Shown here in pieces: positions 1-64,000 of a stretch of 64,000 bases of DNA. The stretch comes from Thioalkalivibrio sp. K90mix (GTDB taxonomy: Bacteria; Pseudomonadota; Gammaproteobacteria; Ectothiorhodospirales; Ectothiorhodospiraceae), in the NCBI RefSeq assembly GCF_000025545.1, contig NC_013889.1:310001-374000 (forward strand), read 5' to 3'. A model generated the notes under the pieces. The model had not been told where the DNA came from. It made no database searches and worked only from the letters and a program-made list of their open reading frames with translations. How positions within the stretch are numbered: position 1 is the first letter of the stretch; every line of letters begins with the position of its first letter. A program made the position numbers and the translations under genes.

Positions 1-2089
1 CCTCGGGCGATCCGGTGACGTGCGCGTCCAGGTTCAGTTGTCCCGCAAGGTCGGGCCATAGCTGGTGCAGTTCCGGGGCGTCTACCCGCAGGCGGAAATC
101 CAGTACCTCGGTCCAGCGGCCCTGTGCGCTCAGGGTGTTGGCGCCGAGTGCCAGCTCCAGCTGTTCGACGGTCAGGGCATCGCCTTCCAGCTCGGCCCGG
201 CCGTGCCCTTCGACCGGCTGCTCGCGCAGGGTGCCGGTCAGGCGTTCCAGTTCAGCTTGCAGATGCAGTACGCCATCCTCGGCCTGCCGGCCGCGGGTGG
301 TGAGTGTCAGGTCGAGGCGGCCCGGCGCCTCGGGCGTGATGATGGCCGGGTCCAGCGCCTCGGCCTGCAGCGCGAGGTCCCAGTCGAGACCCTCGGCCCA
401 GCCCACATCCCCTGCCAGATCCAGGCGCCCGCCGTCGTCCATCGCCAGGCGCAGGCGATCGATCCGGGCGCCGGTCTCGGTCAGGTCCACGCGCCCGTCG
501 CCGGTCACGCCAATGCCATGACTTTCGGCCCGCAGGGGGTCCAGGTGCAATTGGGCCTGGAGCTGTCCCGAGGCGGGGGTATAGCGACCGGATACGGCAA
601 TGCGCAGCTGCTCCAGGTGGCCTTCCAGCTCCTCCTGCAGGCGAGCAAGATCCGGTGCGGTCAGTGCCAGATCCATTTCGAGATCCAGCGCGTGCTCCGG
701 ATCAGCCAGGTCCCCGCCCAGCCCCGCGGCCTGACCGCTGAGGGTAGCCGTCAGGGCGTCTTCGTCGACGTTGAGTTGGCTCTCGCGCAGGCGAGCCGTC
801 CCGTCCGCGAGTGTCAGGCCCAGCTGCCCGGTCAGGACATGGTCCTCGAAATAGCCTCGCAGTTCGTGGATGTCGATCGCGGCTTCCAGGGCCGCGAGTG
901 GTGTTTGTTCGGTATCCAGCGGGAGGCGGCCCTGCAGGTTGGCCCGCAGGCGTTCCAGGCCGGCGTCCATTTCCAGACCCAGGGGGGTGGGGTCGAGGTC
1001 GTCGAGCGCCAGTTGCAGGTCCCAGTCGAGGGCCTCGTCGAAACGGACGGGTCCGGCGAGCGTCAGCCGGCCAGCCCCGGAATCCAGCCTCAGTGTCTCG
1101 ATCTCGGCCATGGACAAATCGCCATGGGCTTGTAGCACGAGTTCGATTGCGGGCAGTTCGTCCAGCCGGGCGCCGCCATCCAGGCCCAGCGACCAGTCGC
1201 CGGGCTCGCCGGAGGCATGGAGCCGTCCCGTGGCGACATGCGCGGTCCGGTCCGGGGCGATCCGGTAGGCGAATGGGGTCCAGGTGGCCTCGACGTCGAA
1301 GCGCGGGTCCCCCAGCGCATTGACCACCTCGGCCTGCAGGGTCAGATCCACTCCGGCGCTCAGGGCATGATGCAGCCGCAGGCGCTCTCGCAGGTGTCCG
1401 TCCAGGTCCAGCCGTCCCTGTGCCTCACTGGTATCGAGGCCTTCGGCCACCGCGTCCGGAAGGGGCGCGGTCCAGGTGCCCTGGGCGGTCACCGCGTAGT
1501 CGCCTTCGGTCTCGACCCGCGCCTGCAGTTGCGCCTGGATCTCCGGCATGTCCAGGTCGAGTTGCTGGAGTTCGATCAGGGCGCCACTGGCGCGGGCCCG
1601 GGCCGCGATCTGCGTGATGGCGACGAGGGGCGTGCCTTCGCGGTACACCCGCAGGTCGCTCAGCAGGACATCCTCCAGTTGTACGGCCAGCGGGAGGCGG
1701 ATCGCATCGGGCAGTTCGAATGGCTCCTCGTCGTCATCGATCGCCTCGGGCGGCAGGTCGATCAGCAGCCCGGTCGCGTGAACGACCGGGATCCTCAGCT
1801 CGCCGCGCAGGCCCGCGCGGGCGTCGATGCTCAGGAGGCCCTCGTCCAGTTCGATGTGAGGGCCGTCCGGCAGCGACAGGTAGAGGCCGTGGATTGCGAG
1901 TTCGGTGAACAGCGTGCCCTCGACGCGCTCGATGCGCAGATCCACCGGGGCGTGTCGCTCGGCCTGCTCGGCCAGCCAGCGCGTGCCATTCTCGGAGGCC
2001 AGCAGCGCGACCACGGACCCCACTGCGAGGACCAGGAGCAGCAGGACCCCGCCGATCAGCCACAGCAGTGCCTTGCCCAGGCGCCTCAC
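1..2089 (-). CDS. tamB: TamB, translocation and assembly module inner-membrane subunit (partial)
   Basis: Large AsmA/DUF490-type protein that spans the periplasm and works with TamA in outer-membrane protein or lipid delivery. The reading frame is open from a GTG start to the window edge (about 696 codons), so the C-terminal DUF490 part lies outside. The N-terminus has a single hydrophobic anchor (about residues 7-30, rich in L/V/G), followed by long beta-rich sequence with the repetitive L-x-G-x-L texture of this family. The GTG overlaps the tamA stop codon in a GTGA arrangement, so translation is probably coupled. Family members of this group usually exceed 1,200 residues, so roughly half is visible. 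The frame was read directly at both ends of the visible part and not at every codon. Confidence 0.85.
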   Translation of the reverse strand, partial: MRRLGKALLWLIGGVLLLLVLAVGSVVALLASENGTRWLAEQAERHAPVDLRIERVEGTLFTELAIHGLYLSLPDGPHIELDEGLLSIDARAGLRGELRIPVVHATGLLIDLPPEAIDDDEEPFELPDAIRLPLAVQLEDVLLSDLRVYREGTPLVAITQIAARARASGALIELQQLDLDMPEIQAQLQARVETEGDYAVTAQGTWTAPLPDAVAEGLDTSEAQGRLDLDGHLRERLRLHHALSAGVDLTLQAEVVNALGDPRFDVEATWTPFAYRIAPDRTAHVATGRLHASGEPGDWSLGLDGGARLDELPAIELVLQAHGDLSMAEIETLRLDSGAGRLTLAGPVRFDEALDWDLQLALDDLDPTPLGLEMDAGLERLRANLQGRLPLDTEQTPLAALEAAIDIHELRGYFEDHVLTGQLGLTLADGTARLRESQLNVDEDALTATLSGQAAGLGGDLADPEHALDLEMDLALTAPDLARLQEELEGHLEQLRIAVSGRYTPASGQLQAQLHLDPLRAESHGIGVTGDGRVDLTETGARIDRLRLAMDDGGRLDLAGDVGWAEGLDWDLALQAEALDPAIITPEAPGRLDLTLTTRGRQAEDGVLHLQAELERLTGTLREQPVEGHGRAELEGDALTVEQLELALGANTLSAQGRWTEVLDFRLRVDAPELHQLWPDLAGQLNLDAHVTGSPE

Positions 2090-3876
2090 AGGTCCGGTCC
2101 CATGGAGAAGTGGATGCGAAAGTCGTCATCGGAGTCCGGACCGTGGGCGATGTCGACGCGGATCGGTCCCACCGGCGAGCGCCATCGCACGCCCATGCCG
2201 ACACCGTAGACCGGGTCGAACTCGGTCCATTCGTTGACGACGTTGCCGGCGTCCACGAACGCGGCGGCGCTCCAGTTGCCGCGTACCGGGATGTCGTACT
2301 CCAGGCTGCCGACCACCTTGTGGCGTCCGCCGATCACGTCGCCGTCCTCGTTGGTCGGGCCGACCTTCTGGTAGCCGTAGCCGCGGATGCTGGCGTCCCC
2401 GCCGGCGAAGAAGCGCAGGGAGCTGGGCAGGTCGCGGACCGAATCCACCTCGGTGAATCCGGCATCGGCGCGGGCCAGGACCCGTCCCGGGCCGATGGCA
2501 CGTACGAACTTCCCACTGGCCAGTACCTGCGCGAACGAGGTGCTGGACAGCAGTTCTTCCTGGGCCCCCTGCACGGTGATGTCGAAGCGGTAGCCGCGAC
2601 GCGGGGTCATCGGGTCGTCCGCCTCCATGCGGCCGATTCGGTAGGAAGGGATCAGCAGACGACTGCGGTCCGTTTCCTCGCCGACGGTGTAGTCCTCGTA
2701 CTCGTAGCGCAGGCCCTCAGTGGTCTGCCAGCCGCCGGTTCGCTGCAGCACGCGGTTGGCCCCGACCTGGAAGCGGTCGGACTGCTGGGTATCGGTGTCC
2801 TCGGTGCGGTAGGTTGTGAACAGGTTCAGCTGCTCGCGCAGCGGGTCGCGCAGCGGTATCGCGTAGTTGAAGCCCACACCGGAGCGCACCGGCGAGGCCT
2901 CCAGCTCTGCGTGATAGCGATGGCCGAGCTGGTTGGCGTAGCGATTCTCGAAACGAAAGCGCAGGCGCGGGCCAATGTCGGTGGAGTAGCCGATGCCGGC
3001 CTCGTAGCTGTGCCGCCGACGGGGTTCGAACTCGGCCACGATCGGGACGTGTCGGTCCTCCGCCTGGTCGCGCAGGGGGCGTACCCGTACGCCGGAAAAG
3101 TACCCCGAGTCATTCAGGTTTCGCTGCAGCGCGATGATCTGCGAGGAGCTGTAGGGATCGCCTTCCTCGAACGGGATCATGCGTTCGACGAACTCCGGCG
3201 CCAGGATGTCCTGGTCCAGCGTGACCCGGCCGATGCGGTAGCGATCCCCCGTATCCATGTGCAGCCGGATGGTCGCGGTGCGGTTCTCGCGGTCGACCTC
3301 CAGGCGGCGGGTGTGCAGGTCCGCGTCGAAATAACCGCGATCCGCCGCAATCCGTGTCATGCGATTGCGCAGGGTGTCGTAGCGGTCATGACGCAGGACA
3401 TCACCTTCCTGGATGTCGGTCTGGCTGAGCACGGCCTCGAACGCCAGATCGCCGACCCCCTCGCCAGTGACCTGGATGTCGATGGTTTCCACTGTGGTCG
3501 GAGGGCCGGGGTCGAACGTCAGGTGCAGGTCCCAGCAGCCGTCGTCGTCGTGTTCCAGACTCAGGTCCAGTTCCGCGTCGTAATGGCCGACGGCGCGCAG
3601 GGCATTGCGGGCACGCTCCTTTGTATCGCGCAGCAGGCGGCGCTCGCGAAAGCCGGGCAGGTCGCAGGGCTGACGCGCCAGGTTGAGGCTGTTGCGAATG
3701 TTCTCGCGCTGGAACTCCGTGCCGCCTTCCAGCACCAGACCCGGTACCGGGCCATCGTCCTCGTCGGCCGCCAGGGGAAACGCCAGCAGCACCAGGAGGA
3801 TCCCGATCCATCTCACCTGCCGAACCGCGTGCGCATGCGACAGGGAAAACGGATGCGGGCGAGAGAAAAGGGTCAT
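2086..3876 (-). CDS. tamA: TamA, Omp85-family outer-membrane barrel of the TAM complex
   Basis: 596-residue Omp85-family protein: N-terminal signal peptide with a hydrophobic stretch ending near ...LAFPLAADE (about residue 37), three POTRA-type segments to about residue 265, and a C-terminal 16-strand barrel domain. The Omp85 loop-6 motif is visible as IRGYG near residue 497, which is diagnostic for BamA/TamA/FhaC proteins. It partners TamB, encoded immediately downstream with an overlapping start. The length suits TamA (about 580) better than BamA (about 780, five POTRA). The start is uncertain because the n-region before the hydrophobic core is long; a GTG about 22 codons in is an alternative. 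Confidence 0.93.
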   Translation of the reverse strand: MTLFSRPHPFSLSHAHAVRQVRWIGILLVLLAFPLAADEDDGPVPGLVLEGGTEFQRENIRNSLNLARQPCDLPGFRERRLLRDTKERARNALRAVGHYDAELDLSLEHDDDGCWDLHLTFDPGPPTTVETIDIQVTGEGVGDLAFEAVLSQTDIQEGDVLRHDRYDTLRNRMTRIAADRGYFDADLHTRRLEVDRENRTATIRLHMDTGDRYRIGRVTLDQDILAPEFVERMIPFEEGDPYSSSQIIALQRNLNDSGYFSGVRVRPLRDQAEDRHVPIVAEFEPRRRHSYEAGIGYSTDIGPRLRFRFENRYANQLGHRYHAELEASPVRSGVGFNYAIPLRDPLREQLNLFTTYRTEDTDTQQSDRFQVGANRVLQRTGGWQTTEGLRYEYEDYTVGEETDRSRLLIPSYRIGRMEADDPMTPRRGYRFDITVQGAQEELLSSTSFAQVLASGKFVRAIGPGRVLARADAGFTEVDSVRDLPSSLRFFAGGDASIRGYGYQKVGPTNEDGDVIGGRHKVVGSLEYDIPVRGNWSAAAFVDAGNVVNEWTEFDPVYGVGMGVRWRSPVGPIRVDIAHGPDSDDDFRIHFSMGPDL

Positions 3877-3971
3877 GAAACGATGATACCGGCTACCCGC
3901 GTGGATTCGGCAAAGAGCGCGTCCCTATCAGTGTCCCGTACGCGGGTACGAGTTCCCCGGCAGGGTGAGAA

Positions 3972-5087
3972 CTAGACGCTCGGGCAGTCCACTCCGCTCC
4001 CGCGCGAGAACACCACCAGATGGGTGAAGTCCAGGCGCAGGCGCACATGCTCGCCGATCACGAAGTTGTCGTGACTGGGTGCCATGCACAGCACGCTGAT
4101 CCCGTCGGGTAACTTCAGGGTGTAGAGAAAGTCGGCCCCGCGGAAGGCCTTGTCGAGGATCTCGGTTTGCACCGTACCCTGTTCGTTGTCGATGGCGATA
4201 TCGTCGGGGCGTACCAGCACGTCCACTGCGGTGCCGGGCGGGAGATGTTCGGACATCGAACCCTGGAGCTCGCCAAAGGCGGTGTCCACGCGATCTTCGG
4301 TGCAGACCATGCCGGGGATCAACGTGCCTTCCCCGACGAAATTGGCGACAAAGCGGTCCGCGGGGCGGTGATACAGGTTGTAGGCGGTATCCCACTGGGC
4401 AATGCGCCCCTGGTTGATGACCGCGATGCGGTCGGCAAAGGCGAATGCCTCGTGCTGGTCGTGGGTCACCAGGATCGCGGTGGTGTGCTCCGCGCGCAGG
4501 ATGCGGCGCACCTCGCGGGCCAGGTCACCGCGCAGCTCTACGTCCATGCTGGAGAAAGGTTCGTCCAGCAGCAGGAGCGCGGGTTTCGGCGCCAGGGCGC
4601 GTGCCAGCGCGATGCGCTGCTGCTGGCCGCCGGACAGGGCGTGCGGATAAGCCTCGCCGTACCCGGGCAGGCCCACGAGTTTCAGCAGCGTCTGCACGCG
4701 ATCGGCGCGCGCATCGCGGCTCCAGTCGCGAATGCCGAAGGCGATGTTGTCAGCGACACTCAGGTGTGGAAACAGCGCGAAATCCTGAAAGACCATGCCG
4801 ACGCCGCGGCGCTCAGGGGGCACCGTATGCCCGGGCTCGCTGACGGCGCGTCCGCCCAGATGGATGGCCCCGCGCATCACCGGTTCGAAGCCCGCAATCG
4901 CGCGCAGCAGGGTGGTCTTGCCGCAGCCGGAGGGGCCCAGCAGGCAGCCGATCTGCCCCTCGGGCAGGGCCAGCGAGACTCCGTGCACCACGGCCTTGCC
5001 GTCGTAGCCGATGTCGATATCGTCGAGTTCCAGCAGCGGCGTGTGGGCGACCTGGATGGCGGCGTTGGAGGTGGCGGCTTGTGTCAT
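3972..5087 (-). CDS. fbpC: Ferric iron ABC transporter ATP-binding protein
   Basis: 371-residue ABC ATPase that powers Fe(III) import through the FbpB permease. Walker A GPSGCGKTT lies at residues 51-59, the signature LSGGQQQR and Walker B LLLLDEPFSSMD follow, with the H-loop histidine in VTHD. The C-terminal ~100 residues form a TOBE-type domain as in FbpC/PotA transporters. An ATG at 5087, two bases after the stop of fbpB, is preferred over an upstream ATG that would lie inside fbpB. The order permease-ATPase behind a ferric-type binding protein supports iron specificity; thiamine or phosphonate transporters have a similar build, but the neighbours argue for iron. Confidence 0.93.
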   Translation of the reverse strand: MTQAATSNAAIQVAHTPLLELDDIDIGYDGKAVVHGVSLALPEGQIGCLLGPSGCGKTTLLRAIAGFEPVMRGAIHLGGRAVSEPGHTVPPERRGVGMVFQDFALFPHLSVADNIAFGIRDWSRDARADRVQTLLKLVGLPGYGEAYPHALSGGQQQRIALARALAPKPALLLLDEPFSSMDVELRGDLAREVRRILRAEHTTAILVTHDQHEAFAFADRIAVINQGRIAQWDTAYNLYHRPADRFVANFVGEGTLIPGMVCTEDRVDTAFGELQGSMSEHLPPGTAVDVLVRPDDIAIDNEQGTVQTEILDKAFRGADFLYTLKLPDGISVLCMAPSHDNFVIGEHVRLRLDFTHLVVFSRGSGVDCPSV

Positions 5088-5088
5088 G

Positions 5089-6858
5089 TCAGGTCGTACC
5101 GGCAGGCATGGGAAGCGGTTTTTGCGGCGCATCGGCCTCGGCGTCCGGGCGCTGGTTGGGTGCACCCTGACCAGGCCGCGAGCGGCCGATGGTCATTGAC
5201 AGAAGGATAACGGGAACCAGTCCGACCAGCACGATGGCCAGTGCGGCACTGGAGGATTCGGCCAGCCGCTCGTCCCCGGCCAGCTCGAAGGCGCGCACGG
5301 CGAGGGTGTTGAAGTCGAACGGGCGCAGAATCAGTGTCGCGGGCAGCTCCTTGAGCACATCGACAAAGACCAGCAAGAGCGCCGTCAGTAGCGTGCCGCG
5401 CATGATCGGCAGGTGCACGCGGGTCAGGGTCTGCAGCGGTCGCATGCCCAGCGAACGGGCGGCGTCGTCCATGCTCGGCTGGATCTTGCCCAGGCCTGCC
5501 TCCACCGTCTGCAGCGAGACCGCGAGAAAGCGCACCGCGTAGGCGAACAGCAGGGCGAACACGGTGCCGGACAGCAGCAGCCCGGTCGACAGCCCGAAGG
5601 TGTCGCGCATGAAGCCGTCCAGGGCGTTGTCGAAGGCGGCGAACGGGATCATCACCCCAATCGCGATCACCGTGCCGGGGATCGCGTAGCCCATGCCCGC
5701 CACGCGTACGGCGAGGTTGGTGAACGGGCCGCCCTGCATGCGCTTGGCATAGGCCAGTACCAGGGCCAGAACCACGGCGATCACGGCCGCGGCGACCGCC
5801 AGCCAGAAGGTGTTGAACACCAGCTCGGCAAAGCGGGCGTTCATCCAGTGGTCGGTGGTTTGTGCCGCCCAGATCGAAAGTTGCGCGGCGGGCAGCAGGA
5901 AGCCGAGTACCACCGGCAGCAGGCAGGCGGTGAACGCCGCCGCGGCCTTCCAGCCCTGCAGGCGATAGCGCGGCAGGGTGGAATAGCGGCGGCTGGTGTG
6001 ATGGAAGCGGGCCTTCGCGCGCGACCAGCGCTCCAGCACGATGAGTATGAACACGAAGGTCAGCAGCACCGCCGAGAGCTGCGCGGCGGCGGCCGGGTCG
6101 CCCAGCCCGTACCAGGTGCGGAACACGCCGGTGGTAAAGGTGCTGATGCCGAAGTAGGCGACCGTGCCGTAGTCCGCGAGCACTTCCATCAGCGCAAGGG
6201 TCAGCCCGGCGATGATCGCTGGGCGGGCCAGTGGCAGGGCCACGCGGCGAAACCCGCCGAAAGGACCCTGACCCAGCGTGCGCGAGACTTCCAGCACGCA
6301 GACCGACTGCTCCAGAAACGCCGCGCGGCTGAGCAGGTACACATACGGGTAGAGCACCAGCATCAGCATGACCATCGCCCCGCCCAGCGAGCGGATCTCG
6401 GGAAAGAAGTACTCCCCGTAGCCCAGCCCGGTCAGGTCACGAATCAGGCTCTGCACTGGCCCGGAGAAGTCCAGCATGCCGGTATAGGTGTAGGCAATGA
6501 TGTAGGCCGGCATCGCCAGCGGCAGCATCAGCGCCCACTGGAAGATCCCGCGTCCGGGAAACTCGCACATGCTGACCAGCCAGGCGACCGGAACCCCGAT
6601 CAGCAGCACCCCAATGCCGACGCCGACCACCAGCGCCAGGGAGTTGGTGACGTAATCGGCCAGTACCGTCTGGCGCAGGTGTTCCCAGACCTCGCCTGCC
6701 GGGATGAATACATGCCCGAAGATCACGAGCACCGGGAGCGCGAGCACCAGCGCCACCGTGATCGCCACGACCGACCACAGACTGAACGATAGTCGCGGTC
6801 TGCCCCAAGAAATGGTTCGCGTAGCGGGCAGGGCTGGGTTGGAGGGCTGGGCGCTCAT
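5089..6858 (-). CDS. fbpB: Ferric iron ABC transporter permease (two fused BPD domains)
   Basis: 589-residue inner-membrane permease with about 12 predicted hydrophobic segments arranged as two homologous binding-protein-dependent transport domains. Each half contains an EAA-type cytoplasmic loop that docks the ATPase: EVSRTLGQGPFGGFRRVALPL in the first half is split by the usual glycine, and DDAARSLGMRPLQTLTRVHLP occurs in the second half. Fused two-domain permeases of this length are typical of FbpB/SfuB iron(III) systems. It lies between fbpA, from which it is separated by a hairpin attenuator, and fbpC, which starts two bases after its stop, so it probably forms one transcription unit with both. 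Confidence 0.93.
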   Translation of the reverse strand: MSAQPSNPALPATRTISWGRPRLSFSLWSVVAITVALVLALPVLVIFGHVFIPAGEVWEHLRQTVLADYVTNSLALVVGVGIGVLLIGVPVAWLVSMCEFPGRGIFQWALMLPLAMPAYIIAYTYTGMLDFSGPVQSLIRDLTGLGYGEYFFPEIRSLGGAMVMLMLVLYPYVYLLSRAAFLEQSVCVLEVSRTLGQGPFGGFRRVALPLARPAIIAGLTLALMEVLADYGTVAYFGISTFTTGVFRTWYGLGDPAAAAQLSAVLLTFVFILIVLERWSRAKARFHHTSRRYSTLPRYRLQGWKAAAAFTACLLPVVLGFLLPAAQLSIWAAQTTDHWMNARFAELVFNTFWLAVAAAVIAVVLALVLAYAKRMQGGPFTNLAVRVAGMGYAIPGTVIAIGVMIPFAAFDNALDGFMRDTFGLSTGLLLSGTVFALLFAYAVRFLAVSLQTVEAGLGKIQPSMDDAARSLGMRPLQTLTRVHLPIMRGTLLTALLLVFVDVLKELPATLILRPFDFNTLAVRAFELAGDERLAESSSAALAIVLVGLVPVILLSMTIGRSRPGQGAPNQRPDAEADAPQKPLPMPAGTT

Positions 6859-6933
6859 GGAGTGCGAATAATAAAGGTTCTTGTTTCGAATACCACCAAG
6901 ACCGCTCCCCCATTAAAGGCTTCGCAGAAACAG

Positions 6934-6961
6934 CAAGCCCCCGGGCGGAGCCGGGGGCTTG
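6934..6961 (-). terminator. Hairpin attenuator between fbpA and fbpB
   Basis: A perfect 11-bp GC-rich stem (CAAGCCCCCGG paired with CCGGGGGCTTG, 6-base loop) lies 24 bases after the fbpA stop. No strong U-run follows in the direction of transcription, so it probably acts as a partial terminator or mRNA 3'-end stabiliser, letting the binding protein be made in excess over permease and ATPase. Confidence 0.65.
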
Positions 6962-6985
6962 CGAAACGCGTGGGCCCGAAGGGCA

Positions 6986-8023
6986 TCAGCGCCAGCGTAC
7001 GCGGTCCATGATTCGCACTGCCTCGCTGTTGTTGTCGCCCAGCAGGTGCAGCTCGATGTCGTCGGACTTGAACTCGCCAAAGCCCTGCAGGATCTCGCTG
7101 GCCGGCACATCATCCCGGATCGGATATTCCTGGTTGGCCTCGGCGTACCACTCTTGCGCCTCCTGCGAGGTGAGGTACTCGATCAGGCGGATGGCGTTGT
7201 CGCGGTTCGGGGCATGCGCCGTCACGCCCGCACCACTAATGTTCACGTGTGTACCGCGGTCGTCCTGGTTGGGCCAGAAGACGCCGATCTGTTCGGCGAC
7301 ATCGCGGTCGCTGCCGTCGCCGTCGAGCATCAGCCCCAGGTAGTAGGTGTTGGCGATCGCAACATCACAAACCCCGTCGGCCACTGCGCGAATCTGGTCG
7401 CGGTCGCCGCCCTGCGGCCGGCGCGCCATGTTGTTCACGATGCCCTCGGCCCAGGCCTCGGCAGCCTCCGCGCCCTCGGTCGCGATCATCGCGGCCACCA
7501 GCGACTGGTTGTAGACGTTGTCGGACGAGCGGATGCAGATGCGGCCTTCCCATTGCTCGTCGGTCAGGGCCTCGTAGGTGGACAGGTCATCCGGATCGAC
7601 CCGGTCCTTGTGATAGAGGATTGGGCGCGCGCGCAGCGACAGGCCGTACCACTCGCCTTCGGGGTCGCGATAGCGCTCTGGGATGTTCTCGTTCAGCGTG
7701 TCGGATTCCACAGCCTGCAGCACACCCGCCTGCTGGGCGTGGTGCAGGCGGCCGGCGTCCACGGTGATCAGCACGTCCGCGGGCGAATTGCGCCCCTCGT
7801 GACGCAGGCGCTGCAGCAGGCTGTCGGCACTGCCGGTGACCAGGTTGACCTTGATGCCGGTCTCCTCGGTGAATTGCTCGAGCAGGGGCTGGATCAGGTT
7901 CTCCTGCCGCGCCGAGTAGAGATTGACTTCGTCTTCGTCAGCCGGGCTGCAGCCGACCAGGGGCATGGAGACGGCCACGGCCGCGGCGGCCATCACCAGC
8001 CAGGAAAGGGGGCGAAACGACAT
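6986..8023 (-). CDS. fbpA: Ferric iron ABC transporter substrate-binding protein
   Basis: 345-residue periplasmic binding protein of the FbpA/FutA (iron transport, class of bacterial transferrins) family. The N-terminus has a signal sequence with a lipobox-like LVGC at about residues 22-25, so it may be an inner-membrane lipoprotein. The mature start VNLYSARQE is typical of the family, and an NTYYLG motif in the C-terminal half carries the adjacent tyrosines that coordinate Fe(III). The ATG at 8023 is chosen over a start 22 codons earlier because the signal peptide begins there. It heads the fbpABC operon, and a Fur-box-like sequence lies 31 bases upstream. Confidence 0.93.
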   Translation of the reverse strand: MSFRPLSWLVMAAAAVAVSMPLVGCSPADEDEVNLYSARQENLIQPLLEQFTEETGIKVNLVTGSADSLLQRLRHEGRNSPADVLITVDAGRLHHAQQAGVLQAVESDTLNENIPERYRDPEGEWYGLSLRARPILYHKDRVDPDDLSTYEALTDEQWEGRICIRSSDNVYNQSLVAAMIATEGAEAAEAWAEGIVNNMARRPQGGDRDQIRAVADGVCDVAIANTYYLGLMLDGDGSDRDVAEQIGVFWPNQDDRGTHVNISGAGVTAHAPNRDNAIRLIEYLTSQEAQEWYAEANQEYPIRDDVPASEILQGFGEFKSDDIELHLLGDNNSEAVRIMDRVRWR

Positions 8024-8053
8024 GCTGAATCTTCCATCGATTGTGAATTGGAC

Positions 8054-8072
8054 GAGAACGATTGTTATTTGT
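8054..8072 (-). promoter_or_regulatory. Probable Fur box upstream of fbpA
   Basis: Read on the minus strand the site is ACAAATAACAATCGTTCTC, matching the 19-base Fur consensus at 12 positions by eye, with the best agreement in the AATCGTTCTC half. Its place directly upstream of an Fe(III) uptake operon makes iron-dependent repression by Fur likely. The match count is manual and no scoring was run. Confidence 0.6.
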
Positions 8073-8126
8073 GTTCTCATCCTTGTCAACGATTTTCTGC
8101 GGCCGGTTCGGGTTTTGAGTCGCGCC

Positions 8127-8152
8127 GTGTAAATTGATCAGCGTTTCCCTAA
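8127..8152 (-). repeat. Single end of the GGGAAAC-CTGAT inverted-repeat element, before glnE
   Basis: Read on the minus strand this is TTAGGGAAACGCTGATCAAT followed by TTACAC, which matches the terminal repeat of the element at 12023-12305. No partner end is visible nearby. It lies 10 bases before the glnE start codon. Confidence 0.65.
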
Positions 8153-8161
8153 GCTTGGCCC

Positions 8162-11089
8162 ATGGACAAGCCCCTGCCCGAGACCCCCGAAGCCTTGCCC
8201 CCCTTCCTGGAAGAGGAAGTCGGGCATCTGTTGCAAGATCTTGGCGAAAAGGCCGCCTGGCCCGGTAGCCTGTCGGGCCAGGCGGCCACTCCGCTGGCCT
8301 TCAGCCACTACCTTGCCCAGATGGTGCGGCGGCATCCGGACTATCTGCTCGACAGTCTGGATGACGAGGGGCGGGTGCCCGAGCGGGATGACGACGCGTT
8401 TGCCGCGATGCTTCGCACCGCGCTGGAAGACGTTGACAGCGAAGGGCAGTTGAAACGGGCACTGCGCGAGATCCGCCATCGCGAGATGATCCGCATCGGC
8501 TGGCGGGACCTGGAGGGGCGTGCGGGCCTGGACGAGGTGATGCACGACCTCAGCCGACTCGCTCAGGGCCTGATTCGGGGGGCGCTGGGGTGGCTCGACC
8601 GACACTACCAGCGCCGTCACGGGCAGCCGCGGGGGGGCGATGGCGCAGCGCAGTCGCTCGTCGTGCTGGGTCTGGGAAAACTCGGCGGTGGCGAGCTCAA
8701 TTTCTCCTCCGATATCGATCTGATCTTTGCCTACGCCGAATCCGGCGAGACCGATGGCGAACGGGTGCTGGATAACGGCGCCTATTTTCAGAAGCTGGGG
8801 CGTGCCCTGATCGCAGCGCTATCCGAGGTGACGGCGGACGGCTTCTGCTATCGCGTCGACATGCGTCTGCGGCCGTTCGGCGACTCGGGCCCGCTCGTGA
8901 TGCATTTCGACGCGATGGAGGACTACTACCAGGCGCATGGCCGCGAATGGGAACGCTACGCCCTGATCAAGGCACGCCCGCTGGCGGGGGACGCGGCTGC
9001 GGGGGATGCTCTGATGAAACGCCTGCGTCCGTTCATCTACCGCCGTTATCTGGACTACGGCACGCTCGCGAACCTGCGCGAGCTCAAGCAGATGATCAAC
9101 GACGAATCCGCGCGGCGCGGGCGCTACGAGGACGTGAAGCATGGCGAGGGCGGCATCCGCGAGATCGAGTTCATTGCCCAGTCGTTCCAGCTGATTCGCG
9201 GTGGGCGCGACCAGGCCCTGCAGCGCCGGGATCTGCTGGGTGTGATGGAAGTGCTGCGTGCGCGCGAACTGCTGCCGGGCTACGCGGTCGACCAGCTGGA
9301 GCGCAGTTATCGCTTTCTGCGTCGGGTCGAGAATCGCTTGCAGATGCTCAACGATCAGCAGACCCACCGTCTGCCGCGCTCTGCCGGCGACCGGACTCGC
9401 CTGGCCCTGTCGCTGGGATTCGACAGCGAGGTGACATTCGAGGCGGCGCTGGTGCGCGAGCAGCGTCGGGTGCATGCGCACTTCGAGCAGGTGTTTACCG
9501 CCCCGCAACGCGACGACGCCGAAACCATGGACAGCTCGCCCGAGGCGGATCGCGAGCAGCAGCTGCATCGCCTGTGGCAGGGCTCGCTGGACGACGACGT
9601 GGCGCGGGAGGTTCTTTCCTCCCTCGGCTTCGACGATTCCGGGGCAGCCCTGGAAGGACTGGTGGCCTTGCGCGAGAGTCCCGGCGTACGTGCGATGAGC
9701 ACCACTGGACGTCAACGCCTGGATCGGCTGATGCCGTTGCTCGTCGGGGCCCTGGCCGAGCTGGACGCCCCGGATACGGTGCTGCCCCGTGCGCTGCAGA
9801 TGGTGCGCACGATCGCCCGACGCTCGGTATATCTGTCGCTGCTGGTCGAGAACCCGCTGGCGCTGTCGCAGCTGGTCAAGCTGGTCGCGGCCAGCCCCTG
9901 GATCAGCGAACAGCTGACGCGTTTTCCCGTGCTGCTGGACGAGTTGCTGGACCCGCGTGCCCTGTACGCCCCGCCGGACCGGGACGGGCTGCGCGAGGAG
10001 CTGGAGGCGGAACTCGCGCAGTTCCCGGGCGAGGATCACGAGCAGATGCTGGATCGCCTGCGTCAGTTCAAGCAGGTGCAGACACTGCGTGTGGCGGCGG
10101 CCGACATCATGGGGTTTTTACCGTTGATGAAGGTCTCCGATCACCTGACCTGGCTGGCGGAGGTGATGCTCGAACGAGTGCTCCAGTTGGCCTGGGACAA
10201 GCTGGTCGAGCGTCACGGCGAGCCGCGCTGTGGCGAGGGTGACGATCTGCGTCCGGCGCGCTTTGCGGTGATCGGCTACGGCAAGCTGGGTGGTTTCGAG
10301 CTCGGCTACGGCTCAGATCTGGACGTGGTGTTCCTGCATGACTCCGAGGGCGAAGAGGCCCAAACCGTTGGGCCTAAAGCCATCGATAATGCGGAGTTCT
10401 TTGCCCGTGTCGCGCAGCGGATTGTGCACCTTCTGGGGGCATTTACTCCGGCCGGAAGACTGTATGAAGTGGACACCCGCCTGCGGCCCAGTGGAACCTC
10501 CGGTTTGCTGGTCAGCGGGCTGCAGGCCTTTCGCCGTTATCAGGATGAGTCCGCCTGGACCTGGGAGCATCAGGCGCTGGTGCGGGCACGCTTTGTCGCT
10601 GGCGACGCCGAGCTGGGCAAGGAGTTCGATGCCCTGCGTCGCGAGGTGCTGACCCGCGAACGAGATGCTGTTGCCCTGCGGACCGAGGTGATCGAGATGC
10701 GCCAGCGCATGCTGGCCGAGCATGCTTCGAAAAAGGGCCAGGGCTTCCATCTCAAGCGCGACCGGGGCGGTATCACTGATATCGAATTCATGGTTCAATA
10801 CTGGGTTTTGGTATCCGCCCACGACCATCCCGCCGTCTGCGACTGGCCGGACAAGATTCGCACGCTGGACGCCTTGGGCTGCGAGGGCGTGATCAGCGAG
10901 GATCTGAGCGAGGCGCTGGCGGATGCCTATCGGGATTTGCGCAACCGCATCCACCGCCTGACGCTGGCGGGCCGGGACGCCCGGGTCGAGGAGCCGGACG
11001 AAGAGTTGCTGGCGGTGCGCGACCGCGTAATCGAAACCTGGAATGACCTGTTCGGCGCGCCGGATTCGGTCGCCAACAAGAACGCCTAG
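8162..11089 (+). CDS. glnE: Bifunctional glutamine synthetase adenylyltransferase/adenylyl-removing enzyme
   Basis: 975-residue GlnE, which adenylylates and de-adenylylates glutamine synthetase in response to PII and glutamine, controlling nitrogen assimilation. Two homologous nucleotidyltransferase domains are evident: the N-terminal deadenylylase copy has GKLGGGELNFSSDIDLIF near residues 172-190, and the C-terminal adenylylase copy has GYGKLGGFELGYGSDLDVVF near 703-722, each with the G-S/S-D-x-D metal-binding motif. GlnE linker helices follow each catalytic domain. Length matches the family (about 950). The start lacks a clear Shine-Dalgarno; a single end of a repeated element lies directly upstream and may form part of its leader. 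ilvE follows after 13 bases. Confidence 0.96.
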   Translation: MDKPLPETPEALPPFLEEEVGHLLQDLGEKAAWPGSLSGQAATPLAFSHYLAQMVRRHPDYLLDSLDDEGRVPERDDDAFAAMLRTALEDVDSEGQLKRALREIRHREMIRIGWRDLEGRAGLDEVMHDLSRLAQGLIRGALGWLDRHYQRRHGQPRGGDGAAQSLVVLGLGKLGGGELNFSSDIDLIFAYAESGETDGERVLDNGAYFQKLGRALIAALSEVTADGFCYRVDMRLRPFGDSGPLVMHFDAMEDYYQAHGREWERYALIKARPLAGDAAAGDALMKRLRPFIYRRYLDYGTLANLRELKQMINDESARRGRYEDVKHGEGGIREIEFIAQSFQLIRGGRDQALQRRDLLGVMEVLRARELLPGYAVDQLERSYRFLRRVENRLQMLNDQQTHRLPRSAGDRTRLALSLGFDSEVTFEAALVREQRRVHAHFEQVFTAPQRDDAETMDSSPEADREQQLHRLWQGSLDDDVAREVLSSLGFDDSGAALEGLVALRESPGVRAMSTTGRQRLDRLMPLLVGALAELDAPDTVLPRALQMVRTIARRSVYLSLLVENPLALSQLVKLVAASPWISEQLTRFPVLLDELLDPRALYAPPDRDGLREELEAELAQFPGEDHEQMLDRLRQFKQVQTLRVAAADIMGFLPLMKVSDHLTWLAEVMLERVLQLAWDKLVERHGEPRCGEGDDLRPARFAVIGYGKLGGFELGYGSDLDVVFLHDSEGEEAQTVGPKAIDNAEFFARVAQRIVHLLGAFTPAGRLYEVDTRLRPSGTSGLLVSGLQAFRRYQDESAWTWEHQALVRARFVAGDAELGKEFDALRREVLTRERDAVALRTEVIEMRQRMLAEHASKKGQGFHLKRDRGGITDIEFMVQYWVLVSAHDHPAVCDWPDKIRTLDALGCEGVISEDLSEALADAYRDLRNRIHRLTLAGRDARVEEPDEELLAVRDRVIETWNDLFGAPDSVANKNA

Positions 11090-11102
11090 AGGGATACACG
11101 AC

Positions 11103-12023
11103 ATGTCGATGGCCGACCGCGACGGGGTGATCTGGCTGGACGGGCAGATGGTGCCCTGGCGCGAGGCGCAGACCCACGTACTGACCCACACCCTGCATTA
11201 CGGCATGGGCGTGTTCGAGGGCGTGCGTGCCTACAAGACCGGGCGCGGTCCGGCGATCTTCAGGCTGCAGGACCACACCCGACGCCTGTTCAACTCCGCC
11301 AAGATCCTCGGCATGACCATCCCGTATTCGGCCGACGAGCTGAACGACGCACAGGTCGCTTCGGTGCGCGACAATGGCCTCGAGAGCGCCTACCTGCGCC
11401 CGATGTGCTTCCTCGGCTCCGAGGGCATGGGCCTGCGCGCGGACAACCTGAAGGTTCACGCGATGGTTGCGGCCTGGCACTGGGGCAGCTATCTGGGCGA
11501 CGAGGGTATGGAGAAGGGCATCCGCATCCGCACCTCGTCCTACAGCCGGCACCACGTGAACGTGACCATGTGCAAGGCCAAGGCCAACGGCAACTACATG
11601 AACTCGATGATGGCCCTGCAGGAGGCGACCCGCTGCGGCTACGACGAGGCCATGCTGCTGGATACCGAGGGCTACGTGGCCGAAGGCAGTGGCGAGAACA
11701 TCTTCCTGGTGCGCGATGGCGTGCTGCTCACCCCGGACCTGACCTCCGCGCTGGACGGCATCACCCGCCGCACGGTGATCACCCTGGCCGAGGAGGAAGG
11801 CCTGCGCGTGGTGGAGAAGCGCATCACCCGCGACGAGGTCTACATCGCCGACGAGGCCTTCTTTACCGGCACCGCCGCCGAGGTGACACCGATCCGCGAG
11901 GTCGACGACCGCCCGATCGGCTCCGGGACCCGCGGGCCGATTACCGAACGCCTGCAATCGCGCTATTTTGATGTCGTACAGGGCCGCGACCGTCAGCACG
12001 ACGGCTGGCTGACCTACCTCTAG
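11103..12023 (+). CDS. ilvE: Branched-chain amino acid aminotransferase
   Basis: 306-residue fold-type IV PLP enzyme that transaminates the 2-oxo acids of leucine, isoleucine and valine. The PLP lysine is in AKANGNYMNS at about residue 160, and the family signature ending in EGSGENIF follows about 30 residues later. The ATG at 11103 is preceded by GAGGG at good spacing; a second ATG two codons on is possible. The last base of its TAG stop codon is the first base of the inverted-repeat element at 12023-12305, so the element sits flush against the gene without altering the protein. Confidence 0.95.
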   Translation: MSMADRDGVIWLDGQMVPWREAQTHVLTHTLHYGMGVFEGVRAYKTGRGPAIFRLQDHTRRLFNSAKILGMTIPYSADELNDAQVASVRDNGLESAYLRPMCFLGSEGMGLRADNLKVHAMVAAWHWGSYLGDEGMEKGIRIRTSSYSRHHVNVTMCKAKANGNYMNSMMALQEATRCGYDEAMLLDTEGYVAEGSGENIFLVRDGVLLTPDLTSALDGITRRTVITLAEEEGLRVVEKRITRDEVYIADEAFFTGTAAEVTPIREVDDRPIGSGTRGPITERLQSRYFDVVQGRDRQHDGWLTYL

Positions 12024-12305
12024 GGAAACACTGATTAATGCACACGCTCGCGTTGGCACCCCAGGTTTTCCGAGACAAGGCGCGTCGTGCAGCGGGTAGT
12101 GGTTCTACCCGCAAGCGGCGCAACGCAGGATCGGGGAACCTGGGGTGCCAACCCCCACAAGCTATTGAAAGACGGGGCTCGGCCGCTTTTGCGCGGGAAC
12201 GGCGTTGCGGTTCCCTTGTGCAGAATGACTGCACGGCAGTCACCGCGCCTTGTTCGCACGCAAAAGCGACTCGAGCGCGAGCGCGTGCATTAATCAGTGT
12301 TTCCC
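12023..12305 (+). mobile_element. MITE-like element, 283 bp, with 30-bp terminal inverted repeats
   Basis: Both ends read inward as GGGAAACACTGATTAATGCA and continue (C/G) with CGCTCGCG; 29 of the first 30 bases match. Inside is a second long inverted repeat: GTTGGCACCCCAGGTT at 12052 and AACCTGGGGTGCCAAC ending at 12152 close a stem with a TACCCGC/GCGGGTA tip, followed by a GTGCAG-AATGA-CTGCAC hairpin. There is no open reading frame that looks like a transposase, so it would need help in trans. A target duplication is not obvious. Single ends of the same family occur at 8127, 32685, 37751, 44808 and 51315. Confidence 0.8.
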
Positions 12306-12325
12306 CAACACGCGAGACGAAAACC

Positions 12326-12550
12326 ATGGTCAATCCCGATACCGCCCATCACCAGGACCAGTACGAGACCGCGAACGCGCAGCCGGAGATCACGGTCACC
12401 AAGAAAGATCTGCCGCTGCACTGCCCGACGCCGAAGATGGCGCTGTGGGCCTCGCATCCGCGCGTCTTCCTGCCGATCGACGAGACCCCGGACGGCCGCT
12501 TCCAGTGCCCGTACTGCGGTACCCAATTCATCCTGAAGGGCGACGCCTGA
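12326..12550 (+). CDS. Small zinc-finger (zf-CHCC family) protein
   Basis: 74-residue protein whose C-terminal half carries the CHCC zinc-finger pattern: a conserved LPLHCP segment, a histidine in [10 protein letters not shown], and [10 protein letters not shown] near the C-terminus. The family (related to the NDUFS6 accessory subunit of complex I) is common as a stand-alone short gene in proteobacteria, often near ilvE or LPS heptose genes; its biochemical role is not established. The ATG at 12326 is chosen because the upstream in-frame codons lie within the mobile element. No strong Shine-Dalgarno is seen (GAGACG, 11 bases upstream). Confidence 0.85.
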
Positions 12551-12552
12551 TC

Positions 12553-12573
12553 ACCGGGGACCCGCGCCCCGGT
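12553..12573 (+). terminator. Short hairpin after the zinc-finger gene
   Basis: ACCGGGG-ACCCGCG-CCCCGGT forms a 7-bp GC stem two bases after the stop codon. There is no T-run, so it may be a weak or factor-assisted terminator or simply a 3'-end stabiliser before hldE. Confidence 0.35.
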
Positions 12574-12626
12574 ACCTGTGCCGGAGCGCAGCGCGCCCGC
12601 CCCGGGCGTTCCCGCGCACGCATCCG

Positions 12627-14060
12627 ATGAAACTTTCCTTGCCCCCGTTCGATCAGGCCCGTGTGCTGGTGATCGGCGATCTGATGCTGGATCGCTACTG
12701 GCACGGTGGCACCGACCGCATCTCGCCCGAGGCCCCGGTCCCGGTGGTCCATGTGCGCGAGATCGAGCAGCGCCCGGGCGGGGCCGGCAACGTCGCCCTG
12801 AACCTTGCCGCCCTCGGCGGCCACGCGGATCTCGTCGGCATCACCGGCGAGGATGAGGCTGCCTCCGAACTGGCCGGTCTGCTCGAAGGGGCGGGCGTCG
12901 CCTGCCACTTCCGCCGCCAGCCGGGCGCGGCCACCATCACCAAGCTGCGCGTGATCAGCCGCCATCAGCAACTGATCCGTCTCGATTTCGAGGACGGCTT
13001 TCCGGGGATTCGCGCCTCCGACCTGCTGCCGCAGATGGAGCCGTTGCTGACGGGCGCAGGTGCCGTGGTCCTGTCGGACTATGCCAAGGGCGCTCTGCGC
13101 GAACCCCAACCCTTGATCGAGGTTGCGCGCGCCGCCGGTGTGCCCGTACTGGTGGACCCCAAGGGGCGCGATTTTTCCCTCTATCGTGGGGCGACACTGA
13201 TTACTCCGAACCTGACCGAGTTCGAGGCCGTGGTCGGGCGCTGTGCTGACGAGGCCGATCTGGTCGCACGTGGCGAGGCGCTGGCCCGAGATTGCGGGAT
13301 CGACGGGTTGCTGGTGACGCGCGGCGAGGATGGCATGAGCCTGATTCGTCCGGGCCACGCCCCGGTGCATCTGGGGGCTCGGGCGCGCGAGGTCTTCGAT
13401 GTGACCGGTGCCGGCGACACCGTGATTGCCACCTTGGCGGCCGGGCTCGCGACCGGGCTGGAACTGCCTCAGGCAATGGCCCTGGCCAATATCGCGGCCG
13501 GTATCGTGGTGGCCAAGTTGGGTACCGCGACGGTCAGCGTGGCAGAGCTGCGCCGAGCCCTGCAGGATCAGGAGCAGACCGGGCGCGGCGTGTTGACCGA
13601 GGACGAGCTGCTGCATGCGGTGGCGGATGCCCGGGTGCATGGCGAGCGTATCGTGATGACCAACGGCTGCTTTGATCTTCTGCATGCCGGGCATGTGGCC
13701 TATCTGGAACGGGCGCGCAGCCTGGGTGATCGCCTGATCGTGGCGGTCAACGACGATGACTCGGTACGCCGGCTGAAGGGGGAAGGGCGTCCCGTGAATC
13801 CGGTCGAACAACGCATGGCGGTGCTGGCCGGGCTCGCCTCGGTGGACTGGGTCGTGCCGTTTTCCGAGGATACCCCGGCGCGGCTGATCGGCGAGGTCCT
13901 GCCCGACCGGCTGGTCAAGGGTGGTGACTATCGTCCGCAGGACATCGCCGGGCACGACGCGGTGGTTGCCCATGGCGGACGCGTGGAGATCCTCGACTTC
14001 CTCGATGGCTGTTCGACCTCGTCGATGATCGAACGCATGCGCAAGCCCGCGGGCTCCTGA
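12627..14060 (+). CDS. hldE: Bifunctional heptose 7-phosphate kinase / heptose 1-phosphate adenylyltransferase
   Basis: 477-residue fusion enzyme making ADP-heptose for the LPS inner core. Residues about 1-320 are a PfkB/ribokinase-type sugar kinase ([15 protein letters not shown] near residue 52 and the anion-hole motif GAGDTV near 261). Residues about 340-477 are a cytidylyltransferase-like domain with [12 protein letters not shown], whose HxGH motif binds nucleotide. The two steps flank the GmhB phosphatase step (33319-33864). hldD follows after an 88-base gap with its own Shine-Dalgarno. Length matches E. coli HldE. Confidence 0.97.
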
Positions 14061-14148
14061 CGCACCGCCACCCTGCACGTCGCTTTCCCCGCCTTTCGTG
14101 CGCCGCGTACAATGCGGCGCAACCCCAGCTTTTTCAGGAGTCGTCCCC

Positions 14149-15102
14149 GTGATCATCGTTACCGGCGGTGCCGGATTTATCGGCAGCAACCTGGTCAAGG
14201 AACTCAATCGTCGTGGTCGCACCGACATTGTCGTGGTCGACAACCTGACCCACGGCCAGAAGGCGCTGAACCTGACCGACTGCATCATCGCCGACTATCA
14301 TGACAAGGAAGACTTCCGCGACCTGATCGAGGCCGATGCTCATCTGGGGCCGGTGGAGGCGGTATTCCACATGGGCGCCTGCTCGGCAACCACGGAATGG
14401 GACGGGCGCTACATCATGCGTAACAACTTCGCCTACACCCGTGAGCTGTTCCACTGGTGCCAGGATCGTCGCATCCCGTTCATTTACGCCTCTTCGGCGG
14501 CGGTGTATGGCGGCAACGACACCTTTCGCGAGGAGCCGGCCCACGAGCGTCCTTTGAACGCCTACGGCTACTCCAAGCTCGCGTTCGACCAGTATCTGCG
14601 CCGGCATATGGATGCGCTCACCGCGCAGGTCGTGGGACTTCGCTACTTCAACGTCTACGGCCCGCGCGAGGGTTACAAGGGCGGGATGGCCAGCGTGATC
14701 CATCACTTCAGTAACCAGCTACGCGAAGGGGACACGGTAAGGCTCTTCGAGGGCTGTGACGGCTACGCCGATGGCGAACAGCGCCGCGACTTCGTCGATG
14801 TTCGCGATTGCGTAAATCTGAAGCTTTGGCTGCTGGAACATCCCGAGGTGAATGGCATCTATAACTGCGGGACCGGGCGCGCACGGACCTTCAACGACAT
14901 GGCCCGGGCGACGATCGACTGGTTCGGTCGCGGCGAGATCGAGTACATCCCGTTCCCGGACCACCTGAAGGGCCGTTACCAGAGCTATACCCAGGCGGAT
15001 CTGTCACAGCTGCGCGCGGCCGGCTGTGACCTGGAATTTCACGATATCGAGGACGGTGTGCGCGCCTACCTCGATGCGGTCGCGGTTGATCAGGCCGACT
15101 GA
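14149..15102 (+). CDS. hldD: ADP-L-glycero-D-manno-heptose 6-epimerase
   Basis: 317-residue short-chain dehydrogenase that inverts C6 of ADP-D-glycero-heptose, the last step of ADP-heptose synthesis. The NADP-binding GGAGFIGSN is at residues 6-14, the serine-rich ASSAAVYG follows, and the catalytic pair is Y139-x3-K143 in YGYSK. The GTG at 14149 is the start: CAGGAG sits 8 bases upstream and the Rossmann motif begins at once, whereas an earlier ATG would add 17 non-conserved residues. The kdoO gene begins 15 bases downstream, preceded by GGAGAAG, so the two are probably co-transcribed. Confidence 0.96.
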   Translation: MIIVTGGAGFIGSNLVKELNRRGRTDIVVVDNLTHGQKALNLTDCIIADYHDKEDFRDLIEADAHLGPVEAVFHMGACSATTEWDGRYIMRNNFAYTRELFHWCQDRRIPFIYASSAAVYGGNDTFREEPAHERPLNAYGYSKLAFDQYLRRHMDALTAQVVGLRYFNVYGPREGYKGGMASVIHHFSNQLREGDTVRLFEGCDGYADGEQRRDFVDVRDCVNLKLWLLEHPEVNGIYNCGTGRARTFNDMARATIDWFGRGEIEYIPFPDHLKGRYQSYTQADLSQLRAAGCDLEFHDIEDGVRAYLDAVAVDQAD

Positions 15103-15117
15103 CCCCGGAGAAGCAGC

Positions 15118-16038
15118 ATGAGTGACCAGCCCCTGCATCGCGTTCGCGCGGATGAGTACGAAAGCCCCGGTGATCGCCTGGAGCGGTCGCTGGAGGAAGG
15201 GCGCGTGTTGCTGTTCGAACCGGGGCGGCTTCCGCTGCCGGATGAGGAGGATCTGGTCTTTCTGCGTGACGAGGTCGGTCGGCTGCTCAGTCTGAAGAAC
15301 ATCAGCTATCACCCGCATGGCGACTTTATCAGCGGCCTGAAGAACGAGGGCGACGCCGGTGAGCGCGTGCGCCGGATCCTGAGCGAGTATGGCCAGCGCG
15401 TGGAGGGCTTTCTGGGGCATTTGCTGCCGGGGTTTACCAGTGGCTGGAGCCCGCGCAAGGTCAACTTCCGTCCGGTGCAGGAGAAGGGCCGGGTAATCAA
15501 GCGGCATTCCAACAACGAACTGCTGCATGTGGACGCGTTTCCGGCCGGGGCCACCCACGGCTGGCGGCCGCTGCGCTTTTTTACCAACATCAACCCCGAG
15601 GAGGCGCGCATCTGGCGGGTGGCCGAGGAGTTCGGCGAACTCTATCGTCAATTTGGCGCCGCGGCCGGCATCGCCCCGCCACCGCGCCTGCGTCAGGGGC
15701 TGGCGGAGCGCGCCTGGACCGGCAGCCTCCGGGCGTTGTCCGCCCTGAATCTTCCGCAACTGGAAGTGGTCGGCGACACCTCGCCCTATGATCGCGCGAT
15801 GCGGCGCATGCACAACTGGATGAAGGACAGCGACGATTTCCAGAATGCCCCCGGGCGCGGGACCGAGCTGGCCTTCGAGCCCTACCACAGTTGGTGTGTG
15901 CTGACCGACCAGGTCAGCCATGCCGCGCTTGCCGGCCAGCACGCGCTGGTGGCGACCTTCTACGTGCGTCCCGAGGCCTGCCATATGCCCGAGCGTTCCC
16001 CCTGGGGGGTGCTGGAGGCCGCCGGCCGGGCCGCCTGA
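15118..16038 (+). CDS. kdoO: Kdo hydroxylase family protein (KdoO-like Fe(II)/2-oxoglutarate dioxygenase)
   Basis: 306-residue protein with the features of the Kdo-hydroxylase family: the double-stranded beta-helix iron motif H-x-D appears as LLHVDAFP (H137, D139), preceded by RHSNNE and followed by LRFFTNINP and an RIWRV segment. Characterised members in Burkholderia and Yersinia add a 3-hydroxyl to the outer Kdo of lipid A core, giving Ko. Here it lies between hldD and the Kdo kinase gene kdkA, whose GTG starts two bases after its stop, which supports a Kdo-related role. The exact Kdo residue modified, and whether one or two Kdo units are present, cannot be read from sequence. Confidence 0.82.
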   Translation: MSDQPLHRVRADEYESPGDRLERSLEEGRVLLFEPGRLPLPDEEDLVFLRDEVGRLLSLKNISYHPHGDFISGLKNEGDAGERVRRILSEYGQRVEGFLGHLLPGFTSGWSPRKVNFRPVQEKGRVIKRHSNNELLHVDAFPAGATHGWRPLRFFTNINPEEARIWRVAEEFGELYRQFGAAAGIAPPPRLRQGLAERAWTGSLRALSALNLPQLEVVGDTSPYDRAMRRMHNWMKDSDDFQNAPGRGTELAFEPYHSWCVLTDQVSHAALAGQHALVATFYVRPEACHMPERSPWGVLEAAGRAA

Positions 16039-16040
16039 GC

Positions 16041-16787
16041 GTGGAGGCCCGCCACTGGCGTCGCGGACGCATTCGGGTGCTCTTTGATGCCGCGCTCCCC
16101 GCTTCACCGGAACCCTGGTGGTTCGATTTTGACGCGCTGGAACGCCGTGGCCTGGTGACCGGGCGCGGGGGCGGGCGCGGCAGCGTGGTGTTCTTCCACA
16201 GTCCGCTCGAAAGCGACGACGAATGGGTGCTGCGCCACTACATGCGTGGCGGCACCATCGCGCGCATCCTCGGTGATCGCTACTTGTGGCAGGGGGTCGA
16301 CGACACGCGGCCCTGGCGCGAGTGGTCCTACACCGCGCGACTGTTCGAGGAAGGGCTGCCCGTGCCCCGCCCGGTGGCCGGTCGAGTGGTAAGGACTGGT
16401 CCGCTGTACGCCGCCGATCTGATTACGGTGCGGGTGCCTGGGGCGCGTTCATTGGACGAGAACCTTGGCGAGGCCGGGGTTTCGGATGCTACCTGGCGGG
16501 CGATCGGTGGATGCATTCGGCGTTTCCACGATGCCGGACACTGGCATCCGGATCTGAACAGCCGCAATATCCTGATCGCCCCGGATGGCGCGGTCTCCAT
16601 CATCGACTGGGACCGTGGACGGCATCGTGCAGGCACGGATGGCGACTGGCGGGAGGCCAACCTTCAGCGGCTGCGGCGGGATCTGGACAAACGCCTGCGG
16701 ATTCGCGACCGCTGGGTGTATACCGACGTATGTTTTGATCGGTTGCGCGCAGGCTACGAGGCGGGGGCAATCTCTGGCGAGGGGTGA
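16041..16787 (+). CDS. kdkA: 3-deoxy-D-manno-octulosonate (Kdo) kinase
   Basis: 248-residue protein-kinase-fold enzyme of the KdkA family that phosphorylates Kdo of LPS at O4. The conserved N-terminal lipid-A-kinase texture (WWFDFDALE, GRGGGRGSVVFF, YMRGG) is present, with catalytic HPDLNSRN near residue 172 and the metal-binding IDWD near 188. The GTG at 16041 follows the kdoO stop by two bases. Its 3' end overlaps the convergent opsX-like gene by 34 bases. Kdo phosphorylation is normally paired with an OpsX-type heptosyltransferase, which is encoded by that convergent neighbour. Confidence 0.92.
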   Translation: MEARHWRRGRIRVLFDAALPASPEPWWFDFDALERRGLVTGRGGGRGSVVFFHSPLESDDEWVLRHYMRGGTIARILGDRYLWQGVDDTRPWREWSYTARLFEEGLPVPRPVAGRVVRTGPLYAADLITVRVPGARSLDENLGEAGVSDATWRAIGGCIRRFHDAGHWHPDLNSRNILIAPDGAVSIIDWDRGRHRAGTDGDWREANLQRLRRDLDKRLRIRDRWVYTDVCFDRLRAGYEAGAISGEG

Positions 16788-17878
16788 ACGGTCGTCTCCG
16801 CCGGCGGCAGGGCGCGCGGGGCCCCGGCGGCCATCAAGGCATCCAGCCGCTCAATTACGTCCTCCGGGCGGATCAGTTCCATTACGCCGGGGCGCTCGAT
16901 CTTGGTTCCCCAGCGAATCTCGCTTGCCGGCTTTCTCAGCTCGCGGCGGGCGGCTTCGTCGTAGCGATCCACGCACCACTGACCGCTGTAGTAGGGGCGT
17001 GCACGGCCGGGATTGGTGCAGGCGTACAGCCCGATGACCGGCGTACCCATCGCATTGGCCATGTGTGCCGGACCCGAGTCCGGGCTGACCACAGCGGTTG
17101 CACGTCCGAGAATCGCCAGCATTTCCTTGATGGAGGTCGCCCCGACCAGGTTTCGGTGGGCGAGCTGGCTTTGTCTTGCCACGGCCTCGCCCATCTCGCG
17201 CTCCAGCGCGGAGGGGCCTCCGGTGATCAGGACCTGGAGGCCATGTTCCCGCGCTGCGTGGTCGGCGACCTGTGCGCAGCCCTCGGCGGTCCAGTTGCGC
17301 AGGTGGTGGCTGGAACAGGGGCTGATCACCAGCGTCGGGGTGCCATCCGGGATCTCGTCGCGGGCCCTCTCCGCGGCGTTGTCGGGTACAGGGATGTCCC
17401 AGACCATGTGCCGGCGCCGGATCCCCAGCGTCTCGATGAAGCTGAAGTAGATGTCGATTACGTGCTGCCCGGGGTGCGGGGGGATGCGCGCGTTGATGAA
17501 CAGGCCGTGCAGATCGCGCGAGCGGGCACGGTCATACCCCAGGCGCAGGCCTGCGCGGATACCCAGGCTGGCGATATTGGCGCGCAGGGCGAACTGATTG
17601 TGCAGCAGCACGTCGAAGCGCCGCCCTTTCAATTGTTGCCACAGTGCGCGGTAGCCGGCCCAGCCGGCGGTCTTGTCGAAGATGACGAATTCCACGCCCG
17701 GGATGTCGCCGACCAGGGCGCGTTCGGCCTTGCCGACGACCCAGGTCAGACGGGTCTGTGGCCACTCGCGCTGGAGTGTGCGCACTACCGGTGTCATGTG
17801 GGTGACGTCGCCCAGCGCGGAAAAGCGGAGGATGCACAACGATGCCGGCGGTTCGTTCAGGGGAAGTCGAGGGCGCAT
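16754..17878 (-). CDS. GT9 heptosyltransferase, OpsX-like (probable heptosyltransferase I)
   Basis: 374-residue family-9 glycosyltransferase. The N-terminus SLCILRFSALGDVTH carries the GDxxH-type ADP-heptose acceptor motif, and the donor-binding motif SPDSGPAHMANAMGTPVIGLY lies in the C-terminal half, split here as SPDSGPAHMA and NAMGTPVIGLY. The wording of both motifs resembles OpsX of Haemophilus, Pasteurella and Xanthomonas, which adds the first heptose to phosphorylated Kdo. No other WaaC candidate is obvious in the window. It follows lpxL by 7 bases on the same strand, so the two form an operon. The acceptor assignment is an inference from neighbours. Confidence 0.82.
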   Translation of the reverse strand: MRPRLPLNEPPASLCILRFSALGDVTHMTPVVRTLQREWPQTRLTWVVGKAERALVGDIPGVEFVIFDKTAGWAGYRALWQQLKGRRFDVLLHNQFALRANIASLGIRAGLRLGYDRARSRDLHGLFINARIPPHPGQHVIDIYFSFIETLGIRRRHMVWDIPVPDNAAERARDEIPDGTPTLVISPCSSHHLRNWTAEGCAQVADHAAREHGLQVLITGGPSALEREMGEAVARQSQLAHRNLVGATSIKEMLAILGRATAVVSPDSGPAHMANAMGTPVIGLYACTNPGRARPYYSGQWCVDRYDEAARRELRKPASEIRWGTKIERPGVMELIRPEDVIERLDALMAAGAPRALPPAETTVHPSPEIAPAS

Positions 17879-17885
17879 TGCCGGA

Positions 17886-18854
17886 TCAACTCGAGCCCTG
17901 GCGGCGCTGGCGCCGGTCGCGGCGGTGATCCTTGACGCCGGGATACATGTCCGCGGTCGTGTCCGGTTGATCCTTGAAACGGCGGTGAGCCCAGAAGTAC
18001 TGCCCGGGGGCCTCGCGGACTGCTTCCTCGATGATGCGGTTCATGGTGGCGGCGTCGGCGGTGTCGTCACCAGAGGGAAAGCCGCGCAGCGGGGGGTGAA
18101 AAACAACCCGGTAACCGGGGCCGTCATCCAGTTTATAGTAGAAGATCGGTATCACGCGGGCGCGCGCCATCCGCGCCAGGCGGGAGAGACCCGTTACGGT
18201 GGCAGCGGGGGTGCCGAAGAACGGGACAAACACCTTCTGTTGGCTACGGTAGTTCTGGTCGCCTGCGTACCAGACAGGCAGCCCCTTGCGTAGCGTTCGC
18301 ACGATACCGCGAAGATCGTCCTTGGAGAGCACGGGACCGATCGCCCGCTCGCGCCCGTGGCGCATGGTTGCGTCGGCCAGCGGATGCTTGTCCATGGGTT
18401 TGTAGATGACCGCCATCTCGGAGAGCTGCCGCAGCAGCCGTCCGCTGATCTCCACGGACGTGAAGTGTCCGGATAGCAGGATCACGGGGTTGCCTGCGCG
18501 GCGTTCGGCTTCCAGGTGTTCCAGGCCCTCGACTTGCAGGGGCAGCCGGTCGACCGCCCGCCCGCCAAACCATGACAGGGCCAGCTCCATGAAACCCCGT
18601 GTGGTGTGGCGGAAGTTTTCGCGAACCAGGGCCTCCCGTTCCAGTTTCGATTGTTCCGGGAAGCACAATTCGAGGTTGCGCCGGATGATCAGGCGGCGCT
18701 GGCGAGCGAGGGCATAGCTCACCGGACCCAGTGCTTCGCCCAGACGCAGGACCAGTCTCGGCGGCATCTGGCCCAGCAGCCAAAGCAAGCCGATGCCGAG
18801 GCTGTAGCCCCAGTTGGACGGGTGTGCCGGATGCGCGCTTTTCGGCTTTGGCAT
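17886..18854 (-). CDS. lpxL: Lipid A biosynthesis lauroyl/myristoyl acyltransferase (LpxL/LpxM family)
   Basis: 322-residue lysophospholipid-acyltransferase-superfamily protein that adds a secondary acyl chain to Kdo-lipid A at the inner membrane. The catalytic HX4E is H130-FTSV-E135, preceded by GNPVILLSG, and a hydrophobic N-terminal anchor (about residues 16-35) is present. The central GDQNYR and later VFVPFFG motifs are typical of LpxL. It is the first gene of a two-gene unit with the OpsX-like transferase. Sequence alone does not separate LpxL from LpxM. Confidence 0.88.
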   Translation of the reverse strand: MPKPKSAHPAHPSNWGYSLGIGLLWLLGQMPPRLVLRLGEALGPVSYALARQRRLIIRRNLELCFPEQSKLEREALVRENFRHTTRGFMELALSWFGGRAVDRLPLQVEGLEHLEAERRAGNPVILLSGHFTSVEISGRLLRQLSEMAVIYKPMDKHPLADATMRHGRERAIGPVLSKDDLRGIVRTLRKGLPVWYAGDQNYRSQQKVFVPFFGTPAATVTGLSRLARMARARVIPIFYYKLDDGPGYRVVFHPPLRGFPSGDDTADAATMNRIIEEAVREAPGQYFWAHRRFKDQPDTTADMYPGVKDHRRDRRQRRQGSS

Positions 18855-19025
18855 GGGTAGGTGTCGCGGCGTTCCAAACGCGCGATTATATCAGGCTCGT
18901 TTGAACGGCCCGGATACGAGGCCGGCTTGTGCCAGGTAGACTGCAAAAGTTTTCCCGATTGGCAACGAGCTTCAGCCAATTTATGGGAATGTTCTCCCAA
19001 GGATCGGCTCCCGCCGCCGCGGTAG

Positions 19026-19105
19026 GGTGCGGTTGAGCGCAGCGAAACGCACCATTTCCCGCGTCGTGCCAGTCCCTTGATGGGATTCGCTGCGCTCATC
19101 CCATC
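19026..19105. repeat. REP-like hairpin pair in the 315-base gap between lpxL and the kinase gene
   Basis: Two imperfect palindromes lie 25 bases apart in the divergent gap 18855-19169. The first, GGTGCG...CGCACC (19026-19053), contains TTGAGCGCAGCGAAA; the second, GATGGG...CCCATC (19079-19105), contains ATTCGCTGCGCTCAT. Their cores (AGCGCAGCGAA and TTCGCTGCGCT) are inverted copies of one another, as in REP/BIME-type intergenic repeats. The rest of the gap should hold the promoters of lpxL and the kinase gene, but no convincing -35/-10 pair was found. Confidence 0.6.
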
Positions 19106-19169
19106 CTGCGACCCGGCAGCTGGCTGAACGCCATTGCTCATCAGGAAAGTTTTTGCGGATCGGTTGACG

Positions 19170-20000
19170 ATGAACTCAGTCTCGACAGAATTTCCATCAC
19201 CGACGAAGGCTGCCCTTGAGGCCGCCGCCGCCGCGGCGCGCGGGCGGGCCTTTCGTGTACGGGAAGACGGCCAGCAGTGGTTTGCCAAAAAGGCCGTGCC
19301 CGGGAGAAGTCGTATTCGGGCCCTGGGTGGGAGGATGCTGGCCCGGCTGATGCTTGGCGAATGGCCGTCTCTGTCCCCGTTGATGCTGGGTGGACAAGAA
19401 CAGATCGAGTACGAGGCGGCTCGTCTGCGGGCACTTCGCGAGGCCGGCGAGGCCGTGCCGGCCGTGGTCAGCTTGCAACCCGGGTACCTGGTGCTGGCCG
19501 AAGGCGGGCAACCCCTGGGGCGCGTGCTGCGCGACAAGACGCGGGAGGCCCAGGCTGCACTGTTATGCTGGGTCGCGCAGGATCTGGCCCGGTTTCACGG
19601 CCGGGGTCTTTGGCACGGAGGTGCGCAGCTGCGCAATCATCTCCTTGCCAATGGGGAGCGGGACCTTGTGCGCATCGACTTCGAGGAGCCTCTGGATCGG
19701 CTGATGCCCCTGGCGGCGCGTCAGGTCGTGGATCTCTATCTTCTGATCCATTCCACCACGGCCCTCAAGGGGTATTCCGAGGCTGCCATGCGCGCCCTGT
19801 GTGGGCGGATGGTTCGGGCTTATCTTGATGTGCGAGCCCCGGAGCCCGCGGCGCTTGAATATCTGGAACGGGGCCGGCGCGTGCTGGGGGCACTGGAGAC
19901 CTGGGGTGGCTGGTTTGCCCGCCCGGTCAGCAAGGATGCGCGGCGTCTGTTCGTGACGTCAGCGGTTCTGGCCGAGGTTGTTCCGCAGGGTGGGGTTTAG
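19170..20000 (+). CDS. LPS-core kinase-like protein (PA4998/InaA-type)
   Basis: 276 residues, protein-kinase fold of the type found in LPS-core clusters. Visible features are a glycine/lysine-containing N-lobe (RAFRVREDGQQWFAKK), HGRGLWHGGAQLRNHL as the catalytic loop, in which the usual HGD aspartate is replaced by glycine, and IDFEEPL as the metal-loop equivalent. The position next to msbA matches an uncharacterised kinase gene beside msbA in Pseudomonas. The altered catalytic loop raises doubt that it is an active kinase. The ATG at 19170 is preferred to a TTG 12 codons upstream; neither has a strong Shine-Dalgarno. Confidence 0.72.
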   Translation: MNSVSTEFPSPTKAALEAAAAAARGRAFRVREDGQQWFAKKAVPGRSRIRALGGRMLARLMLGEWPSLSPLMLGGQEQIEYEAARLRALREAGEAVPAVVSLQPGYLVLAEGGQPLGRVLRDKTREAQAALLCWVAQDLARFHGRGLWHGGAQLRNHLLANGERDLVRIDFEEPLDRLMPLAARQVVDLYLLIHSTTALKGYSEAAMRALCGRMVRAYLDVRAPEPAALEYLERGRRVLGALETWGGWFARPVSKDARRLFVTSAVLAEVVPQGGV

Positions 20001-20019
20001 TGTCCAGTCTCCTCCGACT

Positions 20020-21798
20020 TTAGTCCTCCGCGAATTGGACCTTTTGCAGGGCCGCATACGCGCCGTTTCTTTCGAGCAGCTCGGCATGGGTGCCCGTTTC
20101 GACGATCTGCCCGGCGTCCAGGACCACAATGCGATCGGCATCCTCGATGGTCGACAGGCGGTGGGCGATAACCAGTGTCGTACGGTTTCGCATCAGGACT
20201 TCCAGCGCATCCTGGATCTTCTGCTCGGATTCCGAATCCAGCGCGGAGGTGGCCTCGTCCAGGATCAGGATCGGGGCATCCTTGAGCAGCGCTCGGGCGA
20301 TGGCAACACGCTGGCGCTGTCCGCCGGAGAGCATGATCCCGTTTTCACCGACCACCGTATCGAAGCCCTCGGGCAGCTGTTCGATGAACTCCAGGGCATT
20401 GGCGGCGCGTGTGGCCTCGCGCAGTTGGTCGTCAGTCGGTTTTTCCGGCAGGCCGTAGGCGATGTTGTTGGCCAGGGTGTCGTTGAACAGCACCACGTGC
20501 TGGCTGACCAGCGCCATCTGCGAGCGCAGATCCCGCAGTCGGTACTCGCGGATCGGGTAGCCATCCAGACGGATCTCGCCCTGCTCGGGTTCATAGAAGC
20601 GGGGCAGCAGGCGTGCCAGGGAGGTCTTGCCGCTGCCGGAACGGCCGACCAGCGCCACGGTTTCACCGGGGGCGATGTTCAGGCTGACATCCTTCAGCAC
20701 CCATTCGCTCTGTTGTGGGTAGCGCAGCCAGATGTGGTCGAACTCGATCCGCCCCTCGGCGTGATCCAGGGGGCGTTGGCCGTGATCGGGCTCGGGGGGC
20801 GTGTCCAGTATTTCGAACACGCTCTCGCCAGCGGCCAGGGCCTTCTGGATTTCGGCATTCACCCCGACAATGCGTTTCAGTGGCGGCAGCATCAGCAGCA
20901 TGGCCACGATGAACGAGATCATCCCGCCGGGTGTGATGGTTTGGAGGACCATATCCATCGTGGCCAAATAGACGATGATTGCGAGCGCGATGATCGCCCC
21001 CAGCTGTGACAGCGGCTGGCTGATCGCCTGTACGGCCTTGTGCCGCATCAGCTGGCGGTGGTAGCGCTCGTTGGTGCGCTCGAAGCGGTGGGCCTCGTAG
21101 TCCGTTGCACCAAAGATCTTCACTTCCGCCTGCCCGCGAATGCCATCCTCCGCGATCTGGGCATAATCCCCGACGGATTTCTGCATACGCCGGCTCACCT
21201 TGCGGAACTTCTTGTTGGCACCAACCACCACCAGCCCCACCAGCGGCGCGATGCTGAACACAATCAGCACCAGCCATCCGCTGAGATAGGTCATATAGGC
21301 CAGCAGGAAGATCACCGTAAAGGAGTCGCGGATCAACACGATGATGGCCTTGGATGCCGCGGCGTTGATCTGCGTGACGTTGTAGGTGAGCTTCGCCAGA
21401 AGGGTGCCGGGGGAGTGGCGATCAAAGAATGCTGCCGGAAGCCGCAGGTACTGCTCGAACACCGCCTGCCGGACGTCCTTGACGACCTTGCGGCCGATCC
21501 AGGCGACGCTGTAGTCCGACGCAAACATGGTGATGCCGTGGAACAGAAAAATCCCGATCAGCGCGGCTGGTACCCAGACCCGCGCGGTTGGATCTTGCTC
21601 GATGAATGTCCCGTCCACCAGGGGCTGGATGATCCAGGCAAAGGCCGCCTGACCGGCCGCCGCCAGGATCATCGCGGCAATCGCCAGCACCCCCAGGCGC
21701 CAGTACGGCCTGACGAACGCAAAGATTCGCTTGTACAGCTGCCAGGATTCGCCGGCTGTCGGGTGCTTCGGGTTCTGGTCGATCGAGCGATTACCCAT
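20020..21798 (-). CDS. msbA: Lipid A export ABC transporter/permease
   Basis: 592-residue half-transporter that flips core-lipid A across the inner membrane. Six membrane segments occupy about residues 15-310, followed by an ATPase domain with Walker A GRSGSGKTS, the signature LSGGQRQR, Walker B ILILDEATSALD and the H-loop in VIAHR. The ATG at 21798 is chosen because AAGGAACC stands 5 bases upstream and the protein then aligns with MsbA in length (about 582); an ATG 85 codons further upstream would add non-conserved sequence. It converges on the kinase-like gene with a 19-base gap. Confidence 0.95.
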   Translation of the reverse strand: MGNRSIDQNPKHPTAGESWQLYKRIFAFVRPYWRLGVLAIAAMILAAAGQAAFAWIIQPLVDGTFIEQDPTARVWVPAALIGIFLFHGITMFASDYSVAWIGRKVVKDVRQAVFEQYLRLPAAFFDRHSPGTLLAKLTYNVTQINAAASKAIIVLIRDSFTVIFLLAYMTYLSGWLVLIVFSIAPLVGLVVVGANKKFRKVSRRMQKSVGDYAQIAEDGIRGQAEVKIFGATDYEAHRFERTNERYHRQLMRHKAVQAISQPLSQLGAIIALAIIVYLATMDMVLQTITPGGMISFIVAMLLMLPPLKRIVGVNAEIQKALAAGESVFEILDTPPEPDHGQRPLDHAEGRIEFDHIWLRYPQQSEWVLKDVSLNIAPGETVALVGRSGSGKTSLARLLPRFYEPEQGEIRLDGYPIREYRLRDLRSQMALVSQHVVLFNDTLANNIAYGLPEKPTDDQLREATRAANALEFIEQLPEGFDTVVGENGIMLSGGQRQRVAIARALLKDAPILILDEATSALDSESEQKIQDALEVLMRNRTTLVIAHRLSTIEDADRIVVLDAGQIVETGTHAELLERNGAYAALQKVQFAED

Positions 21799-22002
21799 CG
21801 AGGGTTCCTTGCCTGGCTGGTGCTGCCGCTGACCGCACATTTCCGCGCCGCAAAATAATGTCGGAAGTGCGAGGGGGCGGATGATACCAGACCGTGTCTC
21901 GGCGCCCTGGGGCGGGCACGTCGCCAAGGCTGCGTGGTAGCATGAGCTTACTTGGATTGTCACTTTGCCCCGTATGTTCGCGCTACCTGTTTGGAGCCTG
22001 CA

Positions 22003-22842
22003 ATGTCCAGCCACACCATCGTCCCTGGTCGTATTAGTATTTCGATCCCTCATTGGCAGGTGCTGCCCCTGCTGCTGCCATGCCTGCGTTCGATCCGCAA
22101 GAACACGAGCGGCAAAGATGTCGAAGTCATCGTGATCGACAACGGTTCGAAAGACGAAAGCTTGGATTACCTGCGTTCCCTGGAGTGGATCCGCTTGATC
22201 GAGCGACCGGAAGAGGGGCTATTCAACTTTCCTGACAACGTCTGGACCTCGCACGACATCGCACTCAAGGAAGCTACGGGGGAGTTTCTGGTTACGATGC
22301 ATACGGACTTGTTCGTGAAGCGCGGAGACTGGCTGGACGAATATCTAAAGGCGATGGCAGGGAACCCCCGTCTGGGGGGTGTCGGCACCTGGAAGCTGGA
22401 GCTGAAGAACCCGGTCTACGAGTTCCAGAAGCGTGTCTTCCACGTGATCCGCAGCAATATCAAGTACGCCCTGGGCCTGCGCAAGAAGCGCTACGAGTGG
22501 AAGCAGGGCCACTATCCGAAGGACTTCTGCGCGATGTACCGCCGCCAGATCCTCTTGGACGAAGGTCTCACCTTCCGCAGTATCGAGGGCAAAAAAGGCT
22601 TCTACGACCAGAGTGGTGGTTACTCCATCTCGGCTCAGCTGTGGGACAAGGGGTACCCCACTCGAGTCATCCCCGTTCGCACCATGATCCCCAGGATTGT
22701 GCATCTCGGCCATGGTACTGCGGCTGTCTCACCGGAAAAGGCCCACCGTCGAAACCAGCACAAGCTTGAAACCCGGCGTGACACCCTCTTTGATGAACCG
22801 TGGGTTCAGGAGCTACAAAGCAACGTCGCTCTAGATCGTTAA
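22003..22842 (+). CDS. Family 2 glycosyltransferase
   Basis: 279-residue GT-A fold glycosyltransferase. It begins RISISIPHW, has EVIVIDNGSKDESLDYL near residue 45, and the nucleotide-sugar metal site appears as MHTDLFV (in place of the common DDD/DxD). No membrane segments are seen, so it probably acts on the cytoplasmic face on an LPS-core or O-chain intermediate. TTGGAG lies 6 bases before the ATG. It is the first gene of the glycosyltransferase patch ending in waaL. The sugar and acceptor are not predictable. Confidence 0.85.
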   Translation: MSSHTIVPGRISISIPHWQVLPLLLPCLRSIRKNTSGKDVEVIVIDNGSKDESLDYLRSLEWIRLIERPEEGLFNFPDNVWTSHDIALKEATGEFLVTMHTDLFVKRGDWLDEYLKAMAGNPRLGGVGTWKLELKNPVYEFQKRVFHVIRSNIKYALGLRKKRYEWKQGHYPKDFCAMYRRQILLDEGLTFRSIEGKKGFYDQSGGYSISAQLWDKGYPTRVIPVRTMIPRIVHLGHGTAAVSPEKAHRRNQHKLETRRDTLFDEPWVQELQSNVALDR

Positions 22843-23098
22843 TTGCAGCTATCTCTGACAACCGAGCGGTTGAGGCGCGGCTAGAGTGAGGTCATGCGCA
22901 AGCCCCCCGAGGCCACGGATACAGCCCTTCGCAGTCCGAGCGTAGTCAGCCACAGGTTGTCTTCCGTCGGCTCTTCTCGGGGTATTGCTACTGCCGATTT
23001 CCTCTCAGCTGGCGAGCCAGAATGATTAAGCGCCCGACGCCCATTGTCGATTGATCTTGTGGTACCTGTGCTGGTCTCCGTAGAACCTGAGTCATTAG
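22843..23098. other. Gap of 256 bases between GT2 and GT4 genes, nothing recognised
   Basis: No gene, hairpin terminator or repeat was recognised. Base composition is close to the adjoining glycosyltransferase genes. It probably carries a promoter for the downstream low-GC genes, but no good -35/-10 pair was found. Confidence 0.4.
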
Positions 23099-24268
23099 AT
23101 GAATTTGCACTTTGTTCGACTTAACGTCTTGGGTGGTGTTGAGAGGATCCTTACCGAGCTTGTGCAGCGAGCAGCCCTTTGTGATCGCAAAGAAGCCGCA
23201 TTTCTGTTGGCCACATCTGTCCACCCTTTCTTGCGAGAAGCGTGGAGCGAACATGGCTGCCGTGCCTATCCCCTTAAGGCCTTTGCGCAGTGGTTCCCAG
23301 TCCCCCGGAAGCCGGCATCAGCTCGAGATTTCCGTGCGCGCTGGGTTGCCCGGGCAGTACGGCCCAATAGGGTGATCTCTTGGAATGGAATCAATTCGCG
23401 ATTTCCAGGGATTGCAGCATCTGCTTCGGGTGCCCGCCTTATCCACTATGAACACGGAGCAGCCTGGAATTGTTCCGATGACCAAGGGATGCGCTACCTA
23501 GCGGGGGTTGACTCGGTAGTCTGTATATCGTTGGCAGCGAAGCGCCTTCTGCAGGAGCGTTGGGGTTACAAGGGGGAGGTTCATGTGCTTCCCAATGTGC
23601 TGTTGCCATCAATGCTGAAGACGGCCGCCGGTGGTCGCCCGGACTCTGGCGGTCGAAAGATCGTGGGTGCCGCCGGACGTCTTGTTCCTCTCAAAGGGTT
23701 CCTCTCCCTAGTGCCCATGTTACGGCGTCTTCTGGACAAGGGCCTGGACGTAGAAGTGCGGCTCGCGGGGACCGGCCCCGAAGGCCCGGCCATTAGGGCG
23801 CTGGCCGAGAAGTACAACGTGAGTGATCGCTTCGTGTTTTTAGGTTCGGTTGGCGAGATGTCCGAGTTCTACCGGACACTTGATGTGTTCGTCGTGCCGT
23901 CGATTCGTGAACCATTCGGCTTGGTTGCCTTGGAGGCCTCGGCCCATGGACTACCGGTGATAGGATCGGACGTCGACGGAATCCCCGAGGCTCTCTCCGA
24001 GGTGGTTGGCTCGGATGTGGTGCGCCCCACGGTGCCCATGTCGGATTACGCTCAAATGGGGAGCTCTCTCCGTGGAGTGCCAACACGGGTCTATGATCCA
24101 GCTGGCGACTTCCTCACTGCCCCTAGGGCCATCGATGGTGCAGAACTGGCTGATCGAGTGGAAACTCTGTTGACCGCGGGTGTGGTGGTGCCACCAATGC
24201 ACCCATCGGTAGCGGCCTCCCGCTTCTTCGCCTACGCCGATACGCTCAAAGGGCTTCTCTCCCGCTGA
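23099..24268 (+). CDS. Family 4 glycosyltransferase, first of a tandem pair
   Basis: 389-residue GT-B glycosyltransferase. The C-terminal domain shows GAAGRLVPLKGF and the GT4 EX7E region in PSIREPFGLVALEASAHG followed by LPVIGSDVDGIPE. An N-terminal acceptor domain begins MNLHFVRLNVLGGVER. It shares with the next gene an uncommon insertion after the donor-binding motif (xxPRxxxxxxLADRVETLLT), which points to a tandem duplication. Its GC content is visibly below that of the surrounding housekeeping genes, as is usual for O-chain or outer-core genes. The donor and acceptor sugars are unknown. No clear Shine-Dalgarno precedes the ATG. Confidence 0.86.
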   Translation: MNLHFVRLNVLGGVERILTELVQRAALCDRKEAAFLLATSVHPFLREAWSEHGCRAYPLKAFAQWFPVPRKPASARDFRARWVARAVRPNRVISWNGINSRFPGIAASASGARLIHYEHGAAWNCSDDQGMRYLAGVDSVVCISLAAKRLLQERWGYKGEVHVLPNVLLPSMLKTAAGGRPDSGGRKIVGAAGRLVPLKGFLSLVPMLRRLLDKGLDVEVRLAGTGPEGPAIRALAEKYNVSDRFVFLGSVGEMSEFYRTLDVFVVPSIREPFGLVALEASAHGLPVIGSDVDGIPEALSEVVGSDVVRPTVPMSDYAQMGSSLRGVPTRVYDPAGDFLTAPRAIDGAELADRVETLLTAGVVVPPMHPSVAASRFFAYADTLKGLLSR

Positions 24269-24331
24269 CACGATGCAGTTCCTCTTGCTCCGGTCATTTC
24301 TTTGGATGGTTGTGTTAAAGGTTATGGGTAG

Positions 24332-25528
24332 ATGCGCATCTTTCACATTGTGAACCTGAAGACCGTCGCTGGAATTGAACGTGCTTTCTGTGCGTTCGTC
24401 TCCGCCGAAAAGATGAGCTCTATGCAGCATTATGTGGCAAGTCGGGGTGTAAGCTCCCGGCTGGCTGGAACGCTTCATAAGAACTGCGAAAGAGTGTTTA
24501 CCCCTGGAGTATGGCGAGGCTCTCGCTTTCCGTTAGTGCCGCGTCGAGGTATCGATCGAGAGATCAAAAAGAGGCTGTCAGAAGTCAACCCGGATGTTGT
24601 CATATCGTGGAGTAGTGCGACCAGTGTATCGGCGCTCGACTGGTGCGCGCGCAGCAACACGCCGTTTATCTACTGGGAGCACGGGCGCGCGTGGGAGGAG
24701 GCGAGCCGCCCCAGCCGGGTGTATGCGACCCTTTTGGAGCAGGCGGATAGGATTATCTGCAACTCGAGTGCCTCGGCGAGGATGATTGGCCATTTCTGGA
24801 GGCAAGGAGGCAAAACGACGGTGGTCCCCAACGGCCTCAGGCCAGAGTGCAGCGTCGCAGCACCAGTGGTCCGCGAATTCGAGGGTGATGCCGAAGTGAC
24901 GGTCGGTTTTGCGGGCCGCCTCGTACCGGCCAAAGGAGCCGTGGTGCTGGTGCACGCCCTCGGTCTCCTTCGAAAGTCCGGTGTGCCCGTTACTCTGAGA
25001 ATCGCGGGGGAGGGCCCCGAGAAAGAAGGCATTGTTGCTCAGATCAGAAGGCTTGGTCTCTCTGACGTATCAATGGTGGTCGGGTTCGAAGACGATATGT
25101 CCCGCTTTTACCGTGGATGCGATTTGGTCGTATGTCCTTCGATCCGAGAACCGTTTGGGCTCGTCAGCATCGAGGCGCAGGCGTCGGGTCGCCCGGTAAT
25201 CGTCAGCGAGGTGGATGGGCTTCCCGAAACTATCGACGTCGAGAAAACGGGCTTGGCCGTTAGGCCGAGTGAAGCTGTAGGTTATCTCGAATCCCTAGGT
25301 GGCTCGACGTCGCCGCTCCCAGAGTTCTCGTATTTTCCGGATCGGGATGTTATAGGGCCGCCAAGAGTGGTTTCTGCCGACGATTTGGCCGAGAGTATTG
25401 CGAAGATGATCACCTCACCCGATTTCTCGAAGATGAGCCGGCGTGCAGCGTCGTTCGCTCGGGAAGAGTTTTCGTTCGACGTTCATGTTTCGAGGGTCTG
25501 CAAAGTGTTGCATGACGTTGTGGGTTGA
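24332..25528 (+). CDS. Family 4 glycosyltransferase, second of a tandem pair
   Basis: 398-residue GT-B enzyme similar in plan to its neighbour. It starts MRIFHIVNLKTVAGIERAF, has GFAGRLVPAKGA in the C-terminal Rossmann domain, and has the donor motif PSIREPFGLVSIEAQASG followed by RPVIVSEVDGLPE. YWEHGRAWEE in the middle corresponds to HYEHGAAWNC in the upstream protein. It is separated by 63 bases from the upstream gene and by 4 from waaL, suggesting one transcript. The function is likely addition of an outer-core or O-chain sugar; the specificity cannot be read. Confidence 0.86.
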   Translation: MRIFHIVNLKTVAGIERAFCAFVSAEKMSSMQHYVASRGVSSRLAGTLHKNCERVFTPGVWRGSRFPLVPRRGIDREIKKRLSEVNPDVVISWSSATSVSALDWCARSNTPFIYWEHGRAWEEASRPSRVYATLLEQADRIICNSSASARMIGHFWRQGGKTTVVPNGLRPECSVAAPVVREFEGDAEVTVGFAGRLVPAKGAVVLVHALGLLRKSGVPVTLRIAGEGPEKEGIVAQIRRLGLSDVSMVVGFEDDMSRFYRGCDLVVCPSIREPFGLVSIEAQASGRPVIVSEVDGLPETIDVEKTGLAVRPSEAVGYLESLGGSTSPLPEFSYFPDRDVIGPPRVVSADDLAESIAKMITSPDFSKMSRRAASFAREEFSFDVHVSRVCKVLHDVVG

Positions 25529-25532
25529 GTGA

Positions 25533-26726
25533 ATGACTAAGGTAAGCGAGTTCACTCGACAATGGACGGCAGACGGATACTTTCTCGTCGCGTATTTATT
25601 GTTCTGTTCCGGCTTTGTGTTTCTTTCGTCGTCGGGAGGCCATAGCACGATATACGCATTGCTGGTGGTGGCACCGTTTTTGGCGGTTGTTCGGCGTGAG
25701 CATTTCGGATTCCTGCGCGAAAGTGGGCTTCTGACGCTCATTCTTGTTCTGTTGGTGTATTTCTGGGCTTCTGTGGCTTGGGGAGAGGGGGGCGACATTG
25801 ACGACTACCGCCGATACGGGTGGCGCGCGTTCATGGTGCTCGTCTTCGTGTGGGTCACTGTAAGACTCGCGTTGAACTACGACCGATTTGTATGGTGGGT
25901 GGTGCTGGTTGTGGCGGGATCCGTCTTTTTGTCTTCGTTGGTGGCGCTTCAGGCTTATGGGGTGGGGTCACTGTTTGATCTGAGACGGTTGTCGGGGTTG
26001 GGGCGAGTGTCCAATCCGAATCAGTTTGGAGCGCTGCTGGGGTTTAGCGTGATTCTGATTGCAGGGTGCTTGATCGGCTGGACTCGTGGGCGGGTTTGGA
26101 CTGCTGTGTTGTGGATTGTGGGGGGGACGCTTCTGGCCGCCGCGGTGCTGACGCAGGGTCGCGGTACACTGGTCGGGTTGTTGTGTGGGCTAAGTTTGAT
26201 GTTCGTGCTGACGAGGCGCTGGATGGCCCTGCTGGGGATCGCCCTGCTTGGGGCGCTCGTGCTGTGGCTGTTCGGTGGGGGTGGTCTTGAGGCGCGAGGG
26301 TTCCTCGATCGGACAAGCGCCATCGAGATGCGACTGGAGCTATGGAAAGCGGGTCTTGCTCTTATAAAGGAAGCGCCGGTGTTTGGGCATGGTATGGCGT
26401 TTTCGCAGAGTTATCAGGTTGGATCGTACCAAACAGGGAGTGTGCACAACCTGTACATAGGGATAGCAGTCGTAGGTGGATTGGTGGGTGCTGCTCTTCT
26501 GGTGGGGTCGTTGCTTTATGGGATGTGGGTAGCGGTAAGGGAGAAGAGTCCGATTAGCCCGTTGGTGGTGGGTTTGATCGGTTTCTCGATGGTCTATTAC
26601 ATGGTTGAATTCGAGCATATAGTTCGGTACCCAGCGTTGTCGTGGTTGTTGATTTGGTTTCCTCTGGCTTTGGCGGTGTCGGTCGAAATTCGAGCACGCA
26701 GAGCGAAGGCGGCGGTACAAAGTTAG
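25533..26726 (+). CDS. waaL: O-antigen ligase / Wzy_C family membrane protein
   Basis: 397-residue polytopic protein with about 11-12 hydrophobic segments and one large periplasmic loop, the organisation of O-antigen ligase and polymerase. The Wzy_C part includes LSGLGRVSNPNQFGALLG, GRGTLVG, and a loop with RLELWKAGLALIKEAP and GHGMAF followed by VHNLYIGIAVVGG; the H of VHN is the candidate catalytic histidine. The position in the core cluster, as in Pseudomonas, favours WaaL (transfer of polymer from undecaprenyl-PP to core-lipid A) over a polymerase, but a Wzy role is possible. The low GC and strong G/T bias of the coding strand set it apart. It overlaps the convergent GT9 gene by 4 bases. 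Confidence 0.8.
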   Translation: MTKVSEFTRQWTADGYFLVAYLLFCSGFVFLSSSGGHSTIYALLVVAPFLAVVRREHFGFLRESGLLTLILVLLVYFWASVAWGEGGDIDDYRRYGWRAFMVLVFVWVTVRLALNYDRFVWWVVLVVAGSVFLSSLVALQAYGVGSLFDLRRLSGLGRVSNPNQFGALLGFSVILIAGCLIGWTRGRVWTAVLWIVGGTLLAAAVLTQGRGTLVGLLCGLSLMFVLTRRWMALLGIALLGALVLWLFGGGGLEARGFLDRTSAIEMRLELWKAGLALIKEAPVFGHGMAFSQSYQVGSYQTGSVHNLYIGIAVVGGLVGAALLVGSLLYGMWVAVREKSPISPLVVGLIGFSMVYYMVEFEHIVRYPALSWLLIWFPLALAVSVEIRARRAKAAVQS

Positions 26727-27754
26727 TTAAAGAGCGATGGCGTATTGGTTTCGAGTTGCTGAGCGATGGCGGCCAAGACGGAATCGAGCGAGATGCTCTC
26801 CATTGTTCGTCCTTCGGCGTATGCGCTTTTGCCTTGCCCGGGCGCAACAGCTTGCGTTCCCCGTACGATCGTGGTGCGGTTGCTGAGTGGACCCCATCGG
26901 CTGGGGTCGGTAGGGCCGAACAGAGCCACGACAGGACTGCCGGCTGCGGCGGCAACATGCATGGGGCCGCTATCGTTACCGACGAACAATTGGCACTGGC
27001 TGAGAAGCGCGATCAAGGTGCCGATCGGTAGCTGTTCCACCAGGTCCAGCGGGCGCTGCTGACAGTGTTCGAGTACCTGATTTGCGGCCAAGCGATCGGG
27101 TGCGGCGCCGATCAGCGCGGGGCGCAGGCCTTGGTTCGCTAGCCAGTCGATGATCCGAGCGTATTTTTCCAGCGGCCAGTGCTTGTAGCCCTTGCCCCCT
27201 GCGACGTGGAGACAGACGATGTCACCCGGATCGCCCAAGCCCCGGCTTGCCAGGTCTGCGTGGTCCTCCTCGGTGGCCTGAAGGCTGGGGTGTCCCCAGC
27301 CGTAGCCGTGACCTGCGGCGGCGGCCAGGGCGCCGTATGTATCGATCCGGTGATGGCCGAGCCCCCCAGGGTCGGCGTGGCGGTTATATAGTCGAGCGTG
27401 AGGTGCTCCCTGGTGGCAGATGCGCCACGTCGCTCGCGACAGTCCGCCGGCAAGGGCTGCGGTCTTGCTGCCGCCGAAGTCGATGACCATCTGCGGGCGA
27501 TGCTGGCGTATGGCCGATAATGTTTGGTGAAAGAGTCGCGCCCGAGACCAGAGGTTGTCTCTAGCGGCGGAAATGAGGTGTGGCTTGGGTAACCCGGGGA
27601 TTCTCTGAGCCAATGCGGCATGGGGGCTGTGCAGTATCAGCTGCGCCGTCTGGAACTGGCGGGCCAGGTGCCGAAGCACCGGGCTGGCAACCAGGAAGTT
27701 GCCCAGGTGGCGGTCCAGCATTACGAGGACGGCGGATTGGTTGTTGGTCTTCAT
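26723..27754 (-). CDS. GT9 heptosyltransferase-family protein
   Basis: 343-residue family-9 glycosyltransferase. It has an N-terminal LVMLDRHLGNFLVASPVL in place of the usual R-x-x-GD motif, and the C-terminal donor site FVGNDSGPMHVAAAAGSP then VVALFGPTDPSRWGP. The family normally uses ADP-heptose, though some members use other sugars. It is the last gene of a six-gene operon running from waaF; its ATG overlaps the preceding stop by ATGA. It may add a third heptose or an outer-core sugar. The divergent N-terminal motif leaves the substrate open. Confidence 0.82.
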   Translation of the reverse strand: MKTNNQSAVLVMLDRHLGNFLVASPVLRHLARQFQTAQLILHSPHAALAQRIPGLPKPHLISAARDNLWSRARLFHQTLSAIRQHRPQMVIDFGGSKTAALAGGLSRATWRICHQGAPHARLYNRHADPGGLGHHRIDTYGALAAAAGHGYGWGHPSLQATEEDHADLASRGLGDPGDIVCLHVAGGKGYKHWPLEKYARIIDWLANQGLRPALIGAAPDRLAANQVLEHCQQRPLDLVEQLPIGTLIALLSQCQLFVGNDSGPMHVAAAAGSPVVALFGPTDPSRWGPLSNRTTIVRGTQAVAPGQGKSAYAEGRTMESISLDSVLAAIAQQLETNTPSLFN

Positions 27755-28569
27755 TTGCTGTTCGGTACGTTATCGTTCGGCGGATACTCCGGATCGGTAT
27801 CCAAGGACACGGGCCGCCGACCGTAGCGCCGCTGGTGGCGGAGACTGATGCGTCGAACGACCGGGCGCATGGTCTCGTAGATGGTGGTCTCCGAGAGAAC
27901 ACGGGTTTCGCAGTACACGCTGCAGATTCGGGCCGCCCAGGCGGTGTTCAGTCCCTGCTCCAGGCCACCGACTATGAAACGCGCCAGATCTTTGGCCCCT
28001 GCGCGCGCACTGACGCGCCAGCGCTGTCTGGCGCTGTCCAAGTCCACCAGTACGGGCGTCAGCTCCTCGGTGACCAGTATATTCCCCCACTTCAGGTCGC
28101 CATGGATGACGCCCAGAGAGTGCATGTGTGCAATGGCTCGGGTGGCCTCGATCGTGACAGTTTGCATTTGGCCTGGTGTCAGGGCGTTGTCTGCCAGGCG
28201 CTCGGTTAATGCCGCTGCGTCTTCTATGGCCTCGGTGATGAACCATACACCCGAGTTGCCGGTAATGAGAGCGTGGGGGCGTGGAACCGGCACACCCTGG
28301 TTATGCAGGGACCAGTTGATTCTCCAGATGCGTTTCGCGGCTCGGCGAGAGAACAGACTGGGGCGGGTCAAGTAGTGCTTGAAAAACAAACCCGGCAGAT
28401 TCTGTTGTGCGGTTTGAAGGAAGCCGCTAACCACTTTTCGATTGCGCTTGATCACTCGCAGTTCGTGATCCGCAGGAGGCCAGTCGCCAGTAGACAGGCG
28501 TGTTGCCACGGTGGAGCTCGGAAGGCCATGGGCCTTGCGGTTACCGGAAATACGGACGAGCCGGTCCAT
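27751..28569 (-). CDS. LPS-core kinase, InaA/WaaP-like
   Basis: 272-residue lipopolysaccharide-kinase family protein with an intact catalytic loop IHGDLKWGNILV and metal-binding VDLDSAR, plus an N-lobe with GLFFKHY where the lysine may bind ATP. It is encoded directly after a second kinase (TAGATG junction) and overlaps the downstream GT9 gene by ATGA. Related Pseudomonas proteins (the WapP/WapQ/PA5006 group beside waaP) phosphorylate or are thought to phosphorylate core heptoses. The particular acceptor is not predictable. Confidence 0.82.
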   Translation of the reverse strand: MDRLVRISGNRKAHGLPSSTVATRLSTGDWPPADHELRVIKRNRKVVSGFLQTAQQNLPGLFFKHYLTRPSLFSRRAAKRIWRINWSLHNQGVPVPRPHALITGNSGVWFITEAIEDAAALTERLADNALTPGQMQTVTIEATRAIAHMHSLGVIHGDLKWGNILVTEELTPVLVDLDSARQRWRVSARAGAKDLARFIVGGLEQGLNTAWAARICSVYCETRVLSETTIYETMRPVVRRISLRHQRRYGRRPVSLDTDPEYPPNDNVPNSK

Positions 28570-29406
28570 CTAATCGGAGGCCTGGGACGAGTAACGCGCC
28601 TTGGGGCCTCCTCGTGCGAGCCGGCGTTTCCAGCGGCGGGTCCGCGCTTGCTCGACGGCCCGAGCCAATGTACGGGATTGCTCGCGGCTCAATTCCTGGG
28701 CCTTGGCGTAGCCTTGCAGCAGCCGGTACTGATCGAAACGGCTGAGTAGGTTGCGAGGGGTCATTAGAAGCTGGACGAGGTTTCGCATGCGGTCGCTGGT
28801 CCGTCGCGAGCGCCGATTGCCCTCGTTGTCCAGGTACCAGAACTTGGGTGCGCCATCAGGGCCATGCCATTCGCACAGGATGTTGCCCAGGCGGAGATCG
28901 CCATGTATCCACCCAGCGGTATGCAGGCGGGCGATCTCGGCGCCGACCAGGTTCAGGAGCTGCCACCGTTCCCTCGTGCCCAGCGCGATGGCGCCGCCCT
29001 CATGGGTTGCCAGGTCATTCACCGTGGGATGCGGGAGGGCGTCGGTTGCAACATACTCGATTGAGCCTCGGATCCAGCCGTGGCACAGGGAAGTGGGTGT
29101 GGCAAAGCCAGATTCGTTCATCCGAATGGATTGATCCACTGCTCGTACACCACGGCTCCCCCGCACCAGTGCCTTGACAGGCTCTGACCGGCTTCTGGGG
29201 ATGAATAACTTTAGGAAGACCGGTCGCTCGTTCCACTCGCCTTTGGCCACTCTGGTTTGAGCGGAGCTGCTCAGTACCCGCCAGCCGTCGAATTGCCGAC
29301 TACACGCGATCGCGTTCGCCACGGCGGCGAGCTCCGGGCAGCGGTTGGTGGCGGCGAGGTAGCGTGGGGCGAATCCCAGCGACTTGAAGATATGGTGACG
29401 GATCAT
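28570..29406 (-). CDS. LPS-core kinase, WapP/WapQ-like
   Basis: 278-residue protein of the lipopolysaccharide-kinase family. It has WNERPVFLKLFIP with the likely ATP-binding lysine, catalytic IHGDLRLGNILCEW, and YLDNEGNRRS as the metal-binding segment. The start is the ATG at 29406, which overlaps the waaP stop by ATGA; an upstream in-frame extension exists but lies entirely within waaP. It is the fourth gene of the waaF-waaG-waaP-kinase-kinase-GT9 operon. The position directly after waaP matches wapP of Pseudomonas, but identity to that gene is not proven. Confidence 0.82.
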   Translation of the reverse strand: MIRHHIFKSLGFAPRYLAATNRCPELAAVANAIACSRQFDGWRVLSSSAQTRVAKGEWNERPVFLKLFIPRSRSEPVKALVRGSRGVRAVDQSIRMNESGFATPTSLCHGWIRGSIEYVATDALPHPTVNDLATHEGGAIALGTRERWQLLNLVGAEIARLHTAGWIHGDLRLGNILCEWHGPDGAPKFWYLDNEGNRRSRRTSDRMRNLVQLLMTPRNLLSRFDQYRLLQGYAKAQELSREQSRTLARAVEQARTRRWKRRLARGGPKARYSSQASD

Positions 29407-30266
29407 CGCGGTAACCCCTCGGGCACGCGGCCGTGTTCGCGTTGATACTGCCAGCGGGCGCGTTGTGTGACGCGCTGCCACAGGGTGGAGTCGGAGTTGA
29501 GGGTGACACGGATGGAGCTGTGGCGGTACTCGCGGATGAAGCGCAGCAGGTCGCGGTGGCCAAGACCAATGTCCAGCGCAGAGAAGTAAAGCCCCCCGAG
29601 GTCCTTGATGCGCGCGCGGGCCGGAAGGCGGCGGTGGTGTTGCACGCGGTGCAGATCCATCAAGTGCAGGCGCGGCGGGATGCGGCCCGACCGGGTGGCG
29701 TCCTCGTTCGTGTTCAGGTCGAGTCGGAAGTGGCACAGGTAGAAGTCGCGGTGGTTCATGCCGCTCCCGTGCAGGGTGCGGGCAATGCGGGCGACCTCTC
29801 GGATCAACTGCAGGCGAAAGGCGAATGCCGGTGGCTGTTCGGGCCAGCTCAGGCATTCCTGTTCCAGGGTGCGGGTGCGGCCCAGGTCGCGGGTGATCAC
29901 GAACGAGCGTTCCCGTGCCGGGTTCAGTCCACGCCGGATGCCGAATGCGACGGGCGGCGTGGTCGGGATGCCGAGTTCCTGCAGGCGGTGGATCGCGCGC
30001 CATTCAGGCTCGGCGCCCAGCACCGGGATACGGAACTGGCTCAGTTTGCGCAGGATGCGCCGCCAGGGCATGCCGTTGTGCACCTTGGCGAAGTAGTGCT
30101 GCCCGCCCAGTTCGAAACGGAATGTGCGCCGCCCGTCGACGTTGCGGACGACCTCGCCATCCAGCGCCATGGCCTGCTCGAAGGGGTCTCCCGGGCCGCA
30201 GCGTGCGGTCAGCGCCGCGCGGAAGGCGTCGTCCATCACCAGTTCGTTGCGCCGGAGCACGCTCAT
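29403..30266 (-). CDS. waaP: Lipopolysaccharide core heptose I kinase
   Basis: 287-residue WaaP/RfaP kinase that phosphorylates heptose I of the LPS inner core, needed for outer-membrane stability and in Pseudomonas for viability. The family-specific catalytic loop MNHRDFYLCHF is present, with LHLMDLHRVQ as the metal-binding motif and HYFAKVHNGMPWRRIL at the N-lobe lysine. The ATG at 30266 overlaps the waaG stop by ATGA and removes a non-conserved 29-residue extension. Length agrees with the family (about 265-285). Confidence 0.95.
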   Translation of the reverse strand: MSVLRRNELVMDDAFRAALTARCGPGDPFEQAMALDGEVVRNVDGRRTFRFELGGQHYFAKVHNGMPWRRILRKLSQFRIPVLGAEPEWRAIHRLQELGIPTTPPVAFGIRRGLNPARERSFVITRDLGRTRTLEQECLSWPEQPPAFAFRLQLIREVARIARTLHGSGMNHRDFYLCHFRLDLNTNEDATRSGRIPPRLHLMDLHRVQHHRRLPARARIKDLGGLYFSALDIGLGHRDLLRFIREYRHSSIRVTLNSDSTLWQRVTQRARWQYQREHGRVPEGLPR

Positions 30267-31399
30267 GCCGCCGTCTCGCCATAGCGGGGGGCTTCGATGA
30301 CCCGCAGCGCGTGCTCGGCGCGTGCGCCAAGCTCGGTGCGCTCGCTGTAGCACAGGGCCGCATCACGCCAGGCCTGCAGCTTGGGCTGGCTCAGCATGCG
30401 GGCCAGGGCGGCGTCCATCATGGGCTGCTCGAACGGCGTGGTCAGCACCTCGCCACAGCCAGCGCGCTCGACGTGGAAAGCGTATCCGCAATTGGCTGTA
30501 ACGAGGGCAGGCAGACCGGCGGCGATGGCCTCGACGATCGCGGTCCCGGTGTTCTCCTGATACGCGGGGTGCAGCAACAGGTCGGCCGCAAACAGGAAGT
30601 CGGCCACGTCGTCCCGCCCCTGCAGGAAATGCACCCGTCCGGCGATACCGAGACGGCGCGCCAGCCGCATCAGCGGGGCCGCACGCCCCTTGCCCAGTAC
30701 GTACAGCGAGGCGCGTTCGCGCAAGCCGTCCGGCAGGGCGGCCAGTGCCCGGATGCTGCGGTCGACACCCTTGCGTCGGAAGTCCGACCCGACCATCAGG
30801 AGCATGAGCGAGTCGTCCCCCAGGCCAAGCTCTTTGCGAAGAGCGCGCCTTCGTTGCGGGGTGTCGGCATTGGCGAAGCGGTCAGCCGAGACATACGGTG
30901 GCATCAGGTGGAAGCGATCCTCGGGAGTCGCGTACCAGCGCTGGAACAGGGGCTTCTCGGCCTCGGAAAGCAGCAGGATGCGGTTGTTCGCCTCAGTGCG
31001 AAAGACCGCCCGCTCAAGGGCCGCATGTACGCGGTAGCGCCCGGAGAGGCGATAGAACCGGCTGCGAGCCTGCGCCCGTTCGATGAAGCAGGGGTCTGCG
31101 TTGTAGTAGACATCCAGCCCGGGCAGCTTGTTGAACCCGACGACGCGATCGGGCTGTAGGGCCTGGACCTCCGATTGAACGCGGCGGGCGAAATGGCGAT
31201 AGCGTGTGTGGTTGCGCCAGCCAGGCACCCGCAGTACATGCAGCTTCAGCTGCGGGTGCTCCGGGGTCCAGCCCTCCCATGCGAGTGTGAATACGTCGAT
31301 CTGATGGCCGCGCTCCAGCGCGAGCTCGGTGATGCGGCGGAAGTTGCGCTGCAGCCCGCCATGCGGGAAGTACTTGAACAACACGAATGCCAGATGCAT
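30263..31399 (-). CDS. waaG: LPS core glucosyltransferase I (WaaG)
   Basis: 378-residue GT4 enzyme that adds the first outer-core hexose to heptose II. It begins MHLAFVLFKYFPHGGLQRN, the classic WaaG N-terminus, and has LLMVGSDFRRKGVDRSI and the donor-site region LLHPAYQENTGTAIVEAIAAG followed by LPALVT (EX7E). The ATG at 31399 shares one base with the waaF stop (TGATG), so translation is coupled. Longer in-frame starts lie within waaF and are unlikely. The E. coli homologue has 374 residues. Confidence 0.95.
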   Translation of the reverse strand: MHLAFVLFKYFPHGGLQRNFRRITELALERGHQIDVFTLAWEGWTPEHPQLKLHVLRVPGWRNHTRYRHFARRVQSEVQALQPDRVVGFNKLPGLDVYYNADPCFIERAQARSRFYRLSGRYRVHAALERAVFRTEANNRILLLSEAEKPLFQRWYATPEDRFHLMPPYVSADRFANADTPQRRRALRKELGLGDDSLMLLMVGSDFRRKGVDRSIRALAALPDGLRERASLYVLGKGRAAPLMRLARRLGIAGRVHFLQGRDDVADFLFAADLLLHPAYQENTGTAIVEAIAAGLPALVTANCGYAFHVERAGCGEVLTTPFEQPMMDAALARMLSQPKLQAWRDAALCYSERTELGARAEHALRVIEAPRYGETAA

Positions 31400-32442
31400 C
31401 AGCGCCTCTCCCCATGCAGGGCATCGGCGGCCTCCAGTACCTGCTCGGGCGCCAGCTTGCGCAGGCAGTTCAGGTGTCCCAGGGGGCACTCGCGCTGAAA
31501 GCAGGGGCTGCATTCCAGGCCTAGATGCAGGATGCGCCGGTGGGAGGTGAGCGGCGGCGTGTAGCCAGGGTCGGAGGACCCGTAGACAGCGATCACCGGG
31601 CGGCCGGTGGCGGCCGCAATGTGCATGAGCCCCGAGTCATTGGTGATGACCAGGTCTGCGCAGGCAAGCAAGTCTATCGCCTGGCCCAGCTGCGTGCGCC
31701 CGGCCAGGTCTGCGCAGCCCGGGGCGGCCTCGGCAATCGCCTGGGTCACTGGGCGGTCCTTCTGCGAACCGAACAGCCAGACCTGCCAGCCTGCTGTCAG
31801 GCGGGCCCGAGCAACTTCTGCATAGTGTTCGGCAGGCCAGCGCTTGGAGGGGCCGTACTCCGCGCCGGGGCAGAGTGCCAGAACGGGTGCGTCCTGGTTG
31901 CCCAGTCCCAGTGCAATGCGTGCCTCGTCCCGTCCACGTTCGGAGATCTCCAGCCTGGGTTCCGGAATCGGGGGCGGTTGTGGTGCATCCGGGGCGTGCC
32001 CGAGCGCGACGAACCGATCGACCGTGCGATACAGGCGCTGACGATCCAGTGGGCGGATGTCATTGAGCAGACCGTAGCGGAGCTCGCCGCGGTAACCGGT
32101 CCGTCGGGGTATCCCGCTGGCGAAGGCCGGTACGGCCGCCTTTGCTGAACGCGGCAGTACGATCGCCTGTTGATAGTGCGCGTACCGTAGTGACCGTCCT
32201 AGATGCCAGCGCCGGCCGAGTGCAAGCTCCCCGTGGCCCACGGGCAGCGGAATGGGGCGGCGCACCTCGGGCATGCGCTCGAGAATCGGCAGGCTCCACG
32301 CGGGCGCAATCACATCCACAGCGGGTGCGGGCTCACGTTGCTTGAGCGTCATGAACAGGCTCTGTGCCATCACCATGTCGCCAACCCAGGCCGGGCCGAC
32401 GACCAGGACAGCCGGGGTGTGGGCGCCGCTTGAACTCAACAC
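31399..32442 (-). CDS. waaF: ADP-heptose:LPS heptosyltransferase II
   Basis: 347-residue GT9 enzyme that adds the second heptose. It has AVLVVGPAWVGDMVMAQSLF at the N-terminus (the WaaF GP-WVGDMVM motif), CPGAEYGPSKRWP in the middle and TNDSGLMHIAAATGRPVIA then VYGSSDP at the donor site. ECSPCFQRECPLGHLNCL near the C-terminus is a WaaF hallmark. The start is placed at the GTG at 32442, with GGGGGA 3-8 bases upstream; an ATG at 32514 would add a non-conserved stretch. It leads a six-gene operon with overlapping genes throughout. Confidence 0.93.
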   Translation of the reverse strand: MLSSSGAHTPAVLVVGPAWVGDMVMAQSLFMTLKQREPAPAVDVIAPAWSLPILERMPEVRRPIPLPVGHGELALGRRWHLGRSLRYAHYQQAIVLPRSAKAAVPAFASGIPRRTGYRGELRYGLLNDIRPLDRQRLYRTVDRFVALGHAPDAPQPPPIPEPRLEISERGRDEARIALGLGNQDAPVLALCPGAEYGPSKRWPAEHYAEVARARLTAGWQVWLFGSQKDRPVTQAIAEAAPGCADLAGRTQLGQAIDLLACADLVITNDSGLMHIAAATGRPVIAVYGSSDPGYTPPLTSHRRILHLGLECSPCFQRECPLGHLNCLRKLAPEQVLEAADALHGERR

Positions 32443-32684
32443 GATCCCCCGGCCAGCACGAAAGCACACCCGGTCGCGCCCGGGGCTTGCTGGGCGGCAG
32501 GGGCCGCGGAACATGGGACAAAGCTGCCCGGCATATGGCTTGCAGCTGGCACGAAACTCGAACTGGCGCTGAGAAGCATTCCCAAATTGTACATGGCGCT
32601 GTGATACCGCGACGTGCGGTGGCTTGTGGCCTCGAGGATACGCGGTGTACTTTGCCCGGCAACGGCGGGTGTGTCCTGCTGACC

Positions 32685-32708
32685 ATTTACATTGTTCAGT
32701 GTTTCCCT
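32685..32708 (-). repeat. Single end of the GGGAAAC element in the waaF/gmhA divergent gap
   Basis: On the minus strand: CAGGGAAACACTGAACAATG then TAAATG, close to the terminal repeat at 12023. It lies 14 bases before the gmhA start, in a 280-base divergent gap that must also hold the promoters of waaF and gmhA. A TTGTGG-18-TACTTT pair (32620s-32650s) is a possible but weak gmhA promoter. Confidence 0.55.
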
Positions 32709-32722
32709 GGCGGAGAGCGCAA

Positions 32723-33322
32723 GTGCGGGAAGGAATTATCGAGGAGCTCACGGCGGCCAGCCGGCTGTTCGGGCGGCTGGCAGAGGACCGGGCGTTTGTC
32801 GCCGAGGTCGAGACGGTTGGGCAGCGCTGGCTGCAGTGCATCCGTGACGGCGGCAAGGTGCTGCTGGCGGGCAATGGCGGCAGCGCGGCGGATGCGCAGC
32901 ATATTGCGGCGGAGATTGTCTGTCGTTATCGGGCGGTGCGGCCGGGTGCGGCGGCGATCGCGTTGACGACCGACACCTCGGTGCTGACGGCGATCGGGAA
33001 TGATTTTGGCTACGAGCATGTGTTCGCGCGTCAGGTCGAGGCGCTGGGGCAGTCGGGGGATGTATTCGTCGGGATTACCACCTCTGGGCGTTCGCCGAAT
33101 GTACTCGAGGCCTTCGAGATGGCGCGTCAGCATGGGCTCGTTGCCGTTGCCCTGACCGGCGAGAAGGGGCTGCCCGAGACGCATACCGCAGATCATGTGC
33201 TGCGGGTGCCCGATGCCGCGACCGCGCGGGTTCAGGAGGTGCACGGGCTGATCGGGCATCTGTTGTGCGGGATCGTCGAGGATGCGCTGGTGGCCGATCA
33301 GGACCGTTCGGGGTCGGTGTGA
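32723..33322 (+). CDS. gmhA: Sedoheptulose 7-phosphate isomerase
   Basis: 199-residue SIS-domain isomerase making D-glycero-D-manno-heptose 7-phosphate, the first step of ADP-heptose synthesis. The substrate loop GNGGSAADAQHIAAE is at about residues 51-65, LTTDTSVLTAIGND and TSGRSPNVLEA follow, and EVHGLIGHLLC near the C-terminus contains the catalytic histidine. The GTG at 32723 has GGAGAG 5-10 bases upstream, and earlier in-frame codons are not conserved. It overlaps gmhB by GTGA, and the gmhA-gmhB-waaA order forms a small operon. Confidence 0.95.
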   Translation: MREGIIEELTAASRLFGRLAEDRAFVAEVETVGQRWLQCIRDGGKVLLAGNGGSAADAQHIAAEIVCRYRAVRPGAAAIALTTDTSVLTAIGNDFGYEHVFARQVEALGQSGDVFVGITTSGRSPNVLEAFEMARQHGLVAVALTGEKGLPETHTADHVLRVPDAATARVQEVHGLIGHLLCGIVEDALVADQDRSGSV

Positions 33323-33864
33323 GTGCGCGTGCCCTGTTTCTCGACCGCGACGGGGTAATCAATGTCGACCATGGCTATGTGCATCGGCCCGATCAGGTCG
33401 AGTTCGTCTCCGGCATCTTCGAGTTGGTGGCGGCTGCGACCGCCCGTCAGTGGCCGGTGGTGGTCGTTACCAACCAGTCCGGCATTGGCCGCGGCTATTA
33501 CGGTGACCGCGAGTTCCGGCAGCTGACGGACTGGATGCGCGAGCGCTTTGCCGAGCGCGGCGGCCGCATCGAGGCCGTCTACCACTGCCCCCATCATCCC
33601 CATGATGCGCAGCCCGACTATCGTCGTGCCTGTCCGGATCGCAAGCCGGAGCCGGGCATGCTGTTGCGGGCGCGGGATGATCTGGATCTGGACCTCCCCG
33701 GTTCGGTGCTCGTTGGGGACCGCGCTTCCGACCTCGAGGCCGCGCGGCGCGCCGGGGTCGGCGCCCGGTTGCTGTTTGACCCCTTGGGCACGGAACCGCT
33801 ACCCGCTGAAGACGGAGCCATCCGTATCCGCGCCTTGCCCGAGGCCATTGCGTGGCTCGACTGA
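33319..33864 (+). CDS. gmhB: D-glycero-D-manno-heptose 1,7-bisphosphate 7-phosphatase
   Basis: 181-residue HAD phosphatase acting between the kinase and nucleotidyltransferase steps of HldE. It has FLDRDGVIN (nucleophile and acid/base aspartates) at the N-terminus, VTNQSGIGRG, the zinc-binding loop CPHHPHDAQPDYRRAC and DRKPEPGML, then VGDRASDLEAA as the metal motif. The GTG start shares bases with the gmhA stop (GTGA). Length is typical (about 190). Confidence 0.95.
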   Translation: MSARALFLDRDGVINVDHGYVHRPDQVEFVSGIFELVAAATARQWPVVVVTNQSGIGRGYYGDREFRQLTDWMRERFAERGGRIEAVYHCPHHPHDAQPDYRRACPDRKPEPGMLLRARDDLDLDLPGSVLVGDRASDLEAARRAGVGARLLFDPLGTEPLPAEDGAIRIRALPEAIAWLD

Positions 33865-33877
33865 GCCGCTAGCCGCG

Positions 33878-35143
33878 ATGTGCCACATTGTGTACACCGC
33901 CCTGCTGCGACTGGCTGCTCCGGCCTTGCTGGCGCGGCTGGTGCGCCGCGCGCGGGCGAACGCGGTACCGGTGGCCCGATGGCGTGAATGGCTGGGAGCC
34001 GGGGAGTCGCTAACACCCGGCTCCATCTGGGTCCATGCCGCCTCGGTGGGCGAGGTGGAGGCGGCGGTACCGCTCGCACGTGCCCTGTGCAGCCGCTATC
34101 CGGAGCGTGCGCTCCTGATGACGACCACGACACCGGAGGGGGCGGCCCGGGTGGAAGCGGCTCTCGGAAGCGATGTCCAGCACGCTTATCTGCCGCTGGA
34201 CCTGCCCGGGGCCGTTCGCCGATTCTTGCGGCGGACGCGCCCGGCCGTCGCTCTGATCGTCGAGACCGAACTCTGGCCCAATCTCTACCGTGCCTGCGAA
34301 CAGGCCGGTGTTCCGCTCTGGGTGGTGAGTGCACGGCTGTCGCCACGCTCACTCAAGCGGTACCGGCGTCTGCAGCCGCTCGTGCGGGAAACCCTTGCGC
34401 GTGCCGAGAAGGTCCTGGCCCAGGACGAGTCGGCCGCCCGGGGATTTCGCGAGCTGGGGGCACCGAACGCGCGCGTTCAGGTGATGGGGAATCTGAAATT
34501 CGATCGCGCATTGCCGCCTGGGCATGAAGAGGCGGGGGGGCTGCGTGTGTCGGTTGCGCCCGAGAGGGCGCCGGTCTGGGTGGCGGTCAGTACGCGTGAA
34601 GGTGAAGAAGAGGCCGTGCTTGAGGCGCATCTTGTGGTGCGCGAATCCCATCCCGACGCTGTATTGCTCTGGGTGCCACGCCACCGCGATCGCTTTGATG
34701 TGGCGTTCGCGGCGGCCCGGGCAGCGGGGTTGTCTGTCGGGAGGCGCACGCAATGTCCGGGGCCGCCGCTGGATGTGCTGGTGGGCGATACGATCGGCGA
34801 GATCGGAGCCTATCTGGGTGCGGCGGATGCCGCTTTTGTAGGCGGCAGCCTGGTTCCCCTGGGGGGGCAAAATGTACTCGAGCCCGCCGCGCTCGGGCTG
34901 CCGGTGCTGGTAGGGCCCAGTACCGAGCACTTTACATTTGCCGTCGAGCGCCTTGAGGATCGAGGTGCGTTGTGGCGTGTGCAGGATGCCGAGTCGCTGG
35001 GCCGCGCCGTCGCGGAGTTGCTGGGAGATTCCGAGTGTCGGAAAACCATGGGTGATGCGGCGCGCACGGTGATCGACGAGGGGCGTGGTGCAGTGGAGCG
35101 TGTCCTGGCCGAGTTGGAAAACCGGTTGCATGATCTGCGTTGA
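33878..35143 (+). CDS. waaA: Kdo transferase (3-deoxy-D-manno-octulosonic acid transferase)
   Basis: 421-residue GT30 enzyme that adds Kdo to lipid IVA. It has an N-terminal membrane anchor (YTALLRLAAPALLARLV), the acceptor-binding IWVHAASVGEVEAAVPL with the catalytic glutamate, TTTTPEGAARV, VETELWPNLYRAC, and FVGGSLVPLGGQNVLEPAA in the C-terminal CMP-Kdo domain. The ATG at 33878 lies 14 bases after gmhB; the in-frame extension upstream runs through gmhB and is rejected. WaaA may be mono- or bifunctional. The presence of KdkA in the same region would be compatible with a mono-functional enzyme, as in Haemophilus, but this is an inference. Confidence 0.95.
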   Translation: MCHIVYTALLRLAAPALLARLVRRARANAVPVARWREWLGAGESLTPGSIWVHAASVGEVEAAVPLARALCSRYPERALLMTTTTPEGAARVEAALGSDVQHAYLPLDLPGAVRRFLRRTRPAVALIVETELWPNLYRACEQAGVPLWVVSARLSPRSLKRYRRLQPLVRETLARAEKVLAQDESAARGFRELGAPNARVQVMGNLKFDRALPPGHEEAGGLRVSVAPERAPVWVAVSTREGEEEAVLEAHLVVRESHPDAVLLWVPRHRDRFDVAFAAARAAGLSVGRRTQCPGPPLDVLVGDTIGEIGAYLGAADAAFVGGSLVPLGGQNVLEPAALGLPVLVGPSTEHFTFAVERLEDRGALWRVQDAESLGRAVAELLGDSECRKTMGDAARTVIDEGRGAVERVLAELENRLHDLR

Positions 35144-35170
35144 CCGCCCCGCCAGGCTTTGTACGGATCT

Positions 35171-35761
35171 TTATTTTTCCCGCCGTAGTCGCTGCCCGCA
35201 TTCGAGGCATTCATAGCGGTATCGGCGCCGCTGAATCAGATAATGCCGCCGCGCACTCAGCGCGTGGGTCTGGCATGCGCAACGGTAAGTATAGGTCCTG
35301 ACGCTTCTGCCTTTCAGGGGGGTGCTGTGCGTGACGCGCGGTTCGCACTCGAACGCTTCCATCCAGGACCGCCATTCCGGACCGTGCGGGCGTACGCGGC
35401 GTAACCCGAACGTCCGGTATACGAGTGAGTGCGCCACCTCGTGGGCGACGGTTTCCGGGAAGTGCGCATCCCAGTCCTGGAGGAAGGCCTGGGCGTTGAA
35501 ACGAAGCTGCTCGTGCCCGTTGCGCAGTCGCCATTGCCCGGCGGCTTTTCCCTTCAGGTTAAAAAGAACTTCTGGAGTCGTGTTCGGCTGTTCGGGGCAT
35601 GCCTTGATGTAAAACGCGCACACCTTTTGTCGGATTTTCGCTTCCTCTTCAGGTGTTAATATATTTCTCGGCTCTTGTAATTTACTTCCATTTTTATCAT
35701 ATTCACCCGTGCGATATGTGCCGTCCAGGGCGTGCGAGGGGTTGGAAGCCGTTCTGGTCAT
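35171..35761 (-). CDS. SprT-like zinc metalloprotease-fold protein
   Basis: 196-residue SprT-family protein. The zincin motif is VAHEVAHSLVY, and a C-terminal zinc ribbon has YRCACQ and YECLECG. Such proteins are related to eukaryotic Spartan; bacterial SprT is largely uncharacterised. The ATG at 35761 is provisional: the more downstream region 35640-35705 is AT-rich with no alternative start codon, so the true start must be at or above 35761 despite a poor Shine-Dalgarno. The start lies only 28 bases from the divergent coiled-coil gene, so the promoter of one must overlap the other gene. It converges on waaA with a 27-base gap lacking a clear terminator. Confidence 0.82.
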   Translation of the reverse strand: MTRTASNPSHALDGTYRTGEYDKNGSKLQEPRNILTPEEEAKIRQKVCAFYIKACPEQPNTTPEVLFNLKGKAAGQWRLRNGHEQLRFNAQAFLQDWDAHFPETVAHEVAHSLVYRTFGLRRVRPHGPEWRSWMEAFECEPRVTHSTPLKGRSVRTYTYRCACQTHALSARRHYLIQRRRYRYECLECGQRLRREK

Positions 35762-35789
35762 TGAGAAGTTCCGAACAAGGAGACGAGTA

Positions 35790-36227
35790 ATGAGTCTGGA
35801 TAGCAAGAAGGCCTCCGAACTTTCCGCCGAAGAGCTGTATGCACTGGCCCGGCAGCGGGAAAAGGAAGAAGCCGAGCGCCAGGAAGCCGAGCGCCGCAAG
35901 AAGCGCGAAAAGCTGATGGAAAAGCGCAAGGAGATGATCGCGCGTCATCGCAAGGAACTCAACGAGCTTGAGCGCCAGATCCGTGAGCTGGGCGGCCGTG
36001 TGGGTCGTGCTGGCGGTGGCCGGCGTAGTGGCCGGGGCGGCAGCTCGGTCAGTCAGCAGCTGGTCGAGATCGTGGCGGAGAAGTCCGAGATGGCCACCAA
36101 GGAGATCAAGGAGCGTGCCGAGAAGGCCGGCCTGGATACCAAGAACATCTCGCAGACGCTCGCTTACCTGAAACGCCAGGGCCGACTGAAATCCCCGCGC
36201 CGCGGTGTGTACAAGTCCGCGGCATAA
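35790..36227 (+). CDS. Coiled-coil protein with C-terminal winged-helix-like domain, putative DNA-binding
   Basis: 145-residue highly charged protein not assigned to a family. Residues about 8-68 form a long E/K/R-rich coiled coil (REKEEAERQEAERRKKREK). Residues 70-90 are a Gly/Arg-rich linker (GRAGGGRRSGRGGSS). Residues 90-145 look like a small winged helix (SVSQQLVEIVAEKSEMATKE, then AYLKRQGRLKSPRRGVYKS). The plan, oligomerisation helix plus flexible linker plus DNA-binding domain, is like nucleoid proteins of the H-NS/MvaT type but the motifs are different. GGAG lies 7 bases before the ATG. A strong two-way hairpin separates it from rnd. Confidence 0.75.
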   Translation: MSLDSKKASELSAEELYALARQREKEEAERQEAERRKKREKLMEKRKEMIARHRKELNELERQIRELGGRVGRAGGGRRSGRGGSSVSQQLVEIVAEKSEMATKEIKERAEKAGLDTKNISQTLAYLKRQGRLKSPRRGVYKSAA

Positions 36228-36244
36228 GCGGGTTGCAGCTGGCG

Positions 36245-36278
36245 ACGATTGCGGCGTCTAGGGAGACGCCGCGATCGT
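36245..36278. terminator. Bidirectional hairpin terminator between the coiled-coil gene and rnd
   Basis: A 15-bp stem with one G-T wobble (ACGATTGCGGCGTCT / AGACGCCGCGATCGT, loop AGGG) lies between convergent genes. A short TTT follows on the plus strand. It contains the rnd stop codon (36258-36260), so rnd translation ends inside the stem. Confidence 0.65.
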
Positions 36279-37436
36279 TTCGCTAACGGGTTCCATATCA
36301 AGCTCGCCACTGGGCTTGCACGCCAGGCGGCTCTCGCCGCTAAACCAGTGCTGGATGGTCTGACCCGCAATCTCCCGGCGCCAGCCACTCGACAGGCGGC
36401 CACTCTTGCCGTCGCTCTTCAGTAGTTCGATCACATCCTTGCGTTGTGCGATCGCCGCGGCGCTGATCTGGTGCTCGCGTGCACATTCGCGCAGCAGCGC
36501 CATGCCGATATCGACCAGCACCTCGTCGCGCTCATCCAGGCGCGGCTTCTCCGGCAGCTGTGGCCATTGTTCACGCGGCAGGGCCTGGCCTTCCCGGATG
36601 GCGGCCAGAAGCGATTCGGTGTGTTCCGGCTTCATCCCGCCGGGGAACTGGCGCAGTTCGCGCAAGCCCTGGGCATCAGCCGGTGTGCGGCGGGCGATAT
36701 CCAGCAGGAGGTCGTCGGACAGGACCCAGCGCCGCGGGCGATTGCTGCTTTGCGCGGTGCGCTCGCGCCAGGCCGCGACGCATTTGAGTACGCCGCGCTC
36801 TTTGGGTTTCAGTCGCTTGACGCCCGATACGCGCTGCCAGCTTTGTTCCGGGTCCGGTTCGTACAGGGCCGGATTGCTGAGGGCCTCCATCTCCGGGCGC
36901 AGCCAGTGCATGCGATCGTGGGTGTCCAGCTCGTGCAGCAGGCGGTTGAACAGTGTCGCGAGGTGACGGACATCGTCCGCGGCATAACGGATCTGTTCAG
37001 CGCTTAGCGGCCGACGGGACCAGTCGGTACGCGTCTGGCTTTTGTCTAGATCGCGCTCGAGTACGGTCTTGACCAGGTTGGCATAGCCGACCTGCTCGCC
37101 GTAGCCGAGCATGCTGGCCGCGATCTGGGTGTCGAACACAGGGCTGGGCACAAACCCCAGTTCGCGATACAGCAACTCCATGTCCTGCGAGGCGGCGTGG
37201 AAGACCTTGGTAATGCCCGGGTCCCGGAACAGCGGGGCGAGCTGCTGGATGTCGAGACGCAGCGGGTCGATGCAGGCGAGCTGATCCAGCGTGGCGGCCT
37301 GCACCAGACAGAGCTGCGGGTAGTAGGTCTTCTCGCGCAGGAACTCGGTGTCCAGCGCGATCCAGTCCGTCCCGGCGATGGAATCGAGGAACGCCTGCAG
37401 GGCCTCGGGCGTCTCGATCAGCCCGTGGTCATGCAT
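36258..37436 (-). CDS. rnd: Ribonuclease D
   Basis: 392-residue 3'-5' exonuclease for tRNA 3' maturation. The DEDD active site is visible as WIALDTEFLRE (first D and E), HAASQDMELL, and YAADDVRHL (last D). Residues about 205-290 are the HRDC nucleic-acid-binding domain, and a second HRDC-like region follows. The ATG at 37436 overlaps the end of the DUF1244 gene by 8 bases, so the pair is probably coupled. E. coli RNase D has 375 residues. Confidence 0.94.
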   Translation of the reverse strand: MHDHGLIETPEALQAFLDSIAGTDWIALDTEFLREKTYYPQLCLVQAATLDQLACIDPLRLDIQQLAPLFRDPGITKVFHAASQDMELLYRELGFVPSPVFDTQIAASMLGYGEQVGYANLVKTVLERDLDKSQTRTDWSRRPLSAEQIRYAADDVRHLATLFNRLLHELDTHDRMHWLRPEMEALSNPALYEPDPEQSWQRVSGVKRLKPKERGVLKCVAAWRERTAQSSNRPRRWVLSDDLLLDIARRTPADAQGLRELRQFPGGMKPEHTESLLAAIREGQALPREQWPQLPEKPRLDERDEVLVDIGMALLRECAREHQISAAAIAQRKDVIELLKSDGKSGRLSSGWRREIAGQTIQHWFSGESRLACKPSGELDMEPVSETIAASP

Positions 37437-37731
37437 GGCTCGATTTCTGGCTCGCCTCGAATGCCGCCTTCTGCTCGGCGGTTGCTTCCTTCTGGTAGCG
37501 CTCCTTCCATTCGCTGTAGGGCATGCCGTAGACAATCTCGCGGGCCCCCTCGTAGTCGATCGACTCACCGCGTTCCTCGGCCGCCGCGACGTACCACTTG
37601 GACAGACAGTTGCGGCAGAAGCCGGCGAGATTCATCAGGTCGATGTTCTGCACATCCTTGCGTTCATCCAGGTGTTGCAGCAGCCGCTGGAATACGGCGG
37701 CCTCGATTTCGGTACGGGTCTTCGGGTCCAT
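37429..37731 (-). CDS. DUF1244 domain protein
   Basis: 100-residue protein of the DUF1244 family, small soluble alpha-helical proteins of unknown function. The conserved core includes RLLQHLDERKDVQNIDLMN followed by LAGFCRNCLSKWY with two cysteines, and VYGMPYSEWKERYQ. The ATG at 37731 is preferred over one five codons upstream because GGAGAG then stands 6-11 bases before the start. It overlaps rnd at its 3' end. Confidence 0.88.
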   Translation of the reverse strand: MDPKTRTEIEAAVFQRLLQHLDERKDVQNIDLMNLAGFCRNCLSKWYVAAAEERGESIDYEGAREIVYGMPYSEWKERYQKEATAEQKAAFEASQKSSHA

Positions 37732-37750
37732 GGTGTGTCTCTCCATTCTT

Positions 37751-37784
37751 TAGTGAACTACTGATCAAAATGTACACGTTCGCG
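37751..37784 (+). repeat. Diverged end of the GGGAAAC-CTGAT element upstream of the DUF1244 gene
   Basis: TAGTGAACTACTGATCAAAA followed by TGTACACGTTCGCG aligns with the element end (...GAAACACTGATTAA-TGCACACGCTCGCG). The first seven bases are degraded. It lies 20 bases upstream of the DUF1244 start, with the same orientation to the gene as the glnE and gmhA copies. Confidence 0.5.
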
Positions 37785-37830
37785 CACGCGTGGCTTTTGG
37801 GGGCGTTCGACCAGAACGGGCGGACGGTGT

Positions 37831-38322
37831 TCAGCTCAGGTGGAGCAGCCAGCGCCGACGCATATCCCTTAGCAGCACGAAGATCAACGGCCACACCAGT
37901 GCGCTGGTCGCCACTGGCGCCCAGTACCAGGCGCTACCGGGCGGCAGCCCAATCGCGCCCTGCGGCCACAGGGCCAGGAGCTTGTACAGCGCTGTGAGGA
38001 CGGCCACCACGATGGTCTGTTGCCAGACGGGGTAAACCCGCAGGCGTGGATGAATCTGCAGCACGATGTACGCCACCACCGCCAGGGCGATGGCGTTCTG
38101 TCCGAGTAACTGGCCGTAAAGGGCGTCCAGTAGCAGCCCCATGATAAAGGCCGTCAGCACCCCGAAGCGCTGGGGGAAGGCCATGATCCAGTACACCAGC
38201 GCCAGCAGGAGCCATTCAGGCCGGGCCGGGGGCAGCGCATCGGGGATAGGCACGATGGACAGGGCCAGCGCGACGACCAGGGTCAGGGCGATCAGCCAGG
38301 GGATGCCCAGCGCGCGGTTCAT
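37831..38322 (-). CDS. mreD: Rod shape-determining protein MreD
   Basis: 163-residue inner-membrane protein with about five hydrophobic segments, part of the elongasome that positions peptidoglycan synthesis. LPPARPEWLLLALVYW and MGLLLDALYGQLLGQNA are typical MreD signatures. It overlaps mreC by ATGA and is the last gene of mreBCD. The element end at 37751 lies between it and the DUF1244 gene. Confidence 0.95.
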   Translation of the reverse strand: MNRALGIPWLIALTLVVALALSIVPIPDALPPARPEWLLLALVYWIMAFPQRFGVLTAFIMGLLLDALYGQLLGQNAIALAVVAYIVLQIHPRLRVYPVWQQTIVVAVLTALYKLLALWPQGAIGLPPGSAWYWAPVATSALVWPLIFVLLRDMRRRWLLHLS

Positions 38323-39251
38323 GGGTTGTCAGCCGCCTCCGGCATATCGGCCTCGCCCTCCGGTTCTGCTTCGCGCCCGGTCGTCTCCCCTTCTTCTTCC
38401 GGGTGGGCATCGGTGTCCGCGTCCGGACGTTCTCTGGTCCACAGCAGCAGGACCTCACGCGAGCGGTCCAGGGCCGCTAGAGGCTCGGCCTGGATATCAA
38501 GAAACGGTTGCCCTGGCTGGCGTTCGACCGAGATCACCCGGGCGACCGGGTAGTCCGGCGGGAAACGTCCACCGAGCCCGGAGGTCAGCAGGAGATCGCC
38601 CTCCTCGATGTCCTCCTGGGGCGGGACGTGTCGCATTTCGAGGCGCCGCGGGTTGCCGGTGCCAACGACAATGCCACGCAGACCGGTACGGGCACTGAGC
38701 ACAGGCAGGGCATGGCCGGGGTCGGAGATCAGCAGCGCGGTGGAGCTGACCATTTGGGTGGACAGGACCTGTCCGATCACGCCATCGGGGTGGATGACCG
38801 GCTGCCCCGGGTATACACCGTGTCGGTTGCCCTTGCTGAGTACGATCTGCTGGCGGAAGGGGTCCAGGTCCACGGCCAGGAGCTTGGCGATCTCGACGCG
38901 CTCTTGTGCACGCTCGGCGGTATTCAGAAGGGCGCGCAGGCGGTCGTTTTCCATCTGCAGTGCATCGAAGCGCAGCTGGCGGGCCCGCAGCTCCGCGTTT
39001 TCTTCGCGCAGGATGCGGTTCTCGGTAATCAGGTCTTCGCGGCTGGTGAAGGATTCGAGCAGCCGGCTGCCTGCCCGGATCGGCGCATCGACCGCAACCT
39101 GCAGGGGGTAGGCCACCGTGGACAGTGCGTTGCGCACCGTCTGCAGCTCGTTCAGTCGGTGATCCAGCGCCATCAGCGCCACACCCAGCAGGATCACCGC
39201 GAGCAGGCGCAGAGTGGGCGATACACCCAGTCTGAACAGCGGCTTGCTGAT
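38319..39251 (-). CDS. mreC: Rod shape-determining protein MreC, probable ATC start
   Basis: 310-residue periplasmic elongasome scaffold: one N-terminal membrane segment (about residues 8-28), a coiled coil (LITENRILREENAELRARQ) and a beta-rich C-terminal domain ending in an acidic E/D-rich tail. The conserved N-terminus (SKPLFRLGVSPTLRLL) is encoded in frame immediately after an in-frame TAA at 39255-39257, but no ATG, GTG or TTG occurs before a GTG at 39197 that would delete half the membrane anchor. An ATC at 39249-39251 has a perfect GGAGG seven bases upstream and is the likely start. A sequencing error (ATG to ATC) is the alternative. Confidence 0.88.
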   Translation of the reverse strand: MSKPLFRLGVSPTLRLLAVILLGVALMALDHRLNELQTVRNALSTVAYPLQVAVDAPIRAGSRLLESFTSREDLITENRILREENAELRARQLRFDALQMENDRLRALLNTAERAQERVEIAKLLAVDLDPFRQQIVLSKGNRHGVYPGQPVIHPDGVIGQVLSTQMVSSTALLISDPGHALPVLSARTGLRGIVVGTGNPRRLEMRHVPPQEDIEEGDLLLTSGLGGRFPPDYPVARVISVERQPGQPFLDIQAEPLAALDRSREVLLLWTRERPDADTDAHPEEEGETTGREAEPEGEADMPEAADNP

Positions 39252-39258
39252 GGCTTAA

Positions 39259-39263
39259 CCTCC
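39259..39263 (-). promoter_or_regulatory. Shine-Dalgarno that fixes the mreC start at ATC
   Basis: GGAGG on the minus strand, seven bases before the ATC at 39251. No other in-frame initiation codon lies within range of it. Confidence 0.7.
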
Positions 39264-39338
39264 GGTTGCGGGTCGTGATTGGGTCAGGGGCGCGCCACGG
39301 CTGGCAGGTGCGATGGGAAGGGCCCCACCAAACTTCCA

Positions 39339-39361
39339 GGATGCGGGGCGACGCCCCATCC
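39339..39361 (-). terminator. Hairpin in the mreB-mreC gap
   Basis: GGATG(C)GGGGC-GAC-GCCCC-ATCC forms a GC-rich stem with one bulge, 19 bases after the mreB stop. No T-run follows. It may attenuate transcription so that mreB is expressed above mreCD. Confidence 0.45.
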
Positions 39362-39379
39362 CCCGATCCAGCCCGGAGT

Positions 39380-40497
<1,118 letters not shown>

Positions 40498-40568
40498 TAA
40501 CGGCTTTGTGGTAAGTTTGCCGGCCGCATTCCGCATCATCATCGACTGATACAGGATCCTTGCCGATC

Positions 40569-40856
40569 ATGTCTGTAGAAGCTTCCGAAGTTCAGCGCAT
40601 CGCGCATCTCGCTCGTCTGGCCATGAGCGACGAGCAGGCCCGCGAGTTTGCCGGCGGTCTGAGCGATATTTTCGCCTTCGTCGAGCAGCTCGACGGTGCC
40701 CCGATCGAGGGCGTGGAACCCATGGCCCATCCGCTGGATGCCGAACAGCGTCTGCGTTCGGACGCGGTTACTGAACCCGACAATCGCGAGGGTTTTCAGG
40801 CGATTGCGCCGGCCGTCGAGGGCGGGCTTTATCTGGTGCCGCGCGTGATCGAGTAA
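40569..40856 (+). CDS. gatC: Aspartyl/glutamyl-tRNA amidotransferase subunit C
   Basis: 95-residue GatC, the small subunit that stabilises GatA in the tRNA-dependent amidotransferase converting Glu-tRNA-Gln and/or Asp-tRNA-Asn. It has the family pattern [16 protein letters not shown], then [19 protein letters not shown] and LRSDAV. The ATG at 40569 is chosen over a TTG three codons earlier. It is followed by gatA and gatB in the same direction. Its presence suggests that Asn-tRNA (and possibly Gln-tRNA) is made by transamidation in this organism. Confidence 0.95.
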
Positions 40857-40923
40857 GCCGCGGGCACCGCTGGCCGATTTCGCCGATTTCATCACGCTTT
40901 ATTCGACAAGAGTTCCCGAAACC

Positions 40924-42375
40924 ATGTCCCAGGAAACCCTGTCCGGCTGGGTGCGCAAGCTTCAGGCCCGCGAGATCAGCTCGCGCGAGCTGACTCAGCT
41001 GTATCTGGAGCGGATCGAGCGCCTCGATCCCCAGCTCAACAGCTTTATTACCGTGACCGCCGAGTCCGCGCTGGCGCAGGCTGATGCCGCCGATGCACGT
41101 CTGGCCAATGGCGAGCAGACGCCGCTGCTCGGCGTGCCGGTCGCGCAGAAAGACATCTTCTGCACCGAGGGCGTGCGTACCTCCTGCGGCTCGCGCATGC
41201 TCGATCCGTTCATCTCGCCCTACAACGCTACCGTCGTCGAGCGCATGAACGCCGCCGGGGCGGTGATGCTGGGCAAGACCAACATGGACGAGTTCGCGAT
41301 GGGTTCGTCCAACGAGACCAGTTTCTACGGCCCGGTGCGTAACCCCTGGGATACCGAGCGTGTCCCGGGCGGCTCCTCCGGCGGTTCCGCCGCGGCGGTG
41401 GGCGCGCGTCTGGTGCCGGGGGCGACCGGGACCGATACCGGCGGCTCGATCCGCCAGCCGGCCGCGTTCTGCGGCATTACCGGGCTCAAGCCGACCTACG
41501 GGCGCGTGTCGCGCTACGGCATGATCGCCTTTGCCTCCAGTCTCGACCAGGGTGGGCCGATGGCCGTGACCGCCGAGGACTGCGGTCTGATGCTGAACGC
41601 CATGGCCGGTTTCGACGAGCGCGACTCCACCAGCGTCGAGCGCCCGGCCGAGGACTTCACCGCCGGTCTGAACCAGGACCTCACGGGTTTGCGTATCGGC
41701 CTGCCCAAGGAGTTCTTCGGCGAGGGCCTGGACGAGAAGGTGCGTGGCGTGATCGACGCGGCCGTCGAGGTGCTCAAGGGCCGCGGTGCCGAGATCCGCG
41801 AGGTCAGCCTGCCCTACAGCCACCTGTCGGTGCCGGCCTACTACGTGGTCGCCCCGGCCGAGTGTTCCTCGAACCTCGCCCGCTTCGACGGCGTGCGCTA
41901 CGGCCACCGCTGCGACAACCCCGAGGATCTGATGGACCTCTATACCCGTTCGCGCGGGGAGGGGTTCGGCGACGAGGTGAAGCGCCGCATCATGGTCGGC
42001 ACCTACGTGCTGTCCGCCGGCTACTACGACGCCTACTACCTGAAGGCACAGAAGGTCCGGCGCATCATCGCCGACGACTTCCGCAGCGCCTTCGAGGACG
42101 TCGACGTCCTGCTCGGCCCGACTACGCCGGAGCTGCCATTCGCGCTGGGCGCCAAGGCCGACCCGGTCAGCATGTACCTGTCGGACATCTACACCATTGC
42201 CGCGAACCTCGCGGGCCTGCCAGCGATGTCGCTGCCGGCCGGCGAGATCGACGGCCTGCCGGTGGGGCTGCAGCTGATTGGCAACTATTTCGACGAGGCG
42301 CGCCTGCTCGGCGTCGCCCACCAGTACCAGCAAGAAACCGACTGGCACACCCGTGTGCCGGCGGCCTTCGCCTGA
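40924..42375 (+). CDS. gatA: Aspartyl/glutamyl-tRNA amidotransferase subunit A
   Basis: 483-residue amidase-signature enzyme that releases ammonia from glutamine. The catalytic Ser-cisSer-Lys triad is visible: lysine in [11 protein letters not shown] near residue 78, and the glycine/serine-rich [20 protein letters not shown] around residues 149-168 including the nucleophile in [13 protein letters not shown]. Length is typical (about 485). It is followed by gatB after a 10-base gap. Confidence 0.97.
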
Positions 42376-42385
42376 GGATCGCCGC

Positions 42386-43819
42386 ATGGAATGGGAAACC
42401 GTCATCGGGCTGGAGATTCATGCCCAGCTCAACACCGTCTCCAAGATCTTCTCCGGGGCGCCGACCGCCTACGGCGCCGAGCCCAACCGCCAGGCCTGCG
42501 CGGTGGACCTGGGTATGCCTGGCGTGCTGCCGGTGCTGAATCAGGGCGCGGTGGAGAAGGCCGTGATGCTGGGGCTGGCGATCGACGCCGAGATCACCCC
42601 CCGCTCGGTGTTCGCGCGTAAAAACTACTTCTACCCGGATCTGCCCAAGGGCTACCAGATCTCGCAGTACGAGCTGCCGATCGTGGGGTTGGGGCATCTG
42701 GACATCGAGCTGGAGGACGGCACGACCAAGCGCATCGGCGTGACCCGAGCGCATCTGGAGGAAGATGCCGGAAAGAGCCTGCACGAGGGCTTCGAGTCGA
42801 TGACCGGAATCGACCTCAACCGTGCCGGTACCCCGCTGATCGAGATCGTCTCCGAGCCGGAACTGCGTTCGGCGAAAGAGGCCGTTGCCTACATGAAGAA
42901 GCTGCACTCGCTGGTGCGCTATCTCGATATCTGCGATGGCAATATGCAGGAGGGCAGCTTCCGCTGTGATGCGAACGTCTCGATCCGGCCCAAGGGCCAG
43001 ACCGAGTTCGGCACCCGCGCGGAGCTGAAGAACCTGAACTCCTTCCGCTTCGTCGAGCGCGCGATCAATCACGAGGTCGAGCGTCAGATCGACGTGATCG
43101 AGGGTGGCGGCAGCGTGGTCCAGGAGACCCGCCTGTACGATCCGGATCGCGACGAGACGCGCTCCATGCGCACCAAGGAAGAGGCCAACGACTATCGCTA
43201 TTTCCCCGATCCGGACCTGCTGCCGGTGGTGGTGGATGCCGCGTTCGTAAACCAGATGCGCGAGCGGTTGCCGGAGCTGCCGGGTGCCAAGCGCGCCCGC
43301 TTTGTCGAGCAGTACGGTCTGTCCGACTACGATGCCGGTGTGCTGACCGCTGCACGCGAGATGGGCGACTTCTACGAGGCCGTGGCCGCCGGCTGCGGCG
43401 CGCCCAAGCTCGCCGCCAACTGGGTAATGGGCGAGTTCTCCGCGGCGATGAACCGCTCCGAGGTTGAGCTGGCCGACGCCCCGGTGAACGCAGAAGGCCT
43501 GGCCGGGCTGCTGGCCCGCATCCAGGACGAGACCATCTCCGGCAAGATCGCCAAGGAGGTCTTCGAGGCGATGTGGAACGGCGAGGGTGATGCTGACACC
43601 GTGATCGAGGCCAAGGGGCTCAAGCAGATCACCGATACCGCGGCGATCGATGCGATCATCGACGAGGTGATGGCCAATAATCCGCAGCAGCTGGAACAGT
43701 ACCGCGGCGGCAAGGACAAGCTGTTCGGCTTTTTTGTCGGCCAGGTGATGAAGGCCACCCAGGGCAAGGCCAACCCGGCCCAGGTGAACGAGCGCCTGAA
43801 GGCCAAGCTGGACGGCTGA
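42386..43819 (+). CDS. gatB: Aspartyl/glutamyl-tRNA amidotransferase subunit B
   Basis: 477-residue GatB, which phosphorylates the mischarged aminoacyl-tRNA and accepts ammonia from GatA. It opens [15 protein letters not shown] and has the GatB signature [16 protein letters not shown], then MEEDAGK-type [11 protein letters not shown] and [14 protein letters not shown], with the helical and YqeY-like tail domains in the last 150 residues. The ATG at 42386 fits; an upstream in-frame extension lies within gatA. hslO follows after 18 bases. Confidence 0.97.
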
Positions 43820-43837
43820 TGCAGGGCTGCGGATTCC

Positions 43838-44734
43838 ATGCGTGAACCCGACACTCTGCACCGCTTCATGCTGGAGGAGGCCGGGGTGCGTGGCGAATGG
43901 GTGCACCTGGACGCCGCCTGGCAGGCCCTGCTGGAGCGCCACGAGTATCCGCCAGTGGTGCGCGACCTGCTGGGTCAGGCCTACGCGGCCGTGGCGCTGA
44001 CCGCCGCCACACTCAAGTTTGATGGCTCGCTGATCTTGCAGGTGACCGGCACCGGTCCGGTGCACATGATCGTGGCCCAGGCCGATGGGCAGGGACGGTT
44101 GCGCGGGTTGGCCCGCTTTCGTGAAACCCCGCCGGAGGGCGCGACGCTGGCGGAATGTGCCGGCGATAACGCCCGGTTGATGCTGACGCTGGACCCGGGC
44201 GATGGCGGCGAGCGCTACCAGGGCGTGGTCGAGCTCGAGGGCGAGACCCTGGCGGATGCAATGAATGTCTACTTCGAGCGTTCCGAGCAATTACCCACCC
44301 GGCTGTGGCTCGCGGCCAATCAGCAGTCAGCCGCCGGAATGCTCCTGCAGGCGGTACCGGGCGAGGGTGGTCATGCAGTCACGCGTGACCCCGAGGACTG
44401 GAACCGCGCGAACATCCTGGCCGATACCACCACTCCCGAGGAGATGCTGGAGCTGGATGCCGGCACGCTGCTCGGCCGGCTGTTCGCCGAGGAGCGCGTG
44501 CGCCTGTTCGACGGGACCCCGGTCCAGTTCCACTGCCCCTGCTCGCGCGAACGGGTGTCCGAGACGCTGCGTGGTCTCGGGCAGGACGAGATCCGCGGCA
44601 TCATCGAGGAGCAGGGTCAGATCGAGGTGACCTGCGAGTTCTGCAACGCGCAGTACCACTTCGACCCGGTGGACGCCGAGGCCCTCTGTGCCACCCAGAC
44701 GGTCCAGCCGCCGACACCCGATACGCGCCAGTAA
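43838..44734 (+). CDS. hslO: Redox-regulated chaperone Hsp33
   Basis: 298-residue Hsp33 holdase, activated by oxidation when its zinc is released. The C-terminal redox switch has the four cysteines as CPCSRERV (C-x-C) and CEFCNAQY (C-x-x-C). TGTGPVHMIVAQADGQGRLRG in the N-terminal substrate domain, split as TGTGPVHMIVAQ and ADGQGRLRG, is conserved. It follows gatB by 18 bases and probably shares its transcript. An inverted repeat lies 48 bases after its stop. Confidence 0.95.
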   Translation: MREPDTLHRFMLEEAGVRGEWVHLDAAWQALLERHEYPPVVRDLLGQAYAAVALTAATLKFDGSLILQVTGTGPVHMIVAQADGQGRLRGLARFRETPPEGATLAECAGDNARLMLTLDPGDGGERYQGVVELEGETLADAMNVYFERSEQLPTRLWLAANQQSAAGMLLQAVPGEGGHAVTRDPEDWNRANILADTTTPEEMLELDAGTLLGRLFAEERVRLFDGTPVQFHCPCSRERVSETLRGLGQDEIRGIIEEQGQIEVTCEFCNAQYHFDPVDAEALCATQTVQPPTPDTRQ

Positions 44735-44781
44735 CCGCTTGCGGAACCATCGGGCGCGGAATCTTCCCGCCGAGCGGCGGT

Positions 44782-44803
44782 CTTTGCTATAGAGATAGCA
44801 AAG
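44782..44803. repeat. Perfect 9-bp inverted repeat after hslO
   Basis: CTTTGCTAT-AGAG-ATAGCAAAG. It is AT-richer than its surroundings and lies between hslO and the hypothetical gene at 44835, directly before an end of the GGGAAAC element. It could be an operator, a weak terminator for hslO without a T-run, or part of an element remnant. Confidence 0.5.
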
Positions 44804-44807
44804 GCAG

Positions 44808-44821
44808 CAGTGTTTCCCTAG
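44808..44821 (-). repeat. Short end of the GGGAAAC element before the gene at 44835
   Basis: Minus-strand CTAGGGAAACACTG, identical to the first bases of the element at 12023. Homology stops after CTG. It lies 13 bases before the next start codon. Confidence 0.5.
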
Positions 44822-44834
44822 CGGGGGGCTGGTC

Positions 44835-45251
44835 ATGTATTCCCGGCATACCGAGATTCCCACCCTGGATACCCGGCCCGGATGGCAGGTCGAGGCCCGC
44901 TATTACAACCAGGCGGCCCTGGCCCTGCGGCGGCTGGGCCCCGAGATCCGTCTGCCCCTGCCGATTCTCAAGCACCTGGACTTGATCCTGCAGCCGGATG
45001 CCTGGGTTGTGGTGGATCGTGTGCTCAACGACATGCCGGTGGTGGCCTGGACGGCCTTCCGCGCCGCCCACCGTCATAACCTGCATCGCCCGGTGGCCTG
45101 CGAGCTGCGCCTTTATCACTCCATGGCGACCATGGTCACCAATCGCGCCCTGGCCTGCATGGCCGACCGTCTGACCGTTGCCCTGGCCCAGGAGGATCAG
45201 CGTATCCCCCGTGGCCAGGTGATCGCCTTCCGATCCCGTTCCAGCGCCTGA
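44835..45251 (+). CDS. Hypothetical protein
   Basis: 138-residue protein I do not recognise. It has no signal peptide or membrane segment; it is mixed alpha/beta with an arginine- and leucine-rich middle (QAALALRRLGPEIRLPLPI) and a positively charged C-terminus. Codon use and third-position GC look like the host genome, and it is bounded by hslO and the convergent moeB (1-base gap), so it is likely a true gene. GGGGGG (44823-44828) is the only possible Shine-Dalgarno. No function is proposed. Confidence 0.65.
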   Translation: MYSRHTEIPTLDTRPGWQVEARYYNQAALALRRLGPEIRLPLPILKHLDLILQPDAWVVVDRVLNDMPVVAWTAFRAAHRHNLHRPVACELRLYHSMATMVTNRALACMADRLTVALAQEDQRIPRGQVIAFRSRSSA

Positions 45252-45252
45252 C

Positions 45253-46002
45253 TCAGGCCGGACGCTGGCCGCAGACCGGGCAGTCAGGGTCGCGGCGCAG
45301 ACGAATCTCGCGAAACTGCATGTTGGTCGCATCGACGATCAGTAGCCGACCACTCAGGGTCGGGAGCCCGATCAGCAGCTTCAATGCCTCGGTGGCCTGC
45401 AGGCTGCCAATGACGCCCGGGAGGCTGGCCAGTACGCCATTGGCCGCGCAGGTGTCCTCGTCCCCGCCGCCCTCGCCATACAGGCAGTGGTAGCAGGCGG
45501 CCTCGGGGTCGCGGTAGTCGAAGGTGGTGAGTTGTCCCTCGAAGCGGATCACCGCGCCGGAGACCAGCGGTGTGCCGCTGGCAACGGCGGCGCGGTTGAT
45601 CGCGCCCCGACTGGCGAAGTTGTCGGTGCCGTCGAGGACCACATCGGCCTTCGCGAACAGGGTGGTCATCGCATCCACATCCAGGCGTTCGGCGCGGGTC
45701 TCGACCCGGCAGTTCGGATTCATCGCCGCCAGGCGCCGCGCCGCGGACTCCACCTTGTCACGACCGATATCTGCATCGGTGTGCAGGATCTGCCGCTGCA
45801 GGTTGGTGACCTCGACGTGATCCGGATCGACGAGCGTGAGTCGCCCAACCCCGGCGGCCGCGAGATAGGCCGCGACCGGCGAACCCAGCCCGCCCAGGCC
45901 CATGATGACCGCATGTGCCTCCTGCAGGCGCTGCTGCCCCTCGACCCCGACACCGGGCAGCATGATCTGGCGGCTGTAGCGCAGCAGTTCCGGGTCATCC
46001 AC
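45253..46002 (-). CDS. moeB: Molybdopterin-synthase adenylyltransferase (MoeB/ThiF family)
   Basis: 249-residue E1-like enzyme that adenylates the C-terminal glycine of a sulfur-carrier protein (MoaD or ThiS). ATP-binding GLGGLGSPVAAYLAAAGVG is at about residues 35-53, with TDNFASR and two zinc-binding CxxC pairs, CYHCLYG and CPVCGQ. There is no rhodanese domain. The location beside prmC-prfA-hemA is the same as in Pseudomonas, where the gene is called moeB. ThiF cannot be excluded. Confidence 0.92.
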   Translation of the reverse strand: MDDPELLRYSRQIMLPGVGVEGQQRLQEAHAVIMGLGGLGSPVAAYLAAAGVGRLTLVDPDHVEVTNLQRQILHTDADIGRDKVESAARRLAAMNPNCRVETRAERLDVDAMTTLFAKADVVLDGTDNFASRGAINRAAVASGTPLVSGAVIRFEGQLTTFDYRDPEAACYHCLYGEGGGDEDTCAANGVLASLPGVIGSLQATEALKLLIGLPTLSGRLLIVDATNMQFREIRLRRDPDCPVCGQRPA

Positions 46003-46165
46003 GGGGCGTTCTCCAGTGTGAATCGGGTCAAGGCTTGGTCATGTAGTCCGGAAAAGTGTAACCGGGGTCGCGCTCCTCGGGTGGCTCGGTTAGGAACCGT
46101 TCAGGAAGCGTCCGTAATCTGGACCGTGGCAATTCTGCCAGTTGCGCAGTTCAAGGAGGTACACG

Positions 46166-46525
46166 ATGAAACGCATGATGATCGCCCTGGCGCCGGCGGC
46201 GTTGCTGGCGTTTGCCCTGACGGCCCCGGCGCATGCGGCCCAGCCGGTCTCCGGCTTTGTGCACACCGGTGCCGCAGCGTTCGACCCTGATGCCCTGCAG
46301 CATGTGCATCATCGTCCGGGCCACTATGGTGGCCCGCCGCATGCCCGCAGCCACCCTGGCTATCGCGGCCACAAGTATTCCAAACGCTCGCATAACCGTG
46401 GGCGGGGCCATAAGCGGGGGCACTATTACAGCTACCAGGAGCACCATCATCACCACTATCACAGCCGCCCGCGGCACCGCTCGCCCAGTGGTTCGATGAA
46501 CCTGCACCTGCATCTGCCGTTCTAG
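46166..46525 (+). CDS. Small exported histidine-rich protein
   Basis: 119 residues with a clear signal peptide (MKRMMIALAPAALLAFALTA, cleavage after AHA near residue 25) and a mature part very rich in His, Arg, Gly and Tyr, including QEHHHHHYHSRPRHR and a C-terminal LHLHLPF. No known domain was recognised. The histidine clusters suggest metal binding in the periplasm, or a structural envelope role; this is an inference. AAGGAGG stands 6 bases before the ATG. A strong terminator follows. Expression from an ECF-like GGAACC...GTAATCT sequence at 46093-46120 is possible but weakly supported. Confidence 0.75.
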   Translation: MKRMMIALAPAALLAFALTAPAHAAQPVSGFVHTGAAAFDPDALQHVHHRPGHYGGPPHARSHPGYRGHKYSKRSHNRGRGHKRGHYYSYQEHHHHHYHSRPRHRSPSGSMNLHLHLPF

Positions 46526-46548
46526 GCATTACCCGCATCACACGGTTG

Positions 46549-46576
46549 GCCCCGGCGTTCGCGCCGGGGCTTTTTT
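46549..46576 (+). terminator. Rho-independent terminator of the His-rich gene
   Basis: GCCCCGGCG-TTCG-CGCCGGGGC followed by TTTTTT. The T-run is the outer part of the 8-base target duplication of the ISL3 element, so the terminator stays complete although the insertion sequence starts two bases later. Confidence 0.9.
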
Positions 46577-46578
46577 AT

Positions 46579-47889
46579 GGTTCATCGAGCATTACCGGGG
46601 AATGCGGCGCGGATTTTGAGGAAGAAGTAGTCCTGGTCGCGGTAGCCGTAGGCGCGGCGCTTGATGACCTTGATGGTGTTGTTGATGCCTTCGACGACGC
46701 TGGTGTTCAGCCGATGCCGGCAGCGCGAGACGATGCCGGGGAGATAGGGCTCCAGCAACCGCGCGAAGCGCTGCAGGGCATGGATGCCGCTCTCCTGTGC
46801 CTGTTGTACCCAGTGTCGCCAGGCCTGCCAGGTCTGTTCCGGACGGCGCTGGAACCAGAGCCGCTTGAGCTCGTCGCGTAACAGATAGACTGTCAGCAAT
46901 GCCTGGTTGGCTTGCAGCAACTCGTCCAGGTGGACCGCTTGGCCGGCGTTCAGCGACGCCCGGTTACGCAGCAGCAACCAGCGGCTGGACTTGATCACGC
47001 GACGGGCCCGACGGTCCTCGCCCAGACGCTTCGCCTCGTCGACGCGCACCCGGTCGATGACCTCGCGACCGTACTTGGCCACCACATGGAACAGGTCGTA
47101 GACGATCTCGGCCCGGGGACACTGCGCCCGGATCTCGAGCTCGAAGGCCGTGGTCATGTCGATCGCCACCGCCTCGATGCGCTCGCGCACGCCTTCGGGG
47201 AGTTGCTCGAAGAAGGCCCGAGCGGTCTCGCGCGAGCGGCCTTCCCCGACCCACAGCACCTGGCGCCGGATCGGCTCGATCACCACCGTGGCATAGCGGT
47301 GGCCTTTGTGCAGGGCGAACTCGTCCATCGCCAGATAGCGGATCGACGCCCAGTCCGGCTCCAGCAACGAAGCCGCCAGCCGATGCCGGTCCACCGTCTT
47401 CACCGTATGCCAACCCAGGCCATAGAAGGCCGCCACCGCCTGGATGCTGGCCGAACGCAGCAACTGACTGCAGGCATCCGCCAGACGGTTGGTCAGCCGC
47501 TGATAGCGCCCCAGCCAACTCAGCCGCTCCAGCTGCGGACCACCGCAGTGCTCGCACCACACCCGGCGACGCGGCACCACCAGCACCACCCGGTACTCGA
47601 ACAGGGGAAGATCCCGAACCCGCCGCAGCGTCGTCTCGTGCACCTGACGCGTCCGGTGGCCGCAGCGTTCGCAGTGCATCCACTGCCGCGTCGGCTTCAG
47701 GTGCAACTCCAGCGTGCCGCCCGCCTCGTCCGGCCATACCGCACGTTCCAGCCGATAGCCTTCCCAGCCGCCCAGCTTCTGCAGCGTCTTCTTGTCCAGC
47801 ATCCCCCTCTCCCGTGTCCAACCCGGCTCCACGCGAGATTACGATGCCCTTCAGCGCACGAATACCTCCCCGGTATCCTTCGATGAACC
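46579..47889 (-). mobile_element. ISL3-family insertion sequence, 1,311 bp, complete
   Basis: The ends read inward GGTTCATCGA...ACCGGGGA on both sides (left GCATT, right AGGAT in the variable part). TTTTTTAT is duplicated exactly at 46571-46578 and 47890-47897, an 8-bp target duplication as expected for ISL3. One transposase gene fills the element, and its stop codon lies in the left repeat. The intact ends and identical duplication suggest a recent insertion. Confidence 0.93.
46582..47802 (-). CDS. ISL3-family transposase
   Basis: 406-residue transposase. The N-terminal zinc-binding pairs are CERCGH and CEHCGG, followed by a helix-turn-helix-like region (SIQAVAAFYGLGWHTVKTVD). DDE catalytic segments are YLAMDEFALHKGH (first D), AIDMTTAFE (second D) and VVEGINNTIKVIKRRAYG (E). 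The ATG at 47802 has GGGAGAGGGG directly upstream and is preferred to a GTG ten codons earlier. The reading frame is uninterrupted, so the element may still be active. Confidence 0.95.
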   Translation of the reverse strand: MLDKKTLQKLGGWEGYRLERAVWPDEAGGTLELHLKPTRQWMHCERCGHRTRQVHETTLRRVRDLPLFEYRVVLVVPRRRVWCEHCGGPQLERLSWLGRYQRLTNRLADACSQLLRSASIQAVAAFYGLGWHTVKTVDRHRLAASLLEPDWASIRYLAMDEFALHKGHRYATVVIEPIRRQVLWVGEGRSRETARAFFEQLPEGVRERIEAVAIDMTTAFELEIRAQCPRAEIVYDLFHVVAKYGREVIDRVRVDEAKRLGEDRRARRVIKSSRWLLLRNRASLNAGQAVHLDELLQANQALLTVYLLRDELKRLWFQRRPEQTWQAWRHWVQQAQESGIHALQRFARLLEPYLPGIVSRCRHRLNTSVVEGINNTIKVIKRRAYGYRDQDYFFLKIRAAFPGNAR

Positions 47890-47893
47890 TTTT

Positions 47894-48745
47894 TTATGCG
47901 TGTACCCCAATCGTGATGCGCTCGTGTCCGGCGGGATCACGCAAACTCTGCACCTCGCGATAGCCCTCCTGTTCCATGCAGACCCGAACGTCGCGGGCCT
48001 GATCGAACCCGTGCTCCAGCAGCAGCGGGGCGCCCGGGAGCAGGTGGGTGAGTGCGGTATCGATGATGGTGTACAGGTCGCCAAGCCCGGCTTCCGGCGC
48101 GGCCAGCGCTTCCCGCGGCTCGAAGCGCAGGTCGCCGCGGGTCAGGTGGGGGTCGTCCGGCGCGATGTAGGGCGGGTTGCTGACGATCACGTCGAAGGCG
48201 TCGCTGGGCTTGAACGGGTCGAGCCACGTCCCCTGCAGGAAGGCCACGTCCAGTCCCAGGGCGTCGGCGTTGGCGCGGGCCTGGCGCAGGGCGTCCGGGC
48301 TGCGGTCGGTGGCGACGGCCTCAATGGCCGGGCGTTCCGCCTTCAGCGCAAGGATGATCGCGCCGCTGCCGGTGCCCAGATCCAGTACCCGGGGATGCGC
48401 TCGCTCGCAGGCGTCAATGGCCGCGATTGCCCGTTCCACCAGCAGTTCGGTCTCCGGGCGCGGGATCAGGCAGGCGGGGGAGATCCCGAGATCGAGGGTC
48501 CAGAAGGCGCGACGGCCGAGGATGTGGGCGATCGGCTCGCCCGTCTCACGGCGTCTGCACAGGGCGTCGGCGCGTTCGCGCTGCGACGCGGTGGGTGCCT
48601 CAAGTCCGCGGGCGATCAGGGCGCTGGTGTCGAGGCCGGTCGCCGCGCCAAGCAGCAGGCGGGCCTCGAGCCCCGGTTCTTCCGATCCGGCTGCCTGCAG
48701 ACGGTCGCGCAACTCGCGCAGCAGGGCGTCCAGCGTGGTGGTCAC
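47894..48745 (-). CDS. prmC: Peptide chain release factor N5-glutamine methyltransferase
   Basis: 283-residue SAM-dependent methyltransferase that methylates the GGQ glutamine of RF1 and RF2. It has the SAM site VLDLGTGSGAI near residue 112 and the NPPYI catalytic motif near 180. Its target RF1 is encoded immediately upstream (6-base gap). The TAA stop (47894-47896) lies within the right-hand copy of the ISL3 target duplication, so the insertion happened at the very end of the gene and left the protein intact. Confidence 0.96.
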   Translation of the reverse strand: MTTTLDALLRELRDRLQAAGSEEPGLEARLLLGAATGLDTSALIARGLEAPTASQRERADALCRRRETGEPIAHILGRRAFWTLDLGISPACLIPRPETELLVERAIAAIDACERAHPRVLDLGTGSGAIILALKAERPAIEAVATDRSPDALRQARANADALGLDVAFLQGTWLDPFKPSDAFDVIVSNPPYIAPDDPHLTRGDLRFEPREALAAPEAGLGDLYTIIDTALTHLLPGAPLLLEHGFDQARDVRVCMEQEGYREVQSLRDPAGHERITIGVHA

Positions 48746-48751
48746 TCCGGA

Positions 48752-49837
48752 TCAGCCCTCGGACAGGGTGGCGAGCTGCTCGGCCTGGTATTCGTGGATC
48801 AGCGGGTCGATCACCGGGTCGAGGTCGCCGGCCATCACCTGTTCGAGCTTGTAGAGGGTCAGGTTGATGCGGTGGTCGGTCACGCGGCCCTGTGGGAAGT
48901 TGTAGGTGCGGATGCGCTCGGAGCGGTCGCCGCTGCCGACCAGGCTCTTGCGCTCGGCGCTCTGCGCGGCGGCCTGGGCCTCGCGCTCGGCCTCGAACAG
49001 ACGGGCGGCGAGGTAGGTCATCGCCTTGGCGCGGTTCTTGTGCTGCGAGCGTTCTTCCTGACACTCGACCACGATGCCGGTCGGCAGGTGAGTCAGGCGG
49101 ACCGCGGAGTCGGTCTTGTTGACATGCTGGCCACCGGCCCCGGAGGCGCGGAAGGTGTCCACGCGCAGGTCGGCCGGGTTGATATCCGGCATCTCGACCT
49201 CGTCCAGCTCCGGCAGGATGGCGACGGTGGCGGCCGAGGTGTGGATGCGGCCCTGGGATTCGGTCTCGGGGACGCGCTGCACACGGTGGGCGCCGGATTC
49301 GAACTTGAGTCGCGAGTAGGCGCCCTGGCCGGCCAGGCGCGCGATTACCTCGCGGTAACCGCCGTGCTCGCCCTCGCTGGCGCTGAGGATCTCCAGTTTC
49401 CAGTTCTGCTGCTCGGCGTAGCGGGTGTACATACGCAGCAGGTCGCCGGCGAAGATCGCGGCCTCGTCGCCGCCGGTGCCGGCGCGGATCTCGAGGAACA
49501 CGTTGGCATTGTCGTGCGGGTCCTTCGGGATCAGGTGACGATGGAGCTCGGCCTCCAGTGCCTCGGCCTGGTCCGCCAGGGTCTCGATCTCGGCCTCGGC
49601 CATTGCGCGCAACTCTGGGTCATCCTCCGCGAGCATCGCGCGGGCCTCTTCCAGCGCGGCCTGGTTGTCGTGCCAGGCCTTCCAGGCTTCGGCGACGGGC
49701 TCGAGCTGGCTGTATTCCTGTGACAGCCGGCGCAGTTGATCGGCGTCTTCGGCGGCGTCCGGGGTGGCCAGCAGTTGTGCGATCTCGGCATGGCGCTCGG
49801 CCAGGCCCTCGAGCTTGTTGCGGAACGAGGCCTTCAC
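48752..49837 (-). CDS. prfA: Peptide chain release factor 1
   Basis: 361-residue RF1 that reads UAG and UAA. The GGQ peptidyl-hydrolysis motif is in [15 protein letters not shown], and the codon-recognition PxT tripeptide appears as PET in [14 protein letters not shown] (PAT in E. coli). The lysine/arginine-rich [16 protein letters not shown] stretch is conserved. The ATG overlaps the hemA stop by ATGA, giving the hemA-prfA-prmC operon known in other gammaproteobacteria. Confidence 0.97.
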
Positions 49838-51132
49838 GAACGGGAGCCGGATTCGGGGTCGTGGCCGGGATCGTCTTCCGGGCTGGGCAGCTGGAACAGC
49901 CGGTGGGCGGCATCGAGCAGGCGCGCGTCGCCCTCGTGGGCGGCGGTGTTCAGCGACTTGCAGGGGGCGTGCATCAGCTTGTTGGTCAGGCTGTGGGCCA
50001 GCAGTTGCATGGCCTCTTCCGGCGACTTGCCGGCGCGCAGCATCGCCTCGGCCCTGGCCAGGGATTCGGCCTTGACGGCCTCGGCGCGCTGACGCAGCTG
50101 GCGGATGCTGTCGACAGAGTCGCGGGCGCGCAGCCAGCGCATGAATTCGCTGGCGCGCTGGGTGATGATCTCCTCGGCCTGTGCGGCGGCGGCCTGGCGC
50201 GAGGCCATGTTCTCGTCGATCACTTCCTGGAGGTCGTCCACTGTATAGAGGTAGACGTCCTCGAGCTGGCCGACCTCGGGTTCGATGTCGCGTGGGACGG
50301 CGATGTCGACCATGAACATCGGCTTGTGCCGGCGCTTGCGCAGGGCACGCTCCACTGCCCCCTTGCCGAGGATCGGCAGCGGTGCGGCGGTCGACGAGAT
50401 CACGATGTCGGCCTCGGCCAGGCGATCCGGCAACTGGTTCAGGCTGATCGCCTCGCCGTCGAACCGTTCGGCTACGGCCTGGGCGCGCTCCTCGGTGCGG
50501 TTGGCCACGATCACCCGTCCGATCCCGTGGCCGGACAGGTGCTGCAGCGCCAGTTCGATCGTCTCCCCGGCACCGATCACCAGCGCGGTCAGCGGCTTCA
50601 GGTCGCCAAAGATCTGGCGCGCCAGCGAGACCGCGGCAAAGGCCACCGAGACGGCGCTCTGGCCGATCGCGGTCTGCGTGCGCACGTCCTTCGCGGTGGC
50701 AAAGGCATGCTGGAACAGGCGCTCCAGCGAGCGGCCCAGCGTGCCGGCGTCGTGGGCATGCTGGTAAGCCGTTTTCATCTGCCCGAGAATCTGGGGCTCG
50801 CCGAGGACCAGCGAGTCCAGGCCGCTCGCCACGCGCAGGGTGTGGCGTACCGCCGAGCCGTCGTGGTGCAGGTAGAGGTAGGGCCTGAGTTCGTCGCGGT
50901 CAATGCCGTGGTAGCCGCCCAGCCAGTCGAGAACGCGGTGTTCCGACTGCTTGCCACCCTCGCGGAAATACACCTCGGTGCGGTTACAGGTCGACAGGAT
51001 CGCGGTTTCTGGCAACAGGACGCCCGAGCGCAGCGAGTGCAGAGCCTCGCCGAGCTGGCTTTCATTCACCGACAGCCGTTCGCGGATCGCGACCGGGGCG
51101 GTCTTGTGATTGATACCAAGAGTGAACAGCAT
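49834..51132 (-). CDS. hemA: Glutamyl-tRNA reductase
   Basis: 432-residue enzyme of the C5 tetrapyrrole pathway, reducing Glu-tRNA to glutamate 1-semialdehyde. It begins [18 protein letters not shown] and has the catalytic cysteine in [12 protein letters not shown] near residue 50, the NADPH-binding [12 protein letters not shown] near 190 and [10 protein letters not shown]. The ATG at 51132 is chosen because conservation begins there; longer frames run into the intergenic region. It leads hemA-prfA-prmC and is divergent from the TPR lipoprotein gene. Confidence 0.96.
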
Positions 51133-51314
51133 GCTGACGCTATTGTGCCGCAAATGCCCGGAAAAGGCCCCCAAAACATACAAGCCACCGGGAGAGGAGT
51201 GCATTCCCTTGGTGGTGGGAGCGTAGTGTACTGGCCCGTGCCGTCCGTTACAGTGTCCAGCCGCTGTGCCGCACGGTTGCCGGTTTGGAACCGCGGCGCA
51301 CGGCGAGCGTCCCA

Positions 51315-51353
51315 CTAGGGGAACACTGAGTAACGTACACGCTCGCGCTCGAG
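51315..51353 (+). repeat. Single long end of the GGGAAAC element between hemA and the TPR gene
   Basis: CTAGGGGAACACTGAGTAAC then GTACACGCTCGCGCTCGAG agrees with about 36 bases of the right-hand end of the element at 12023-12305, including the inner CTCGCGCTCGAG. No partner end was found, so it is either a remnant or a stand-alone unit. The divergent gap 51133-51394 otherwise holds no recognised feature. Confidence 0.65.
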
Positions 51354-51394
51354 TCTCACTGTTCATGAAATGGAGTAATCCGATCGGACCCGAA

Positions 51395-53113
51395 ATGATT
51401 CGACCCCTTTTTGTGGCACTGGCCGCGCTCGTGCTGGTGGGCTGCGCCCACATGCCCCTGGGCGCCTCGGAGGGCGAGGCCCTGGAGACGGATCGCCCCG
51501 TGATCCTCCCGATCATGCCGGCGCAGGACCCGGAAGCGGCCCTGATGCTGGGGGTGCTGGTCGGCGAGATCGCCGTGCGCTCCGGGCAGTACGAAGAGGC
51601 CGCGCGCTACTACGGCGCCGCGGCCCTGCTCAGCGACGACCCGGCCATCGCCGAACGGGCCACCCGCATTGCGCTGTTCGCCCGGGATCGCAACCAGGCC
51701 CTGCAGTCTTCCGAGCGCTGGCGCCAGCTGGCACCGGAGAGCCTGGATGCCCTGCAGTTGTCCACGGTGCTGCGTCTGGACCTCGGGCAGCCGGATCCGG
51801 CTGCCGAGCAAATGGGAACGGTGATCGACCTGCAGGCCGTGCAGGGTGGAGACCCCTACGCGGCGCTTGGCGCGGTTGTCGGGCAGACACACAACCGCGA
51901 GGCCGCGCTGGAGGCCCTGGAAAAGCTGACGGATCAGCGTCAGGACGACGTTGGTGTGCATCGCGTATTTGCCGAGGCGGCACTGCGCTTCGCGCCCGGC
52001 GATCCGGCACTGGAGGCGACCGCGCGGGGTGTGGAGCGCTTCCCGGAATCCGTGTCTTTGCGGCTGCTGCGCGCCCGCGCCCTGGACGAGGCGGGGCAGT
52101 CCGACGAGGCGCTGGAGGAGCTGCGCGCGACGGTGGCCAACCATCCGGAGAGCCGCGAGGCCCGTTTTGGCTATGCCCGTATGCTGGCGGAGCACGATGA
52201 TCGCGAGATGGCGCGCGAAGAGATGGACCGCCTGGTCGAGCAGGACCCGGAGGATGTGCAGCTGCTGCTGGCCCTGGCACTGATGAACCTCGAGGCCGAA
52301 CAACTGGGGCCGGCCCGGACCTATCTGGAGCGTCTGGACGCCCTGGGCGAGCGCGAGGACGACATTGCCTACTACCTGGGGCGGCTGCACGAGATGGAAG
52401 ACGACCCGGAAGGCGCGCGCCAGGCCTACGAGCGGGTCGGGGGTGGCGGCCACGCCGATGATGCCCGCCTGCGCGCGGCGCGCATGACGCTGGAGATCGA
52501 GGGCGAGTCGGCCGCGCGCGAGCGCTTCGAGCAGATGCAGCAGGGTCCGGATACCGAGCTTGCCCGACGTGCCTATGTTGGCGAGGCGAACCTGCTGCGT
52601 GAAAAGGGCGAGTACACGGCGGCGCGCGAACGCCTGAATCGGGGACTGGTGCAGTTCCCCGGCGATACCCGGTTGCTGTACATGCGCGGCCTGGTGCACG
52701 AGCGCCAGGATGACATCGAGGCCGCCGAGGCGGATTTTCGCGCGATCCTGGACAACGATCCGGAGAACGTCGCCGCGCTGAATGCGCTGGGCTATACGCT
52801 GGCGGACCGCACCGACCGCTACGAGGAAGCGCTGGACCTGATCGAACGGGCCTACGCGCAGGAGCCCGACGACGCAGCGATCATCGACAGCTATGGCTGG
52901 GTCCTCTATCGCCTCGGGCGGCTGGACGAGGCCGAGGACTTCCTGCGTCGCGCCTACGATCTCTCCGACGACGGCGAGATCGCGAGCAACCTCGCCGTGG
53001 TGCTCTGGGAGCGGGGCGAACGCGACGAGGCACGCTCCATTCTGGAGGCGGCGCTGGAGCGCGAGCCGGATCACGAGCGCCTGCTGCGGGTGCGTGACGA
53101 ACTCCTCGAGTGA
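51395..53113 (+). CDS. TPR-repeat lipoprotein
   Basis: 572-residue protein with a lipoprotein signal (MIRPLFVALAALVLVGC, lipid cysteine at residue 17) and about a dozen tetratricopeptide-like repeats, for example QYEEAARYYGAAALLSDDP and RTDRYEEALDLIERAYAQEP. It is the equivalent of the uncharacterised TPR protein encoded next to lolB in Pseudomonas. A role as an envelope scaffold is plausible. The ATG at 51395 is selected for the lipobox; an ATG 10 codons earlier is possible. Its stop overlaps lolB (TGATG). Confidence 0.9.
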   Translation: MIRPLFVALAALVLVGCAHMPLGASEGEALETDRPVILPIMPAQDPEAALMLGVLVGEIAVRSGQYEEAARYYGAAALLSDDPAIAERATRIALFARDRNQALQSSERWRQLAPESLDALQLSTVLRLDLGQPDPAAEQMGTVIDLQAVQGGDPYAALGAVVGQTHNREAALEALEKLTDQRQDDVGVHRVFAEAALRFAPGDPALEATARGVERFPESVSLRLLRARALDEAGQSDEALEELRATVANHPESREARFGYARMLAEHDDREMAREEMDRLVEQDPEDVQLLLALALMNLEAEQLGPARTYLERLDALGEREDDIAYYLGRLHEMEDDPEGARQAYERVGGGGHADDARLRAARMTLEIEGESAARERFEQMQQGPDTELARRAYVGEANLLREKGEYTAARERLNRGLVQFPGDTRLLYMRGLVHERQDDIEAAEADFRAILDNDPENVAALNALGYTLADRTDRYEEALDLIERAYAQEPDDAAIIDSYGWVLYRLGRLDEAEDFLRRAYDLSDDGEIASNLAVVLWERGERDEARSILEAALEREPDHERLLRVRDELLE

Positions 53114-53763
53114 TGTTGTCTGGATCCCCAGAGTCCCGTGCGCCCTCGTGGGCGGGAGTGACCCGCTGGGTGTCGGGTGTCGTCGTGGCGCTGGTGCTGA
53201 TCGGTTGTACGGCCCCAATGCCCCGTACTGAAGATCCCGCTGCACGGCAGGCCTTCGACGAGCGCGCCGAAGTCGTGAAAGCCTTTGACGAGTGGCGCCT
53301 GGCGGCCCGTCTGGGGCTCTCCACCGAGACGGAGTACTGGTCCGCGCAGCTGAACTGGCGCGTGCAGCAGGAGCGCCATGTCCTCGACCTGTCCGGCCCG
53401 ATGGGGCGCGGGGGTGGCCGCCTGACGCTGGCCCCGGATCAACCCGCGGTGCTGGTGACACGGGCCGGCGAGCAGTATCAGGCCGAGGACCCGGATGCCC
53501 TGGTCGCCTACCTGACGAACGAGTCGATACCGGTGTCCGGCATGCGCTACTGGGTGCGAGGTCTGCTCGCGCCGGGCGCCGATTACGATCTCGAGACGGA
53601 CGAGGACGGCTTGCCCCGGCGCATCGAGCAGTCCGGCTGGGTGATCGAGTTCGGCGAGTTCGATGAGGTTGACGGCATGGCGCTGCCGGTGCGCATGGAC
53701 CTCGAGCGCGAGGGCGTGGAACTGCGCGTGCGAATCGCCAACTGGCACATGGCGACGCGATGA
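53113..53763 (+). CDS. lolB: Outer-membrane lipoprotein LolB
   Basis: 216-residue lipoprotein acceptor that takes lipoproteins from LolA and inserts them in the outer membrane. It has a signal peptide with lipobox LIGC (cysteine near residue 32), then the LolB core with WRLAARLGLSTETEYWSAQLNW and YWVRGLLAPGADYD. It is coupled to the TPR gene by TGATG and to ispE by ATGA. Length matches E. coli LolB (207). Confidence 0.93.
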   Translation: MLSGSPESRAPSWAGVTRWVSGVVVALVLIGCTAPMPRTEDPAARQAFDERAEVVKAFDEWRLAARLGLSTETEYWSAQLNWRVQQERHVLDLSGPMGRGGGRLTLAPDQPAVLVTRAGEQYQAEDPDALVAYLTNESIPVSGMRYWVRGLLAPGADYDLETDEDGLPRRIEQSGWVIEFGEFDEVDGMALPVRMDLEREGVELRVRIANWHMATR

Positions 53764-54650
53764 ACGGCGATTTCGATGTGGCCTTCCCTGCGCCGGCCAA
53801 GATCAACCGATTTCTGCATATCACGGGGCGCCGTCCCGATGGTTACCATGAGCTGCAGAGCGTGTTTCAGTTTGTCGGGCTGGCGGATTCGCTGCGTTTC
53901 GAACCGCTGGAGCGGGGGCGATTCGAAATGTCGACCGAGGGAGTCGACGGGGACAACAACCTGTGCCTCCGTGCCGCGCGGGCGCTGGCGGATGCCGCCG
54001 GTTCACCGTTTGGCGTGCGGGTGCACCTCGATAAATGCATCCCGATCGGGGGCGGCCTGGGTGGGGGCAGCTCCGATGCCGCGACCACGCTGGTGGCACT
54101 GAACCATCTGTTCGACCTCGGGCGGTCGGAGGATGAGCTGGCCGCGATCGGATTGGGACTGGGGGCCGATGTGCCGGTGTTTGTGCGCGGCCGGGCGGCC
54201 TGGGCCGAAGGCGTGGGGGATCGCCTGGTGCCGGTGGAGCCCGATCTGGCCTGGTTGCTGCTGCTGGACCCCGGGGTTTCGGTCGCCACCGGCCCCATCT
54301 TTGGCGCGGCGGAATTGACACGCGACTGTCCCGCCGAGACAATTTCGCCCGAAATCGATGCCGCGCGCTTTCGTAATGTCTTCGAGCCGCTGGTTCGCCG
54401 GCAGTACCCCGCCATTGGCGAGGCGCTGGACTGGATGGGCGGGCAAACGGAGCGCGCGCGGCTGAGCGGCACCGGGGGCTGTATATTCGGGATGTTCCCG
54501 AACAAGGCCGCCGCCCGCCAGGCGCAGGCCGCACAGCCCAGACCGTGGCGGAGCTGGGTGACGTCGCTGACGAATGTCTCGCCCCTGCGGCAGTGGCTCC
54601 CGGGCAGGGGCGCCGCCGAGGGTGCCGAACAACGAGTTATTGGGCCGTAG
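53760..54650 (+). CDS. ispE: 4-diphosphocytidyl-2-C-methyl-D-erythritol kinase
   Basis: 296-residue GHMP kinase of the MEP isoprenoid pathway. It has PAPAKINRFLHITGRRPDGYH at the N-terminus (PAPAKINRFL then HITGRRPDGYH), the ATP-binding PIGGGLGGGSSDAA near residue 96 and the third GHMP motif LSGTGGCIFGMF near 238. Homologues end shortly after the SPL motif; here the frame continues about 16 residues (WLPGRGAAEG...) and stops at a TAG at 54648-54650 inside the first tRNA-Gln-like copy. The C-terminal tail is therefore probably altered by the tRNA-repeat duplication. It is coupled to lolB by ATGA. Confidence 0.95.
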   Translation: MNGDFDVAFPAPAKINRFLHITGRRPDGYHELQSVFQFVGLADSLRFEPLERGRFEMSTEGVDGDNNLCLRAARALADAAGSPFGVRVHLDKCIPIGGGLGGGSSDAATTLVALNHLFDLGRSEDELAAIGLGLGADVPVFVRGRAAWAEGVGDRLVPVEPDLAWLLLLDPGVSVATGPIFGAAELTRDCPAETISPEIDAARFRNVFEPLVRRQYPAIGEALDWMGGQTERARLSGTGGCIFGMFPNKAAARQAQAAQPRPWRSWVTSLTNVSPLRQWLPGRGAAEGAEQRVIGP

Positions 54651-54778
54651 CCAAGCGGTAAGGCAACGGGTTTTGATCCCGTCATGCGCAGGTTCGACCC
54701 GAGCGGCGCAGCCGCGAGAGCACGCCACCGCAGGTGGCGCCCGAAGGGTGGCGCGCAGCGCCATCATCCCGCCGGCCC
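54641..54778 (+). pseudogene. tRNA-Gln copy 1, T loop interrupted
   Basis: Acceptor, D and anticodon arms (anticodon TTG) are identical to the intact tRNA. After GGTTCGA the T loop carries a 68-base insert (54698-54765), then ATCCCGCCGGCCC completes the T and acceptor stems, with one A-C mismatch in the T stem and no CCA. Insert hairpins: GCGGC-GCA-GCCGC, CGCCACC-GCA-GGTGGCG, TGGCGC-GCA-GCGCCA. Its seventh to tenth bases contain the ispE stop codon. Confidence 0.85.
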
Positions 54779-54855
54779 GGATCGGCGGCAGCCGATCCGC
54801 CATGGGTTCCGGAAGCGGGACCCGGGCAGGGTCGGGGCAGGCAACAACGAGCAAT

Positions 54856-54993
54856 TGGGCCGTAGCCAAGCGGTAAGGCAACGGGTTTTGATCCCGTCAT
54901 GCGCAGGTTCGACCCGAGCGGCGCAGCCGCGAGAGCACGCCACCGCAGGTGGCGCCCGAAGGGTGGCGCGCAGCGCCATCATCCTGTCGGCCC
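54856..54993 (+). pseudogene. tRNA-Gln copy 2, T loop interrupted
   Basis: Same as copy 1, with a 68-base insert at 54913-54980 and 3' half ATCCTGTCGGCCC. The T stem is fully paired if one G-U is allowed. No CCA follows; the last acceptor pair would be U-G. Confidence 0.85.
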
Positions 54994-55070
54994 GGATCGG
55001 CGGCAGCCGATCCGCCATGGGTTCCGGAAGCGGGACCCGGGCAGGGTCGAGGCAGGCAACAACGAGCAAT

Positions 55071-55209
55071 TGGGCCGTAGCCAAGCGGTAAGGCAACGGG
55101 TTTTGATCCCGTCATGCGCAGGTTCGACGCGAGCGGCGCAGCCGCGACCGACCGTCGCCGCAGGTGACGGCCCGAAGGGTGGCGCGTAGCGCCATCATCC
55201 TGCCGGCCC
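55071..55209 (+). pseudogene. tRNA-Gln copy 3, T loop interrupted
   Basis: The insert is 69 bases (55128-55196) and more diverged. The middle hairpin is CCGTCGCC-GCA-GGTGACGG, in which a C-G pair of copies 1 and 2 has become T-A by changes on both sides. The T stem (GCAGG/CCTGC) is perfect. No CCA follows the acceptor stem. Confidence 0.85.
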
Positions 55210-55286
55210 GGATCGGCGGCAGCCGATCCGCCATCGGTTCCGGAAGCGGGACCCGGGCAGGGTCGAGGCAGGCAACAACGAGTAAT

Positions 55287-55361
55287 TGGGCCGTAGCCAA
55301 GCGGTAAGGCAACGGGTTTTGATCCCGTCATGCGCAGGTTCGAATCCTGCCGGCCCAGCCA
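55287..55361 (+). tRNA. glnX: tRNA-Gln (anticodon TTG), intact
   Basis: A 75-base gene including encoded CCA. Acceptor stem TGGGCCG/CGGCCCA, D arm GCC...GGC, anticodon stem ACGGG/CCCGT with loop TTTTGAT (anticodon TTG), T arm GCAGG-TTCGAAT-CCTGC. It is the only complete copy of four. The position between ispE and prs is conserved in gammaproteobacteria. The symbol is by analogy only. Confidence 0.96.
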
Positions 55362-55372
55362 TACAACGAAAC

Positions 55373-55411
55373 CCGCGGCGCTCGGCGCCGCGGCACCGGC
55401 CAAAGGGCCGG
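55373..55411 (+). terminator. Two strong hairpins behind tRNA-Gln
   Basis: CCGCGGCGC-TCG-GCGCCGCGG is followed two bases later by CCGGCC-AAAG-GGCCGG. The second continues into GCAGGAT, an inverted copy of the tRNA 3' half (ATCCTGC). No T-run is present. They may stop or pause transcription after the tRNA, or be part of the repeat structure. Confidence 0.4.
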
Positions 55412-55425
55412 CAGGATGAGAACCG

Positions 55426-55521
55426 GGTTCGACTCGAGCGGCGCAGCCGCGAGAGAGCGCCACTGCAGGCGGCGGCCCGAAGGGCGGCGCGAAGCGCCGT
55501 AATCCTGCCAGCCCAGCCATA
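55426..55521 (+). pseudogene. Downstream tRNA-Gln 3' remnant with T-loop insert
   Basis: It starts at GGTTCGA, carries a 69-base insert (55433-55501) of the same family and ends with ATCCTGCC-AGCCCAGCCA. The 5' half of the tRNA is missing. The last hairpin is CGGCGC-GAA-GCGCCG, where the closing T-A of the other copies has become C-G on both sides. It shows that the insert once sat in a tRNA with an encoded CCA. Confidence 0.75.
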
Positions 55522-55530
55522 CACTACAAG

Positions 55531-55548
55531 CCCCGACGCCAAGCCGGG
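55531..55548 (+). terminator. Small hairpin before prs
   Basis: CCCCG-ACGCCAAG-CCGGGG forms a 5-bp stem with one unpaired base and no T-run, 62 bases before the prs start. A weak terminator or leader hairpin. Confidence 0.3.
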
Positions 55549-55610
55549 GTCCATTGTTGGAGTCAGGCGGCTTGGCCGCCCGTTCCGCACCACCCAGACC
55601 GGAAAAAACC

Positions 55611-56567
55611 GTGGTCGACAAGAGCCGAATGATGGTCTTCGCGGGGAACGCGAACCCCCGCCTGGCGCAGAGCGTCGCCGAGCACCTGGGCCTGCCGATG
55701 GGCAAGGCGATTGTGGGGCGCTTCAGCGATGGAGAGGTGCAGGTCGAAATCCTGGAGAACGTTCGCGGGCGCGACGTTTTTCTGATCCAGCCGACCGGGC
55801 AACCGACCAACGAGAACATCATGGAGCTGGTCATCATGGTGGACGCGCTGCGGCGCGCCTCGGCTGGCCGTATTACCACCGTGATCCCGTATTTCGGCTA
55901 TGCCCGCCAGGACCGCCGGGTGCGCTCGGCGCGGGTGCCGATCTCGGCCAAGGTGGTCGCGAACATGATCGAGGCGGTGGGTGCCGATCGCGTGCTGACC
56001 ATCGATGTGCATGCGGATCAGGTGCAGGGCTTCTTCAACGTCCCGGTGGACAACATCTATGCCTCGCCGGTGCTGCTGGGCGACGTCTGGCGGCACGTCT
56101 CCGGCAATCTGACCGTGGTTTCGCCGGACGTCGGCGGTGTCGTGCGCGCGCGCGCGATCGCCAAGCGCCTGGACGATGCCGATCTGGCGATCATCGACAA
56201 GCGCCGTCCGCGTGCGAACGAGTCCGAGGTGATGCATATCATCGGTGATGTGCGCGACAAGTCCTGCATCATCATCGACGACCTGGTGGATACTGCCGGC
56301 ACGCTGTGTCAGGCGGCCAAGGCCCTGAAGGCGCACGGTGCAGCGTCGGTGAGCGCCTATGCCACGCACCCCGTGCTTTCTGGTGCGGCAATTGATAACA
56401 TTAACGGTTCGGCGCTGGACGAGCTGGTGGTGACTGATACCCTGGCCCTGCAGCCGAATGCCCAGGCCTGTGCGAAGATCCGGCAGCTGTCAGTGGCGGA
56501 GATGCTGGCCGAGACCATTCGCCGGATCAACCGCGAGGAGTCGGTCAGTTCGCTGTTTGTAGATTGA
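55611..56567 (+). CDS. prs: Ribose-phosphate pyrophosphokinase
   Basis: 318-residue PRPP synthetase that supplies PRPP to nucleotide, histidine and tryptophan synthesis. It has [12 protein letters not shown] at the N-terminus, [10 protein letters not shown], the ATP loop [10 protein letters not shown], the [15 protein letters not shown] signature, and the PRPP-binding [15 protein letters not shown]. The GTG at 55611 gives a length near the E. coli 315 residues and has GGA 8 bases upstream; the ATG at 55629 is an alternative. The nearest upstream features are the tRNA-Gln array and hairpins. Confidence 0.96.
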
Positions 56568-56640
56568 CGCGTTGTGGGCTGACGCCCTGGGCGCAAGGCG
56601 ATACTGGCGCCACGATTTCGGGGGATTGTCCCCCAACCTC

Positions 56641-56668
56641 ACGCCTCATCTGGTCGCGGATGAGGCGT
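56641..56668 (+). promoter_or_regulatory. Perfect 10-bp hairpin in the rplY leader
   Basis: ACGCCTCATC-TGGTCGCG-GATGAGGCGT, 21 bases before the rplY start and close to its Shine-Dalgarno (TTGGAG). It could be a prs terminator without a T-run or a translational control structure for L25. Confidence 0.5.
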
Positions 56669-56689
56669 GTTCATTTGGAGAAAGCAACG

Positions 56690-57376
56690 ATGAGCATGAG
56701 TTTTACCATTGAAGCCGAAAAGCGGGACGAGCAGGGATCGAGTGCGAGCCGCCGCCTGCGTCGCGCCGGCAAGCTGCCCGCCATCCTGTACGGTGGCGAG
56801 AATGACGCGCAGCCGATCACCCTCGACCACAACGCGATGGTGCACAACCTGAAGCATGATGCGTTCTACTCGCACATCCTGACGGTCAAGCTGGATGGCA
56901 AGAGCGAGAAGGCGATCCTGCGCGACGTGCAGCGTCACCCGTTCAAGCCGACCATCTATCACGTTGACCTGCTGCGTGTGTCCGCGAACCAGCCGATCCG
57001 CGTGCATGTGCCGCTGCACTTCCACAACGAGGAAGAGTGCAAGGGCGTGAAGCTGGGTGGTGGCATGGTCAGCCGTATGCTGAACGACATCGAAGTCGAG
57101 TGCCTGCCGGGCGACCTGCCCGAGTCCATCGACATCGATGTGGCCGAGATGGACGTCGGTGACACCATCCACATCTCCGAGCTGAAACTGCCGAAGGGTG
57201 TGGAGAGCGTGGCCCTGATGCATGGCGATGACTACGACTACGCCGTGGTCAGTGTCCTGCTCCCGCGTGCCGCGAAGGCCGAAGAGGAAGACGGCGAGGA
57301 AGTCGAAGCCGCCGAGGCCGAGGGTGGCGAAGAGGCAGCCTCCGGCGACGAAGGCGAGTCCGAGGACAAGGAATAA
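56690..57376 (+). CDS. rplY: 50S ribosomal protein L25 (long, CTC type)
   Basis: 228-residue L25/general stress protein CTC that binds 5S rRNA. Residues about 1-95 are the L25 domain ([27 protein letters not shown]), residues 100-195 the C-terminal TL5-type domain ([20 protein letters not shown]), and the last ~30 residues are almost entirely Glu, Asp, Ala and Gly, an acidic tail that is common in halophilic or haloalkaliphilic bacteria. The ATG at 56690 follows TTGGAG with an 8-base spacer; a second ATG two codons later is possible. It lies between prs and pth as in Pseudomonas. Confidence 0.96.
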
Positions 57377-57408
57377 GCCTCACGGCCATTCCTGAGCCCT
57401 TCTGACCC

Positions 57409-58020
57409 ATGGCGATTCGCCTGATCGTCGGGCTGGGCAATCCGGGCCCGCGTTATGCCGAGACCCGGCATAACGCGGGCTTCTGGTTTGTGGATGCCCT
57501 GGCTCGGCGCTATTCCACCGAGTTCCGTAGCGAGAGCCGCTTCGATGGCGAAGGGGCGCGGCTGACCCTGCCCGAGGGCGACTGCTGGCTGCTCAAGCCC
57601 ATGAGCTTCATGAACAAGAGTGGTCTCCCGGTGCGCAAGTGCGCGGATTTCTATCGTATTGCGCCGGAAGAGATTCTCGTGGTGCATGACGAGCTCGACC
57701 TGGACCCCGGTGTCGCGCGCCTGAAGATGGGCGGCGGGCATGGCGGTCACAATGGTCTGCGCGACCTGCATCGCCATATGGGCGGGCCAAACTATGCGCG
57801 TCTGCGTCTGGGTATCGGTCACCCCGGGCACCGCGACGACGTCGTCCCGTTCGTGCTGGACCGTCCCGGTCGGGACGATGCGCGTGCGATCGAGGATGCC
57901 ATCGATGCCGCGCTGGACCAGGTGCCGGCGCTGATTGCCGGGCGCTGGGACGAGGCTGTACGCAATCTGCATGGCGGCGGGTCGAAGGCGGCCCACGCAA
58001 CATCCGAGGAAACCCGATGA
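57409..58020 (+). CDS. pth: Peptidyl-tRNA hydrolase
   Basis: 203-residue enzyme that recycles peptidyl-tRNA released by drop-off. It begins [26 protein letters not shown] (as two conserved blocks, [20 protein letters not shown] and GFWFVD) with the catalytic histidine in RHNAG, then [20 protein letters not shown] with the catalytic aspartate, and [12 protein letters not shown]. Its stop overlaps the ychF start (ATGA). Confidence 0.97.
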
Positions 58021-59111
58021 GCCTGAAGTGCGGGATCGTCGGCCTGCCGAATGTCGGCAAGTCGACCCTGTTCAATGCCCTGACCCGCGCAGAGATCGCC
58101 GCGGAGAACTACCCGTTCTGCACCATCGACCCGAACGTGGGAGTGGTGGAGGTGCCGGATCCGCGCCTGGCGCGACTCACCGAGATCGTGAAGCCCGAGC
58201 GTACGCTGGCCACGACGGTGGAGTTCGTCGACATCGCCGGTCTGGTGGCCGGTGCCGCGCAGGGCGAGGGGCTGGGTAACCAGTTCCTGGCCCATATCCG
58301 CGAGACGGATGCGATCGCCCAGGTGGTGCGCTGTTTCGAGGACGACGACATCGTGCATGTGGCCGGCAAGGTCGATCCGCTGGCCGATATCGAGACCATC
58401 AGCACCGAGTTGATGCTGGCGGACCTCGAAACCGCCAACAAGGCGCTGACCCGCCTGGCGCGCGCGGCGAAGTCGCAGGACAAGACGGCCATCGCGCAGC
58501 TGAAGGCAGCCGAGAAGGTCGCGGCCGGCCTGGATCAGGGGGTCCCGGCGCGGGCCCAGGATCTGGACGAGGACGAGCGGCGCCTGCTCTATGATCTGCA
58601 CCTGCTGACGATCAAGCCGTTAATGTATATCGCCAACGTCGACGAGGCTTCGCTGGCCGGCGGCAACGCGATGGTCGAGGCGGTGCAGGCCAAGGCGGCC
58701 GAGGAGGGCGCCGAGGTGGTCAGCGTCTGTGCAGCCATCGAGGCGGAGATCGCCGTGCTGGACCCAGAGGAACGGGTCGAATTCCTGGCCGATCTGGGGC
58801 TTGAGGAGCCAGGATTGGATCGGGTAATCCGTACCGCTTACCGGCTGCTGGACCTGCAGACCTTCTTTACCGCCGGCGAGAAAGAGGTCCGCGCCTGGAC
58901 CGTACGTCGGGGTTCCACCGCGCCGCAGGCCGCGGGCGTCATCCACACCGATTTCGAGCGCGGCTTCATCCGAGCCGAAGTGGTGGGCTATGACGACTTC
59001 GTCGCGAACAATGGCGAGCAGGGTGCGAAGGACGCCGGGAAATGGCGCCTGGAGGGTAAGGAATACCTAATGCACGAAGGTGACGTGGTACATTTCCGCT
59101 TCAATGTCTGA
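58017..59111 (+). CDS. ychF: Redox-regulated ATPase/GTPase YchF
   Basis: 364-residue Obg-family P-loop NTPase that binds ATP in preference to GTP and associates with ribosomes. It has G1 [15 protein letters not shown]3 [17 protein letters not shown], and the NxxE-type G4 variant, visible as ANVDEA, typical of YchF. The C-terminal TGS domain contains [15 protein letters not shown] and [13 protein letters not shown]. Coupled to pth by ATGA, as in most gammaproteobacteria. Confidence 0.97.
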
Positions 59112-59192
59112 GCATTACACTGCGAATTGATGATCGGGCGCGGTGCCGCTGGTGCCCGCCCTGTTTTGCACCGAATCTTTGGGAGTACTTCG

Positions 59193-59522
59193 ATGGACGT
59201 AATGGACCGCATCCGCCAGCAGGTGGAAGACAATCCGGTGGTGATCTTCATGAAGGGCACGCCGCAGTTCCCGATGTGCGGGTTCTCCAGCCGCGCGGTC
59301 GAAGCGCTCAAGCGCTGCGAGCAGGAGTTTGCCTACGTGAACGTGATCGCGGATCAGGAAGTCATGCAGAACCTGCCGCGCTTCGCCGACTGGCCGACTT
59401 TCCCGCAGGTCTATGTGGATGGCGAACTGATCGGTGGCTGCGACATCACCCTCGAGATGTTCGAAAGCGGCGAACTGAAAAAGGCGGTCGACGAGGCCCA
59501 CGCCAAGCGCGCCGCGAGTTAA
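59193..59522 (+). CDS. grxD: Monothiol glutaredoxin (Grx4 type)
   Basis: 109-residue CGFS glutaredoxin that carries a [2Fe-2S] cluster and helps in iron-sulfur trafficking. The active site is C29-G-F-S32 in FPMCGFS, with glutathione-binding WPTFPQVYVDGELIGGCD later. The ATG at 59193 is used because the family starts there; an in-frame start 22 codons upstream has non-conserved sequence. A perfect hairpin follows. Confidence 0.96.
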   Translation: MDVMDRIRQQVEDNPVVIFMKGTPQFPMCGFSSRAVEALKRCEQEFAYVNVIADQEVMQNLPRFADWPTFPQVYVDGELIGGCDITLEMFESGELKKAVDEAHAKRAAS

Positions 59523-59530
59523 AGCACGCG

Positions 59531-59557
59531 GTGTGGCAGCCCGAAGGGCTGCCACAC
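59531..59557 (+). terminator. Hairpin after grxD
   Basis: GTGTGGCAGCCC-GAA-GGGCTGCCACAC, a perfect 12-bp stem, eight bases after the grxD stop. The following sequence (ACCCTAAAACC) lacks a T-run, so it may depend on other factors or protect the mRNA end. Confidence 0.55.
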
Positions 59558-59566
59558 ACCCTAAAA

Positions 59567-59735
59567 CCGTCATCGCGAGGCCCCGCAAGGGGCCGTTGCG
59601 ACCCCCTGATGCAACCACCGGATCCCGCTGTCGTGCCAGCGTTGCGAGATTGCTTCGCCCCGTTCGGGATTCGCAATGACGGGGTTGGGGCTGTGTCATC
59701 GCGAGGTGCGCAGCGCCGTGGCGATCTTCAGGGAT
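59567..59735. repeat. GTCATCGCGAG-type dispersed palindromic repeat between grxD and rnt
   Basis: CCGTCATCGCGAGGCC (59567) and its inverted relative TTCGCAATGACGG (59670-59682) face each other, with GCAACC/GGTTGC-like and CCCCGCAAGGGG hairpins between them; a third partial copy, GTCATCGCGAGGTGCGCAGC, begins near 59696. This is the texture of the ATTGCGAG...CGCAATGAC intergenic repeats common in proteobacteria. Nothing coding is seen here. Confidence 0.6.
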
Positions 59736-59757
59736 GGTCGCGGGGCGAGTGTTTCCG

Positions 59758-60444
59758 TCAGCTCCCCGGCGGCAGCTCTTCCGGGTCGGGCAGGCGCAGG
59801 GCGTTCTGCGGCACTCCGACCCCGTCCTGCCAGCGGTTCGCGATCTGGCAGAAGATGTCCGCCGTCTTTTCCGCATCGAAGGCCGCGCTGTGGGCGGCCT
59901 CCGCATCCCATCCGAGCCCTGCGGCATCGGCCGCCCGTGCCAGGACCGTCTGGCCGAACGCCAATGCGGCCAGGGACACGGTGTCCAGGCTGGAAAATGG
60001 GTGGAACGGGTTGCGCTTGATCCCGCAGCGCTCGGCGGCGGTATGCACGAAGCCGAGATCGAAGTGGGCATTGTGCCCGACCAGGATCGCCCGCTTGCAG
60101 TGGTTGATCTTTACCTCCCGCCGGACCTCGCTGAACAGCCGGCCCATGGCCTGATCTTCGGGGTAGGCCGCGCGCAGCGGGTGGTAGGGGTCGATCCCGT
60201 TCACCTCCAGCGACTTCGGATCCATCTCCGACCCTTCATAGGGACGCACATGCAGGCTGACGGTGCGGTCGCGCACCAGGTGGTCGTTTTCGTCGCGGCG
60301 CAGGAATACGGCCGCCACCTGCAACAGGGCGTGGCGGCGGCAATCGAAGCCCCCGGTCTCGACATCCACGACGACGGGCAGAAAGCCGCGAAATCGGTTT
60401 GCCATGGGGCGGTGCTGCGGGTCCAGCTGGACGGGTTCGGCCAT
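59758..60444 (-). CDS. rnt: Ribonuclease T
   Basis: 228-residue DEDDh 3'-5' exonuclease that trims tRNA 3' ends and other stable RNAs. It has [12 protein letters not shown] (first D and E), [11 protein letters not shown] (D), and [16 protein letters not shown] with the H and last D of the DEDDh set. The ATG at 60444 gives the expected short lead ([20 protein letters not shown]); the ATG at 60405 is an alternative. It is divergent from aceE. Confidence 0.95.
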
Positions 60445-60576
60445 CGGTGTACTCGGTCCTGAATGGGGGCGGCGGGCGGTATTCGCGGGTGTTGGCGGCA
60501 CAAGGGCGGGCTTTCTTGATGTTTGCGGCTTTTACCGCAGATTTCCCCGAAGATCGGCGCCATAGGCGGCTTTCGC

Positions 60577-60606
60577 TTGACCTGTTGGCGGCACAGTCGG
60601 GATACT
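60577..60606 (+). promoter_or_regulatory. Predicted sigma-70 promoter for aceEF
   Basis: TTGACC, 18 bases, GATACT, about 112 bases before the aceE start. No PdhR-like operator was recognised in the 274-base divergent gap. Confidence 0.4.
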
Positions 60607-60718
60607 TGCGCCTTTTATGCCCGCCCAACACCGGCGCATGGTAGCAAATGCCCGCCCGCCCGGTGGCCTGGAGCCGTGATGGCATCCTGATTCCCAACCC
60701 GTTTTCAGGGGTAGACGC

Positions 60719-63382
60719 ATGGACCCGAACGCGACCGAACACGATATCGACCCGCAGGAGACCCAGGAGTGGATTGACGCCCTGGCCTCCGTGCTGGAGA
60801 CCGACGGCCCCGAACGGGCGCACGCCCTGCTGGAACGTCTGGTCGACAAGGCGCGCCGCAGCGGGGCCTACCTCCCGTATTCGGCCAATACCGCCTACGT
60901 GAACACCATCCCCACGCACCTGGAGCCCGAGTATCCGGGCGACGGCGCGGTGGAGCACCGCATCCGTTCCTATATCCGCTGGAACGCGATGGCGATGGTG
61001 GTCAAGGCCAACCGCGTCTCGGCCGAGCTGGGCGGGCATATCGCGACCTTTGCATCCGCCGCGACGCTCTATGACGTCGGCTTCAACCACTTCTGGCATG
61101 CCCCGTCGCACGATCATGGTGGCGACCTGCTGTTTGCCCAGGGGCACTCCTCGCCGGGGATCTACGCCCGCGCGTTCATGGAAGGTCGCCTGACCGAGGA
61201 GCAGCTGGACCACTTCCGCCGCGAGGTGGATGGCAAGGGGCTTTCGTCCTATCCGCACCCGTGGCTGATGCCGGACTTCTGGCAGTTCCCGACCGTGTCC
61301 ATGGGCCTGGGCCCGATCATGAGCATCTACCAGGCGCGCTTCATGCGCTATCTGCAGGATCGCGGCCTGGCGCAGACCGAGAACCGTCGCGTCTGGAGCT
61401 TTGTCGGCGACGGCGAGGTGGACGAGCCGGAGACCCTGGGCGCGATCACGCTGGCCTCGCGCGAGAAGCTGGACAACCTGACCTGGGTGGTGAACTGCAA
61501 CCTGCAGCGTCTGGACGGTCCGGTGCGCGGCAACGGCAAGATCGTCCAGGAGCTGGAGGCGATCTTCCGCGGCGCCGGCTGGAACGTGGTCAAGGTGCTG
61601 TGGGGGCGCTACTGGGACCCGCTGCTGGCCAAGGACACCGACGGGCTGCTGCAGAAACGCATGATGGAGGCGGTCGACGGCGACTACCAGAACTACAAGT
61701 CGCGCGACGGCGCCTACGTGCGCGAGCACTTCTTCGGCAAGTACCCCGAGCTCAAGCGCATGGTGGCCAACATGTCCGACGAGGACATCTGGCGCCTCAA
61801 CCGCGGCGGCCATGATCCGGTCAAGGTCTATGCGGCCTACAAGGCGGCGGCCGAGCACAAGGGCCAGCCGACCGTGATCCTCGCGCACACCGTGAAGGGC
61901 TACGGCATGGGATCGGCGGGCGAGGCGCAGAACCGCACCCACAGCCAGAAGAAGATGGACGCGGACGACATGAAGCAGTTCCGCGACCGCTTCAACATCC
62001 CGCTCTCCGACGAGCAGGTGGAGAAGGCCGAGTACATCAAGCCGGACCCCGACTCCGAAGAAATGAAGTACATGCACGAGCGGCGCAAGGACCTCGGTGG
62101 CTACCTGCCGGTGCGTCGCCCGCTGGCCACCCCGCTGGAGATCCCGGGGCTGGACGCCTTCAACGGTCTGCTGGAGGCCTCCGGCGAGCGCGAGATGTCC
62201 ACCACCATGGCCTTCGTGCGCCTGCTGACCCTGCTCGCGCGCGACAAGAAGATCGGCAAGAACATCGTCCCGATCGTGCCCGACGAGGCGCGTACCTTCG
62301 GCATGGAAGGGCTGTTCCGCCAGCTGGGGATCTACTCCTCGGTCGGCCAGCTCTACGAGCCGCAGGACAAGGACCAGGTGATGTATTACAAGGAGGACAA
62401 GAAGGGCCAGATCCTGGAAGAGGGGATCAACGAGGCCGGCTCCATGTCCTCCTGGATCGCGGCGGCCACGTCCTATTCCACGCATGGCGTGGCGATGGTG
62501 CCGTTCTACATCTTCTATTCGATGTTCGGCTTCCAGCGTATCGGCGACCTGATCTGGGCCGCCGGCGACATGCGTGCCCGCGGCTTCCTGATGGGGGCGA
62601 CGGCCGGGCGTACCACGCTGGCCGGCGAGGGCCTGCAGCACGACGACGGCCACAGCCTGATGATGGCCGCCAACGTGCCCAACTGCATCGCCTACGACCC
62701 GACCTTCGCCTATGAGCTGGCGGTGATCGTGCAGGACGGCATGCGCCGTATGTACGCGGAGCAGCAAAGCGTCTTCTACTACATCACCGTGATGAACGAG
62801 AACTACCCGCAGCCGGCCATGCCGAAGGGCGCCGAGGAAGGCATCCGTCGCGGGCTGTACCGTCTGCAGGCCGGCGGCCGCAAGAAAAAGAAGGTGCGCC
62901 TGCTGGGTTCCGGCACCATCCTGCGCGAGGCCATGGCCGCCGCCGAACTGCTGGACCAGGACTTCGGCGTGGCCGCCGAGGTCTGGAGCGCGACCAGCTT
63001 CAACGAACTGGCACGCGACGGCCGTGATGCCGAGCGCCATGCGCGCCTGCATCCGGAGGCCAAGCCACGCACGTCCTGGGTGGAGGAATGCCTGGGCGGT
63101 TCGGATGCGCCGGTGGTCGCCGCGACTGACTATGTGCAGGCCTATGCCGACCAGATCCGTGCCTTTGTGCCGGCCGACTACCGCGTGCTGGGCACTGACG
63201 GCTTCGGCCGCTCGGATACCCGTGCCGCGCTGCGCCGCCACTTCGAGGTGGATCGCTACCACATCGCGGTCACGGCCCTGAAGGCCCTGGCCGATGCCGG
63301 GACCGTCGAGGTCAAGACCGTGGCCGACGCGATCAAGATGTACAAGATCGACGTCGAACGGCCCAACCCGTTGCAGGCCTGA
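60719..63382 (+). CDS. aceE: Pyruvate dehydrogenase E1 component, homodimeric type
   Basis: 887-residue thiamine-diphosphate enzyme that decarboxylates pyruvate and acetylates the lipoyl group of E2. It has HFFWHAPSHDHGG-like FNHFWHAPSHDHGGDLLF near residue 130, the ThDP motif GDGEVDEPETLGAI followed by NLTWVVNCNLQRLDGPVRGN, and TVKGYGMGSAGEAQN. Length is as in E. coli AceE (887). There are 28 bases between its stop and aceF, with a Shine-Dalgarno (GGCAGGAGC), so they form an operon. Confidence 0.98.
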   Translation: MDPNATEHDIDPQETQEWIDALASVLETDGPERAHALLERLVDKARRSGAYLPYSANTAYVNTIPTHLEPEYPGDGAVEHRIRSYIRWNAMAMVVKANRVSAELGGHIATFASAATLYDVGFNHFWHAPSHDHGGDLLFAQGHSSPGIYARAFMEGRLTEEQLDHFRREVDGKGLSSYPHPWLMPDFWQFPTVSMGLGPIMSIYQARFMRYLQDRGLAQTENRRVWSFVGDGEVDEPETLGAITLASREKLDNLTWVVNCNLQRLDGPVRGNGKIVQELEAIFRGAGWNVVKVLWGRYWDPLLAKDTDGLLQKRMMEAVDGDYQNYKSRDGAYVREHFFGKYPELKRMVANMSDEDIWRLNRGGHDPVKVYAAYKAAAEHKGQPTVILAHTVKGYGMGSAGEAQNRTHSQKKMDADDMKQFRDRFNIPLSDEQVEKAEYIKPDPDSEEMKYMHERRKDLGGYLPVRRPLATPLEIPGLDAFNGLLEASGEREMSTTMAFVRLLTLLARDKKIGKNIVPIVPDEARTFGMEGLFRQLGIYSSVGQLYEPQDKDQVMYYKEDKKGQILEEGINEAGSMSSWIAAATSYSTHGVAMVPFYIFYSMFGFQRIGDLIWAAGDMRARGFLMGATAGRTTLAGEGLQHDDGHSLMMAANVPNCIAYDPTFAYELAVIVQDGMRRMYAEQQSVFYYITVMNENYPQPAMPKGAEEGIRRGLYRLQAGGRKKKKVRLLGSGTILREAMAAAELLDQDFGVAAEVWSATSFNELARDGRDAERHARLHPEAKPRTSWVEECLGGSDAPVVAATDYVQAYADQIRAFVPADYRVLGTDGFGRSDTRAALRRHFEVDRYHIAVTALKALADAGTVEVKTVADAIKMYKIDVERPNPLQA

Positions 63383-63410
63383 GGCCGCCGGACCCGAGGC
63401 AGGAGCAGAC

Positions 63411-64000
63411 ATGAGCAACACGACTACTGTGCACGTCCCGGATATCGGCGACTTCAAGGACGTCGAGATCATCGAGGTCATCGTCAGCCCGGGGGACACC
63501 GTTTCCCCCGAGGACCCGCTGATCACGCTGGAATCCGACAAGGCCTCCATCGAGATCCCCGCCCCGCAGGGTGGCACGGTGAAGACGCTGAAGGTGAAGG
63601 CTGGCGACCGCGTTAACGAGGGCGACCCGATCCTGGAACTGGAGCCCTCCGACGAGGGCGCCGCCGAGGAGGCCTCCGGCAAGGAGGAAGCGCCGAAGGA
63701 GGAAGCGCCGGCCGAACCGGCCCCCGAGGCCGAGGAGCAGAAACCGTCCGAGGCGCCGAAAGCCGCCGACCGGGCCGACCCGCGGCCGTCGCCCACCGAG
63801 CACATCCGTGACGAGTCGGCCTTCCGCAAGGCGCATGCCTCGCCGGTGGTGCGCAAGTTCGCGCGCGAGCTGGGCGTGGACCTGGCCAAGGTCGAGGGTT
63901 CCGGACGCAAGGGGCGCATCCTGCGCGAGGACGTGCAGGGCTTCGTCAAGCGTGCGTTGAGCCAGGGCGCCGGCGGTGGCCTGGGCGTGGAGCCGATGCC
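63411..64000 (+). CDS. aceF: Dihydrolipoamide acetyltransferase E2 of pyruvate dehydrogenase (partial)
   Basis: The first 196 codons of E2, running off the window. Residues about 5-80 are one lipoyl domain with the lipoylated lysine in ESDKASIEI; residues 80-130 are a Glu/Ala/Pro-rich linker; residues about 142-178 are the E1/E3-binding domain (ASPVVRKFARELGVDLAKV, then GRKGRILREDV). The binding domain follows the first lipoyl domain directly, so this E2 has a single lipoyl domain, unlike the three in E. coli. The catalytic domain is outside the window. Confidence 0.96.
   Translation, partial: MSNTTTVHVPDIGDFKDVEIIEVIVSPGDTVSPEDPLITLESDKASIEIPAPQGGTVKTLKVKAGDRVNEGDPILELEPSDEGAAEEASGKEEAPKEEAPAEPAPEAEEQKPSEAPKAADRADPRPSPTEHIRDESAFRKAHASPVVRKFARELGVDLAKVEGSGRKGRILREDVQGFVKRALSQGAGGGLGVEPM

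Follow-up and report, generated by a model that had tools for sequence, protein, structure and literature searches.

Our analysis strongly supports an AUC codon as the start of mreC translation in Thioalkalivibrio sp. K90mix. AUC, AUU or AUA (collectively AUH) occupied the homologous position in all mreC genes sampled from the order of this organism and in most gammaproteobacterial families sampled, where these codons went with strong Shine-Dalgarno (SD) sequences. It is quite likely that initiation with fMet at this AUH codon, being inefficient and disfavoured by IF3, sets MreC and the coupled MreD below MreB, as the pattern of conservation suggests.

Results

The mreC gene of the window

The window, by which we mean the whole stretch of DNA analysed, comprises 64,000 nucleotides (contig NC_013889.1, positions 310,001 to 374,000), and the source genome has 2,985,056 bases in 2 contigs. 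The features considered here are as follows.

38319..39251, minus strand: mreC coding sequence, 310 codons plus stop (TIGR00219 and PF04085 over cut-off)
39249..39251, minus strand: AUC start codon of mreC (homologous codon ATC, ATA or ATT in 46 of 46 mreC genes of the order)
39259..39263, minus strand: SD sequence GGAGG, 7 nt before the mreC AUC (from sequence)
39255..39257, minus strand: in-frame TAA two codons 5' of the mreC AUC, which excludes an upstream start (from sequence)
39195..39197, minus strand: GTG, the first downstream NTG (mreC codon 19, in the membrane anchor); not accepted as main start
39380..40426, minus strand: mreB, the upstream gene, with an ATG start; internal control (PF06723)
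37831..38322, minus strand: mreD, its ATG overlapping the mreC stop (ATGA, 38319-38322), probably coupled to mreC (PF04093)
39252..39379, minus strand: mreB-mreC spacer, 128 nt (from sequence)

The mreC frame opens with ATC AGC AAG CCG CTG TTC AGA and holds no ATG, GTG or TTG before codon 19, and the spacer between the SD and the AUC reads TTAAGCC (7 nt). The encoded N-terminus, ISKPLFRLGVSPTLRLLAVILLGVALMALDHR, matches that of E. coli MreC, MKPIFSRGPSLQIRLILAVLVALGIIIADSR. The protein scored 173 bits against TIGR00219 (cut-off 92.75) and 135.7 bits against the Pfam MreC profile PF04085 (cut-off 28). Together with this profile match, the mreBCD operon context (mreB and mreD as neighbours) and the N-terminal anchor identify the gene as mreC. 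An earlier note on this DNA had described the ATC start, the GGAGG 7 bases before it, the TAA two codons before it and the lack of any NTG until the membrane anchor, and each of these details proved correct.

The start codon in the order and the class

We searched for the window MreC in 30 genomes of the genus, 29 of which yielded mreC, and in 47 genomes of the family (mreC in 46), a set that is also the entire order as sampled. The homologous first codon was ATC in 44 of the 46 genes of the order; the other two had ATA (L016) and ATT (L059), and an NTG was found in none. In 37 of the 44 distinct order loci the SD was GGAGG or AGGAGG at a distance of 7 nt. The earlier note had presented the ATC start as a feature of a single genome; it is instead shared across the whole order and by most of the sampled families of Gammaproteobacteria. 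The agreement of separate assemblies (46/46 ATC, ATA or ATT) led us to reject sequencing error as the source of the ATC, and the comparison of this codon among relatives makes an ATG at 39249-39251, which would have spoken against the note, very unlikely. The weakest case in the order is L059 (genome G046), where the ATT has no clear SD, an in-frame GTG lies 9 codons upstream and the start is uncertain.

For the class, 370 gammaproteobacterial genomes were drawn, 338 of which matched the window protein and 337 E. coli MreC. Class loci were the better-scoring matches to these two queries, so that the sample is not random and leans towards their relatives, and the start codon was assigned automatically, by a rule that takes the conserved Phe of M/I-K-P-L-F as its anchor. 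Outside the order this gave 165 distinct loci, E. coli K-12 included, of which 115 carried AUH (ATC 46, ATT 41, ATA 28); the remainder carried ATG (26), TTG (2), GTG (1) or GTT (1), or were left unassigned by the rule (20). Read by eye, six of these 20 look like AUH (L102, L139, L172, L174, L181, L186), although they were kept out of the 115, and the others are mostly ATG, GTG or TTG. The counts leave out eleven more locus entries, 10 of them distinct, that did not pass the alignment rule. By family code (79, the order's own family included), 52 families were all AUH, 4 were mixed and 23 had no AUH. Two of the loci show GTT, L142 at the homologous codon with GGAGG 6 nt upstream and L162 beside an ATC; both are possible GUU starts.

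An extra batch of 9 gammaproteobacterial loci (some from genomes already counted) and another 17 was read by eye. It contained two 6-Mb genomes of one genus, both reading TAG GAG CCG GTC ATC AAA CCG ATA TTC, alongside several loci of E. coli type with ATG; several more distant ones had ATG or GTG. We also read by eye 20 loci fetched from other classes, one without a match and several ambiguous; most of those that could be read have an ATG, GTG or TTG available as start, and they lack an IKPLF-type N-terminus. Furthermore, records of Klebsiella, Proteus, Aeromonas and Acinetobacter show mreC with ATG or GTG, and in a Legionella record mreC is annotated from a GTG overlapping mreB, the homologous codon not being AUH. 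These records indicate that the AUH start is not universal.

Two genes served as controls. In the same loci mreB began with ATG in 191 cases, GTG in 2 and TTG in 1, and with AUH in 0 of 194 (7 more loci, in which the motif was unmatched, were set aside). The positive control infC, counted by eye in 30 loci read out of 41 genomes of the order with a match, began with AUH in all 30 (ATC 15, ATT 14, ATA 1).

Start codon, internal codon or downstream GTG

The start position was weighed against two other readings of the same frame. MreC might really begin at the GTG of codon 19 within the membrane segment, which is the first standard in-frame start codon and the one that automatic annotation would pick; a P. 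aeruginosa record is in fact annotated from such an internal GTG. We regard this as very improbable, since codons 2-18 are constrained as protein: over 43 loci their pN/pS was 0.46 in frame versus 1.55 and 1.94 in the other frames, and resembled that of stretches after codon 18 (0.51 and 0.57). Moreover, relatives of the E. coli type have the same N-terminus encoded from an AUG, the first downstream NTG falls anywhere from codon 3 to codon 27 depending on the locus, truncation would cut the membrane anchor, and the SD is placed 7 nt before the AUC. The constraint on codons 2-18 and the shifting position of the first NTG thus disfavour the GTG at 39197, which the earlier note had named as the competing start. 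The conserved AUH might otherwise be an ordinary Ile codon within a longer protein starting farther upstream. Both a start codon and an Ile codon would drift among ATT, ATC and ATA, the latter avoiding ATG too, so that drift alone proves nothing, and an in-frame upstream NTG before the stop is present in 13 of the 115 class loci. Against this stand the window TAA two codons upstream and, among 157 AUH loci, at least one in-frame stop within 15 codons upstream in 106, as compared with none in codons 2-16 (0/157). The interval from the upstream stop to the AUH is free of NTG in 34 of 44 order loci and in 101 of 115 class loci, SDs lie mostly 5-9 nt before the AUH codon, and the AUH position is the Met position of AUG-starting relatives. 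An internal Ile is therefore just as far-fetched as the GTG start. The contrast between protein-like evolution after the ATC and in-frame stops before it also excludes a chance resemblance. With all order genes carrying AUH and codons 2-18 constrained as protein, the start of mreC at ATC is strongly supported.

SD strength and evolution of the codon

In the class loci the median SD energy was -6.9 kcal/mol for AUH and -2.75 kcal/mol for AUG (p = 1.6e-8, related rows not being independent). An SD weaker than -5 was present in 10 of the 115 AUH loci. Of the 165 class loci 26 are AUG and 9 of these have an SD of -5 or stronger, which shows that weak initiation is not universal. E. coli mreC, with AUG and a weak SD, is an exception to the combination of AUH and strong SD; AUG lineages, the relatives of E. 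coli among them, mostly tend to weak SDs, which may be a second route to a weak start.

Changes of the codon were followed on a FastTree tree of MreB+MreC with 175 rows. Over 9 independent pairs on this tree the SD went the same way in 6.2 and the opposite way in 0.6 on average, and the independent-pairs test of SD against codon gave a median p of 0.03 (range 0.016-0.51), which is nominally significant only. The tree required at least 45 start-codon changes, among them 10 AUH/NUG changes, and at least 38 changes within AUU/AUC/AUA. The position of the start, its conservation, its association with the SD and the mreB control could all be read directly from the sequences compared.

The neighbours of mreC and the mreB-mreC spacer

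All 27 order loci and 98 of 124 class loci had an mreD start that overlapped or abutted the stop of mreC (distance -20 to 0); the mreD start taken was the one nearest to that stop, a choice that favours overlap. A 4-base overlap was the commonest arrangement (93 of 151 loci).

On the mreB side, CTCCGG (39373-39378, minus strand) closely follows the mreB stop and forms the reverse complement of CCGGAG (39260-39265) in the mreC SD. Overlapping initiation from mreB was rejected as a candidate, since the median mreB-mreC gap did not differ between class loci with AUH (76 nt) and those with AUG (65 nt). Likewise, AUH and AUG class loci did not differ in RNA structure around the start (-35 to +35; medians -12.9 vs -13.2).

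Two further readings accept the AUC as the true start and dispute its role. Control might be exerted mainly through translational coupling or the RNA structure of the spacer, with the codon secondary: CTCCGG might possibly mask the mreC SD until ribosomes finishing mreB relieve it. Among the 14 order loci with a CCGGAG SD, 13 have CTCCGG in the spacer, at varying distance, and the window spacer folds strongly. However, CTCCGG is absent from many other members of the order, which have spacers of 20-27 nt, and class-wide the complementarity to the SD is not in excess (4.51 observed vs 4.51 shuffled, 68 loci), which leaves this reading unlikely. We give about as little credence to the notion that the AUC was inherited by accident, is neutral to selection and plays no part in dosage. 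The presence of AUG in some lineages would suit such an accident, but AUG is one substitution away, and yet at least 38 changes occurred among AUU, AUC and AUA compared with about 10 between AUH and NUG. In addition, AUH goes with a strong SD and AUG with a weak one, and AUH never occurs at mreB in the same loci.

Discussion

Our preferred reading remains a weak start at the AUH codon. The strong SD would place the 30S subunit at the mreC AUC, where the initiator fMet-tRNA would pair with AU and mismatch the third base, and IF3 would make initiation inefficient, as at infC and pcnB. Because fMet is inserted whatever the third base, selection would see initiation strength alone, and it would hold the codon within AUU/AUC/AUA with free drift inside that class. 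The mRNA is presumably common to mreB, so the weak start would put MreC well below MreB, and since mreD starts within the mreC stop, mreD would be held down along with mreC. In short, the non-AUG start probably keeps MreC scarce on purpose. The interpretation in the earlier note had combined the ATC start with an IF3-dependent limitation of MreC relative to MreB; the start has held, and the limitation is the most economical reading, because AUH is kept with strong SDs, mreB uses NTG, and AUG mreC genes mostly have weak SDs. From this pattern we infer the low efficiency of the start, its IF3 dependence and its role in dosage.

More tentatively, the mreC AUH may be an old gammaproteobacterial control point, through which IF3 and the state of initiation (growth rate, cold, stress) would set MreC and the coupled MreD and tie elongation to translation. 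The E. coli lineage would then have swapped to AUG with a weak SD, hiding the control point. This wider proposal is a good deal less certain than the weak start itself.

The non-AUG codon probably accounts for the wrongly marked mreC start in some genome records. In the P. aeruginosa record CP123788.1 (L264:216-300), which is linear, 1,131 bases long and labelled plasmid, the mreC frame reads TAG GAG CGG ATC ATC AAA CCG CTA TTC, and the annotated CDS starts at a GTG inside the membrane segment, at codon 18 from the first ATC (51 bases downstream). In a structural paper on P. aeruginosa MreC (PMC8137920), both the cytoplasmic portion and the membrane segment fall within residues 1 to 14, a numbering that appears to fit the shortened gene model. 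A core rod-shape gene, that of Pseudomonas included, thus appears to use a start codon that gene finders seldom allow, and N-termini, residue numbering and constructs of MreC in some records are based on a wrong start. Conserved N-termini upstream of the annotated start offer a way to find more such genes. If the weak start sets the ratio of MreC to MreB, elongasome stoichiometry becomes testable in the native operon by a single-base change. The finding also suggests that genes under IF3 start-codon control extend beyond infC and pcnB. We found no report of a non-AUG mreC start in the open-access literature searched, subscription journals lying mostly outside the search. AUH starts are of a known kind; that open-access literature yielded no core morphogenesis gene with AUH in most of the gammaproteobacterial families sampled.

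Comparison with known non-AUG start genes

The window mreC shares sequence features with the AUH genes of the infC and pcnB kind on which IF3 discriminates. The AUH codon is present in 46 of 46 order and 115 of 165 class loci, the SD is strong and at standard spacing (37/44 in the order; AUH median -6.9 kcal/mol in the class), and no usable standard start is nearby (a TAA closes the frame two codons upstream, and codon 19 is the next NTG). E. coli infC, which encodes IF3, starts with AUU and resembles mreC in its AUH start, in the SD upstream and in the retention of AUH. infC is autoregulated by its own product; MreC has, to our knowledge, no role in initiation, and differs from infC in this respect. 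E. coli pcnB reportedly starts with AUU as well, and the likeness lies in a single AUH start limiting expression, which for mreC would be so on our reading. On these features mreC would join the infC/pcnB type of start gene, with an unusually wide conservation.

Other cases come from more distant bacteria. In Streptomyces, sigR starts with a GTC that IF3 represses; this start fixes the ratio to the operon partner, and the gene is misannotated in available genomes (PMC5472188). sigR is thus like mreC in its non-standard start, extended RBS, two-product operon ratio (which would apply to mreC if our reading holds) and misannotation, and unlike it in using GTC, being confined to one genus, having an antisigma factor as partner and having been tested experimentally. 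In S. aureus, AUU and AUA starts with extended SDs yield about 10% of AUG (PMC13009471), which offers a precedent for how large the effect at mreC may be. Its genes ccpN (AUA) and cvfC1 (AUU) resemble mreC in their conserved AUH and extended SDs (PMC13009471), but they are different genes, from Firmicutes. E. coli K-12 mreC has the same protein, operon and N-terminus as the window gene, and differs in its AUG start and in having no clear SD.
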